Of a DNA stretch of 39,863 nt, positions 1 through 39,863 are shown piece after piece. The position numbers and the translations under genes were made by a program. This DNA comes from a virus. The stretch is taken from IMG/VR virus record IMGVR_UViG_3300042939_000077, positions 1 through 39,863 of that record. One strand, written 5' to 3'. Within the stretch, counting starts at the first letter, position 1; every line of letters begins with the position of its first letter. The notes below the pieces were generated by a model, which made no database searches, had not been told where the DNA came from, and worked only from the letters and a program-made list of their open reading frames with translations.

Positions 1-127
1 CCAGGTGATGCGCAAGCGGATCTGCCTGGACTGCGGGCACAAGTGGTTCACGGTCGAGGTGGCGGTGCCGGACTATGCGGTGGGCTGGAGCGCTGAGCAC
101 CTGCGCAAGCCGGTGCTGCGGACGCCG
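1..127. repeat. Terminal direct repeat, left copy (circular closure overlap)
   Basis: Bases 1-127 are identical to bases 39737-39863. Reading frames pass through the join without interruption. 127 is also a common largest k-mer size in short-read assembly, so the repeat is most simply the overlap of a circular contig, giving a unique length of 39,736 bp. A genuine short terminal repeat in the virion cannot be excluded from sequence alone. Confidence 0.95.
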
Positions 128-244
128 GTGACAGTGACGGCCACGCACCAGGAGCCGAAGGACCGGCTTGCTGCGCTGCGGGAGGCAAGCGAGCGGCGGT
201 CGCTGGAGGCCGACCTGCGGCACCGTGTTGCGAAATGTGACTGA
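1..244 (+). CDS. NrdR-like zinc-ribbon protein, 3' part (continues from 39663 across the join)
   Basis: This is the C-terminal part of a 105-residue protein that starts near 39663 and crosses the circular join in frame. The second half of a zinc ribbon is seen here (CLDCGHKWFTVE). It pairs with CPKC encoded at the right end of the window. The spacing and the C-x-x-C-G-H-x-W-F-T-V-E ending resemble the N-terminal ribbon of the NrdR family, but there is no ATP-cone domain. The remaining residues are charged and probably helical. A small nucleic-acid-binding regulator is likely; the target is unknown. It precedes the first of two matching promoters, so it closes the transcription unit that begins with the recombination genes or stands alone. 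Confidence 0.8.
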   Translation, partial: QVMRKRICLDCGHKWFTVEVAVPDYAVGWSAEHLRKPVLRTPVTVTATHQEPKDRLAALREASERRSLEADLRHRVAKCD

Positions 245-249
245 CCCCT

Positions 250-279
250 TTGCAGGATGCGCCGTCTGCGGTGTATAGT
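250..279 (+). promoter_or_regulatory. Putative sigma70-type promoter P1 (copy 1 of a repeated element)
   Basis: A -35-like TTGCAG (250-255) and a -10-like TATAGT (274-279) are separated by 18 bases. The block 250-280 matches 4110-4140 at 26 of 31 positions. In both copies the last base of TATAGT lies 42 bases before the A of the next ATG. Both leaders also share CACCGCT and CTCTCCA words. Such conservation between two unrelated downstream genes supports a real promoter and leader unit. It would drive the small early genes starting at 321. Confidence 0.7.
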
Positions 280-320
280 TAGCGCACGGCCGACGAGGCC
301 ACACCCACCGCTCTCCAGCC

Positions 321-545
321 ATGACCACCGCCACCGTTCAGATCCAGTCCGTCGGCCGCTGCAAAGGCAAGCCCGCTGGTCAGCTTCAAGCCGGCGACGT
401 GACCATCTGGAACTTCGGCTACACCCACACCTTTGTGGGCTTTGCCAAAGAAACCAAAGCTCAAGTGATCGCGCAATTCGCCAACAAGGACGGCAGCGTC
501 TGGGAAAAGCGGATGGGCAAGGATCGCCTTGTTGCAATCGCCTGA
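321..545 (+). CDS. Small hypothetical protein (74 aa), first gene of the early string
   Basis: This is a 74-residue soluble protein with alternating hydrophobic and polar residues and a Trp/Tyr/Phe-rich middle (IWNFGYTHTFVGFAKET), suggesting a small beta-rich fold. I do not recognise a family. It is the first gene after promoter P1, starting 42 bases beyond the -10 box, with no clear Shine-Dalgarno sequence. A UUCG-capped hairpin overlaps its stop codon. Its position directly behind a duplicated promoter suggests it is strongly expressed early, but no function can be assigned. Confidence 0.8.
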   Translation: MTTATVQIQSVGRCKGKPAGQLQAGDVTIWNFGYTHTFVGFAKETKAQVIAQFANKDGSVWEKRMGKDRLVAIA

Positions 546-559
546 GCCCTTCGGGGCTC
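544..559 (+). terminator. UUCG-tetraloop hairpin after the first early gene (attenuator/terminator candidate)
   Basis: A perfect 6-bp stem, GAGCCC/GGGCTC, is capped by the very stable TTCG tetraloop and followed by TCCATTTATT. The U-tract is poor, so partial termination or mRNA 3'-end protection is as likely as full termination. It would make the 74-aa gene more abundant than the genes downstream. Confidence 0.5.
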
Positions 560-580
560 TCCATTTATTCCATCAACGCC

Positions 581-715
581 ATGATCAACCGCATCAACAA
601 CGCCATCTGCCTGCTGGTCGTCACCGCCGTGTTCGCCATGATCGGCATCGAGGCCGGCAGCCAGTCCAGCGCCACCCACAGCGGCAACCAAGCCTATGTG
701 GAGGTGCGCAAGTGA
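581..715 (+). CDS. Small single-pass membrane protein (44 aa)
   Basis: A 44-residue protein with a short positive N-terminus (MINRINN), then one hydrophobic segment at about residues 8-25 (ICLLVVTAVFAMIGIEA), then a polar tail. This suggests a single membrane span with the N-terminus inside. It ends in a GTGA overlap with the next gene at 712, which supports translation. No family is recognised. Superinfection exclusion or lysis control are possibilities for such phage peptides but are not shown by the sequence. Confidence 0.65.
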   Translation: MINRINNAICLLVVTAVFAMIGIEAGSQSSATHSGNQAYVEVRK

Positions 716-888
716 CCGCACCACGGCGCTTCTACTTCCAGATCAAGTCCGCCAACGTCATCGAGTGCATCACGGCGCACAGCCTCTGCGAAGCCAAGCT
801 GATCGCTGCTGACACTTGGCTGCAGTGGTGGTCCGAGATCGAATGGCTGAACCCTGAAACCGTCACCGACCCGAACAGCCATGTCTGA
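712..888 (+). CDS. Small hypothetical protein (58 aa, GTG start)
   Basis: The GTG start overlaps the TGA of the upstream membrane peptide (GTGA), so translation is probably coupled. The 58-residue product begins with an aromatic, basic segment (RRFYFQIKS) and has a Trp-rich helical middle (WLQWWSEIEWL). It resembles the small alpha-beta proteins common in phage early regions. Its end overlaps the start of the next gene by 8 bases. No function is recognised. Confidence 0.65.
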   Translation: MTAPRRFYFQIKSANVIECITAHSLCEAKLIAADTWLQWWSEIEWLNPETVTDPNSHV

Positions 889-1120
889 CATCCCCGCAGG
901 AGCAATGCTGCCGTGGCAGTGGGCTGAAGATGAGCCCACCAGCAAGCACGGCGAAGGCATCAGCCGGCCTCGACCCGGCAGCCGCACCCGTGAGTTCAAG
1001 GTGATCGTCTACAAGCCCGGCGCGCAGCCTCTGACGTGGATCACCCGTGCGGAGACCAAGCGCCACGCCATCCGCTACGCCGAAGCGCGCTGGCCGGGCG
1101 CCGAGGTGGAGGTGGCATGA
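881..1120 (+). CDS. Small hypothetical protein (79 aa)
   Basis: The start overlaps the end of the preceding gene and the stop overlaps the next start as ATGA. The first 35 residues are proline-rich and probably flexible. The second half (EFKVIVYKPGAQPLTWITRA, then a helix ending ARWPGAEVEV) looks like a compact alpha-beta fold. It may bind nucleic acid, judging by the basic TRAETKRHAIRYAEARW helix, but this is inference. No family is recognised. Confidence 0.7.
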   Translation: MSDIPAGAMLPWQWAEDEPTSKHGEGISRPRPGSRTREFKVIVYKPGAQPLTWITRAETKRHAIRYAEARWPGAEVEVA

Positions 1121-1608
1121 CTACTCCAATTCAACTGACATGGCATGAAGCGGCCATGGCATCCGAAGTTGGCCGTCTGCGCCAGTTAGTGTCGGTCAAA
1201 GCAGGCCGCTTGGATCAGCACGGCTTTGCTGGTGATGGGTGGTCTGAGCACATTGAAGGCGCCTGCGGTGAGCAGGCTGTCGCCAAGGCTCTCAACGTTT
1301 ACTGGGACGGAAGCATTGACTCGTTCAAGCGCGACGACCTGCCTGGCCTGCAAGTCCGCACTCGCAGCCGCCACGACTGGGACCTGATCGTGCGGCCAAA
1401 TGACCCCGACCAAGCTGTGTTTGTGTTGGTGACTGGCCGGTGCCCCAGCTACCTAGTGCAAGGTTGGATCCGTGGCTGCGATGCCAAACGACCTGACTGG
1501 TTAAAAAACCATGGCGGCAGGCCGGCTGCTTACTTCGTGCCGCGCACTGCGCTGCATCAATTAAGCGAGTTGGTCCACATCACGCCCAACACTCAGGCTG
1601 AGCCATGA
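1117..1608 (+). CDS. Hypothetical protein (163 aa), possibly PD-(D/E)XK-like
   Basis: This is the largest protein of the early string. An N-terminal helix carries GACGEQAVAKAL, followed by a conserved-looking core (SFKRDDLPGLQVRTRS, then DWDLIVRPND and VFVLVTG) and a C-terminal GWIRGCDAK/AAYFVP part. The arrangement Glu in a helix, Asp before a beta hairpin, and Q-V-R resembles the restriction-endonuclease-like fold, where Q-V-K would be usual. The Lys-to-Arg change makes activity doubtful. It is coupled to both neighbours by ATGA overlaps. Its DNA looks slightly less GC-rich than the flanks. The nuclease idea is inference only. Confidence 0.75.
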   Translation: MTTPIQLTWHEAAMASEVGRLRQLVSVKAGRLDQHGFAGDGWSEHIEGACGEQAVAKALNVYWDGSIDSFKRDDLPGLQVRTRSRHDWDLIVRPNDPDQAVFVLVTGRCPSYLVQGWIRGCDAKRPDWLKNHGGRPAAYFVPRTALHQLSELVHITPNTQAEP

Positions 1609-1802
1609 CCGACATCCGCGCCAGAATCAACCAGCTGATTTCCGACAGCGGCACCTACCGCCAAGGGCAGCAGGATGAGCGCCACCGGCTGCGCACGCTG
1701 ATCGACATCCGCATCGACCAGCTGCGCGCCACGGTGGGCATCAAAAACCGCGAACAGCTCTGCGCTGAGCTGCTCCACCTTCGCCAACACCTCGACCTAT
1801 GA
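1605..1802 (+). CDS. Small helical hypothetical protein (65 aa)
   Basis: A 65-residue, highly charged protein that is almost all predicted helix, with leucine spacing suggesting a short coiled coil (IDIRIDQLRATVGIKNREQL, then AELLHLRQHL). The start overlaps the preceding stop as ATGA and the stop overlaps the next start in the same way. No family is recognised. It may dimerise or serve as an adaptor. Confidence 0.65.
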   Translation: MTDIRARINQLISDSGTYRQGQQDERHRLRTLIDIRIDQLRATVGIKNREQLCAELLHLRQHLDL

Positions 1803-2089
1803 AGCCGCACCAGCTCGACCAGCAACGCGCCGACATGATGGAGAGCCTCTATCAGCACAGCGGCCGCGACCAGCTGCCCTACGGCCACCCGCTGCGCAGC
1901 ACCTATACCGGCCTGTGGGAGGAGTTCGCCCGCGATCTTGCGGCCAACTTCAGGGACACCGACTACTCCGAGCTGTTCGCCAAGGTAGTCAAGGCCATGG
2001 ACGCCACCGAATCGGTGATGACCGAGAAACAGGCGCAGCAGGCCATCGAGGTGTGCCGCCAGCAGCTGCTGGGGGCGAAATGGTCATAG
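1799..2089 (+). CDS. Hypothetical helical protein (96 aa)
   Basis: A 96-residue protein that starts in an ATGA overlap with the previous gene and overlaps the next gene by 10 bases. The middle (GLWEEFARDLAANFRDTDYS) and the C-terminal helix (TEKQAQQAIEVCRQQLLGA) are amphipathic, and the protein is probably all-alpha and soluble. No known family or catalytic motif is visible. Confidence 0.7.
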   Translation: MKPHQLDQQRADMMESLYQHSGRDQLPYGHPLRSTYTGLWEEFARDLAANFRDTDYSELFAKVVKAMDATESVMTEKQAQQAIEVCRQQLLGAKWS

Positions 2090-2319
2090 CTGCCAGGATC
2101 CGCAACCGCACGCTCAACATCCGCGTGACGGACGAGGAGATTGCAATGGCGCGGCAGATCGGCAACGGCAACGCCAGCCACGGCTACCGCCTTGCTATCC
2201 GTTGGATGGCCGACCGCCGCATCAGTGGCATCCCGCTCAGCACCATGCTGCGCGCAGCTGCTGAGATGGCGGCCGAGCTTGAACGCACACCCAAGAGAGG
2301 AGCAACGCCCCGTGCCTGA
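2080..2319 (+). CDS. Ribbon-helix-helix-like DNA-binding protein candidate (79 aa)
   Basis: The N-terminal half reads as a basic beta strand (RNRTLNIRVT) followed by two helices (DEEIAMARQIG, then NASHGYRLAIRWM). This matches the usual order of a ribbon-helix-helix repressor, with the G-N-x-S turn before the second helix. The C-terminal helix (MLRAAAEMAAELERT) could extend the dimer. It starts 10 bases inside the preceding gene behind a G-rich stretch and overlaps the GTG start of the DUF3310-like gene. It is one of two small DNA-binding regulators visible on the genome, and so a candidate for control of early genes. The fold is inferred from pattern only. Confidence 0.65.
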   Translation: MVIAARIRNRTLNIRVTDEEIAMARQIGNGNASHGYRLAIRWMADRRISGIPLSTMLRAAAEMAAELERTPKRGATPRA

Positions 2320-2554
2320 TCTGGTCAACCACCCGCCGCACTATCAGGTCGGCACCATCGAGGCCATCGACTTCATCGAGTCGGTGATCAGCGATGCGCC
2401 GCACATGGTCCCCGCATACCTGCAGGGGCAGGCGCTCAAGTACATGATCCGCATGTGGAGCAAGGGCAATGCCCTGGAAGATGCCCGCAAGGCGGAGTGG
2501 TATCTGAACCGACTTATCGCCAAACTGGAGCAATGTTCTATCTTCCAGGACTGA
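2312..2554 (+). CDS. DUF3310-family protein (80 aa, GTG start)
   Basis: The sequence fits the phage DUF3310 pattern. It begins VNHPPHYQVGTIEAIDFIE, continues with YLQGQALKYMIRMWSKG, and ends EDARKAEWYLNRLIAKLE. Members are short helical proteins widespread in phages, sometimes attached to nucleotide-metabolism enzymes; their biochemical role is not established. GTG at 2312 is chosen because the motif begins right after it and AGAGAGGAG lies just upstream. The gene overlaps its neighbour on each side, consistent with coupled translation. Confidence 0.85.
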   Translation: MPDLVNHPPHYQVGTIEAIDFIESVISDAPHMVPAYLQGQALKYMIRMWSKGNALEDARKAEWYLNRLIAKLEQCSIFQD

Positions 2555-2763
2555 CACTGATTGAGCGGCTGGCGCTAAGGATCCTGTGCCGCAGCCCACG
2601 CACCAGCTTGGTGGTGGTGAAGGAGCGCGCCTTCCCGGCGTTGCTTGTCGCCGCTGATCCGACCGATGCCACGGCCAGCTTTGTCACCAACGGCCACGCT
2701 GAGCCGGCTTCGATGCAGCTGGAGCGGATCTTCCACCAGCCGAGCTACGGCGAGGACGAATGA
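2533..2763 (+). CDS. Small hypothetical protein (76 aa)
   Basis: A 76-residue protein starting inside the end of the DUF3310-like gene and overlapping the next start as ATGA. The N-terminus is hydrophobic and basic (LTLIERLALRILCRS), followed by beta strands (SLVVVKERAFPALLVAADP). It is not long enough or hydrophobic enough for a confident membrane span. No family is recognised. Confidence 0.65.
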   Translation: MFYLPGLTLIERLALRILCRSPRTSLVVVKERAFPALLVAADPTDATASFVTNGHAEPASMQLERIFHQPSYGEDE

Positions 2764-3095
2764 TCAGCCTGTACGCCGGCCGACTGTTGCTGGTGTGCAG
2801 CCGAGCTGATCGAACCTGGCACGCGCGTGTGGTGCTCGGTCCACGGGCTGAGCACCAGCTGGAGGCTGACACCGGCACGGTGCAGCTGCAGGAGGCGCTG
2901 CTGCGGGCGCAGTCGATCTTCAGGGCAGCGGTGGTCAAGCTGCGGCCGGAACCCAACAGGATGTGCTGGGACTGCCTGCAGTGGGACATGCGGCAGCAGC
3001 GGTGCGCGCTGGCGCTGCCGGAAGCCAAGCGCAGTGGTGGGCGATACGCCCCGAGGTGCGAGATGTTTGAGCCGGCGATCCGCTCGGCAGACTGA
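2760..3095 (+). CDS. Hypothetical protein with four-cysteine motif (111 aa)
   Basis: The first 65 residues form an alternating strand-helix region. The C-terminal 40 residues contain four cysteines spaced C-x2-C-x9-C-x15-C (CWDCLQWD, RCALALP, RCEMFEP), a spacing that suggests binding of zinc or an iron-sulfur cluster. Similar small C-x2-C proteins occur in phage early regions, but the exact family is not recognised. It is coupled to the previous gene through ATGA. It is followed by 19 untranslated bases before the next start. Confidence 0.7.
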   Translation: MISLYAGRLLLVCSRADRTWHARVVLGPRAEHQLEADTGTVQLQEALLRAQSIFRAAVVKLRPEPNRMCWDCLQWDMRQQRCALALPEAKRSGGRYAPRCEMFEPAIRSAD

Positions 3096-3114
3096 GATCG
3101 GCCGCTGTGGTGCC

Positions 3115-3309
3115 GTGTCGAAGCGGGAGTGGAACACGCCGGTGCGCGAGCCGTGGAACGTGCTGATCCACCAGGCGCTGCAGGCCATCGACCGGCACAA
3201 CACGCTGTGGATCCGCTCCGGCGACCGCTGGCACCTCCAGCAGGCGCAGGTGCTGCGCGAGTATGTGAGTGGGCTCAAAACCTGGATCCACCAGCAGGAG
3301 GGGCGGTGA
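3115..3309 (+). CDS. Small hypothetical helical protein (64 aa, GTG start)
   Basis: GTG at 3115 is the start nearest the previous stop and leaves a 64-residue protein rich in Trp, His and Gln. Most of it is one long amphipathic helix (NVLIHQALQAIDRHN, then LQQAQVLREYVSGLKTWIHQ). The stop overlaps the next ATG as TGATG. No Shine-Dalgarno sequence is seen, which is common in this arm. No function is recognised. Confidence 0.6.
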   Translation: MSKREWNTPVREPWNVLIHQALQAIDRHNTLWIRSGDRWHLQQAQVLREYVSGLKTWIHQQEGR

Positions 3310-3482
3310 TGTTCGGACCTGAAGTGATCAGCCGCGACGACCGCGATGGCGGCTACATCGAGACGCTGCTGCCGGCCGAGAAGGGTGAGGTGTACTACCG
3401 GAGCTGCGTGGGTGGCGTGTGCCGGTACAGCTCGGACCTGTTCCAAGCCGAGATCTACCTGAACCAGATGCTCAAGCCATGA
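3309..3482 (+). CDS. Small hypothetical protein (57 aa)
   Basis: The 57-residue product starts in an overlap with the previous stop and ends in an ATGA overlap with the next tiny gene. It is rich in aromatic and acidic residues (GGYIETLLPAEKGEVYYRSC) and ends in a helix (SSDLFQAEIYLNQMLK). It is probably a small beta-alpha domain. No family is recognised. Confidence 0.6.
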   Translation: MFGPEVISRDDRDGGYIETLLPAEKGEVYYRSCVGGVCRYSSDLFQAEIYLNQMLKP

Positions 3483-3562
3483 GGATGCCGCCGGTGGTCG
3501 TGTTCGGGATGACTTGGTTAGGCGGCATGTTGCTCGCCACCATCTGGCTCACCATGTTCTGA
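3479..3562 (+). CDS. Very small membrane peptide (27 aa)
   Basis: A 27-residue peptide beginning MRMPPVVVFGM and ending in TIWLTMF, hydrophobic from residue 6 to the end. Its start is an ATGA overlap with the upstream gene, the same coupling seen along the whole string, which is the main support. The last 45 bases run antisense through the 3' end of the HNH gene. It could be a chance ORF. Confidence 0.4.
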   Translation: MRMPPVVVFGMTWLGGMLLATIWLTMF

Positions 3563-3862
3563 GCCGGCGGTGATCCACTGGGCAATCGCCCACTCACCGA
3601 GCGCCGACCAGAACGGCTGCTGGCGGTACCAGTCCACCCACGGCTTGTGCGACTTTGAGCAGTTGCACGACCAGCAGCAGGCCACGAGATTGCTGGGCAC
3701 CGTGAGGCCGCCGTGGACCTTGGGCACCACATGGTCGAGGGTGGGGCTCCGGCCGAGCGCATCGTTGCAATAGGCGCATTTGTACCCCCAGCGCAGGAGT
3801 ATCTGGTCACGAGCTGAGCGCCGGGTGACCAGGCGCGTCTCATCAATGTGGGTCTGATCCAC
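3518..3862 (-). CDS. HNH endonuclease (114 aa)
   Basis: This is a compact HNH nuclease with zinc-binding cysteines. CAYC is followed by LDHVVPKVHGG and NLVACCWSCNCSK, giving C-x2-C, D-H, H-G-G, N and C-x2-C in the order of the small McrA-type HNH family. The N-terminal 25 residues are basic. The enzyme would cut double-stranded DNA using a divalent metal. In cos-type phages an HNH protein beside the terminase can aid packaging. Here it lies far from the terminase and in opposite orientation to its neighbours, so a homing or stand-alone nuclease is equally possible. It overlaps the upstream 61-aa gene by 20 bases. Confidence 0.9.
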   Translation of the reverse strand: MDQTHIDETRLVTRRSARDQILLRWGYKCAYCNDALGRSPTLDHVVPKVHGGLTVPSNLVACCWSCNCSKSHKPWVDWYRQQPFWSALGEWAIAQWITAGSEHGEPDGGEQHAA

Positions 3863-4028
3863 TGAGATCCGGCGGCAGGGGTACGGCTTGGACCTCGATG
3901 TCGAGGATGTCGTCGTCTGATGGGATGAACTCGGCCAGGTGGGCGTAGATGTCAGCTGGCAGGTCGTCGGGGTCGGTGTCAGATCGGATGATGAGCTTGG
4001 CGGAAATCTCTAGGTAGAACGCCCGCAT
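3843..4028 (-). CDS. Small acidic hypothetical protein (61 aa)
   Basis: A 61-residue acidic protein with an N-terminal strand (AFYLEISAKLIIRSD), a short acidic helix (DPDDLPADIYAHLAEF) and a C-terminal strand (DDILDIEVQAVPLPPD). It sits directly upstream of the HNH gene on the same strand and overlaps it by 20 bases, so the two form a bicistronic leftward island. The acidic charge would allow a role in restraining the nuclease or mimicking DNA, but nothing in the sequence proves this. Confidence 0.6.
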   Translation of the reverse strand: MRAFYLEISAKLIIRSDTDPDDLPADIYAHLAEFIPSDDDILDIEVQAVPLPPDLSGSDPH

Positions 4029-4109
4029 GGGCTGGCCGCCGCTTGGCCAACGGTAGCGGGCATGACCAGATCAGGCTGTGTGACGCTTTGTGAACGGACC
4101 CGGCAGCAG

Positions 4110-4139
4110 GGGCAGGGTGCGCTGTGTGCGGTGTATAGT
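4110..4139 (+). promoter_or_regulatory. Putative promoter P2 (copy 2 of the repeated element)
   Basis: A -10-like TATAGT (4134-4139) is preceded at 18 bases by GGGCAG. The 31-base block 4110-4140 matches 250-280 at 26 positions, including the whole stretch TGCGGTGTATAGTT. The ATG of the next gene is again 42 bases downstream. The -35 is weaker than in copy 1 (GGGCAG against TTGCAG), so copy 2 may need an activator or be weaker. It would drive the 55-aa gene, the methyltransferase and the 62-aa gene. The gap 4029-4180 also must hold the start signals of the leftward HNH island. Confidence 0.65.
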
Positions 4140-4180
4140 TCTCACATCGAAGGCACGGACCTTCACCGCTTTTCTCTCCA

Positions 4181-4348
4181 ATGTTCTTCCTTGAAGTCAA
4201 CGGCATCGCCCAAACTGGCATGATGACCCGCAAGGCTGCCCTCGCAGCTGCTGAGCGCGGTCACGCCGACCGCCCCGATGCTGTTGTGGTGCTGATGAAA
4301 CTGGACCGCAAGACCATGCGCGACGTTGAGGTCGCCCGCCTCTACTGA
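4181..4348 (+). CDS. Small hypothetical protein (55 aa) upstream of the methyltransferase
   Basis: A 55-residue product beginning MFFLEVNGIAQTGMM, followed by a helix rich in Ala and Lys and ending DVEVARLY. It starts 42 bases after the -10 box of P2 and its TGA overlaps the ATG of the methyltransferase (TGATG), so it is almost certainly translated and coupled to that enzyme. No family is recognised. Confidence 0.7.
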   Translation: MFFLEVNGIAQTGMMTRKAALAAAERGHADRPDAVVVLMKLDRKTMRDVEVARLY

Positions 4349-5202
4349 TGACGCTGCGCATCATCGACACCTTCAGCGGCATCGGCGGCTTCTCGCTTGC
4401 TGCCCGCTGGCTTGGTGGCTTCCAGACGGTGCAGTTTGTCGAATGGGAGCCCTACTGCCAGCGCATCCTTGCCCAGCACTTCCCCGGCATCCCCATCCAT
4501 GGAGACATCACCACCTTCTTCCCGGCAGCGGGAGCAGCTGACGTTGTTTGCGGTGGCTTCCCCTGCCAAGACATCAGCACCGCAGGCAAGCAGGCAGGCA
4601 TCAAACAAGGCACTCGGAGCGGTCTCTTTTACGAACTCATGCGTGTCGTTCGCGCAGTACGACCCCGCTACGTCGTCTTGGAGAACGTCTCAGCGATCCT
4701 TGCTAACGGACTGGACACCGTTCTCGGGGAGCTGGCCGAGGCAGGGTTTGATGCGGAGTGGGCATGTGTACCAGCGAGTGCTGTGGGAGCCTGCCACCAG
4801 CGCGACCGGTGGTGGCTTGTTGCCCACGCCCGTTGCCCAGACCAGCCAAGGCGGTCCGAAGGGGCTGGACGGCGGCAGTGCAGCCCGGCAGATGCTGGCA
4901 GCTGCAGGTTTTCCCAGGGCGGCCGGTGCGCCGACGCCACTGCCGACCCCAACGGTCAACGACAGCAAGAACAGCACCCTGCCACCGTCGCAGATCGACC
5001 GCGATGGCCTCGCTGGGGCGATGCTCCGCGATCCCTCAATCCAGACTGGCAAAGCTACCTATCTGAACCCGTCCTTCGTCGAGGAGATGATGGGTTATCC
5101 GGTCGGGTGGACCGTCTCAAAGCCCTAGGCAACGCCGTCGTGCCGCAGGTGGCCATGATCCCCCTGCAGCGCGTTCTCGACCTTCATCATCCACACCCAT
5201 GA
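4348..5202 (+). CDS. DNA (cytosine-5) methyltransferase (284 aa)
   Basis: The enzyme transfers a methyl group from S-adenosylmethionine to C5 of cytosine in DNA. Seen in order: motif I DTFSGIGGFS (residues 7-16), motif IV GGFPCQDIS with the catalytic Cys near residue 72, motif VI ENV, motif VIII QRDRWW, and motif X LGNAVVP near the end. At 284 residues it is at the short end of the family, with little room for the target-recognition region, so the site may be short. No partner restriction enzyme is seen, so the likely role is protecting phage DNA from host restriction or regulating genes. It is coupled to the genes before and after by ATGA-type overlaps. Confidence 0.95.
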   Translation: MTLRIIDTFSGIGGFSLAARWLGGFQTVQFVEWEPYCQRILAQHFPGIPIHGDITTFFPAAGAADVVCGGFPCQDISTAGKQAGIKQGTRSGLFYELMRVVRAVRPRYVVLENVSAILANGLDTVLGELAEAGFDAEWACVPASAVGACHQRDRWWLVAHARCPDQPRRSEGAGRRQCSPADAGSCRFSQGGRCADATADPNGQRQQEQHPATVADRPRWPRWGDAPRSLNPDWQSYLSEPVLRRGDDGLSGRVDRLKALGNAVVPQVAMIPLQRVLDLHHPHP

Positions 5203-5387
5203 ACTACGCCCTCCGCATCGGTCCCTGGCACGTCGGACCGTTCACCACCCACATCGCTGCCACCACCTTCGCAGAGCAGCACGGCTGCGACGACTACACC
5301 CTGATTCCCCTGGACGACCCGGCTGAGGCGCCCGCCCGGATCCACCGGATGCGGATGGCGCCGCTGAAGCATCCGATGCGCGAATAG
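5199..5387 (+). CDS. Small hypothetical protein (62 aa) next to attP
   Basis: A 62-residue protein whose ATG overlaps the methyltransferase stop. It opens with strands (YALRIGPWHVGPF) and has a His/Arg-rich C-terminus (ARIHRMRMAPLKHPMRE). The last codons lie within the first TGCGCGAA arm repeat of attP. It is the last gene before the terminator. Small basic proteins in this position can be excisionases, but no helix-turn-helix is visible, so that is only a possibility. Confidence 0.65.
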   Translation: MNYALRIGPWHVGPFTTHIAATTFAEQHGCDDYTLIPLDDPAEAPARIHRMRMAPLKHPMRE

Positions 5388-5398
5388 TGCGCGAACGG
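5377..5398. repeat. Left arm-type repeats of attP (two tandem 11-mers)
   Basis: Two adjoining 11-base repeats, TGCGCGAATAG (5377-5387) and TGCGCGAACGG (5388-5398), share the core TGCGCGAA. The same core recurs four times on the other side of the tRNA-derived core, next to the integrase gene. The layout fits arm-type binding sites for a tyrosine integrase. The first repeat supplies the stop codon of the upstream gene. Confidence 0.7.
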
Positions 5399-5401
5399 CG
5401 C

Positions 5402-5441
5402 AAATAGCAGGCAGGGCGGCTTCTGGCCGCCTTTGCTATTT
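5402..5441. terminator. Intrinsic terminator after the methyltransferase unit
   Basis: A two-part hairpin: AAATAGCA (5402-5409) pairs with TGCTATTT (5434-5441), and inside it GGCGGC (5415-5420) pairs with GCCGCC (5426-5431). A run of T follows at about 5446-5451. The symmetry allows action in both directions. It separates the early transcription unit from attP and integrase. Confidence 0.75.
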
Positions 5442-5462
5442 CACTGTTTTTGCTGGGGTTTT

Positions 5463-5512
5463 TGGCTCCCCGACCTGGACTCGAACCAGGGACCATTCGA
5501 TTAACAGTCGTA
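5463..5512 (-). other. attP: attP core: 3' half of a tRNA-Asn(GUU) gene
   Basis: Read on the minus strand, 5512-5463 gives the anticodon arm with loop CTGTTAA (anticodon GUU), a 5-base variable loop, a perfect T arm (CCTGG, loop with TTCGAGT, CCAGG), the 3' acceptor strand, discriminator G and CCA. The 5' half of a tRNA (D arm, 5' acceptor strand) is absent and the outer anticodon stem has one mismatch, so this is not a working tRNA gene. It is the classic attP of a tRNA-targeting tyrosine integrase: integration at a host tRNA-Asn would rebuild an intact 3' end. The integrase gene starts 144 bases away. Confidence 0.92.
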
Positions 5513-5522
5513 TTTGGCGGGC

Positions 5523-5648
5523 TCACGCAAATTCACGCAAACTCGCTAAGTGTCTGATCTGGCCATTTGTTTCCCACTTGCCTTCTCATTGCCGTTCGCG
5601 CAATGTCACCGCCGTTCGCGCAAATCTGCGCGAATGGTGCGCGAATGG
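5523..5648. repeat. Right arm repeats of attP
   Basis: TCACGCAAA occurs twice, at 5523-5531 and 5533-5541, beside the core. A 13-base repeat GCCGTTCGCGCAA occurs at 5591-5603 and 5611-5623; it contains TTCGCGCA, the inverse of TGCGCGAA. Two tandem TGCGCGAATGG copies follow at 5627-5637 and 5638-5648. With the left arm there are thus six TGCGCGAA sites, four direct and two inverted. The last copies lie immediately upstream of the integrase ribosome-binding site, so bound integrase could repress its own gene. Confidence 0.75.
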
Positions 5649-5655
5649 AGAGAAC

Positions 5656-6759
5656 ATGAAGCGAGAGTGGATCCCCGATACCAAGGTGCCCGGCCTTGGC
5701 ATCCTGAAGCTGCCCACCGGGGTCGAGACTTGGTACCTGCGGCTGCGGGAGCCGGGCGGCAAGCAGAAGCATCACCGCATCGGGCGGCTGCCCGCCATCA
5801 GCCGCACGCTGGCGCGGGAGGAAGCGCACAAGCTGCTGGCCGCCGTCGCCAAGGGTGAGGCGCCCACCAGCGCACGGCAGGAACTGCGCCGTGGTCCATC
5901 GGTGGCGGACCTCTACGAGCGCATCAAGGCCAAGCATCACCCGAAGCTGCGGCCAAGCACCGTCAAGGGGTATGTCTGCACTTGGGACCTCCACATCATC
6001 CCGGCGCTGGGCAGCACCAAGGTCCAGCTGGTGACCACCACGCAGGTGGTCAACCTGATCGAGAAGATCGGCGGCACCCAAGCCAACCGCACGCTGGCGA
6101 TCATGCGCAAAGCGTTCAACCTGGCGATCCTCTGGGGGATGCGCGCCGACAATCCCTGCGCCAAGGTGCCGGGCAACGGTGAGCGCAAGCGGCGCCGTTA
6201 CCTGACTCGGGAGGAGCTGCAGCGGCTGCTGGCCGCCCTCGACGGGTTCGCTGAGGCCGGTGTGCGGTGGCGTTTTGCTCAGCTGGTGCGCCTGCTGCTG
6301 CTCACGGGCTGCCGGGTCTCGGAGATTAAGGACGCCCGCTGGGAATGGCTGCAGGGCAGGGTGCTGGTGGTGCCACCGGAGTGCCACAAGACCGGCCGCG
6401 ATGGCCACCCACGGCTGGTGCAGCTGACGCCGCCGGCGCTGGAGGTATTCCAGCAGCTGCGGGCACGGTCCAACAGCGACTGGATCATCCAGGGCGATGG
6501 CGACCACCCGCTGGTGGGGTATCACAAGCTGTGGGAGGAGCTGCTGGCTGCGGCCAAGATCACCAACCTGCTGGTCCACGACTTGCGCCACAGCTACGCC
6601 AGCATGGCCGTCAGCGCCGGGCTGAGCCTGCCGCAGATCGGTGGGCTGCTGGGGCACGCCAGCCCGCTCACCACCGCCCGCTACGCGCACCTGGTGGACG
6701 AGGCAGCCACTGCTGCAGCAGCACTGGTGGCAGCGCAAATAAAAACCCCGGCTGGCTGA
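5656..6759 (+). CDS. int: Tyrosine-family site-specific integrase (367 aa)
   Basis: The protein catalyses recombination between attP and a host attB, here predicted to be tRNA-Asn. An N-terminal arm-binding-like region (about 1-75) and a core-binding SAM-like domain (about 80-175) precede the catalytic domain. Catalytic residues are Arg220 (TGCRVSEI), Lys245, His308 and Arg311 (HDLRHSYAS), His334 (LLGHASP) and nucleophile Tyr343 (TARYAHL). ATG at 5656 is chosen because GGAGAG lies just upstream and the upstream in-frame extension is made of attP arm repeats. It is expressed rightward and ends in a shared terminator with the convergent late genes. Confidence 0.96.
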   Translation: MKREWIPDTKVPGLGILKLPTGVETWYLRLREPGGKQKHHRIGRLPAISRTLAREEAHKLLAAVAKGEAPTSARQELRRGPSVADLYERIKAKHHPKLRPSTVKGYVCTWDLHIIPALGSTKVQLVTTTQVVNLIEKIGGTQANRTLAIMRKAFNLAILWGMRADNPCAKVPGNGERKRRRYLTREELQRLLAALDGFAEAGVRWRFAQLVRLLLLTGCRVSEIKDARWEWLQGRVLVVPPECHKTGRDGHPRLVQLTPPALEVFQQLRARSNSDWIIQGDGDHPLVGYHKLWEELLAAAKITNLLVHDLRHSYASMAVSAGLSLPQIGGLLGHASPLTTARYAHLVDEAATAAAALVAAQIKTPAG

Positions 6760-6768
6760 TGGCCGGGG
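6741..6768 (-). terminator. Intrinsic terminator of the leftward late operon
   Basis: CCCCGGC (6746-6752) pairs with GCCGGGG (6762-6768). AAAAA at 6741-6745 is a U5 run in the leftward transcript. It lies just after the dCTP deaminase gene and overlaps the 3' end of the integrase gene, stopping late transcripts before they run antisense through int and attP. Confidence 0.85.
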
Positions 6769-6790
6769 CAGGGCTCTCCACGGTGGCAGG

Positions 6791-7306
6791 TTAGCCCTTG
6801 CTGGCGGTGACTGTCAGGTCGTTGCAGTAGCGCCCCGTGACGGCATAGCTGCGCGCGGGGATGCCCTCCATCTTGTGGAACACCATCTGCCCGATCTTCA
6901 TGCCCGGCCAGATGCCAATCGGATGCATCCTGCGAGCGTTCTGCAGCTCCAGTGTCAGGCGGCTGCCATGCCAGCCCGGATCGCAGTAGCCGGCCAATAG
7001 GTGCTCCAGCCCTTCACGCGCGCGGCTGGACTTCAGCACGAACTGCGCGGCGATGCTGTCTGGCAGGTTGAAGATCTCGCGGGTCTCCGCCAGGCAAAAC
7101 TCCCCCGGCTGCAGCCAGTAGGGCTCCTCGGCAGTGTGGCCAGCGATGCCGACGATCTGCAGCTCGGGGCGCTCTGGCACCTCCACCATCAGCCGGTCGC
7201 CTAGCAGCACGTCGATGCTGGCCGGGTTCACCAGGTCGGGGTCGAATGGCACCACCATTGCGTGGCGCTTGCAGAGGTCGTGGATCTCGTAGTCAGGCAG
7301 CGGCAC
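6791..7306 (-). CDS. dcd: dCTP deaminase / dUTPase-family protein (171 aa)
   Basis: The enzyme deaminates dCTP to dUTP (or hydrolyses dUTP in related members), feeding thymidylate synthesis. Motifs seen are NPASIDVLLGDRL (27-39), KSSRAREGL (92-100), DPGWHGSRLTLELQN with the expected catalytic Glu at 120, and PGMKIGQMVF (134-143). The Arg usual before the Ser-Ser pair is Lys92. The GTG at 7306 is chosen because it follows the endolysin stop by 7 bases and gives the normal Dcd start; longer in-frame starts would lie inside the endolysin gene. It is the last gene of the late operon, an unusual place for nucleotide metabolism. Confidence 0.88.
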   Translation of the reverse strand: MPLPDYEIHDLCKRHAMVVPFDPDLVNPASIDVLLGDRLMVEVPERPELQIVGIAGHTAEEPYWLQPGEFCLAETREIFNLPDSIAAQFVLKSSRAREGLEHLLAGYCDPGWHGSRLTLELQNARRMHPIGIWPGMKIGQMVFHKMEGIPARSYAVTGRYCNDLTVTASKG

Positions 7307-7313
7307 AGGCTGG

Positions 7314-8396
7314 TCAGTAGTTCCACCGGACCCTAGGGCTGCCCTTGCGGATCCCGCAATGCACGAACCCTTTGGGCGCGCCGTAGCCCAAGCTGTAAGG
7401 CCAGGTCTTGTCGCACCAGTCCTGCACCGCGTGGATGTCAGCGCCGTCGATGAAGAAGTCCACCGCACCCACGCCGATGCCGTCGTAGAGGTGCTCCGAG
7501 CCGCTGGCACCACCCACCAGCTTGTTGATGGCTGGGGGGCGATAGCCCGAGGTAATCACCACCGGCTTGCCGCCGAACTGCGCGCGCGCCTTTTCCATGA
7601 ACTGCGCCAGCCGCAGTGCGGTGTCGCACTGGTACTGGTGATCGAAGCGCCGCGCCTCCTGGTTCAGCGCAAACTCGCCGTAGGTGATGTGTGGGGTGAG
7701 CTTGTGGCTGAAGGGGCTCTCAGGCGTGAACATCGCCTCGATGGGTCCGGTGGTCTGCCGCTCACGACCCCATAGGTCGCCTTCTGCAATGCGGCGCCGC
7801 TTCAGGCCGGCCTCCACGTTGGTGCCGGGGTTGCGGTAGAGCAGCAGGGCATCGGGCACGCCTGCCCAGTCCTTCTCGCGCAGCCGCTTGCTGATGGTCT
7901 CGAAGCCCTTGGCGCCGAAGAAGCCGGAACCCAAGTTGTAGGCGAAGGAGATCAGCGCGCACTTCTGCTCGTCGGTCATCTCCGTCCAGTGGGGCACGGT
8001 GTTGCGGAGCTGCGCGGCGATCTTGTCCACCTCCAGCCGCAGCAGCATGTCGGCCTCGACCATGTTGATGCGGTCGCCCTTGCGGACGGGGCGGCCGTCT
8101 GTGTAGCGGGTGGTGCCGTAGCCGATGGTCCACGGTGCGCCACCGCTGAGCGGATCAGGGTAGGCGTCGAGGTGGCAGCCCTCAAAGGACTTGATGAGCT
8201 TCAAAGCTGCAGCCAGGTCCACCTGCTTGCCGTCTTGGCTCCAGGTGTTGAACCACGCCCGGTCACGCCGCATGGCGGCCGCGTAGCCGTTGAGTGCCAG
8301 ATCCTGCTCCAGCTGCTCAATGGCTGCGGCCTGATGCGGCAGCCCCCGGTAGAAGCGGAACAGCTGCTCCAGCTTGATGGGGGCTGTGTTGGTCAT
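7314..8396 (-). CDS. Bifunctional endolysin: GH24 lysozyme plus M15 peptidase (360 aa)
   Basis: This lysis enzyme would cut both glycan strands and peptide links of peptidoglycan. After an N-terminal helical region (1-60), a T4-type lysozyme domain (about 61-215) shows Glu72 (SFEG), Asp81 (YPDP) and Thr90 (WTIGYGTT), then NLGSGFFGAKGF. A C-terminal D-Ala-D-Ala-carboxypeptidase-like M15 domain (about 235-360) has SGYRPPAIN, SEH with His302, AVDF with Asp313 and VHCG with His346 as zinc ligands. The spacing between His302 and Asp313 is a little longer than usual. No signal peptide is seen, so export would depend on a holin. The small membrane proteins just upstream fit that role. Confidence 0.92.
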   Translation of the reverse strand: MTNTAPIKLEQLFRFYRGLPHQAAAIEQLEQDLALNGYAAAMRRDRAWFNTWSQDGKQVDLAAALKLIKSFEGCHLDAYPDPLSGGAPWTIGYGTTRYTDGRPVRKGDRINMVEADMLLRLEVDKIAAQLRNTVPHWTEMTDEQKCALISFAYNLGSGFFGAKGFETISKRLREKDWAGVPDALLLYRNPGTNVEAGLKRRRIAEGDLWGRERQTTGPIEAMFTPESPFSHKLTPHITYGEFALNQEARRFDHQYQCDTALRLAQFMEKARAQFGGKPVVITSGYRPPAINKLVGGASGSEHLYDGIGVGAVDFFIDGADIHAVQDWCDKTWPYSLGYGAPKGFVHCGIRKGSPRVRWNY

Positions 8397-8397
8397 G

Positions 8398-8547
8398 TCA
8401 GCGGCGCTTGGGAAAGGCGAGCTTGGCGGCCTGGAACAGCAGCTGGACCCAGCTGTTGGACTTCAGGGGGCTGACGGCGATGATCTCGCTGCCGGCGGCA
8501 ATGATGATGGCGATGATCGCGGCGGTTTCCGGGGACACGGCATCCAT
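8398..8547 (-). CDS. Small membrane protein (49 aa), possible lysis accessory
   Basis: A 49-residue protein with one hydrophobic segment (ETAAIIAIIIAAGSEIIAV), then a polar and finally basic tail (KLAFPKRR). AGGAG lies upstream at good spacing and the stop is one base from the endolysin start. From memory, very similar peptides occur next to lysis and tail genes of cyanophages, but this was not searched. A holin or holin regulator is a reasonable inference from size, membrane span and neighbours. Confidence 0.75.
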   Translation of the reverse strand: MDAVSPETAAIIAIIIAAGSEIIAVSPLKSNSWVQLLFQAAKLAFPKRR

Positions 8548-8563
8548 GCGTGAGTGCTCCTAA

Positions 8564-8797
8564 TTATGGGCGCATTTCAAGAGCGCGCACCCGCTCATCG
8601 AGATCAGCGAGCTGCGCGCGGGCATCAACCTTCAGCTCATCCACAGACTTGGCCATCTGCACCAGCGTGGCTTCGATCCTGGCGGACTGCACTTGCATCG
8701 AGATCAACAGCGCTCCGATGGCAACCATGCCCGCTGCCAGGGCTGCCGGGAGAGAGGCGGCAAACAGCCCACCAACGGATTTAGGTTCGTCCACCAT
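8564..8797 (-). CDS. Membrane-anchored coiled-coil protein (77 aa), holin/Rz-like candidate
   Basis: An N-terminal membrane span (LFAASLPAALAAGMVAIGAL, about residues 11-33) is followed by a heptad-rich helix (SARIEATLVQMAKSVDELK, then LADLDERVRALEM). This type II layout resembles phage holin-superfamily or i-spanin proteins. ATG at 8797 is preferred over in-frame ATGs upstream because AGGGCG precedes it and the upstream gene needs that DNA. It overlaps the preceding gene by 17 bases. Confidence 0.7.
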   Translation of the reverse strand: MVDEPKSVGGLFAASLPAALAAGMVAIGALLISMQVQSARIEATLVQMAKSVDELKVDARAQLADLDERVRALEMRP

Positions 8798-8954
8798 CGG
8801 AGCGCCCTGCGTCGATCCCATCGTAACGATCAAAGGGATCAGGCATCCCGGCGAGGATGGCAAGAGCACGGCGGTAGTAGTGGTTGTCGGTCCTCCCCGC
8901 AGCTTCCAGCGTGTCGCGTATGCGTCGCCAGTTTTCGCGGGTTTGGGGGTCCAT
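8781..8954 (-). CDS. Small hypothetical protein (57 aa)
   Basis: A 57-residue charged protein (MDPQTRENWRRIRDTLEAAG, then a YYRRALAILAGMPDPFD segment). The start ATG overlaps the preceding TAA (TAATG) and the end overlaps the next start by 17 bases, fitting the tightly packed late operon. W-R-x-I-x-x-x-L-E and RA-x-x-I-x-x-G-x-x-DP look like motifs of a short conserved late protein, recalled from cyanophage tail-lysis regions. No function is known to me. Confidence 0.7.
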   Translation of the reverse strand: MDPQTRENWRRIRDTLEAAGRTDNHYYRRALAILAGMPDPFDRYDGIDAGRSDGGRT

Positions 8955-9091
8955 TACCGCCCTTGCCCTCGGAGGGGCTTGCGGCCGCGACGCCGGGGTC
9001 GTGAGTGCTGGCCGTACCCTTGGCGCGTGGTCTTCGGCGGACCGGGCTGGTGGTCGATGCGTGCGGTGCCGGTCTTGCTGCGGACGGCCAT
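8954..9091 (-). CDS. Small basic protein (45 aa)
   Basis: A 45-residue, strongly basic, Pro/Gly/Gln-rich peptide (KTGTARIDHQPGPPKTTRQG, ending KPLRGQGR). It is probably unstructured. It has ATGA coupling with the upstream gene and TAATG coupling downstream. From memory such KPGP...TRQG...RGQG peptides are common in cyanophage structural regions, which is part of the host argument. It could be a minor virion or nucleic-acid-binding protein. Confidence 0.7.
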   Translation of the reverse strand: MAVRSKTGTARIDHQPGPPKTTRQGYGQHSRPRRRGRKPLRGQGR

Positions 9092-9321
9092 CAGATCCCG
9101 AGGAGAGCTTTCAGGTCGTCAACCGTGAGGCCAGCGGCGGCCAGCTTCTCAGCAGGCGTCAGCTCGGGGACGGGCTCGGGCTTGGGTGCAGGCTCGGGGG
9201 TGTTGCCCTCCTCCAGCCAAGCCAGGTATTCCGCGTAATCGCGGTTGGCGGGGTCGGGTGGGATGAAGGCGTTGTCCGCGAGGCGGAGGATGATGTCGCT
9301 TTGGGTGAGTTGGTAGTTCAT
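9091..9321 (-). CDS. Small tail-fibre-associated protein (76 aa)
   Basis: The N-terminal part (MNYQLTQSDIILRLADNAFI, then PPDPANRDYAEYLAWLEEGN) matches a short module often found at the end of tail-fibre assembly proteins. It is followed by a Pro/Glu linker and a C-terminal helix (TPAEKLAAAGLTVDDLKALL). It lies directly after the fibre genes and is coupled to the next gene by ATGA. A chaperone or attachment role for fibres is likely by context. Confidence 0.75.
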   Translation of the reverse strand: MNYQLTQSDIILRLADNAFIPPDPANRDYAEYLAWLEEGNTPEPAPKPEPVPELTPAEKLAAAGLTVDDLKALLGI

Positions 9322-9324
9322 GAG

Positions 9325-10386
9325 TTACAGCTCAATGGAGGCTTCAATGGTGGCGCCAATCTGAACCGCATTCGAATGGTTTGTGACCATAAAAGACGCA
9401 AAATCAGTCTCTATAACGTTGCCCGCAAATGTTGGACTAGCAAGCGAACCACCGCTTGAGTTAAAGGCAGTTCCGCCAGAGTAGGTAATTGTTGGAGCGG
9501 CTCGTTTTACGACTTTGAAGAGCAACGCGGAACCTCTAGAGCTTGTCCCAAGCCCAACAGCGCAAGTTGCGAAGTTGGTGGTCTTCTCGTAATACCTCTG
9601 ACACAACGCCAGCTCCTGCCCGTAGCTCCTGCGCTCAAACGGTGTGGCGACGCTGCCGGCTTCAAGTTGGACGCCGGTGATCTGCCATGTGGCGCTTGCG
9701 GTGGCGAGGAGATTAACTGCACCAGTAACTGCGCGTAGATCAGATCCCGCCCATGCACCAGCAGTGCCTGAATAAGTCGTGCCTGCTCCAAGTGAAAACA
9801 CCAGAATCAAACCAGCGTTGTTATTGGTGACCCAAGTGCCGGTCGTGTCTCCAGCAATGGTTATAAATTTTTGCTCCCAAGTATTTGCAAGATTGATTGC
9901 ATAACTAAATGGGTAGGAGCGATTAAAGGCACCGTTTTGCAAGCTGCCTGAAAACGTGCCGGTTACGCTGCTTCTAACCCAAAACGAAAGGGTTACAGTA
10001 CTTGCCCCAGCAGCGCCAAAACCGAAATCGGCAGTATTAAAGCCTTCTATTATTTGTTTAACTTCGGTAATTTGCCCTGCCGCAAGCGTAGCATCAGCTG
10101 TTGAAACTGTAACTTTTAGCGAGTTAGTAAATGTTGCTGGCGCTTCGGCTACTCGTTGAACTGAGATAGAACCGTCAGTTAATTCTGCAACGTACCAACG
10201 ATCCAAGGTGTAGCCGTCGGGCACAGGCGTCACACTCGCCCCAGCGTTGCGCTGGTCGATCCGCATGTCGCCGTTGATGATGCGGTTACGAGCGCCGGAG
10301 ATCGGACCACCGTTGATGCTGGCGAGCAAGGCTGCAGTGCCGGTGGCGCCGGATGCTTGCAGGTTCGATGCGATGACGGTGCTCAT
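9325..10386 (-). CDS. Tail fibre / receptor-binding protein (353 aa)
   Basis: The protein opens with a short adaptor region, then RNRIINGDMRIDQRNAG and GYTLDRWY, the beginning of a beta-sandwich module common in fibre proteins of environmental phages (carbohydrate-binding-like). The rest is rich in Thr, Ser and Gly with alternating strands and includes QLEAGSVATPFERRSYGQEL, a recurrent ending of that module, then a C-terminal beta domain. The DNA from about 9350 to 10200 is visibly more AT-rich than neighbours, suggesting recent exchange of host-range sequence. It probably contacts the host surface. Confidence 0.82.
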   Translation of the reverse strand: MSTVIASNLQASGATGTAALLASINGGPISGARNRIINGDMRIDQRNAGASVTPVPDGYTLDRWYVAELTDGSISVQRVAEAPATFTNSLKVTVSTADATLAAGQITEVKQIIEGFNTADFGFGAAGASTVTLSFWVRSSVTGTFSGSLQNGAFNRSYPFSYAINLANTWEQKFITIAGDTTGTWVTNNNAGLILVFSLGAGTTYSGTAGAWAGSDLRAVTGAVNLLATASATWQITGVQLEAGSVATPFERRSYGQELALCQRYYEKTTNFATCAVGLGTSSRGSALLFKVVKRAAPTITYSGGTAFNSSGGSLASPTFAGNVIETDFASFMVTNHSNAVQIGATIEASIEL

Positions 10387-10388
10387 GA

Positions 10389-11027
10389 TCAGCCCTCGTA
10401 CAGGATGTTGATCGACCCGGCGTCAAAGGTGTCGGTGCCGTTCACGGTAGTGATACGCAGCTGGGTGAGGGTGCCGGAGAGCGTTTTTGAACCGCCTCCA
10501 TAATTGATGCTTCCACTGCCATAAATGCCGATAAAACTTGCAACCCAAGAATTGCCGGAAATGTTGCAAATAGTTAGCAACCCATGAATACTGCTAACGG
10601 CGGTAACGGTGTCACTCAATCCAAACCCACTACTCCATGCAGTCGCTTTGGTTGTGTTTGCAACAGATTGAGCAGTGTATCCATTACTTGCAATGTAGGA
10701 CGTAGATTCAATGCCAGATGCTGTTCCTAATCTTGCAACGTAGTCGGATGTTCCATTCGTACTTACTCCTTGGAACATCACCGTCACCCGCTTCACCCAG
10801 CTTGGGATCCCAGTGAAGTCGATGCTGGTGCCGCTGGTGCTGTTCTGCGCGGTGGCAAGCGTCATCCGCCCGCGATCAGCGAAGCTCAGCGTGCCGCTGC
10901 CGTTGGTGACCAGCGCCTGATCGGCTGAACCGTTGCTGGTCGGCAGCACCAGCGTGTTCGACCCAGCCACCGCCGGAGCGTCGATCTCGGTGTAGCCCGA
11001 GGTAGCGCCGTTGAGCCTGATCGTCAT
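10389..11027 (-). CDS. Tail fibre protein (212 aa)
   Basis: A 212-residue fibre component. The first 55 residues (LNGATSGYTEIDAPAVAGSN, then TLSFADRGRM) form an adaptor that resembles other fibre N-termini. The C-terminal two-thirds is a Gly/Ser/Thr-rich beta domain. The boundary is visible in the DNA: bases 10490-10760, coding the distal domain, are clearly less GC-rich than 10800-11027, coding the adaptor. That pattern fits swapping of the receptor-binding tip. Its ATG lies within the end of the preceding gene (ATGA). Confidence 0.8.
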   Translation of the reverse strand: MTIRLNGATSGYTEIDAPAVAGSNTLVLPTSNGSADQALVTNGSGTLSFADRGRMTLATAQNSTSGTSIDFTGIPSWVKRVTVMFQGVSTNGTSDYVARLGTASGIESTSYIASNGYTAQSVANTTKATAWSSGFGLSDTVTAVSSIHGLLTICNISGNSWVASFIGIYGSGSINYGGGSKTLSGTLTQLRITTVNGTDTFDAGSINILYEG

Positions 11028-11440
11028 GGGGTCACCTCCAAGGCGGTCTTGATCTCCTCGGGGCTGGCTGCGGCCTCGATGGCATCCTGCACGGCAGCGT
11101 ACTTGTCGCGGATGGCCTGGCGGGCTTCTTCTGCTGCTGCAGCATCAGCGCCGGGGATCTGCTTGGTGATCACCTCATCGTGGGGCGCGAACTCCTCAGC
11201 GCGAGCAGCGCGGCGATGCTGGTGACCGATCTCGCGGCAGCGCTCCAGGTCGTGCTCGATGCAGCAGTCGCCCATCTTCCAAGCGCCACGGAAGAAGCGG
11301 TCGCTGGGGATCTCGTCGGTGGTGACGATCTCGTAGGGCACGCCCTCGGGCACGTCCTTCAGCGCCAGCTCAACTGTCTCCGCCGGGATGATCACCGCGA
11401 CGCCTTCAGAAGTTGGGTAGATGATGCGTTGGGTGGTCAT
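11024..11440 (-). CDS. Hypothetical tail-region protein (138 aa), fibre-assembly-like
   Basis: ATG at 11440 is chosen: AGGTAA precedes it and the typical start RIIYPTSEGVAVIIPAE follows. The N-terminal half (DVPEGVPYEIVTTDEIPSDR, then FFRGAWKMG) is a compact fold seen between fibre genes of other phages. The C-terminal half is a charged Ala-rich helix (AEEARQAIRDKYAAVQDAIE). By position and shape it may be a fibre chaperone rather than a virion part. Confidence 0.75.
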   Translation of the reverse strand: MTTQRIIYPTSEGVAVIIPAETVELALKDVPEGVPYEIVTTDEIPSDRFFRGAWKMGDCCIEHDLERCREIGHQHRRAARAEEFAPHDEVITKQIPGADAAAAEEARQAIRDKYAAVQDAIEAAASPEEIKTALEVTP

Positions 11441-11444
11441 GGGG

Positions 11445-11900
11445 TTACCTGAAGATGGCGACGGACACTCGGCTGTGGTCAGTCGCGGTTGGGTTGCCAC
11501 TGTTCTGGGTCAAGGTTCGCAATGCAACGGCTGAGGTGGTCGGAGCTGTTGCATCGCTTACATGCACCATCCGGTAGTTAGTCGATCCATCGCCGCTTGT
11601 GGCCATCACGGCGTAGTCCGCATCCTGCATCGCCGTCGTGAAATTGACGGTGTAGTTTCCGGTCCCGCCGTCCGTCACGCTGCTGACGTTGGCCGACGCC
11701 CTGATCGCCACCGTCCCCGTCCCGTTGAAGTTCACCCACGCGCGCGCGGCGTAGATTGGCGCTGAGCCCGACTGTGCGCCGCTGAGCTTGGGTGCGGTGA
11801 CCGCTGCAGCAGCGATGTCCGCCGTCGTCACCGACAGGTCCGGCAGTCCGCCTGCGCTGAGCCCGCTGATAGATCCTGTTCCGTCGATGGTGATGGGCAT
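11445..11900 (-). CDS. Tail fibre protein (151 aa)
   Basis: A short fibre subunit. The N-terminus MPITIDGTGSISGLSAGGLP is a common fibre adaptor, and the core AWVNFNGTGTVAIRASANVS followed by GTGNYTVNFTTAMQDADYAV is a recurrent beta module of phage fibre tips. It is nearly all beta, without catalytic motifs. It sits between the long fibre gene and the 138-aa protein in the same leftward operon. Confidence 0.82.
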   Translation of the reverse strand: MPITIDGTGSISGLSAGGLPDLSVTTADIAAAAVTAPKLSGAQSGSAPIYAARAWVNFNGTGTVAIRASANVSSVTDGGTGNYTVNFTTAMQDADYAVMATSGDGSTNYRMVHVSDATAPTTSAVALRTLTQNSGNPTATDHSRVSVAIFR

Positions 11901-11912
11901 GATCCTTTCGGT

Positions 11913-13445
11913 TTAGACGATCACCCAGCTGGCGCCTGATGGCACCGTGACCGTGATGCCGGCGTTGACGGTGATCGGCCCAGCGCTCATGGCGTTTTTG
12001 CCAGTGCTCAGAGTGTAGTTCGTTGTGACGGTTTGGCCATTCTCCACGAATACCGTGTCGGCACCGCCACCTGTTGCGCCACCGCCCAGCTGTCCCCATG
12101 CGGTGCCGTTGTAGCCCTCGAACTGCGTCAGGCTGCTGTTGAACCGGATCATGCCCGAGCTAGGCGTGCCGGGGCGTTGTGCAGTCGTACCAGCCGGCAA
12201 GTCGATGTAGCCGGTGCTGGTGGTGTCGATGTTGCCCGAGAAGGTCAGGCCAGTCAGCGTGAGCGTGCCGGCGGTGAAGTTGCCCGAGGCGTCACGCGCA
12301 ACGATGGCGCTTGCCGTGTTGGCGCTGGTGGCGTTGCTGGTCACGGTCGGGTTGCCCGCCACGCCGTCGGCGTTGCTTACGCTCAGGCCGGTGCCGGAAA
12401 CCGCAATCGAGCGAGCCGTGACCGTGTTGGCTGCGGTGCGGGTGATCAGGCCGTTGGTGGCCAGGTTGCCCACAGCGGCCAGCTGCGCGTTGCTGACCAG
12501 CTGCCAGGTGATCGCGGTGGTGCCAAGCGTGCCGCCGCGAGCGGTCTCTGACAGCCAGAAGGTGTCGTCGTTGACGGTGCCCTGCTCAATCGGCGTGTGC
12601 GCGCCGATCAGATCGTTCCAGGTGTCGGCGTCGGTGGCGCGGGTCAACACCCATGCCACTGCTGCGGTGCCGACCGTCGTGACGGTGTAGATGCCGTTCT
12701 GGTTGGTGGTGGCCTGATCCTTGACCAGCACCCGATCACCCACCGACAGGGCGATGCCGTCGATGCTGATGGCAACCAGCGTGCCGGCGTTGGTGAGCGT
12801 GCTGCTGGTGGCCGTCACCGTCAGCGCTGCGGTGGTCGCCACCCGGCAGCTCTGCTTCGGCGCCAGGCTTTGCACCCACTGGCGGGGGACAGCGTGTAGG
12901 TCTGCGGTCGGGTCACCGGAGAGCGTGATCGCGCCGGTCATGGTGCCGCCGGCCTTCAGCAGCGCGTCGTTGGCGATCTCAGCGTTGACGAACGCCGTAG
13001 TGGCGATCTGCGTGGTGTTGGTTCCGGTCGCGGCGGTCGGAGCCGCAGGTGTGCCGGTCAGCGTGGGGCTAGCCAGGGGGGCGTAGCTCTGCGCCTTGAC
13101 GAAAGCTGTGGTGGCGACGTTGGTGTTGTTGTCAGCCGTGGCCGGCGTGGTGGCAGTCGCTGCGGCCAACGCCGTGGAGCCCGTCACCGACAGCGTGCCG
13201 CCAATGGTGGCGTTGCCGGTGGTGCTCAGAGCGGTGAGCGCGTAGGTGGCGGCCAGCTCCGCCCAGCTGCTGCCGTTCCATTTCTTCCAGCGGTTGGCGG
13301 TGCTGTCCCAGCGGATCGTGCCAACGGAGAGGTTGGTGCTGGTGGTGCCATCGAACTGCAGCGCCAGATCGGTATCCCGATCCTTCAGCTGGTTCATGAA
13401 GTCGGTGTAGGTGCTCGTCAGCACCGGGTTCGACCAGTTAGCCAT
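11913..13445 (-). CDS. Long tail fibre protein (510 aa)
   Basis: The start overlaps the gpJ stop (ATGA). The N-terminal domain (MANWSNPVLTSTYTDFMNQL, then RWDSTANRWKKWNGSSW) is a typical attachment region. Two repeats with SPTLTGTP/ATTAFV and TNVATTAFVKAQ elements follow, then GDPTADLHAVPRQWVQ, a motif recurrent in phage fibres. A middle beta domain (about 195-320) precedes MIRFNSSLTQFEGYNGTAWG and a Gly-rich C-terminus. It likely trimerises and forms the shaft attached to gpJ at the tail tip. Confidence 0.85.
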   Translation of the reverse strand: MANWSNPVLTSTYTDFMNQLKDRDTDLALQFDGTTSTNLSVGTIRWDSTANRWKKWNGSSWAELAATYALTALSTTGNATIGGTLSVTGSTALAAATATTPATADNNTNVATTAFVKAQSYAPLASPTLTGTPAAPTAATGTNTTQIATTAFVNAEIANDALLKAGGTMTGAITLSGDPTADLHAVPRQWVQSLAPKQSCRVATTAALTVTATSSTLTNAGTLVAISIDGIALSVGDRVLVKDQATTNQNGIYTVTTVGTAAVAWVLTRATDADTWNDLIGAHTPIEQGTVNDDTFWLSETARGGTLGTTAITWQLVSNAQLAAVGNLATNGLITRTAANTVTARSIAVSGTGLSVSNADGVAGNPTVTSNATSANTASAIVARDASGNFTAGTLTLTGLTFSGNIDTTSTGYIDLPAGTTAQRPGTPSSGMIRFNSSLTQFEGYNGTAWGQLGGGATGGGADTVFVENGQTVTTNYTLSTGKNAMSAGPITVNAGITVTVPSGASWVIV

Positions 13446-16400
13446 CAGACCCCCCTCGCGCTCCAGCTAAAGCCGCCGCTCACCCGTGTGCCAGAGGTGT
13501 TGAACAGGAGCACCTTGAAGCTCGTGGGGTTTGGCGCGTCAACGAAATCATAGACCGCAATCACGCCAGTGGTAGAGGCTGGCGTCACCGAGATGCTCTG
13601 CACATCCACGAAAGCCACGTTGAAGTTCACGGTGGTCCCGCCGCTGTCACCACTATTCGCGGTGCCACTGCCTGCGTCATTGCGGAGCTTGGAGTCGAGC
13701 CGCACGTTGAGCGCGGTGAGCAGCATCAAGTCGTTGCCGCCGGCGCTGGCGAAGTCGTAGCGCACTCGGAAATACCGGAACTGGGTGACGAACACCTCAC
13801 TGAGGCCGGCGTAGCTGGTCCACTTGATCCAGCTCACGTTGCCGCTGGTGGTCGCGCTTGCTGCGGTGACCGTGAAGCTGTTGGCGGCCGCCGTTGCCAC
13901 CACATAGGTGCCGTCGGTTGCGGTGCCTGAGGTGAAGTCCAGGTAGACGTAATCACCGGCCACCAGGCCGTGCGCGGTCGAGGTGACCGTGATGGTCGTG
14001 GTGGTCTGCGAGTAGGTCGCTGAAGTGCTGGTGGTGCCGCGCACGCGGATCGTCGGCGTGATCGTCGTGGTGCCCACCACGCTGCTGCTGGTCAGTGTGG
14101 CGCTCACCTTGGTGCCGGCTAGCACGGTGCCGTAGTCGAACTCCTCCTCGTAGGCCGCCGTGGTGGTGGATGGCATCAGGTAGTAGGTGTATCCCGCAGT
14201 GATCTGATCCTGCGGGCTGGTGTAGCTGCGGCTGGTGAAGTGGCTCTGCCAGGTTTCGGTCGTGTTGACGTTGACGATCTGCCCCAGCAGCGTGTCGGTG
14301 TAGATGTTGGTCTCGTCGCCCGCCCAGGTGCTGTTCTGGTCAAACTGCAGCACATAGTCCGGCGGCTGGTTAACCACTGCGCTCACGCTACCGGGCGTGC
14401 CGTAGTTGCCAGCCGAGTCGATGCCTGCCAGCCAGTAGGTGTAAGTACCTGATGCGGTCTCGAACACCGTGGTGAAGCCGCCCTGCTTGGTGCCGATCAC
14501 GGTGCCAGCTGCCCAGCTCGCACCCTTGCGCAGCTCGTAGTTCAGGATCGGCAGCGTCTGCGTCACATCGTTCCAGCGCAGCAGCACGTTGTTGTCGATC
14601 ACCTGCTGGGTGATGGTCGGCGCAGATGGCACGGTCACGATCACGTCAAGGTCGTCGGGCGTGCCCTCGGTGCCGTTGATGTCTACTGCCGCCAGCCAGA
14701 ACTTCTGCGTGCCACTCCAGTCCGCCTTCAGCGTGTAGGCCGTGCCCTTGATCGTGGCGACGGTGGTGCCTGCGCCCCAAGTGGCGCCGCGCTTGAGCAG
14801 GTAGAACTCGGTGTCGAGCGTGCCCTTGATCGCCGCCCAGCTGAAGACCACGTTCTGGCCGGAGAAGCTGGAGGCCAGCGCCGGTGCGCCTGCCGCATTG
14901 ACGGTGATCACCGCCGAGGCTTGCGTGCCGTAGTTGCCGTTGGCGTCCTTGGCCACCACCCAGAAGGTCTGGCTGCCACTCCAGGTGGCCTTCAGCGTGT
15001 AGCTGGTGCCGGTGATGTTGGCGAGCACCGTGGCGGTCGAGAAGGTGGCGCCCTGACGGATCTCGTAGGTGTCGGTCGGCAGGGTGCCGGCCACCGCCGT
15101 CCAGCTCAGCGTGGCGGTGCTGCCGCCCACGGAGGTGGTGATGGTCGGCGCTGCAGCGCCCGTGATGGTGACCACCTCGCTGTCGGGCGGGTCGGTGAAC
15201 TTGCCAACGGTGTCCACAGGCGCCACCCAGAAGGTGCGTGCGCCGGTCCAGGAGACCGGCACTGTGAACGTGGTGCTCTGCGTCCTGGCCAGCTCTGTCG
15301 AGGTGGCATAGCTGTTGCCGAACGTCACCCGGTAGTAGGCGATGGCGTAGGTGGCAAGCGTCGGCACCGTCCACGACAGCACCAAGTCGGTGTTCTGGAT
15401 CGAGCTGCTGATCGTGGTGGGATTGGCGCCAGCGATGGTGACCGACCGGCTTGCGGCGTTGGTGCTGTAGACGCCCGAGGTGTCGATGGCCTTTACCAAG
15501 TAGGTGTAGGTGCCGTCGTCCAGATAGCCGAGCTTGTAGGTGGTGGCCTTCACCTGCGTCACCAGCGTGGCGCTGCCCCAGTTGGTGCCACGCCGGATCT
15601 CGTACTGATCGGCGTCGATGTCTGGGATGGCATCCCACGTCAGCGTGACGCCCAGGTCCTTGTCAGCCGTGAAGTTCAGGTTGACCACATCGCTCGGCGG
15701 TGCGGTCTTGCCCAGAGCGTTGATGCTGCCGGTGAGTTTGCTGGTGGAAATCTTGAAGCCCGCCTGCTGTGAGTAGATCTCAAACGCAAACGTGCCCGGC
15801 GTAATGTCGAGCACCTCAAAGTCAGGACCATTGGCAACAGCGGTTTCCCAGTTGGCCAGATCCTTGCGCCATTTGACGATGTACTGGTTGACGCCGACCA
15901 CCGGCTTCCAGCTGGCGAGCACCTTGGCGCGAACCTGCCCCTGGTACTCGTAGAGCGCCTCGCTGAGGTCCAAGTTGGTGGGCGCTGCCGGCAGGACGTT
16001 CAGGTTGGTGACATCGCGCTGCTGCAGCGGTCTGTCCTGCTCGATGTAGGCGTACTTGCTGGAGTTGTAGGCCAGCGCCGTGATGGTGTACTGCGCCTGC
16101 TCTTCCTCCGTGACGCTCAACACCCGCCACTGCGTCGTCTGGATGTCATCGGTCTGATAGATCCACACGCTGTTGGCGTTTGGCGCGGTGGTGAACGCTG
16201 ATGCCAGCGAAATCACGTTGCCGCTGATGCTGGCGATGTTGCGGGTCTCGACGGTGCCGTTCGGCAGGATCACCGAGAGCGTTTTGTTGTTGCCCGCCGT
16301 GACGCCCGTGGTGTCGTCAATGGTGACGCTGGTGGTTGTAGCTGAGCGGATGCGCCCACCACGCCGTTGGCCAGCTTTGACCGGATCGGCCACCTGGATG

Positions 16401-18319
16401 ATCTGGCCGGGGCGAACGACCACGCCAGCGTCGATGCTGGCCTTAAAGCTGATCACCTCGCTTTCGTACTTCTCGGAGTAGAGCAGCCATTCCCCAAGCC
16501 GGTGCGCCTGGCCGCGTGAGGTGCAGGCAAACGCCGAGATCTCGCTGGTCACCACGCCGTACTTGGCGATGCCGGCCTGGTCCTCCACCACCTCGTAGGC
16601 AATGTCGCGCAGCTCTAGGTCCAAGTAGCTGACCACTGCCACGGTTGGCCGTCCCTTCAGGCTGCCGCCGCTGTAGCTGAAGCCTTCCTCGGAAATGTTC
16701 GCCAGCGTGAACAGGTAGGCCGGATCGCCCGGCTTGTCCTGCGTGATCGTCAGTGCGCCGGTGCTCCAGTAGGGCATGGCCCGGAACACCGAGCACATGT
16801 CGTTGATGAGCTTGTAGGCGTCCTCAGCGGTCTGAATGTTGACGTTGCAGCTGAAGCGTGGCTCCTGCCCGCCAAAGCCATCAGGCACCAGCGCCGAGGC
16901 GTACTGGCTGGCAGAAAAGAACGCCCACTTGTCCAGCTGCGCGGCTTGGATGTGATCACCGAAGCCGTAGCGGGTCGAGGTGAGCAGGTCCCAGAGGATC
17001 CAGGCCGGATCGGTCGTCCACGCTGCAGCGCCGAAGGATCCGTTCCACACGCCCGCATAGATCAGCCTGCCGGTGGTGCTGTCGACCGTGGCGTTGCTGG
17101 GGATCGCCACCTTGATGCCGCGCACTAGGTAGCTGCGGCGGGGGATGGAATTGAACTGCTCGGCGTCAACGCGCAGGCCGACCAGTGCGCTGTTGGGGTA
17201 GCGCAGCTTGGCGTAGACGATCTCGGTGTAGCTCTGCCAGCTGAAGGCGTTCATCAGCTTGGCGCTGCCGCTGTCGGCCGTCACCCGCGTGACCCTAATG
17301 TTCACCGGGAAGGCGCCGGTGAGGTTCACCAGGTAGTCGCGCTGGTAAGCGTCAGCCGTGCGGCCGCTGATCGTGTTGTCGATCACCGTGGTGTAGCCGC
17401 CGCCGTTGTACGAGACAGCGATCTGTAGCTGCACGCTGGTGCCAACGATGTCGCCGGCATCAGTGAACTGCTGCAGCTGCGGCACGTTGATGGTGACGCG
17501 CACCGCGTTCACGTTGGTGTCGGTGATCGAGCGCACCACCGGGGTGGCCTGCTGCACCGTGACGTTGACGGCTTTCTCGTCTTCGACCTCAGCCGCAATC
17601 GGGATGTAGCTCTGGTTCTGCGTGCCGGTGCGCGTGTGGACGGTGACGTTCTGGAAGTTGTAGGAATTGTCCGGGTTCTGCAGCGGGGTGTTGTCGATAA
17701 AGATCGACTTGTGGCCGTCCTTGAGCCCTTGGATCTCGCCCTCGCTGATCAGGTCGATCAGGTTGGCGTATTGCGTGCTGTTGAGGTTGTCAGCCGCCTC
17801 CGTGGGCGTGCGCGTGCTGCTGCCGCCACCACCTTTGCCGCCGCCGCCCCCACCGCCGCCTGCACCTGCAATGCCGAGACCCAAGCCAGCGTTATGGACG
17901 CGGATGCCGCCAGCGATGAAGGTGTGGTGCCCTTCGACCGTCAGGTTGTAGACGGTGCCCCGGCCGTGCTCGGTGCGCTCAACGATGGGTCGCAGGTGGC
18001 CGTTCTCGTCCACCAGGCAGTCGTCGGCGCCCAGCGTGCCGATCTCCACGAAGGCGTTGAACTGGTTGAGCACCCAGTGGTTCGGGGTGGCATCGAGCAC
18101 CGCACCGCCCCAGAGCCGGTAGCGCACCACGCGCTCGTTCTCGTGGACGTGGACCTTGAGCACCTCCGCCTGGTGCACTTCGCCCTGGTCGTCAAAGCTG
18201 AGCACCTGGTCGCCAGGCTGCAGCGTTTCGATGGCACGCAGCCCATCAGGCGTGCGCACCAGCGTGTGCCCAAGGAAGCACCCGCCGCCACCACCGCCTG
18301 CGCCGACGATCCTGGTCAT
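13445..18319 (-). CDS. J: Lambda gpJ-like tail tip / host-specificity protein with an embedded Hint domain (1624 aa)
   Basis: This is the central tail-tip protein. Residues 1-13 are Gly-rich, residues 14-143 are an intein-like Hint domain, and a second Gly-rich stretch follows. The gpJ body begins at TPTEAADNLNSTQ and keeps lambda landmarks such as YTEIVYAKLRYPNSALVGLR, VPDGFGGQEPR and FACTSRGQAHRLGEWLL (to about residue 770). Six fibronectin-III-like modules follow (about 775-1315). A C-terminal beta region contains a YVYLDFTSG module (about 1434-1494) shared with gpL. The extra 490 residues over lambda gpJ come mainly from the Hint domain and FN3 repeats. The start overlaps the gpI stop (ATGA). 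Confidence 0.95.
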   Translation of the reverse strand: MTRIVGAGGGGGGCFLGHTLVRTPDGLRAIETLQPGDQVLSFDDQGEVHQAEVLKVHVHENERVVRYRLWGGAVLDATPNHWVLNQFNAFVEIGTLGADDCLVDENGHLRPIVERTEHGRGTVYNLTVEGHHTFIAGGIRVHNAGLGLGIAGAGGGGGGGGKGGGGSSTRTPTEAADNLNSTQYANLIDLISEGEIQGLKDGHKSIFIDNTPLQNPDNSYNFQNVTVHTRTGTQNQSYIPIAAEVEDEKAVNVTVQQATPVVRSITDTNVNAVRVTINVPQLQQFTDAGDIVGTSVQLQIAVSYNGGGYTTVIDNTISGRTADAYQRDYLVNLTGAFPVNIRVTRVTADSGSAKLMNAFSWQSYTEIVYAKLRYPNSALVGLRVDAEQFNSIPRRSYLVRGIKVAIPSNATVDSTTGRLIYAGVWNGSFGAAAWTTDPAWILWDLLTSTRYGFGDHIQAAQLDKWAFFSASQYASALVPDGFGGQEPRFSCNVNIQTAEDAYKLINDMCSVFRAMPYWSTGALTITQDKPGDPAYLFTLANISEEGFSYSGGSLKGRPTVAVVSYLDLELRDIAYEVVEDQAGIAKYGVVTSEISAFACTSRGQAHRLGEWLLYSEKYESEVISFKASIDAGVVVRPGQIIQVADPVKAGQRRGGRIRSATTTSVTIDDTTGVTAGNNKTLSVILPNGTVETRNIASISGNVISLASAFTTAPNANSVWIYQTDDIQTTQWRVLSVTEEEQAQYTITALAYNSSKYAYIEQDRPLQQRDVTNLNVLPAAPTNLDLSEALYEYQGQVRAKVLASWKPVVGVNQYIVKWRKDLANWETAVANGPDFEVLDITPGTFAFEIYSQQAGFKISTSKLTGSINALGKTAPPSDVVNLNFTADKDLGVTLTWDAIPDIDADQYEIRRGTNWGSATLVTQVKATTYKLGYLDDGTYTYLVKAIDTSGVYSTNAASRSVTIAGANPTTISSSIQNTDLVLSWTVPTLATYAIAYYRVTFGNSYATSTELARTQSTTFTVPVSWTGARTFWVAPVDTVGKFTDPPDSEVVTITGAAAPTITTSVGGSTATLSWTAVAGTLPTDTYEIRQGATFSTATVLANITGTSYTLKATWSGSQTFWVVAKDANGNYGTQASAVITVNAAGAPALASSFSGQNVVFSWAAIKGTLDTEFYLLKRGATWGAGTTVATIKGTAYTLKADWSGTQKFWLAAVDINGTEGTPDDLDVIVTVPSAPTITQQVIDNNVLLRWNDVTQTLPILNYELRKGASWAAGTVIGTKQGGFTTVFETASGTYTYWLAGIDSAGNYGTPGSVSAVVNQPPDYVLQFDQNSTWAGDETNIYTDTLLGQIVNVNTTETWQSHFTSRSYTSPQDQITAGYTYYLMPSTTTAAYEEEFDYGTVLAGTKVSATLTSSSVVGTTTITPTIRVRGTTSTSATYSQTTTTITVTSTAHGLVAGDYVYLDFTSGTATDGTYVVATAAANSFTVTAASATTSGNVSWIKWTSYAGLSEVFVTQFRYFRVRYDFASAGGNDLMLLTALNVRLDSKLRNDAGSGTANSGDSGGTTVNFNVAFVDVQSISVTPASTTGVIAVYDFVDAPNPTSFKVLLFNTSGTRVSGGFSWSARGV
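13837..14017 (-). repeat. YLDFTSG module, gpJ copy
   Basis: This segment encodes TVTSTAHGLVAGDYVYLDFT and continues DGTYVVATAAANSFTVTAAS, ending in TSGNVS. Bases 19780-19968 in gpL encode a closely matching segment, and the two are similar at DNA level too (for example both contain GTGAAG and CACGTTGCCGCTGGTG-like starts). It is an exchangeable ~60-aa beta module present in two different tail proteins of the same phage. Confidence 0.75.
17891..18280 (-). other. Hint / bacterial-intein-like domain inside gpJ (130 aa, no endonuclease)
   Basis: Residues 14-143 of gpJ. Splicing block A is seen as CFLGHTLVRTPDG with Cys1, block B as LDATPNHWVL (T-x-x-H), block F as VYNLTVEGHHTFIAGG, and block G as IRVHN with the final His-Asn. 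No homing-endonuclease insert exists and 130 residues is the minimum size for a Hint fold. The next residue is Ala, not the Cys, Ser or Thr that standard protein splicing needs. Both flanks are poly-glycine. This matches the type-A bacterial-intein-like (BIL) layout, whose members can cleave and sometimes splice. The outcome here cannot be told from sequence. Confidence 0.88.
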
Positions 18320-18900
18320 GCCGTCACCTGCTCGGTGTCGATGCCGGCCGAGATCACGACCGAGCCGACCAGTGTCTCGCCGTAGACGATGGGCACCGGC
18401 AGCCCTTGACGGCTGGTGTTCTGGATGCCGCTAAAGCTGTAGGACTTGCGGGGATCCTTGGCCGTCTCAGCGGTCGAGCCGGTGTTCATGGTCGGCACCG
18501 GCGTCAGCAGCTGCGCCACGCCGCCGAGCACCAAGCTGGCGCCCACGCCAACAATCAGGCTGAACGCAGTCGGTCCAAGCCATGCAGCTGCACCGGGGAT
18601 AAACACAGCAGCAGCCAGCAATGCCACGCCGCCGATGATGCGCCCCACGGCGCCAGCGCCTGCCACCACCGGGATGATCTTGATCTCTTGCTGGCCTGCG
18701 GGTGCCTGCAGCTCGTCCTCGGCCAGGTCGTAGTCGCCCACGCTGACCCGGTAATGCCCCTGCACCAGCTCGGGCTCCAGCTGCGGAAAGTTGGCCAGCA
18801 GGAACCGCACAGCTTCGGCAGCGCTGCTCACCTCGGCCTCAAACTTCCGGCGCTTCAGGAACTTTGCCAGGCGCCCATAGATGCGGATCGTGCGCAGCAT
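18316..18900 (-). CDS. I: Lambda gpI-like tail assembly protein (194 aa)
   Basis: ATG at 18900 overlaps the gpK stop as ATGA and gives the expected gpI start ([18 protein letters not shown]). A ubiquitin-like N-terminal domain (about 1-80, with VSSAAEAVRFLLANFPQLE) is followed by a hydrophobic Gly/Ala/Val-rich stretch (VGRIIGGVALLAAAVFIPGA) and a C-terminus (PRKSYSFSGIQNTSRQGLPV) that in this family leads into gpJ. It works with gpK in building the tail tip and is usually absent from the finished virion. Its stop overlaps the gpJ start. Confidence 0.92.
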   Translation of the reverse strand: MLRTIRIYGRLAKFLKRRKFEAEVSSAAEAVRFLLANFPQLEPELVQGHYRVSVGDYDLAEDELQAPAGQQEIKIIPVVAGAGAVGRIIGGVALLAAAVFIPGAAAWLGPTAFSLIVGVGASLVLGGVAQLLTPVPTMNTGSTAETAKDPRKSYSFSGIQNTSRQGLPVPIVYGETLVGSVVISAGIDTEQVTA

Positions 18901-19628
18901 CAGGTCAGCTCTAGCCTCCCTGCATCGTAATGCCGGAGCCGGCGGCCGACGCACTTGAGCAGCCAGCCACCCAAGAGATCACGGCTGCTGAGCCTGCCCC
19001 TGATGTGGTGCAGCAGCAGCTGGTCTCCGATGTAGACGCCGACGTGGTTGAGCCCCGGTCCGCTGATGCTCATCAGCACCGCATCGCCAGGCTCCAACTC
19101 CTCGTCCTCGTCCAGCTCGCGGAAGCCGGCCTCCTTCCAGTAGCGGTCGAACAACGGGTCGGCCTCAAACTCCTCCGGCGTCAGCGGCCGCGCCCAGTCC
19201 AGCAGCTGCAAGCCATGCTCGGCGTACCAGTCGCGCGTCAGCGTCCAGCAGTCAGTCAGCCCCCAGACCCACTCACGGCCGATTAGCGGCGCCTTAAAGC
19301 CCGTTGGCAGCAGCTTGCTGCTCCATAGCTCGGTCTTAGGGTTGACGATGTACCAAGGCAGCGCGGTGCGCTCGATGGCTACCAGGTCCGCCTGGCTGGG
19401 CACCGGCGGGGTGACCGGGTGGCTGTGGACCACCGCGAAGATCTCGCCAGCGTCCTCGGCTGCGGCGAAGTCCAGCGGGTCGAGGATGAACTGCTCGGTG
19501 CCGGCCGCCAGGTTCGTGCATGGCCAGTAGCGCCGCCGCCCCTTGATGACCACCACCAGGCCGCAGGCTTCGCGCGGATCCTCGGCCTTTGCGTGCTCCA
19601 GTGCTGCGTCGCGCCAGGTGCTTGTCAT
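18900..19628 (-). CDS. K: Lambda gpK-like tail assembly protein: JAMM plus NlpC/P60 domains (242 aa)
   Basis: ATG at 19628 overlaps the gpL stop (ATGA); the longer in-frame extension lies inside gpL and is not used. The N-terminal JAB/MPN metalloprotease domain shows Glu20 and the full H-x-H-x7-S-x2-D motif (His68, His70, Ser78, Asp81). The C-terminal NlpC/P60 domain shows Cys127 in [13 protein letters not shown] and His195 in [10 protein letters not shown]. In lambda-like phages the protein acts in tail-tip assembly and may process tail proteins or peptidoglycan. All key residues are present. Its protease domain could be relevant to the Hint-bearing gpJ made from the same operon. Confidence 0.93.
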
Positions 19629-20557
19629 GAGAAGTAGGTTCCGATGCCAGGGAAGGAGCCGAACGGCAGTTCTGATGTGGTGCCGAACCGTGCTTTGCAG
19701 CTGCTCAGCCGCTTGGGGCAAACATCGCTGGCGCTGCTGGTTGTTGGCACGTCGTCGTCGTCGTACCACTGCGTTGCTGTCACATTGCCGCTGGTGCTGC
19801 CGCTGGCAGCTGTCGTTACCGTGAAGGTGTTGGCCGCAGCAGTGACCACCCGGTAGCTGCCGTCAGCCGCCAGGCCGCTCGTGAAGTCGAGATAGACCTG
19901 ATCGCCCACGACCAGCCCGTGCGCCGTAGCAGTCACCGTCACCGTGGTGCCCGCGCGGCTGTAGGTGCCTGTGAAGCTGGCCACCGGCGTGTAGCCGCAC
20001 TCCGCTGATTTGTAGACCCACTGGCAGATGTTGCTCACGCACTGGCGTTTTGGCGCCCTGACGCCCGCCAGGTCAAAGGCGGCCGCCAGCTCAAACTCGA
20101 CCACATCGCGGGTTTCAGCGACCTTCCGGTCAACGTAGTAGACCTCGCGCGGGAACTCAGCGGTCGGGTCTGGTGTGCCGTAGGGGTTGACGCTGCCGGG
20201 AAAGTTCACCGCGTCGAGATAGCGCGCCAGCGTGCGGATGCGCGTCACCTTGGCGCCCTCCAGGCCGTTGGGCAGCGTGGCGATGATCGCCGTGATGGTG
20301 CTCAGGATGTTGCTGCAACGGATTTTCGGGCGGGGCAGAGTGCCCTTGCCGCTGTACTCAAAGCCATCGGCCTCGACGGGGAAGCGCAGGTAGCTGTTGG
20401 CGTTCCACACCACCTCACCGTTGCTGTTGAGACTGGTGCCAGCGTGGAAGCGGTAGGTGTCGCTGACGCCGTGCTGCGTGGTGTTCAGCTGCAGCTCAAA
20501 CAGCTCGATCACCGAGCTGGGCGCAATCGCCTGTAGGTCTGAGACGGGGACAGCCAT
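19625..20557 (-). CDS. L: Lambda gpL-like minor tail protein with an inserted beta module (310 aa)
   Basis: The N-terminal part ([20 protein letters not shown]) and the ending ([13 protein letters not shown], then LPFGSFPG) are typical of gpL, a tail-tip protein whose C-terminal cysteines hold an iron-sulfur cluster in lambda. Cysteines are at 173, 178, 187, 280 and 287. Between the two groups (about 196-262) lies a module with [20 protein letters not shown] that also occurs in gpJ. It therefore looks like an insertion into the metal-binding region that leaves the cysteines intact. Both ends overlap neighbouring genes. Confidence 0.92.
19780..19968 (-). repeat. YLDFTSG module, gpL copy
   Basis: This stretch encodes gpL residues of about 197-259 and matches the gpJ segment at 13837-14017 along its whole length, with shared [16 protein letters not shown], TAAANxFTVT and TSGNV. 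It is placed between Cys187 and Cys280 of gpL. Confidence 0.75.
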
Positions 20558-20892
20558 TAGGGCTCAAACACCTCGCGGAAGGTGGCTTGGATCTGGTTGT
20601 TGTTGCAGCTGCTGAGCGTGGTCTGCCACTCCTCGCAGACATACTTGCCAGCAGTGCCGCGCGGCGGCGTCCAGTCGAAGCTCTCTACGCCAGCGCGTGC
20701 TTCCAAAAAGGTGAGGATGTTGTCGCGCTCGGTGTCGTCCCGATTGGCGAAGGTCAGGCTCCACTCCTTCGGGTCAGTGTGCAGGCCAAAGCGGATGCGC
20801 TGCTCGTAGCCATCGCCCGCCTGAAACTTGCGCGCCCGAGGCTTGCTGCTCTCGGTGGCCTCAAAGCTGGGGGTGTAGGTGAAGGTCGCCAT
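20557..20892 (-). CDS. M: Lambda gpM-like minor tail protein (111 aa)
   Basis: A 111-residue protein with the usual gpM features: FTYTPSFEATESSKPRARKF, GDGYEQRIRFGLHTDPKEWS, and a C-terminal GKYVCEEWQTTLSSCNNNQI segment. gpM sits at the tail tip between the tape measure and gpL. The position after the tape-measure gene and before gpL is exactly as in lambda. It abuts gpL, sharing one base. Confidence 0.9.
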   Translation of the reverse strand: MATFTYTPSFEATESSKPRARKFQAGDGYEQRIRFGLHTDPKEWSLTFANRDDTERDNILTFLEARAGVESFDWTPPRGTAGKYVCEEWQTTLSSCNNNQIQATFREVFEP

Positions 20893-20894
20893 GG

Positions 20895-23156
20895 TTACGC
20901 CGCCATCAGGCCGCCAGGCCGTTTCTGCCTGATCAATTCTGCCTGCACTGCCTGTGCCACCACGCGCGCGAGCTGTTCGCCGCGACCGCCATCACCCTGC
21001 ACGCTGGTGCCCTTGGCATCGACGTTCACGGTCACGCTGGTGCTGCCGCCACCCGCCACGCCCAGCTTGCCGTCCGCGCCACGCTTCAGCGGAATGATCG
21101 CTTCAGGTCCGGCCTCCCCCATCAGACCGAGGCGGCCGGCGCCACCGTTGGCGAAGGGGAAGATGGTGGGGCGGTTGACCACGCCGCCCATGGCGAATGC
21201 CTGGATGCCAGCGCGGTCGAAGGCTGCGCCGTTGCCGAAGATGCCGCCCGAGAACAGCTTGCCCTTGGACAGCAGGCCAGCGCCGCTGGGAAAGCTGGCG
21301 CCGATGCCACCGCCGGGGATGAGGCTCTGGATCGCCTGCAGGATCGGCGCGATGATCAGCAGCCGCGTGACCATCCGCGTCATCTCCTCAACGACCGACA
21401 GCGCAAACTGCCGGAAGTTGAAGGTGCCGGTGGTGGTCAGCGAGACAATGGCATCCTCCAGACCCTTAAAGGCGTTCTGCGTAATGCTGCTGATGCCTTC
21501 GCCCAGCGTGCCGATGCTCTCCAGGTAGCTGCTGATGCCATCGCGGAAGCCAGCCATGGCAGTGTTGGCCGCTTCAGCTGCTGAGCCCCACTGCGTTGTC
21601 TTCAGCGCCGCCTCGTAGGCCGCGTCGCCCAGCTCCTTGTAGGCGTCGGCCAGCGCCTTCTTCTCCTCCACCTCCAGCTTATCTAGGTCGACATTGCGCT
21701 TGCGCTGGATGTTGGCCTGCTGCTCGATGGGCAGTTCACGCGACAGCTCTAGCGTCGTCGCCGCGATCAGCGCTCGGCGTTTCTCTTGGTACTCCAGCTG
21801 GATCTTCCTGATCGGGTCGGCCTCGCGCAGGATCGCCAGCTCGGCGCGGGATTGCGCCAGCGCGTTTCGGGATGCCTCCACCGCCTCGCGCGTTTGCCTG
21901 GCCTTGTCCTTGACCGCCTTGGCGCCATCGCTGCCGCTGAGGCCGCCGAGGTCGGGCGTGAGGCCACCGTTGATGTTGATCTCAGGCAGGCCACGCCCAT
22001 CGTTGAAGGCGCCTTGGATGCCGACGCTGATGCGCTTGGTGATGTCGTCGATCAGCTTGCTGATGCCCACGCCCAGCGCACCAGCCGCCAGGCCGCCACC
22101 AACAACGCCGCCGATGATGGCGGATGCCGGGGTCTTGCCGGACTTGACGCCAGCGATCAGGCCGACCACCGCAGCGCGTGCGGTCTCAATCGCCAGCATG
22201 GCGCGCTCCAGCGACACCAGCGTGCGCATCACGCCCACCACGCCGCGCAGCGCATTGGCGAAGGTGGTGATGTTGGTTGCGACAAACACGCCGGCAGTCA
22301 CGCCGCCGAGCACCACCATGGCCTTGGTGAGGCTGGCCACCACCTGCTGCAGGCCAGCAATGCCGCCGATGCTCTTGTAGATCTCGGCAATGAACTTGCC
22401 GAACAGCTGCACGCCCTTCACGACAGCATCAAGCAGCAGGTTCATGACCGGCAGCAGTGCCGAGCCAACCTGAACCGTCAAGACCGTCAGCTGCGCCTTC
22501 ATCAGCCCGAGCCGGTCGTTGAACGCATCAGCCTGGTTGGCAAAGTTGCTGCCGATGCCGAGCCCGAACTTCTCGATCTCCTTGCTGCCCAGGTTCAGGA
22601 TCGGGATCAGCTCCGCGCCAGCCTTGCCAAACAGCTTGACGGCCAGCGCAGCCTTCTCGGGACCATCGCGCATCTGCGCAAACTTGTCAGCCACATCGAG
22701 GAACACCTGGTCCGCGCTGCGCAGCTGGCCAGTGCTATCAGTAATGGCCACACCCACCGTTCTGAACGCAGCCGCAGCGGCCTTGGTGCCGGTGGCGGCT
22801 GCCACCATGTTCCTGTTCAGGAAGCCCAGCCCCTTCGCCACGCCCTCCAAGCTGCTGCCCGACAGCTCGGCGGCCACCTTGAACTGCCCAAGCGTCTCGA
22901 CGCTGACGCCCGTGCGCTGCGACAGGTCGCGCATGTTGTCAGCCAGGTCCACGGCGCCTTTGATGGCCGTTGCAAAGCCGCCCACGGCCAGCGCAGCGCC
23001 AAGGCCACGGAACGCCATGCCAAGGCCGCTGACCGCCATCGAGGCGTTTTTCACCTGCCCCTGCAGCCCCTGCATGGAGTTGCCCAGCCGGCGGATGTTG
23101 TTCTCGCCCTGAACGTCCGCCTTGATGCGGAGCATGGCGTCCATGTTCATCGCCAT
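20895..23156 (-). CDS. H: Tail tape measure protein (753 aa)
   Basis: The protein sets tail length and occupies the tail tube. The N-terminal 70 residues are helical, then comes a TP901/lambda-type core (MRDLSQRTGVSVETLGQFKV). Hydrophobic segments lie around 215-300 and 340-380, followed by a long charged helix region (AKAVKDKARQTREAVEASRN) and an ending typical of lambda gpH (MGEAGPEAIIPLKRGADGKL). In lambda gpH the C-terminus is cut off in assembly. At roughly 0.15 nm per residue a tail of the order of 110 nm would be expected, as a family-based estimate. The start lies one base after the stop of the T-like frame. Confidence 0.94.
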   Translation of the reverse strand: MAMNMDAMLRIKADVQGENNIRRLGNSMQGLQGQVKNASMAVSGLGMAFRGLGAALAVGGFATAIKGAVDLADNMRDLSQRTGVSVETLGQFKVAAELSGSSLEGVAKGLGFLNRNMVAAATGTKAAAAAFRTVGVAITDSTGQLRSADQVFLDVADKFAQMRDGPEKAALAVKLFGKAGAELIPILNLGSKEIEKFGLGIGSNFANQADAFNDRLGLMKAQLTVLTVQVGSALLPVMNLLLDAVVKGVQLFGKFIAEIYKSIGGIAGLQQVVASLTKAMVVLGGVTAGVFVATNITTFANALRGVVGVMRTLVSLERAMLAIETARAAVVGLIAGVKSGKTPASAIIGGVVGGGLAAGALGVGISKLIDDITKRISVGIQGAFNDGRGLPEININGGLTPDLGGLSGSDGAKAVKDKARQTREAVEASRNALAQSRAELAILREADPIRKIQLEYQEKRRALIAATTLELSRELPIEQQANIQRKRNVDLDKLEVEEKKALADAYKELGDAAYEAALKTTQWGSAAEAANTAMAGFRDGISSYLESIGTLGEGISSITQNAFKGLEDAIVSLTTTGTFNFRQFALSVVEEMTRMVTRLLIIAPILQAIQSLIPGGGIGASFPSGAGLLSKGKLFSGGIFGNGAAFDRAGIQAFAMGGVVNRPTIFPFANGGAGRLGLMGEAGPEAIIPLKRGADGKLGVAGGGSTSVTVNVDAKGTSVQGDGGRGEQLARVVAQAVQAELIRQKRPGGLMAA

Positions 23157-23157
23157 C

Positions 23158-23481
23158 TCAGTCGCTCCGCTCGTTGAGCGCTGCCATGGCTGCGGCCTCC
23201 ATCACCTGCAGGTCCTCGAACATGGAGCGCTGATCCTCCACTTCATACAGTCTAAGGAGCCACGCTACGGCGCCATAGTCGAGGCCAAGCACGCCATTCA
23301 TCGTGGTGCGCCACTGTGTCTGCGCTCGCAGGAATAGACCCACCACCGGCCAGTTCTCCTCCCACACCTCAAAGTCGTCCTCTGCCTTCTGCTCCGGCAG
23401 CGCCACACCCAGCGCTGCTGCGTCTTCCTGGCTGTCGTCCCTGATGCCGCCGCTAGCCCAGTGCTCAGCGGCCTCAATCAG
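23158..23481 (-). CDS. Tail assembly chaperone T-like extension, made by -1 frameshift (107 aa after the shift)
   Basis: This frame has no needed start of its own. It is entered by a -1 shift at 23481-23487 from the upstream chaperone frame, giving a 221-residue fusion equal to lambda gpG-T. After the shift the sequence reads LIEAAEHWASGGIRDD, an acidic linker, then VWEENWPVVGLFLRAQTQWR and TMNGVLGLDYGAVAWLLRLY, ending FEDLQVMEAAAMAAL, the DUF1799 pattern. In lambda, gpG and gpG-T coat the tape measure and recruit tail tube subunits in a fixed ratio. An internal GTG (23406) could also give an 82-aa product but is not needed. Confidence 0.9.
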   Translation of the reverse strand: MIEAAEHWASGGIRDDSQEDAAALGVALPEQKAEDDFEVWEENWPVVGLFLRAQTQWRTTMNGVLGLDYGAVAWLLRLYEVEDQRSMFEDLQVMEAAAMAALNERSD

Positions 23482-23822
23482 TTTTTTCGCTTGGCTCCCT
23501 GCAGGCTGGTGAAGTAGGCCATCACCACCGAGGTGGCGAGCAGCGGCACATCCAGCATCTGCTCCAGTGCCTTCTGGCTAAACGGCACCTCCTTGCCCTG
23601 GTCATCGGTGACACCAGACCAGCCGACGAGCACCTCCGTAGCAATCGCTGCATCGGTCACATCGCCGGCCTCGATCTGCTGGCCGATCTCCCGGATCCGG
23701 CTCTGCGGAAGGCGCTTGAACTCACCGTCGAATGTTTGCCGTTCGTGGCGGCCACCGTCGACGGGGATGTCGAAAGTGACCGGCCAGCTGTAGGTGTCGG
23801 ACTGCTTGAGAACAAACGCCAT
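23478..23822 (-). CDS. Tail assembly chaperone, gpG-like (114 aa)
   Basis: The zero-frame product, 114 residues, begins MAFVLKQSDTYSWPVTFDIP and ends ...AKRKN just after the slippery heptamer. It occupies the gpG position between the tail tube and tape-measure genes. The N-terminal beta part and C-terminal helices (KALEQMLDVPLLATSVVMAY) fit the phage tail-chaperone family. Most ribosomes would stop at 23478, and a minority would shift to make the longer fusion. Confidence 0.9.
   Translation of the reverse strand: MAFVLKQSDTYSWPVTFDIPVDGGRHERQTFDGEFKRLPQSRIREIGQQIEAGDVTDAAIATEVLVGWSGVTDDQGKEVPFSQKALEQMLDVPLLATSVVMAYFTSLQGAKRKN
23481..23487 (-). promoter_or_regulatory. Programmed -1 ribosomal frameshift site (A AAA AAC)
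   Basis: In the message the zero frame reads CGA AAA AAC TGA. The heptamer A AAA AAC fits X XXY YYZ in the correct phase, one codon before the stop. A -1 slip continues as CTG ATT GAG into the T-like frame with no intervening stop. A stem-loop or pseudoknot downstream was not established. Confidence 0.9.
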
Positions 23823-23838
23823 GCAGGAGGCTCCTAGA

Positions 23839-24774
23839 TCAGGTGAAGGCCAGGCTCAGTTCGTCGTTGCCCGCGCTGGTTGGAATGGCCAGGTAGGGCA
23901 GGTTCAGCATCTGGATCCCGTCCTGGTCAGAGTAGGTCGGGCTGCCGATGTCGGACTGAGCGGTGGTGAACGTCACGATGTTGCCAGCTGTGGCACCGTG
24001 CTGGAAGGTGATGCTGCCAGTGCTGGAACCGTTGGCAATCGTGAAGAAGTCCTTGGTGGCGATGCTGGGCGCCTCGATCACCACGGTGCCGCTGGGTGCG
24101 CGGTTGGTAATCAGCACCTCCTTGGTGCAGCCCACCAGCTCGCGGTAGACGATCTCGTTTGCCAGGTCGAGGTTCAGGGACTGCAGGCAGCCGCTGTAGC
24201 TGAAGATCGAGAAGTTGCTGGTGTTGCCGTTCTTGAAGATCAGCGGTGCAGCCTGGTTGGCATAGGTGGGGCTGGGCAGCGCCTCATCGGTCGGGGCGTT
24301 GTAGATGCCGGTCATCGTGAAGGTGATGAACGGGATGGCGCCCACCTCCGCGCTGACGCTCCAAGTGCCACGGCAGCCGGTCACCTTGTGGCGGATGCCG
24401 TCGTTGTGGAAGTAGATGGTGCAGCTGCTGAAGCTGGCGCTCACCGGCGCGTAGGTCACGCTGGTGGTGGCCACCACGGTCTCGGAGAGACCGCAGGCTT
24501 TCAGCACCGGACCGTAAGCCGGGGCGGTGCCAGCAGCACCGGAGCCGGCCAGCTCCACCTCAAAGGTCACCTCGACGCGGGTCTGCGCTAGCAGCTGGTC
24601 GCTGACGCCCAGGTAGGGGCGGATCAGGTCACGGGAGACGGTCTCCGCCTGCAGCGGGGTGATCTCAAGGTTGCGCACCAGGATGGCATTGGCCGCACCC
24701 GTGGGGGTGGGGTCCGTGCCGTAGGTGGCTTCAGACTTCGCCAGGATCAGGCGTTTGCGGCTCAGGAGCGGCAT
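23839..24774 (-). CDS. Major tail tube protein (311 aa)
   Basis: A 311-residue protein in the gpV position, before the tail chaperones. The N-terminus (RLILAKSEATYGTDPTPTGA) is typical of tail tube proteins, followed by paired beta motifs (RVEVTFEVELAGSG, SCTIYFHNDGIRHKVTGCRG, VGAIPFITFTMTG) expected for the tube fold. It polymerises as rings to form the non-contractile tail tube. It is longer than lambda gpV, and the extra part may be a surface domain. The gene overlaps the end of the upstream small gene by 44 bases. Confidence 0.88.
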   Translation of the reverse strand: MPLLSRKRLILAKSEATYGTDPTPTGAANAILVRNLEITPLQAETVSRDLIRPYLGVSDQLLAQTRVEVTFEVELAGSGAAGTAPAYGPVLKACGLSETVVATTSVTYAPVSASFSSCTIYFHNDGIRHKVTGCRGTWSVSAEVGAIPFITFTMTGIYNAPTDEALPSPTYANQAAPLIFKNGNTSNFSIFSYSGCLQSLNLDLANEIVYRELVGCTKEVLITNRAPSGTVVIEAPSIATKDFFTIANGSSTGSITFQHGATAGNIVTFTTAQSDIGSPTYSDQDGIQMLNLPYLAIPTSAGNDELSLAFT

Positions 24775-24907
24775 TGCTCGTTACCTCTTGTTGGGGTTCG
24801 GAGAAGGTGGCCGGCTCGGTGCGCTCAATGAGCTTGCGTTTGCCGGTTTTGGGATCCAGGAGGTAGGTCCCGCCCTGGCCTTGATACTCGTCCATCGTAG
24901 CCATCAT
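24731..24907 (-). CDS. Small hypothetical protein between tail terminator and tail tube (58 aa)
   Basis: A 58-residue hydrophilic protein (MDEYQGQGGTYLLDPKTGKR, then KLIERTEPATFSEPQQ). The ATG at 24907 overlaps the upstream stop as ATGA, and the end overlaps the tail tube start by 44 bases in another frame. YLLDPKTGKRKLIERT looks like a beta hairpin with a basic end. No family is recognised; a minor structural or assembly role is likely from its place. Confidence 0.65.
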   Translation of the reverse strand: MMATMDEYQGQGGTYLLDPKTGKRKLIERTEPATFSEPQQEVTSNAAPEPQTPDPGEV

Positions 24908-25332
24908 CCTGTAGCCAGATTAGAAACGTTGGTGCGGTATCGGATCAGGTAATCGCAGCTGATCACACCAGCCGGCTGATCTGCTTCGACCAGCTCAAAA
25001 TTTACGGCCTGCGGCTGAATGTCGATTGCCCGGCCGCCCAGCGTCAAGTCTGCCATCAGCTTGCTGTGCAGGCTCTCCACCGTTGGATCGGCCAGCTGGT
25101 CCGGGATGGCGCCGCGCACAATCACGCTGATGCGCACCGTCAGGCTCCAGTCCAGCATGGGCAGGCTGGTGTTCTGCGCGGCTGTATCGCTAACCGGCTC
25201 GATCACGATGGCCGGGCTTTCTGCGCGTGCCATCGGCTCCACCCGGCTGCGGTAGATCCGCGTGCCAACGCCGGTGGTGTTGGTGAGCGCCGTGCGGACA
25301 GCGGCCAGAATTGTCTCGCGGCGGGTGGTCAT
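24904..25332 (-). CDS. Tail terminator / gpU-like minor tail protein (142 aa)
   Basis: An N-terminal helix (ETILAAVRTALTNTTGVGTR) is followed by strands with AESPAIVIEPVSD and LTVRISVIVRG, then HSKLMADLTLGGRA and CDYLIRYRTNVSN. This is the tail-terminator (gpU) pattern: a ring at the top of the tail that stops tube growth and contacts the head. Position before the tail tube gene agrees with the lambda order. The start overlaps the preceding gene as ATGA. Confidence 0.87.
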   Translation of the reverse strand: MTTRRETILAAVRTALTNTTGVGTRIYRSRVEPMARAESPAIVIEPVSDTAAQNTSLPMLDWSLTVRISVIVRGAIPDQLADPTVESLHSKLMADLTLGGRAIDIQPQAVNFELVEADQPAGVISCDYLIRYRTNVSNLATG

Positions 25333-25607
25333 ACCTTCTGCAGCCCGATCTCTACAAAAGCACCATCGTCAAGCTGGCGCGTCTCACGCACCTGGTAGTT
25401 CACGCCAGCCACCGTGATGCTGTCGCCGTAGACCAGCCCACCGAAGTCCGCAAAGCGCGCCGTCAGCGTGTAGTCAGTGCTCAGCACCATCTCGCCCGCC
25501 AGCACCTGCGTGGGCATGTCGAGAATGCCCAATGCCGAAATGGCGCCAGCCGTACAGCTGACGCCGAAGTCGTTTAGGAATACAGCCAGGTCTTCAGTCA
25601 GCGCCAT
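25329..25607 (-). CDS. Head-tail joining protein, gpFII-like (92 aa)
   Basis: A 92-residue protein with DLAVFLNDFGVSCTAG, an N-terminal helix typical of gpFII, then beta strands ending VAGVNYQVRETRQLDDGAFV. gpFII joins the filled head to the tail. It is coupled through overlaps to the genes on both sides and lies between the capsid and gpU-like genes as in lambda. Confidence 0.85.
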   Translation of the reverse strand: MALTEDLAVFLNDFGVSCTAGAISALGILDMPTQVLAGEMVLSTDYTLTARFADFGGLVYGDSITVAGVNYQVRETRQLDDGAFVEIGLQKV

Positions 25608-25782
25608 TGGCGGCCTCCGCCTTGGCCTTGCGCGTGCGCGGCTTGGGCTCCTCCGCCGGCGCCTCCACAGCGCGACCCATGCGCAGCAGCTCGCCAGCCA
25701 CGTCGCTGTCCAGCTCGTAGACCTTGCCGGCCTCCAAGTATTTGCCGCGTGCGGCGCAGTCGCTTGCGATCAGAACCTTCAT
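25594..25782 (-). CDS. Small neck-region protein (62 aa)
   Basis: A short protein opening with a compact beta fold (MKVLIASDCAARGKYLEAGK, then VYELDSDVAGELLRMGRAVE) and ending in a Lys/Arg/Ala-rich tail. Proteins of this type often follow the capsid gene in siphophages and may be head-completion factors. The ATG lies directly behind the terminator U-run with no Shine-Dalgarno sequence, so its translation may depend on read-through. It overlaps the next gene by 14 bases. Confidence 0.75.
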   Translation of the reverse strand: MKVLIASDCAARGKYLEAGKVYELDSDVAGELLRMGRAVEAPAEEPKPRTRKAKAEAANGAD

Positions 25783-25784
25783 CG

Positions 25785-25812
25785 AAAAAAAGGGGGGCGG
25801 TTGCCCGCCCCC
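25785..25812 (-). terminator. Strong intrinsic terminator between the capsid and neck genes
   Basis: In the leftward transcript a perfect 8-bp GC stem (GGGGGCGG/CCGCCCCC, 25793-25812) with a GCAA tetraloop is followed by a C and then U7 (25785-25791). It starts 9 bases after the capsid stop and ends 3 bases before the next ATG. Placed in the middle of the late operon, it would raise capsid mRNA relative to neck and tail mRNA, with read-through or antitermination needed for the rest. Confidence 0.88.
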
Positions 25813-25820
25813 GGCTCCTA

Positions 25821-27710
25821 TCAGGTGGTCACGTCCAGGATGGCTGCGAAGCTCTTGGGATCGCGCACGGCCACATCGTATGTGACGATGCCGCGAACGC
25901 TGGTCAGAGCCTTGCTGAAGTCGTCCTGGTCCTCGCCCACGGTGATTTCGAGGCCGTTGCCCCAGAAGCCAACCATGGCCTGCGAGAAGTCACCCATCAG
26001 CAGAGCGGAGCACACGCCGCTGCTGGAACCCTTGGTCAGGTTGCTGGGCACTTGGTTGCTGACGGCCAGAGGGTAGCCGTTCAGGTTCGCAGGGGTAGGA
26101 CCACGGCCGAGGCCGGCCATGTCGGTGTTGAACAGGAAGGGACCATCGCCAGAGGTGGAACCACCGGCGCGAAGCTTCTTCAGGGCAGCCAGCACCTTGT
26201 AGTTGGTCAGGTAGGCCACGCTATTGGGGTTCACAGCACCGTTCACCTGCAGCACGGCGGACTCAAGATCCACCACCTTCTCCAGGGTCACAGCACCACC
26301 GTTGGTGCCCATAGCCACCGAGCCGATGCCGGAGGTCTGCAGGATGCCGGTGGGCTGGCCGCTGGAGCCGGAGCCGTTCAGGATGCCCAGGTCGATGGCC
26401 AGGTTGATGCCATCGGTCAGGTCGCGACGCACCAGCTCCTCGATGCCAGGGGTGCCCTGCAGCAGGGTCTGCCTGGAGTATTTCGACAGGGCTGCCAGGT
26501 TCTTCGGGCTCATGGTCACCTGGTCGAAGGTGCTCTCCGACTGGGTGATCGCGGTGGTCTGGGTGCTCAGGTAGTAGGTCGAAGCCACACCGGAGCGGCG
26601 GGGGATCGCCACGTTGCCCACGAGGCCAGGCATGGTGCGCACGCCCAGCTGCAGCATCACAGCGTTGTTCCGCAGGAACTCGATGAAGTCATCGGCCAGC
26701 AGATCGGTGGCAACCAGGTTGCCGCCGGTGGAGGCACCCGAGGTCACATAGGTGGCGCGCTGGCTCAGGGCAGCGAACGGCACGAAGAAGGAGCGCTCGG
26801 TGGTCTTGGCCACACCGGACTTCTCCACTTCCTTGCTCAGCTCGCGCACCAGGCCGGCCTCACGGCTGGACCAGTCGCCGGTCAGCATGGCGCGGATACC
26901 AGCGGTGATGCTGTAACCGGCACGCTCCTCGGCGGCCATCTCGACAGGAGCCACGGTCTCAACCGGCTTGGCGCCCAGCTTGTCAAGGACAACAGCGCGA
27001 GCCTCGTCCAGGCTGCGGCCGCCTTCGATCAGCTGACGGCCAAGATCGGCCATGTTGTGCTTCTCGGTCAGGGCAGTGATGCCAGCAATGCGGGCGCGCT
27101 CGGCTTTGGCAGCTTCAGCAGCCGCTTCAGCCCGCACCGCCGTCAGATCGGGGGTGTTTTCCATCGGAACCTCGGGTTCTGTTTCGGGGGTTGGTGATGC
27201 GGCTGTGGCCGCAGGATCGGTCTCAAGTGACCGACCCATACCCACAGTGGGGTCTGCAGGTATGCTAACCACGCTGATCTCGTAAGGAGCCCAGCTGGTA
27301 GCAACGAAGTCGCCGCTACCTCTTTGCTCCATTTCGTTGATTGCGTAGCCGAAGGATACGTTCCGAAGAACGCCATCCCTCACGTCCGCCAGCACCTCTT
27401 GCGCAAAGGCGTTGCGGCTGAACTTCACCGTGGCATAGCCACGCTTTTTCTGCCCGTCGATCCAGGCGCGCTCGACCACGCCGATCACCTTGTTGGGGTC
27501 GTGGTTGAACAGCAGCGGCGCTGCATCGTTCAGGCGGCTCAGGTCGGCGCTGCGCACATCGTGCTGCAGCACCTCGTTGCCGAAGTAGCGAGCCACGGGG
27601 TACTCGCTGGAGAACGGGAACTCGATGCTGCGCTCGTCCTCGCTGACCGTGAAGTCAGCAACCTCAGAGCGCTTCAGCAGTTGCCCTTCAAGGTCACGCG
27701 ATAGGTCCAT
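25821..27710 (-). CDS. Fused HK97-type prohead protease and major capsid protein (629 aa)
   Basis: Two normally separate head proteins lie in one frame. Residues 1-160 are an HK97-type prohead protease with His70 (LLFNHD) and Ser119 (RNVSFGY), then PYEISVVSIPADPTVGMGRS. An acidic Pro/Thr/Glu linker and a coiled scaffold-like (delta) region (about 185-290) lead into an HK97-fold capsid domain (about 290-629; FFVPFAALSQRATYVTSGAS, NVAIPRRSG). Autocleavage between scaffold and capsid domain is expected. ATG at 27710 is preferred because AGAGGAC precedes it; the longer in-frame start would extend further into the portal gene. No separate protease or capsid gene exists in the window. Confidence 0.94.
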   Translation of the reverse strand: MDLSRDLEGQLLKRSEVADFTVSEDERSIEFPFSSEYPVARYFGNEVLQHDVRSADLSRLNDAAPLLFNHDPNKVIGVVERAWIDGQKKRGYATVKFSRNAFAQEVLADVRDGVLRNVSFGYAINEMEQRGSGDFVATSWAPYEISVVSIPADPTVGMGRSLETDPAATAASPTPETEPEVPMENTPDLTAVRAEAAAEAAKAERARIAGITALTEKHNMADLGRQLIEGGRSLDEARAVVLDKLGAKPVETVAPVEMAAEERAGYSITAGIRAMLTGDWSSREAGLVRELSKEVEKSGVAKTTERSFFVPFAALSQRATYVTSGASTGGNLVATDLLADDFIEFLRNNAVMLQLGVRTMPGLVGNVAIPRRSGVASTYYLSTQTTAITQSESTFDQVTMSPKNLAALSKYSRQTLLQGTPGIEELVRRDLTDGINLAIDLGILNGSGSSGQPTGILQTSGIGSVAMGTNGGAVTLEKVVDLESAVLQVNGAVNPNSVAYLTNYKVLAALKKLRAGGSTSGDGPFLFNTDMAGLGRGPTPANLNGYPLAVSNQVPSNLTKGSSSGVCSALLMGDFSQAMVGFWGNGLEITVGEDQDDFSKALTSVRGIVTYDVAVRDPKSFAAILDVTT

Positions 27711-29253
27711 CGCTGTCCTCTGCATCAACGTTGTCTTCCACATTATCGGTCGGTTCAGGCAGTTCCACTTCAGGCGCCTCAGCAGCCTCGTGCTCGTGCT
27801 CGGGGTTGCTGTCGAAATACAGCTCCAGCTCGTCCGCGCGATCCACCTCGGCCTTGCGCGCCAGCAGCAGCTCCTCCAGGTCGCCGCCTTGCTCGGCCAC
27901 CACGTCGGCCTGCGTCTTGAACCCGCAGCGCACCGCCTCCTTGTAGGCGTCCACCTCCTTGGCCGGATCCACCCACGCCCAGCCGCGAGGCATCCACCGC
28001 ACCTGGCGGTAGCGCTCGGGGTCGGTCTCGTAGGCCGGCAGGTTCAGCACACCGCTCAGCACCGCCATCTCCAGCCATGCCTCAAACACCGGCCGGTGAA
28101 AGTTCTCGATCATGAAGTGCTGCAGCGCCTTCCAGTTCTCGCGGTCCTCCAGCAGCGACAGCCGGCTGCTGCTGTAGTTGGTCTGGCTGAAGTCGCGGCT
28201 GATGGTCTCGTAGCTGCAGCCCACACCGGCGGCCATCGCGCGCAGCATCGCCCGCATGAACGGCTCCAGCTGGCCGTCAGGCGCATCGAGCTGCGGCACC
28301 GTCACGCTCTCGCCCGGCGCCAGGTACTTGAACACGCCCGGCTCGAAGTTGCTCACCCGCTCGCCGTCCACCACCTCGTCACCCATCAGCTCGCCCTCGG
28401 GGCTGGTGATGAAGCCCATCAGCGCGCTGCTGGCGCGTGCCCGCACCACCTCGGCCTGCTCGTAGCCGGCCACCATGTGCAGCCGCTGGATGGCGCTGGC
28501 CAGCATCGGCACGCCACGGGTCTGGCCGGGGCGCTCCATCAGGTAAAGATGAACCACCTCATCGGCCTGCACAAACCGATGACGCGGGGCGCTCACCGGC
28601 ATCCCGCCCACTCCGCTATCGCCGGGGTGCTTGGTCAGGAACGCATACCGCACCGGGCGCCCCCAGCGGTCCAGCTCCACGCCCATCCGCCACTCGTTGC
28701 CCTCGACCGTGCTGCCGCCGGTGTAGGTGTCGTCCAGCAGGTCGCTCTCGATGATCTCCAGCGAGAACGGCACCTTGCTGCGCCCGAACGGCTGGCGCAC
28801 CATCCGCACGAACACCTCGCCGCTCTCGGCCATCGACCCCACGAGAAGTCGTTCGATGTCGCTGAAGCTCAGCCGGCCAGCGGTGTGGCAGCTGTCCTTG
28901 CGCCCCCACATCGCCCAGGCGTTCTCAATCGCATCGTTCACCGCCTGATCCAGCCGTCCGCCGCCGCGCTGCATCCGCACCTGCGCCTGCATCCTGATGC
29001 CGGTGCCGATCACGTTGTTCTTCACCGCACGGATCGCTTGCCGTGCGTAGTCGTTGTCGCGGACCAGCTGGCGCGAGCGGTTGCGCAGCCGGGGCAGGCT
29101 GCCCTTGATCTCCGCATCGGCGCTGGTGCCAGCCGTCACCCAGTCGCTCGTCAGGCGGCTAACCTTCGCGCCCTCATACATCCGCCGGCGTGGTGCTGGC
29201 AGCGTCTCCGGCGTGCGGCGGAACAGCTCGCGCAGTGCAGAACGGACGCCCAT
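27694..29253 (-). CDS. Portal protein, lambda gpB-like (519 aa)
   Basis: The dodecameric portal through which DNA enters the head. Signs include the N-terminal RNRSRQLVRDNDYARQAIRA and NNVIGTGIRMQAQVR, the ERLLVGSMAESGEVFVRMVR wing region, and SYETISRDFSQTNYSSSRLS, the portal signature of the lambda group. The length is close to lambda gpB (533). The C-terminal 45 residues are very acidic. It overlaps the gpW-like gene by one base and the capsid fusion by 17 bases. Confidence 0.94.
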   Translation of the reverse strand: MGVRSALRELFRRTPETLPAPRRRMYEGAKVSRLTSDWVTAGTSADAEIKGSLPRLRNRSRQLVRDNDYARQAIRAVKNNVIGTGIRMQAQVRMQRGGGRLDQAVNDAIENAWAMWGRKDSCHTAGRLSFSDIERLLVGSMAESGEVFVRMVRQPFGRSKVPFSLEIIESDLLDDTYTGGSTVEGNEWRMGVELDRWGRPVRYAFLTKHPGDSGVGGMPVSAPRHRFVQADEVVHLYLMERPGQTRGVPMLASAIQRLHMVAGYEQAEVVRARASSALMGFITSPEGELMGDEVVDGERVSNFEPGVFKYLAPGESVTVPQLDAPDGQLEPFMRAMLRAMAAGVGCSYETISRDFSQTNYSSSRLSLLEDRENWKALQHFMIENFHRPVFEAWLEMAVLSGVLNLPAYETDPERYRQVRWMPRGWAWVDPAKEVDAYKEAVRCGFKTQADVVAEQGGDLEELLLARKAEVDRADELELYFDSNPEHEHEAAEAPEVELPEPTDNVEDNVDAEDSDGPIA

Positions 29254-29828
29254 CAGAACCTCACGAACAGATTGTGAGGATTGCCAAGGCCGTTGGCGAT
29301 CATGGCCGCCTTCTGCTCACGCTTCACCTCAGCCTTAAGGCTACTTTCCAGCGTCAACAGGTCGGCCATCTCCATCTTCTTCAGCCGCCGGCTGCCGATG
29401 CTGTACTCAGCAACAGCACCGCCCGAAATCATCGCGCGGATCGCAGCCTGCACCGCATCGAGATCTTTTTGCGCCTGGCTGCGGTTGTCGACCGCTGCCG
29501 GCGTGCCGACATAGGCCAGGTTGGCGTCGATCTCGAACTGCCCGGCGCCCAGCGTGACCGTCTCGCCCGCCTTGGTGGCCACCGCCTGCCAGTAGCCGGT
29601 GTCATCCGCGTGGAAGCCCTCGGTCGTCGCAGCCGTCAGGCTGAACTGCCAGCCCTGCCCATAGGCCGAGCCCACCGCCGTGGCGCCGTGGTTGTTGCGG
29701 TTGAAGCGGAAGTAGTAGGTCAGCGTCCAGCCGGTCTGGCTGCTGATCGCATTGCCGAACACATCCGTGCTGGCATCGTCGCGCCACTTGACCGTATCGC
29801 CTTCAGTAATCCGCGCAGGGAAGTTCAC
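29253..29828 (-). CDS. gpW-like head-tail joining protein with an extra N-terminal beta domain (191 aa)
   Basis: The C-terminal 65 residues (AVAEYSIGSRRLKKMEMADL, then LTLESSLKAEVKREQKAAM) fit gpW, the 68-residue lambda neck protein that stabilises DNA in the head, and the gene lies between large terminase and portal as W does. The first 120 residues form an added beta-rich domain (ARITEGDTVKWRDD, WTLTYYFRFNRNN, AGETVTLGAGQFEI). The protein is nearly three times the usual gpW length, so a fusion or decorated form is likely. Confidence 0.8.
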   Translation of the reverse strand: MNFPARITEGDTVKWRDDASTDVFGNAISSQTGWTLTYYFRFNRNNHGATAVGSAYGQGWQFSLTAATTEGFHADDTGYWQAVATKAGETVTLGAGQFEIDANLAYVGTPAAVDNRSQAQKDLDAVQAAIRAMISGGAVAEYSIGSRRLKKMEMADLLTLESSLKAEVKREQKAAMIANGLGNPHNLFVRF

Positions 29829-29832
29829 GGCC

Positions 29833-31707
29833 TCACCAGCTGTTGACGAACGCCGACGCTCCGGCTCCCCCTGATCTTAGGCGCGGCTTGCGTGGCTCAG
29901 CATCTCCATTCTGCAGGCGCTTCTCCAGCTGGTCCCAGATTGTTCTCCGGTCGTACCGCTGATACAGCCGATTTAACGCCGCGTATGCGTAGACCATGCA
30001 GTCCAGCGCCTCGTTCCGTGCGCTCGGTTTCTTCACCCACTCCCTCACTGGAAAGCCTTTCACATACCGCAGCGCCTGCTTCTCCGCAGTCAGCTGCTCG
30101 AAATACTCCGCACCCGTCTGCGCGTGGAAGTGCAGGTAGCCCGGTCCCGGCTCGTTGTGCTTCAGCCTCCCGAACAGCGTGGTCTTGATCGTGTCACCAC
30201 CGACCGGGAACACCAGCGCGCCGCGCTTTAGCGTCTGCCCCTTCGCGTTGATGTCCACCTTGGTCGGTTTGCCAATGGGTGGCTTGCCCCGCTGGCTCTG
30301 ACCCTTGATGGCGATCACGCCCACGCCCTGTCGTTCCCTGGCGTACTGGTAGGTCTCCGCTGTTGCGTGGCCGCCGCTGTCCACGCAGATCACATCCGCA
30401 CGCAGCTTGCCGCCGCCAGCGTGCTCCCATTCATGCAGCACCAACACGTCCAGCTGCTTCCACACCTCCGGCCGGCACGGGTCGCCCGCGATCTCCTGGT
30501 GGTCGATCAGCCAGCCTTCCTCGTCCCGACCCCACGCCCACACGCTCACCGCCAAGCGGTCACCAGCGGATCCACCGCCGCCCTGCACGTCCACGCCGAT
30601 GGTCACCGCCAGCGCGCCCTCCGGCAGCACACCCGCCGCATAGGGCTCACACCGCTGCAGCAGCGCATCGGCGCTCACCTTGCTGGCGAAGTCCTCCTCC
30701 CACGTCTCTGCCAGCCGGGTGTTAACGAACGACTTCAGCATCGGCGCATCAGCCTTTGCCCGCAGGAAGTCGTCCACCATGTCCGCCCAGCTCAGCCAGC
30801 CCAGCGGCGAATAGAGCCCGCTCAGCTGGAAGCCCGCAGTCTTGCCATCGCTCGGTGCTGTCGCCCGCCACTCGCCCTCCCGCAGCAGCGCCGGCTTGTG
30901 GATCTCAGCGAACCGCTCGCGGCAGTGCTCGCACTCGTAGACCGCCGTGGCCGGGTCGTTCTTCTCCCACTTCAGCTGCGGCCACTTCAGCCATTGCATC
31001 GCACCACAACTGGGGCATGGGCAGAAATACCTACGCTGATCGCTGCGCAGATACTCCGCCTCAATCCGGCTGAAGTCCTTCACCGTTGGCGTGCTGGTGA
31101 GCAGGATCTTGCGCCGCGCAAATGTCGTCGCCCGCTTCTCCGCCAGGCTCACCGGGTCGCCCTCGCCATCCACATCAGCCGGGAAGGCGTCGATCTCGTC
31201 CATGAAGATGTAGCGGCACGGCGTCGAGCGCAGACCCGTCGCGCTGTTGCTGCCGGTCAGCAACATCATTCCGCCGGGAAATTCCTTGGCGAACATCGTG
31301 TTTCCGCTGTCACGGCTTCTGGCCGGCGCGATCTTCTCGGTCAGCACCGGCGTCTCGCTGATCAGGCTCTCCAGTCGCTGCTTGCTCAGCCTCTTGGCCA
31401 TCTCCACGGTGGGCTGCACCAGCAGCATCGGACCCGGCGCGTGGTCGATCACATAGCCAAGCCAGTTGCTGCCGCTCTCGGTCTTGCCCGTCTGCGCCGC
31501 AAACATCATCACCACCCGCTGCACGCTGCTGGTCGTGCTCAGGCAGTCCATCGGCTCCCGCAAGTAAGGCGTCCGATTCGTCCGCCACGGTCCAGGTTCA
31601 GCCGATGCCTTGCTGCTCAGCCGCCGGTGCTTGTCCGCCCACGCGCTCACCGTCAGCGGAGGCTCCGGCCGCAAGCCATCCATGAACGCGGTCTGCCACA
31701 CGCTCAT
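29833..31707 (-). CDS. Terminase large subunit, lambda gpA family (624 aa)
   Basis: This is the packaging motor and nuclease. The ATPase domain has Walker A AAQTGKT (70-76) and Walker B YIFMDE with Asp170-Glu171, followed by the coupling motif LLTSTPT. A zinc-ribbon-like insert shows CPCPSC and CEHC (Cys229, 231, 234, 259, 262). The nuclease domain begins at TIGVDVQGGG and includes VICVDSGGHATAETY. Length and order match the gpA family, which usually cuts cos sites, so cohesive ends are expected. The start overlaps the small subunit stop (ATGA). Confidence 0.96.
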   Translation of the reverse strand: MSVWQTAFMDGLRPEPPLTVSAWADKHRRLSSKASAEPGPWRTNRTPYLREPMDCLSTTSSVQRVVMMFAAQTGKTESGSNWLGYVIDHAPGPMLLVQPTVEMAKRLSKQRLESLISETPVLTEKIAPARSRDSGNTMFAKEFPGGMMLLTGSNSATGLRSTPCRYIFMDEIDAFPADVDGEGDPVSLAEKRATTFARRKILLTSTPTVKDFSRIEAEYLRSDQRRYFCPCPSCGAMQWLKWPQLKWEKNDPATAVYECEHCRERFAEIHKPALLREGEWRATAPSDGKTAGFQLSGLYSPLGWLSWADMVDDFLRAKADAPMLKSFVNTRLAETWEEDFASKVSADALLQRCEPYAAGVLPEGALAVTIGVDVQGGGGSAGDRLAVSVWAWGRDEEGWLIDHQEIAGDPCRPEVWKQLDVLVLHEWEHAGGGKLRADVICVDSGGHATAETYQYARERQGVGVIAIKGQSQRGKPPIGKPTKVDINAKGQTLKRGALVFPVGGDTIKTTLFGRLKHNEPGPGYLHFHAQTGAEYFEQLTAEKQALRYVKGFPVREWVKKPSARNEALDCMVYAYAALNRLYQRYDRRTIWDQLEKRLQNGDAEPRKPRLRSGGAGASAFVNSW

Positions 31708-32246
31708 CGCTCCACCTCCACCAGCGCCAGCAGCGCATCACGGTGCTCATCGCTCAGCAGCTGGTGGATCACCGCAGGGTCCGTCTCGCCCGCCAGCTGG
31801 TGGCTCAGCCGGTCCGCCAGGTTGCTCAGCGCTTCTCGCACGCTGCGTCCAATCTGGAACGCCTGCTTCTTCACCTCCTCAGCCGGCACCAGCTCCTTGC
31901 GCTGCTGCGCCACCTGCAGCTTCGCCAGCTCCGCCTGGTAGTGCTCGCGTCTTGCGCGACTCTCGTTGAGATCAGGGATCGCATCATCCGGCAGCGCCTC
32001 GATGGCGCGCTTCAGCTCGCGCGGGCTGGCAGGCAGCTCCACCTCCACCGGATCCGGCAGGCTCACCTTCGCGTTGTGCGTGGCCTTGGTGTTCTTGCGC
32101 CACAGCTCCAGCGCCAAGTCGCGGTCCAGCCATCGCTTGCCGTCCTTCTCGACAACGGCTGCGGCAATGCGGGTGCGGATGGCTCCAGTGACGGCCGCCT
32201 TAGAACATCCCTTGATGGCGGCAAACTCGGAAAACGTGACGAGCAC
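31704..32246 (-). CDS. Terminase small subunit, Nu1-like (180 aa)
   Basis: The N-terminal region (VTFSEFAAIKGCSKAAVTGA, then RWLDRDLALELWRKN) is a winged-helix DNA-binding domain like that of lambda Nu1. A Pro-rich linker and a long helical C-terminus (ESRARREHYQAELAKLQVAQ, then REALSNLADRLSHQL) for oligomerisation and large-subunit contact follow. It would bind the cos region and recruit the large subunit. It is the first gene behind the noncoding stretch 32247-32418. Confidence 0.9.
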   Translation of the reverse strand: MLVTFSEFAAIKGCSKAAVTGAIRTRIAAAVVEKDGKRWLDRDLALELWRKNTKATHNAKVSLPDPVEVELPASPRELKRAIEALPDDAIPDLNESRARREHYQAELAKLQVAQQRKELVPAEEVKKQAFQIGRSVREALSNLADRLSHQLAGETDPAVIHQLLSDEHRDALLALVEVER

Positions 32247-32418
32247 TCAGTTGTTCGGCTCTAGCGTTGAGTTAACTGAGCTTAGTTAACCAGTGAACCG
32301 CTGGGGTAACCATGCCCTTTTGTCTCACGCTGAGACCCGTTTGGTACCGCTGAGCGCTGACGCTAGATGAGATGCGCGATTCGCATACACCCGCAGCCCT
32401 GCTTTTTCCAAGGACCCG
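32247..32418. promoter_or_regulatory. Noncoding region upstream of terminase: palindromes, cos/operator candidate
   Basis: No gene is seen in these 172 bases. They hold a near-perfect 20-bp palindrome GTTAACTGAGCTTAGTTAAC (32271-32290; one mismatched pair) and a hairpin GTCTCA-CGC-TGAGAC (32322-32336). In lambda-type phages cos and the small-terminase binding sites lie just upstream of Nu1, so this is the best place for cos. A late promoter is also likely here. Neither the cut site nor a clear -10/-35 pair can be named. Confidence 0.55.
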
Positions 32419-33195
32419 TCAACGCACACGCGATGCCTGATAGGCCAGCTCACGCTCCAGCGCATTGCGCAGGTTTGGACCGAACGTGTTGCTGAACGTG
32501 CTGTCGAGGATCTTCTGGATCGGGAACGTGGGCTGGTAGCGCGGCTGGCGCGTGACGTAGAAGACCGTGTGGAAGCCACGAGGCAGCCCGCCGTTTTTGG
32601 GGCGCTTGCCCAAGCGGGCGTAGATGCCAAGGGGCAAGCCACCAGGGCGGCCGACGAAGTAGTCGCGCTGACTGCGTTTTGCCTGCGAGCGGCGTGAGCC
32701 CGACACGTTGGCGGTGTAACCCTGCTCACCAAGACCTTTGAGGCGGCTGAGCACTTGGGTGTAGGTGCCACCTGTCAGGTTGCCGTACTGGTTGAGCCTG
32801 AGCGGCGTCACACCTGTGGGCACAATGAAGCTACCAGCAGGGAGCACGCCAGCGGCCGTCAGCTGGCGCTCAGAGGCTTTCTGACGGCGCACACCACCAC
32901 CTGCCATGGCCTGCAGGTATTTGGCTGCTGGAGTGCCCTTAGAGGCGAAGTCCTTGAAGCCCACCCATGCCTCCAGCTTTTTGGGGCTGGCGTACCGCAC
33001 AAACGTGCTGTTCATCGTGAAAGGGGTAGGCCGGTCCACATAGCGCGGGGTCTGCGCCTTGAGTGCCACCTGCGCCTTCTTGGCACTTTCGGTCATCGCC
33101 TTGGCAATAGCCCACGGCAGCTGCTTGGTCATGGCATCCGTCCAGCGGATGGCCTTGGGCAGCTCCGAGCGGATGTCGAGGGTGAGCGTGGCCAT
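32419..33195 (-). CDS. Minor tail / virion morphogenesis protein, gpZ-like (258 aa)
   Basis: ATG at 33195 is chosen, giving MATLTLDIRSELPKAIRWTD. The N-terminal helix with WAIAKAMTESAKKAQVALKA, then RYVDRPTPFTMNSTFVRYA and KGTPAAKYLQAMAGGGVRR, and a C-terminus with FPIQKILDSTFSNTFGPNLR leading to a final helix resemble the prophage minor-tail gpZ type of tail-completion protein. In lambda, Z lies between FII and U; here it lies before the terminase. The family call is by motif layout and is less sure than the head-tail calls around it. Confidence 0.65.
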   Translation of the reverse strand: MATLTLDIRSELPKAIRWTDAMTKQLPWAIAKAMTESAKKAQVALKAQTPRYVDRPTPFTMNSTFVRYASPKKLEAWVGFKDFASKGTPAAKYLQAMAGGGVRRQKASERQLTAAGVLPAGSFIVPTGVTPLRLNQYGNLTGGTYTQVLSRLKGLGEQGYTANVSGSRRSQAKRSQRDYFVGRPGGLPLGIYARLGKRPKNGGLPRGFHTVFYVTRQPRYQPTFPIQKILDSTFSNTFGPNLRNALERELAYQASRVR

Positions 33196-33393
33196 GTGCC
33201 AAGGGTAGGGGCGCCAGCCCGGCAGGTCCATCGAGAAGGCGTGAAGCCTGTGCCCAACCTATCCCGACCTCAGACCTTCCCCAAAAGGGGGGTATTACCC
33301 CCTCTCTACTACTTTATTTATACTCTTTCTTAGAAGTAGGGAGGTTAGGAGATAGGGAGACCCCTTGCGGGGCGCGGATTTTTCGTGCCCAAC
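33196..33393. promoter_or_regulatory. Noncoding AT-rich region with repeats (late promoter or origin candidate)
   Basis: This gap separates the replication and virion genes. GTGCCCAACCTAT occurs at 33250-33262 and again at 33385-33397. AGGTTAGG is at 33342-33349. A CCCC-AAAA-GGGG hairpin and a run GGGGGTATTACCCCC lie around 33283-33303. A short AT-rich tract (33307-33332), rare in this genome, contains TATAAA on the minus strand at 33317-33322 that could be the -10 of a leftward late promoter, though no good -35 is seen. Confidence 0.5.
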
Positions 33394-35445
33394 CTATTTT
33401 GGCGAGGTTGGGAGTCGGTACACCCAGCGGCGTTTTCCGCCAGTGCAGTCCCGATACTTGTCGCAGCCGAGATCCTTGAGAATAGATGCGACCTGCATCT
33501 GATCCCCCCTTGTTTGGCGCTCCAGCGGCTTCTGGATCGCGTTGGTCAACACCTCCTCGGTGGTGATCGGCTCGATGCTCACGCGCCGCGTCAGGTACGC
33601 CTGCACCGCCGACTGCCATGGGTTGGAAACCAGATAGCTCTCGTTCTCCGCCTCGACCTGCATCTCCAGCTCGCGGGGTAGGTGGTTGGCCTCGCCAGCC
33701 CGATAGGCGTGGACCGCAGCGGACCAGATGGCGTCACGCTCCAGCAGCAGGCCATCGACGGCGATGTGGGGTGCAGCGGTGACGGGCACCACCCAGAAGC
33801 GCCTGTTGCCGGTGTCATCCACCAGGAAGCCGCTGTCGCGGTTGGTGGATCCCACGATGATGCAGCGCCGGGGGAAGTCCTCGGTGGCCTTGCCGTAGGG
33901 CACGCGGAAGGTGTCGGTCTGCTGGGAGAGGAACGCCTTCACCTGGCCTGCATGGCGCCTGCCGGTGATGTGATCCAGCTCTGCCCACTCCATGATCCAG
34001 GAGCGATGAAGGACCATTAGGTCGTCCTTGCTGGATACATCACGCAGGGCATCGGAGAAGAACACGCCGCCGAGGTTCCGCCAGAAGGTGGACTTGCCGC
34101 AACCTTGCGCTCCCATGAGCACACAGGCCGAGTCGTGCTTGCTGCCGGGCTCGTAGATGCGGCGCACGGCTGCGATGAGCGTGGCGCGCAGCATGGCGTC
34201 GTAGAGGGTGCCGGGGGTGTCACCGGGGCGCAGGTAGGCGCTGGCGAGGTGGTCGATGGAAACCGGCGGGACCTCCTCTGCGATGCGGTCGAGGTACTCC
34301 CGAACGGGGTCGAAGCGATTGGCCTGCGCCACATAGACGATGGCGTCAGCGGCCAGCTCCTTGGACACCTTGATGCCCATCTGCGCGAACTGGAGGTAGT
34401 AGTGCTCCAGGCTCTGGATGGGCTGTGCGTCCAGCTCGATGTTCTGGGTGTAGATGTTGTACCGGAGGCGATCACCGAGCTGTTGGCGTATTAGGGTAAG
34501 CAGCTCATCGGCCTCCAGCTTGAGCGCTTTGCCGCCGGATGATGCCTCGATGGCTGCGGCCTTGGGGTGCGTGTCACCCAGCGCAGCCTTCAGGGCATTA
34601 ACGGCCACCTGGCGTGGGGAGATGCCACCTGCGAGGTGGTAGAGGCTGCCGAGGCCAACGCCGCCGGTGTCGGCCTTGAAGGTCGACCACTTGTGCTCGC
34701 ACTCGCCGGCCTTGAACTTGCCGGAGCCTGCTGACCACTGGATCCAGTCAGCGAGCAGGCTGTCATCACCCACGCTGTGCAGCGCCATGCCGACCTTGAC
34801 CCACTCGTCGTAGTCGTCGGATAGGGATGTAGGGATGTTGTCGAGGTAGGCGCGTGCGCGGTCTGCGTCCTCGGTGGGGTTGGGCGTGTGGATGAGCGGG
34901 GGGATCTCAGGACCGCGCATCATCTGCTGCAGCAGCACCGATGGCGCCTCAGCGAGGGGCAGGTCACCGGGTGCGCGGCCTTTGAGCCAGCGGTAGGCGC
35001 CGGTGATGGGGTGCTTGCCGATGACAACGGACTGGCAGCCGGTCCACCGCAGCTCCAGCTGCTCGCCCTTAACGGAGGACTTGAGCTTGGTGGTCTTGAT
35101 CTGCTCCCAGAAGCCACGGGGCACGCTGTAGATGATCTGGAGGCGACCATCACGGCCAGATGTGACCGCCCAGGATTTGGGGAGATCGCGCAGGGATGTG
35201 CCGAGGTTGGTGAGCACCTCGGAGGCGCCGAGGCCATCGTGGTCGACGAACAGCAGACCACCGGACGGTGGACCAGCGAGCACGCCGATGGCTACGGCAC
35301 GACCAGCCTGCAGCTCACGCTCCACCTGCGTCTTGGTGAGGGGGTGCTTCTGCCACTCGGGCTGGTAGGGGCGTTTGTCGTTGCCGACAGCGACGAGTGC
35401 CCAGTCATCTGGGAGCAGGGCGAGCTGATCTGTGAGCGCAGGCAT
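33394..35445 (-). CDS. Primase-polymerase / VirE-type helicase replication protein (683 aa)
   Basis: The N-terminal ~170 residues look like a bifunctional primase-polymerase (AEP) domain: WALVAVGNDKRPYQPEWQKH, LLFVDHDG with the catalytic D-x-D pair, RLQIIYSVP, LELRWTGCQSVVIGKHP. A PriCT-like helical region (DDYDEWVKVGMALHSVGD) follows. The C-terminal half is an AAA+ helicase of the VirE / DUF5906 type with Walker A MGAQGCGKST (near 443-451) and IMEWAELD as Walker B region. Such proteins initiate phage replication. AGGTTRG repeats occur on both sides of the gene. Confidence 0.9.
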   Translation of the reverse strand: MPALTDQLALLPDDWALVAVGNDKRPYQPEWQKHPLTKTQVERELQAGRAVAIGVLAGPPSGGLLFVDHDGLGASEVLTNLGTSLRDLPKSWAVTSGRDGRLQIIYSVPRGFWEQIKTTKLKSSVKGEQLELRWTGCQSVVIGKHPITGAYRWLKGRAPGDLPLAEAPSVLLQQMMRGPEIPPLIHTPNPTEDADRARAYLDNIPTSLSDDYDEWVKVGMALHSVGDDSLLADWIQWSAGSGKFKAGECEHKWSTFKADTGGVGLGSLYHLAGGISPRQVAVNALKAALGDTHPKAAAIEASSGGKALKLEADELLTLIRQQLGDRLRYNIYTQNIELDAQPIQSLEHYYLQFAQMGIKVSKELAADAIVYVAQANRFDPVREYLDRIAEEVPPVSIDHLASAYLRPGDTPGTLYDAMLRATLIAAVRRIYEPGSKHDSACVLMGAQGCGKSTFWRNLGGVFFSDALRDVSSKDDLMVLHRSWIMEWAELDHITGRRHAGQVKAFLSQQTDTFRVPYGKATEDFPRRCIIVGSTNRDSGFLVDDTGNRRFWVVPVTAAPHIAVDGLLLERDAIWSAAVHAYRAGEANHLPRELEMQVEAENESYLVSNPWQSAVQAYLTRRVSIEPITTEEVLTNAIQKPLERQTRGDQMQVASILKDLGCDKYRDCTGGKRRWVYRLPTSPK

Positions 35446-35481
35446 CGGTGCCTCGTGGAGTTGCTGGCAAAGTGTGCCGTG

Positions 35482-35506
35482 AGGTTAGGAGGTTGGACAG
35501 GTTGGT
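35482..35506 (+). repeat. Iteron-like AGGTTRG repeats upstream of the primase gene
   Basis: Three copies follow each other at 8-9 base steps: AGGTTAGG (35482), AGGTTGGA (35490) and AGGTTGGT (35499). Four more copies lie at the other end of the primase gene: 33253-33260 and 33388-33395 inverted, and 33342-33349 and 33405-33412 direct. The helical spacing suggests a bound protein, either a replication initiator or a regulator of the primase gene that starts at 35445. Confidence 0.55.
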
Positions 35507-35877
35507 GTGACAATTCTCAAAGCATCCGGCACGGATCGCGCCACGCCGGCGATGCCACCAGCGCCTCGGACGACACCGAGCCAGTTGTGCTGAGCGGGCG
35601 TGAGGCGGCCGGTGGTGGTCTTGACCTCGATGGAGGTGAACACGGCCACGCGCTGGCCAACCATGTCGGGGGTGATGGTCACGGTGCGCCAGCCGATGAG
35701 ATCTGCGGAGCCGCGTGCGAGGCCGAACTGGACGGGTCTGCCGGTGCGGGGGTCAGGCAGCTGACCGACTTGGTTGCGGAACAGGCGCAGGTCGTGCTGT
35801 GTGCCGAGCGCCAGACGGATGCGCTGCTGCAGGTCGGTCTCGGCGTTGGCCACGTCATGCTCTGCTGCTGCGGGCAT
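35485..35877 (-). CDS. VRR-NUC domain nuclease (130 aa)
   Basis: ATG at 35877 gives MPAAAEHDVANAETDLQQRI. The small PD-(D/E)XK nuclease domain shows RLFRNQVGQ, GSADLIGWR with the catalytic Asp, and SIEVKTTTGRLTPAQHNWL with E-x-K and the Q of the VRR-NUC family, then AGGIAGVARSVPDAL. Stand-alone VRR-NUC proteins are Holliday-junction or flap nucleases and often lie beside the SF2 helicase in phages, as here. The start lies inside the helicase gene end (23-base overlap). Confidence 0.9.
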   Translation of the reverse strand: MPAAAEHDVANAETDLQQRIRLALGTQHDLRLFRNQVGQLPDPRTGRPVQFGLARGSADLIGWRTVTITPDMVGQRVAVFTSIEVKTTTGRLTPAQHNWLGVVRGAGGIAGVARSVPDALRIVTPTCPTS

Positions 35878-37231
35878 TGTGGACGCGATACGCCCAGCCG
35901 GGCGAGTAGCCGCGCTGTGCGGCGATGGCGAGCAGCTCGGGCAGGGTGCGGGCACGCTTGCGCTCGCTGGCACGGAGCTGGGCATTGACGCGCTTCAGCT
36001 CCTGCAGCTCACCATCGACCTGGCGCATGGGGCGCTTGGGTTCGGGTGCGCAGTGTGCGCCGCAGCAGGGGCAGACGGGCGCTGGCTTGAAGGCAGCGAA
36101 GCAGGTGGTGCAGGTGCGCACTGATGGCGCGGGCTGGCCGTTGCCGCCGCGCCCATCGCGGAGGCGATCATCCAGAGACCAGTCGCGCGGGTCGTCGGGG
36201 AAGCCATGCCGGTGGACGTTGCCGACGTGATCGAGGATCACCGCGTGGGGCTTGCCCTCGGCCGGCCTGAGCACCCGACCAACCTGCTGGAGGTAGAGGC
36301 CGAGGCTTGCGGTGGGGCGCAGCAGGATGGCGCAGCTGGCGGCGGGGACATCAAAGCCCTCAGAGACCACATCGACGGTCACCAGCAGCTGCAGATCACC
36401 AGCGGCGAACTGCTGGACCAAACGATCTCGGTGCTCTGGCTGTGAACTACCCAGAAGGGTGGCCGCTGCGATGCCGTTGCTGCAGAACTGTGCAGCGACG
36501 TGCTCGGCGTGCTGAACATTGCAGCAGAAGACGATGGCGCGCTTGCCGGATGCGAGCCGTTGGTAGTGCTCGATGGCGTCGCCGGTAACCGTTGGCCGGT
36601 CCAAGGCGTCAGCGGCCTGGTCGATGGCGTAGTCGCCAGCGCGCTTGCGGAGCGTTGAGAGATCCGCGCGCTGGGGCGGCGCGTAGATTTTCGCCGGGCA
36701 CAAATGCCCGGTGTAGATAAGGTCCGCGACAGACGGACCGAGAACAAGGCGGTCAAAGACTGCCGATAGGCCGCGACCGCACAGACGAACGGGGGTGGCG
36801 GTGACTCCAAGGCGCAAAGCGTCCGGCCAGTGCTGGAGGACGCGCAGCCAGCTGCCTGCGGTGGCGTGGTGCGCCTCATCGAGGAGAACAAGATCCGGGG
36901 GGACTGCAATGGAGTCCAGGCGCCGCACGAGCGTCTGCACTGATGCGACTTGTATGGGCGCAGCGCTCGGCTGTGTGCCGGCCGCGATGATGCCGTGATC
37001 GACGCCTGCCAGCTCGAGCTTGTGGCTGGTCTGGGCGATCAGCTCACGGCGATGGACGAGCACCAGGGCGCTGCGGCCACGGGCTGCGAGCGAGCGCATG
37101 ATCTCGGCCATCACGCAAGTCTTGCCAGCCCCGGTCGGCATGACGAGCAGGGGCGCGCGTGCCCCGTCGCGGTAGGCGCCGCGAAGGTCCGAGATGGCCT
37201 GCTGCTGATAGTGACGAAGGATGAGACCCAT
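35855..37231 (-). CDS. SF2 DEAH-box helicase with C-terminal zinc finger (458 aa)
   Basis: ATP-driven DNA translocase of the phage SF2 group. Motif I is MPTGAGKT (31-38), motif II DEAH (118-121), motif III GVTATPVR, and the second RecA domain has AIVFCCNVQHAEHVA, VVSEGFDVP and QQVGRVLRP (motif VI). A C-terminal zinc motif (CTTCFAAFKPAPVCPCCG) and a basic helix follow. It is the first leftward gene from the control region, so probably early, acting with the VRR-NUC nuclease and primase in replication fork processing. Confidence 0.93.
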   Translation of the reverse strand: MGLILRHYQQQAISDLRGAYRDGARAPLLVMPTGAGKTCVMAEIMRSLAARGRSALVLVHRRELIAQTSHKLELAGVDHGIIAAGTQPSAAPIQVASVQTLVRRLDSIAVPPDLVLLDEAHHATAGSWLRVLQHWPDALRLGVTATPVRLCGRGLSAVFDRLVLGPSVADLIYTGHLCPAKIYAPPQRADLSTLRKRAGDYAIDQAADALDRPTVTGDAIEHYQRLASGKRAIVFCCNVQHAEHVAAQFCSNGIAAATLLGSSQPEHRDRLVQQFAAGDLQLLVTVDVVSEGFDVPAASCAILLRPTASLGLYLQQVGRVLRPAEGKPHAVILDHVGNVHRHGFPDDPRDWSLDDRLRDGRGGNGQPAPSVRTCTTCFAAFKPAPVCPCCGAHCAPEPKRPMRQVDGELQELKRVNAQLRASERKRARTLPELLAIAAQRGYSPGWAYRVHNARSSRA

Positions 37232-37333
37232 AGGACTAGACCCGCGACTGGCTTAGTGGTATCCGAGTCGAAGCCCGGAAAGCCAAATGATTTCAGTGGT
37301 TTAGCGGGAAGGAGCGTGACGAGGGAGGAACTG
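37232..37333. promoter_or_regulatory. Divergent control region between replication and recombination arms
   Basis: This is the only place where the two long transcription arms diverge. The element GGYTTAGYGG occurs twice, as GGCTTAGTGG (37250-37259) and GGTTTAGCGG (37298-37307), 48 bases apart. A weak leftward promoter may be TTGGCT with GATACC 17 bases on. GGGAGGA (about 37323-37329) is a strong ribosome-binding site for the rightward gene. The operator role of the repeat is inference. Confidence 0.5.
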
Positions 37334-38212
37334 ATGGTAAGCTCTGAGAGCCCTGATGAATGGGAGGGATTGGAAAACGCCGACTACCACCGCCACAGCG
37401 CGGTGAGCAAAAGCCACCTCGACCTGGTGGCACGCAGCCCGAAGCACTACTGGGCGCGGTACCTCGACCCCAACCGGGTTGAGCCAGAGCCCACGCCAGC
37501 CATGCTGATGGGCACCGCCCTGCACACCCATGTGCTGGAGCTGGACCAGTGGGACGCCCGCTATGTGATGGCACCGGAAGGCATCGACCGGCGCACCAAG
37601 CAAGGCAAGGCCGAGTGGGAAGCGTTCAGTGTGGCCGCTACCGGCCGCACGGTGATCAGCAAGGCCGACGCCGACACCGTGATGCGGATGGCGCGCTCGG
37701 TGTTTGAGCACCCGGCGGCAGCGATGCTGCTGGGGCTGCCGGGCAAGGCTGAGACCACATGGATGTGGACCGATGAAGCCAGCGGGCTGGAGTGCAAGTG
37801 CCGGCCGGACTGGCTGACTGACGACCACCGGCTGATCGTGGACTTGAAGACCACGGAGGATGCCAGCCCGAAGGGGTTCCAGAAGTCCGTGGCCGCTTGG
37901 CGCTACCACGTCCAGAGCAGCTGGTACCTCGACGGCATTGAGCGCGCTGGTGGCACCCGGCCGGATCAGTTCATCTTCATCGTGGTGGAGAAGAAGCCCC
38001 CTTATGCGGTGGCTGTCTATGCCGCCGATGCGGAGATGATCGCCGCCGGTGCCAAGCAGGCGCGGCTGGACCTCGACACCTTGGCGGTCTGCAAGGCCGC
38101 TGATGCGTGGCCGGGGTACAGCGACCAGATCGAGACCATCAGCCTGCCGCCATGGATGCGGCCGCGCCCTGATGGGTCCATGCCCACCATCACCGAGATC
38201 GAGACCTTCTGA
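37334..38212 (+). CDS. RecE-like exonuclease (PD-(D/E)XK, 292 aa)
   Basis: A phage 5'-3' exonuclease that would make single-stranded tails for the annealase encoded next. ADYHRHSAVSKSHLDLVARS and PKHYWARYLDP are the N-terminal signature of the RecE/exonuclease VIII C-domain family, followed by LMGTALHTHVLE. Catalytic residues appear in CKCRPDWL and LIVDLKTTEDASP (D and D-x-K), then WRYHVQSSWYLDG. ATG 37334 follows a strong GGGAGGA. It is the first gene of the rightward arm and is separated from RecT by one base. Confidence 0.93.
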   Translation: MVSSESPDEWEGLENADYHRHSAVSKSHLDLVARSPKHYWARYLDPNRVEPEPTPAMLMGTALHTHVLELDQWDARYVMAPEGIDRRTKQGKAEWEAFSVAATGRTVISKADADTVMRMARSVFEHPAAAMLLGLPGKAETTWMWTDEASGLECKCRPDWLTDDHRLIVDLKTTEDASPKGFQKSVAAWRYHVQSSWYLDGIERAGGTRPDQFIFIVVEKKPPYAVAVYAADAEMIAAGAKQARLDLDTLAVCKAADAWPGYSDQIETISLPPWMRPRPDGSMPTITEIETF

Positions 38213-38213
38213 C

Positions 38214-38909
38214 ATGACAGAGAGCACAGCACTCACGACCACCAGCCAGAGCGGCTCGGTGTTCAGCGGCATCCAAGCGTTTGAGGATGCCCAGCGGATC
38301 GCCAAAGCACTGGCCAGCAGTACGCTGATCCCGCCGCAGTTTCAGGGGCAGAACGGGTTTGCCAACTGCCTGGTGGCGCTGGAGATCGCCAACCGGATGC
38401 GGATGAGCCCGTTCCAGGTGATGCAGAACCTGCACATCATCCACGGGCGCCCCAGCTGGAGCAGCCAGTTCATCATCGGCCTGATTAACGGCTGCGGGCG
38501 CTTCAGCCCGCTTCGGTACGAGATCAGCGGCAGCGGTGACAGCCTGGCCTGCTACTGCGAGGCGACGGAGCTGGCGAGCGGGAAGGACCTGAAGGGTCCG
38601 ACCGTGAGCATGGCGATGGCGAAGAAGGAGCAGTGGGCGACCAAGGCCGGCAGCAAGTGGCAGACGATGCCCGAGCTGATGGTCCGGTATCGCGCCGCAG
38701 CCTTCTGGGGGCGGCTCTACATCCCCGAGCTGCTGGTCGGCATCCAGACGCAGGAGGAGGTGCTGGACGTGGAGCCGGTGACCATTAGCGAGGCACCGGC
38801 CGCGACCGTGCAGGACCTGAACGAGAAGATCACGAAGCAGAAGCCGGCTGCTCAACCGGCCAAACCAGAAGCAGTGGAGGAGGTAGTGCTTGATGACGAA
38901 ATCTTCTGA
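38214..38909 (+). CDS. RecT-family single-strand annealing protein (231 aa)
   Basis: The partner of the RecE-like nuclease, coating and annealing complementary single strands. The core shows LIPPQFQGQNGFANCLVALE, RMRMSPFQVMQNLHIIHGRP, SWSSQFIIGLIN and MPELMVRYRAAAFWGRLY, the pattern of the phage RecT group. The C-terminal 45 residues are an acidic, proline-rich tail ending EEVVLDDEIF, like the protein-recruiting tails of SSB-type proteins. It overlaps the next gene by 17 bases. Confidence 0.92.
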   Translation: MTESTALTTTSQSGSVFSGIQAFEDAQRIAKALASSTLIPPQFQGQNGFANCLVALEIANRMRMSPFQVMQNLHIIHGRPSWSSQFIIGLINGCGRFSPLRYEISGSGDSLACYCEATELASGKDLKGPTVSMAMAKKEQWATKAGSKWQTMPELMVRYRAAAFWGRLYIPELLVGIQTQEEVLDVEPVTISEAPAATVQDLNEKITKQKPAAQPAKPEAVEEVVLDDEIF

Positions 38910-39120
38910 GGCTGGTTATCTCCAGCCGCGTGAGCTGGCAGAGCGTTGGCGCGGTGTCGTCACGCTGAGCACGCTCGACAACTGGCGCAGCCAGAACCGT
39001 GGTCCTCGGTTTGTGAAGATCGGCGGCCGCGTCTTGTATCCCGTCGCGGAGGTCGAGGCGTATGAGCTTCGGAACCTGCGCGGGATGCCCAACAATCCAC
39101 CCAATCAACCGAGACCATGA
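38893..39120 (+). CDS. Small helix-turn-helix protein, AlpA/excisionase-like (75 aa)
   Basis: A winged-helix/MerR-type motif covers most of the protein: YLQPRELAERWRGVVTLSTL (first helices), DNWRSQNRGPRFVKIGGR (recognition helix and wing) and VLYPVAEVEAYEL. This is the layout of phage AlpA-type regulators and excisionases. ATG 38893 follows GGAGGAGGT; a TTG one codon earlier is possible. It lies in the recombination operon, not next to int, so it may be either an excisionase acting in trans or a regulator. Together with the ribbon-helix-helix candidate at 2080 it is the best lead for lysogeny control. Confidence 0.85.
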   Translation: MTKSSEAGYLQPRELAERWRGVVTLSTLDNWRSQNRGPRFVKIGGRVLYPVAEVEAYELRNLRGMPNNPPNQPRP

Positions 39121-39443
39121 GCTTCAAGCTGAACCTGTCCATCTTCAAGAGCACCAAGCCTGACAGCAAGCTGGACTTCACCGGGATGATGAACGTGAAG
39201 GTCGAGGACCTTGATGCGTTCTGCGCCTTTGTGATGAGCCAGACGCCGGACCAGTACGGCAGCGTGCAGGTGCCGATCAGCGGCTGGAAGAAGACCAGCA
39301 GCAAAGGGCTGGCGTATGTCAGCGCCGTGGCACAGCCGCCCCGCGACTGGGTGCCACCTGCTGCCGTTGGTCAGGCTGCCCAGAGCTTGGCGCAGGCCAC
39401 TGGCGGTGCGGTGAGCGAGATTACCGACGCAGACTTGTTCTGA
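39117..39443 (+). CDS. Putative single-strand DNA-binding or recombination accessory protein (108 aa)
   Basis: A 108-residue protein with a beta-rich body (KLNLSIFKST, LDFTGMMNVKVEDLDAFCAF, SVQVPISGWKKTSSKGLAYV) and an acidic tail ending EITDADLF. An acidic tail with a terminal Phe is the hallmark of bacterial SSB proteins, where it recruits partners. It lies straight after the RecE/RecT/HTH genes, with which it overlaps. The SSB role is inferred from tail and context; the OB fold is not proven. It abuts the convergent gene at 39444 with no gap. Confidence 0.72.
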   Translation: MSFKLNLSIFKSTKPDSKLDFTGMMNVKVEDLDAFCAFVMSQTPDQYGSVQVPISGWKKTSSKGLAYVSAVAQPPRDWVPPAAVGQAAQSLAQATGGAVSEITDADLF

Positions 39444-39641
39444 TCACATCAGCTCCAGCTCCAGGCGTGCGATCTCATTGACCGCTGCCTGGAGCATCTC
39501 CTGCTGCTGGTAGCACTGCTTGAGGAGCTTGGCGGCCAGCGGACCGATGTCAGGGTGCCGCTGGATGTCCCGGCATTGCTTCTCGATCAGGAACTGCTTC
39601 TCTGGCGGTATCTCCACCGCCATCCATTTTCCGAAGTTCAT
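39444..39641 (-). CDS. Small helical protein (65 aa) on the opposite strand
   Basis: ATG at 39641 gives MNFGKWMAVEIPPEKQFLIE. The remainder is helical (KQCRDIQRHPDIGPLAAKLL, then a helix ending ARLELELM) and looks like a two-helix hairpin. It is a lone leftward gene in the rightward arm, divergent from the zinc-ribbon gene by 21 bases. From memory, similar short helical proteins are conserved in picocyanobacteria, so a host-derived regulator is possible. NblA-type phycobilisome-degradation proteins have a comparable size and helix-hairpin build, but no decisive motif links this one to NblA. Confidence 0.75.
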   Translation of the reverse strand: MNFGKWMAVEIPPEKQFLIEKQCRDIQRHPDIGPLAAKLLKQCYQQQEMLQAAVNEIARLELELM

Positions 39642-39662
39642 CTGTCTGGGGCGGACTGCCCC

Positions 39663-39863
39663 ATGATGCCCATGCGATGCCCCAAGTGCTGTAGCGGTGC
39701 CATCCGAGCGCCGATCACCAACAACAAGCTGGACGACCAGGTGATGCGCAAGCGGATCTGCCTGGACTGCGGGCACAAGTGGTTCACGGTCGAGGTGGCG
39801 GTGCCGGACTATGCGGTGGGCTGGAGCGCTGAGCACCTGCGCAAGCCGGTGCTGCGGACGCCG
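39663..39863 (+). CDS. NrdR-like zinc-ribbon protein, 5' part (continues at base 1)
   Basis: The beginning of the 105-aa protein that runs over the circular join. The first zinc pair CPKC (residues 6-9) lies here, followed by RAPITNNKLDDQ, then RKRICLDCGHKW. Several in-frame ATGs are close together (39663, 39666, 39672). The third would give MRCPKC, the usual NrdR-type start, so the true start may be 39672. A GGGGC...GCCCC inverted repeat lies just upstream, in the 21-base divergent gap. Confidence 0.82.
   Translation, partial: MMPMRCPKCCSGAIRAPITNNKLDDQVMRKRICLDCGHKWFTVEVAVPDYAVGWSAEHLRKPVLRTP
39737..39863. repeat. Terminal direct repeat, right copy
   Basis: This is an exact copy of bases 1-127. 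Removing one copy gives the circular genome of 39,736 bp with an uninterrupted zinc-ribbon gene across the join. Confidence 0.95.

Follow-up and report, generated by a model that had tools for sequence, protein, structure and literature searches.

The attachment site of the mycobacteriophage Boilgate is of the lambda type, with the 3' half of tRNA-Lys as its core (PMC10865867). For Fionnbharth and other actinobacteriophages, tRNA-dependent lysogeny has been shown experimentally, and its discoverers asked whether other phages than actinobacteriophages use it and how the two strategies, tRNA dependence and tRNA rebuilding, are connected (PMC10865867). The integrase of KplE1, intS, is an autoregulated, tRNA-associated integrase whose promoter region falls within the attachment site (PMC2951348). 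For unicellular picocyanobacteria, lysogeny has been called rare and largely unproven (PMC6157547). We analyzed a 39,863-bp virus record from IMG/VR, the whole of which we call the window, and conclude that the region upstream of its integrase gene is very probably the attachment site (attP) of a temperate siphophage that probably infects freshwater picocyanobacteria, with tRNA-Asn(GUU) as its target and a lambda-type integrase.

A preliminary description of the window reported six copies of TGCGCGAA, and all six are in place, at 5377 and 5388 (plus strand), 5595 and 5615 (minus strand), and 5627 and 5638 (plus strand). The entire window contains eight copies, compared with a mean of 2.56 and a maximum of 7 in shuffled sequences. 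Six of the eight are clustered inside 269 bp, where about 0.017 would be expected from the shuffle mean, so chance clustering is negligible. The same description recognized, on the minus strand, the 3' half of tRNA-Asn(GUU) without its 5' half, and we found the same: positions 5510-5463 read CGACTGTTAATCGAATGGTCCCTGGTTCGAGTCCAGGTCGGGGAGCCA, comprising the anticodon loop CTGTTAA (GUU), the T arm CCTGG/TTCGAGT/CCAGG, the 3' strand of the acceptor and a terminal CCA, and neither ARAGORN nor Rfam found a complete tRNA in the window. The 48-nt core alone folds no better than shuffled sequences, as expected of half a tRNA, and the complement of its anticodon is at 5503-5505. The adjoining gene indeed encodes a tyrosine integrase (Phage_integrase PF00589, 8e-18; Arm-DNA-bind_3 PF13356, 3e-11) with catalytic, core-binding and arm-binding domains, and its catalytic residues R220, H308xxR311, H334 and Y343 are invariant in 16 relatives.

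Features of the predicted attachment region, and the integrase and candidate excisionase genes, with window coordinates.
Feature	Position	Strand	Basis
Small ORF, MNYALRIGPWHVGPF...LKHPMRE and stop	5200..5387	+	final codons form the first left arm site, which overlaps the stop; relatives have homologous ORF ends ahead of their left arms
Left tandem arm-type sites, TGCGCGAATAGTGCGCGAA	5377..5395	+	tandem pair kept in nearly all relatives with an intact left flank
Terminator-like hairpin in left spacer	5413..5433	+	z of -3.7 for the window's left spacer
Core: tRNA-Asn(GUU) 3' half with CCA, anticodon stem to 3' end	5463..5510	-	core-arm geometry common to relatives
Direct repeat TCACGCAAATTCACGCAAA, kept in relatives as TCACGnnnnTTCACG	5523..5541	+	sequence; alignment of relatives
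Conserved CTAAnnnnCTGATY block	5546..5559	-	alignment of relatives
Promoter-like element of the integrase gene (TTGCCT and CAATGT, 17 bp apart)	5578..5606	+	conserved in relatives; -10 starts within inverted arm 1 (5595-5602)
Inverted arm-type site 1	5595..5602	-	sequence; same in relatives
Inverted arm-type site 2	5615..5622	-	sequence; same in relatives
Right tandem arm-type sites, TGCGCGAATGGTGCGCGAA	5627..5645	+	adjoin the integrase ribosome-binding site; most conserved block
Tyrosine integrase, 367 aa, arm-binding N-terminal domain	5656..6759	+	domain matches; catalytic residues
Small HTH_17 protein	38896..39120	+	PF12728, E 7e-5, under the curated cut-off

As a list of arm sites, the preliminary description was right about the six TGCGCGAA copies but incomplete, having overlooked the weaker TTCACG repeats at 5523-5541, which may be weaker arm-type sites or excisionase sites. 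IHF-like motifs, the terminator-like hairpin and the small ORF under the left arms also went unlisted. The complement of the CTAAnnnnCTGATY block matches the IHF consensus with one mismatch in relatives, the window version being weaker, and the block is a putative DNA-bending site. The small HTH_17 protein is a candidate excisionase, and in this linear record its gene is far from that of the integrase. Elsewhere in the window, a homolog of tail protein J (13445-18319) begins with a Hint/intein-like domain at 17717-18316 on the minus strand (PT-HINT, 5.5e-13; Intein_splicing, 1.3e-6).

Integrases roughly 50-85% identical to that of the window are found in some 80-100 IMG/VR contigs. We compared 80 distinct upstream regions, counting that of the window, built an integrase tree from the 67 members with a usable integrase and attP, and aligned 29 dereplicated sites to measure conservation. 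The arm motifs are kept over 50-100% integrase identity, and in nearly all relatives a tandem arm pair on the left is followed by one or two inverted copies and by a second tandem pair where the integrase begins. In the 29-site alignment conservation is highest in the arms (1.88 of 2 bits for the right arms), and the TCACG repeats and the CTAA-CTGATT block are prominent as well; the spacer DNA between motifs is largely poorly conserved, yet its lengths are fixed. In the divergent relative L176, both left and both right arm copies read TGCGCCAA and the inverted site reads TTGGCGCA, a concerted change that is expected when a single protein reads every site. Judged by this conservation, the ~80 related attPs show that the arm repeats are functional, and their shared scaffold strongly supports the earlier description of a complete attP with arm-type sites.

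Two further arrangements occur among the relatives. In L004, L008, L011 and L014, the integrase begins with residues encoded by the last arm site (MVREW; ATGGTGCGCGAATGG in L004), so that arm DNA and integrase N-terminus constrain one another. In L211, L241, L264 and L277, the left arm pair is joined straight to an apparent integrase 3' end (...AAALVAAQIKAPA and stop), which looks like a deletion of core, right arms and integrase between repeats.

The geometry of these sites was measured from the anticodon triplet to the tandem arm pairs. The right pair lies at 124 bp in 54 of the 57 minus-oriented attPs (two others at 125 bp, one at 135 bp), and this spacing is common to minus-oriented cores from tRNA-Asn, tRNA-Lys, tRNA-Thr, tRNA-Phe and tRNA-Met. 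The left pair of minus-oriented sites lies at 125-127 bp (n=31), 115-116 bp (n=10), 105 bp (n=1) or 83-84 bp (n=11). A second clade, with the tRNA half on the plus strand, has left distances of 81-82 bp and right distances of 144-146 or 134 bp. Spacing changes are near whole helical turns (periodicity test on six total-spacing classes, p 0.007), a suggestive pattern drawn from few classes and related sequences.

At least seven tRNAs are targeted across the family (Asn, Lys, Phe, Thr, Met, Arg and Gly), in two layouts. In layout A, found in most relatives and the window, attP contains a tRNA 3' half, and the window, whose core starts in the anticodon region and continues to the 3' end of the tRNA, is of this rebuilding type. 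In layout B, found in 12 distinct relatives, the core is the anticodon stem-loop only, with no tRNA half, and immediately outside the left arm stands a complete tRNA matching the core in isotype, identified by ARAGORN as tRNA-Lys(UUU) in L002, L012, L018, L020, L139, L140, L142, L144, L145, L146 and L246, and as tRNA-Met(CAU) in L023. Insertion of a layout B phage into the anticodon loop would break the host tRNA, the phage copy replacing it. The window has a long core and carries no tRNA gene, and so lacks the features of tRNA-dependent lysogeny. A separate clade (L182, L186-L190, L229) has another core upstream of the integrase, GGTTCTTCGCC...ACCCTCCAGC; we considered a tmRNA as the core of L187 and L189 and rejected it, as Rfam returned neither tRNA nor tmRNA for these two.

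The integrase tree requires at least five changes between layouts A and B and at least eight changes of target isotype. A single clade of layout B integrases was rejected (p-AU 7.5e-65, in a test that presumes a group named beforehand). L136 (layout A) and L140 (layout B) have sister integrases that are 94.8% identical, and their upstream DNA is similar from the core rightwards, with left spacers that are dissimilar except for the arms. In four A/B pairs, including this one, homology begins 3-14 nt left of the anticodon triplet, from which the left module appears to have been swapped whole, close to or at the point of strand exchange. We tentatively raise the broader idea, about which we are rather doubtful, of a cyanophage integrase lineage whose attP scaffold stays fixed while its target modules can be exchanged, with repeated changes of target tRNA and repeated switches between rebuilding and replacement, the breakpoint in the core suggesting integrase recombination between attPs; that the integrase itself would perform the exchange is a guess. 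Strong hairpins in the left spacer (z < -2) are found in 21 of 42 layout A sites and 1 of 11 layout B sites, counts inflated by sequence kinship; their frequency in layout A would be expected if the transcript of a rebuilt tRNA must be terminated.

Upstream of the integrase, a TTG lies 17 or 18 bp before a -10-like CANNNT in 27 of 29 dereplicated relatives, with the hexamer starting within the first inverted arm, and the last T of the -10, at a position outside the arm motif, is conserved in 28 of 29. A consensus promoter scan of the window did not report this element, whose hexamers (TTGCCT and CAATGT) are weak. Autorepression of the integrase through arms overlying both the promoter-like element and the ribosome-binding site is plausible. 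The putative promoter of the window integrase would fall within the attachment site, and integrase on the inverted arms would block it, as for KplE1 intS (PMC2951348).

We propose that the integrase, bound to the TGCGCGAA arms through its N-terminal domain, delivers the core to a tRNA-Asn(GUU) gene of the host, where strand exchange would occur within the anticodon stem-loop, judging from the core boundary. The phage tRNA 3' half would join the host 5' half and rebuild a working tRNA-Asn beside the left arm; the 3' half that belongs to the host gene would be pushed to the integrase side. The overlapping arms would probably permit the integrase to repress itself. In the relatives, this integrase lineage has kept the scaffold as its target tRNA changed, with a subset bringing a complete tRNA instead of rebuilding one.

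A host tRNA-Asn gene with this exact 3' half, and a related prophage next to it, had been anticipated in the preliminary description, and our searches of IMG/VR, the GTDB r220 set and Pseudomonadota genomes found neither. The 43-nt core is absent from IMG/VR outside the window and from 398 Pseudomonadota genomes, cyanobacteria being outside this search, and the closest sequences in the Pseudomonadota genomes are two matches at 3 mismatches. In the GTDB r220 genome set, integrase identity over its length never exceeds 37%. There is no integrated copy among the IMG/VR relatives; every relative with intact flanks carries both arms and thus has the unintegrated form. ARAGORN suggested restored tRNAs in L239 and L183, but both arms are present in each, and we therefore class these as attPs.

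Could the tRNA piece instead be the remnant of a decayed phage tRNA gene, with the repeats serving as operators for a regulator of the integrase gene and playing no part in attachment? The repeats do lie where the integrase gene has its promoter-like region and ribosome-binding site, and integrated copies were seen in neither the GTDB set nor the IMG/VR relatives. However, five minus-oriented tRNA species share the anticodon boundary, 124 bp from the right arms, and decay would lose both a constant half boundary and this spacing; arms are also found far to the left, 250 bp off, and change in concert. We thus consider decay extremely improbable. Scarcely more credible is that conserved arms and fixed spacing reflect recent common descent and nothing functional. 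All of the sequences are homologous, and the periodicity test rests on six spacing classes, but mere descent does not fit spacers that are mostly poorly conserved and constant in length beside right arms at 1.88 of 2 bits, nor a target that has been replaced repeatedly with the spacing restored each time. A working attP remains our preferred reading.

For a real attP, the host could be a proteobacterium whose IHF binds the IHF-like sites by the core, a reading that we judge unlikely. IHF-consensus-like motifs of relatives adjoin the core, Roseobacter phages are close second matches, and tRNA-Asn genes of a kind that is common in IMG/VR contigs of betaproteobacterial appearance share the 32-nt T-arm/acceptor part without a difference. 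Set against these, the 43-nt core is unmatched at two or fewer mismatches in the 398 Pseudomonadota genomes (two matches at three), and the best phage matches of all four marker proteins are Synechococcus siphophages, with identities of 39-50%: S-CBS3 and S-CBS1 for the terminase (47%), S-LBS1 for the capsid (39.5%), S-H1 for the exonuclease (50%), and S-LBS1 for the primase-polymerase (48.7%, versus <37% for the other phages listed). The picocyanobacterial host named in the preliminary description is thus supported by these proteins but by no host genome, and from the marker proteins we consider such a host likely. We rejected IHF as a clue to the host, as family models with the default threshold fail to tell IHF from HU in controls. 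The 32-nt part was likewise rejected as a host identifier, since it occurs in 45 IMG/VR contigs, every one with another anticodon stem. No psbA was found in 38 relatives, which, together with the modest marker-protein identities, makes the host assignment an indirect one. The integration module is also present on a second backbone of ~55 kb (L140), with a terminase closest to that of S-LBS1 (44.6%); L136, L140, L143, L144, L145, L174 and L180 carry the module on a 49-57 kb backbone without the window's primase-polymerase.

Two records invite direct comparison. S-LBS1 (MG271909), a freshwater Synechococcus siphophage, has a related capsid and primase-polymerase and encodes an integrase too (PMC6157547), but that integrase is unrelated beyond its catalytic end (28.6% over 42 residues), and S-LBS1 has one TGCGCGAA without tandem arms. 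The prophage CBW1004C-Prop1 (MZ188970) has a terminal, unannotated tRNA-Asn 3' half (L194 6001-6054, the end of MZ188970.1), and its integrase, annotated at the opposite end of the record, would be next to this half in a circularized form. Unlike the window, it has another tRNA-Asn sequence and ATATACCCAA repeats, with TGCGCGAA arms absent in the stretch read; it is a second, independent tRNA-Asn attP.

The attP of the window itself belongs to a known kind. Like Boilgate-type attPs, it combines an arm-binding N-terminal domain, arms on both sides and a 3'-half core that would rebuild the tRNA (PMC10865867), and it differs in having two extra inverted arms in the promoter-like region, a tRNA-Asn target and a probably cyanobacterial host. 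The interest lies in the family, with its constant scaffold, exchangeable targets and both strategies of tRNA supply in probable cyanophages, and the ~80 metagenomic attPs with predicted tRNA targets provide exact query sequences for host genomes. The layout B relatives resemble Fionnbharth, LeBron and Gaia in pairing a short anticodon stem-loop core with a complete, isotype-matched phage tRNA, and here, as there, both strategies are mixed among close phages (PMC10865867). They differ in the position of the tRNA, which flanks the left arm directly on its outer side, in being probable cyanophages, and in a tRNA dependence that is predicted from layout. The family thus carries the layout of tRNA-dependent lysogeny over to probable cyanophages, and because sister phages with ~95% identical integrases follow opposite strategies, the question of rebuilding versus replacement becomes directly testable.
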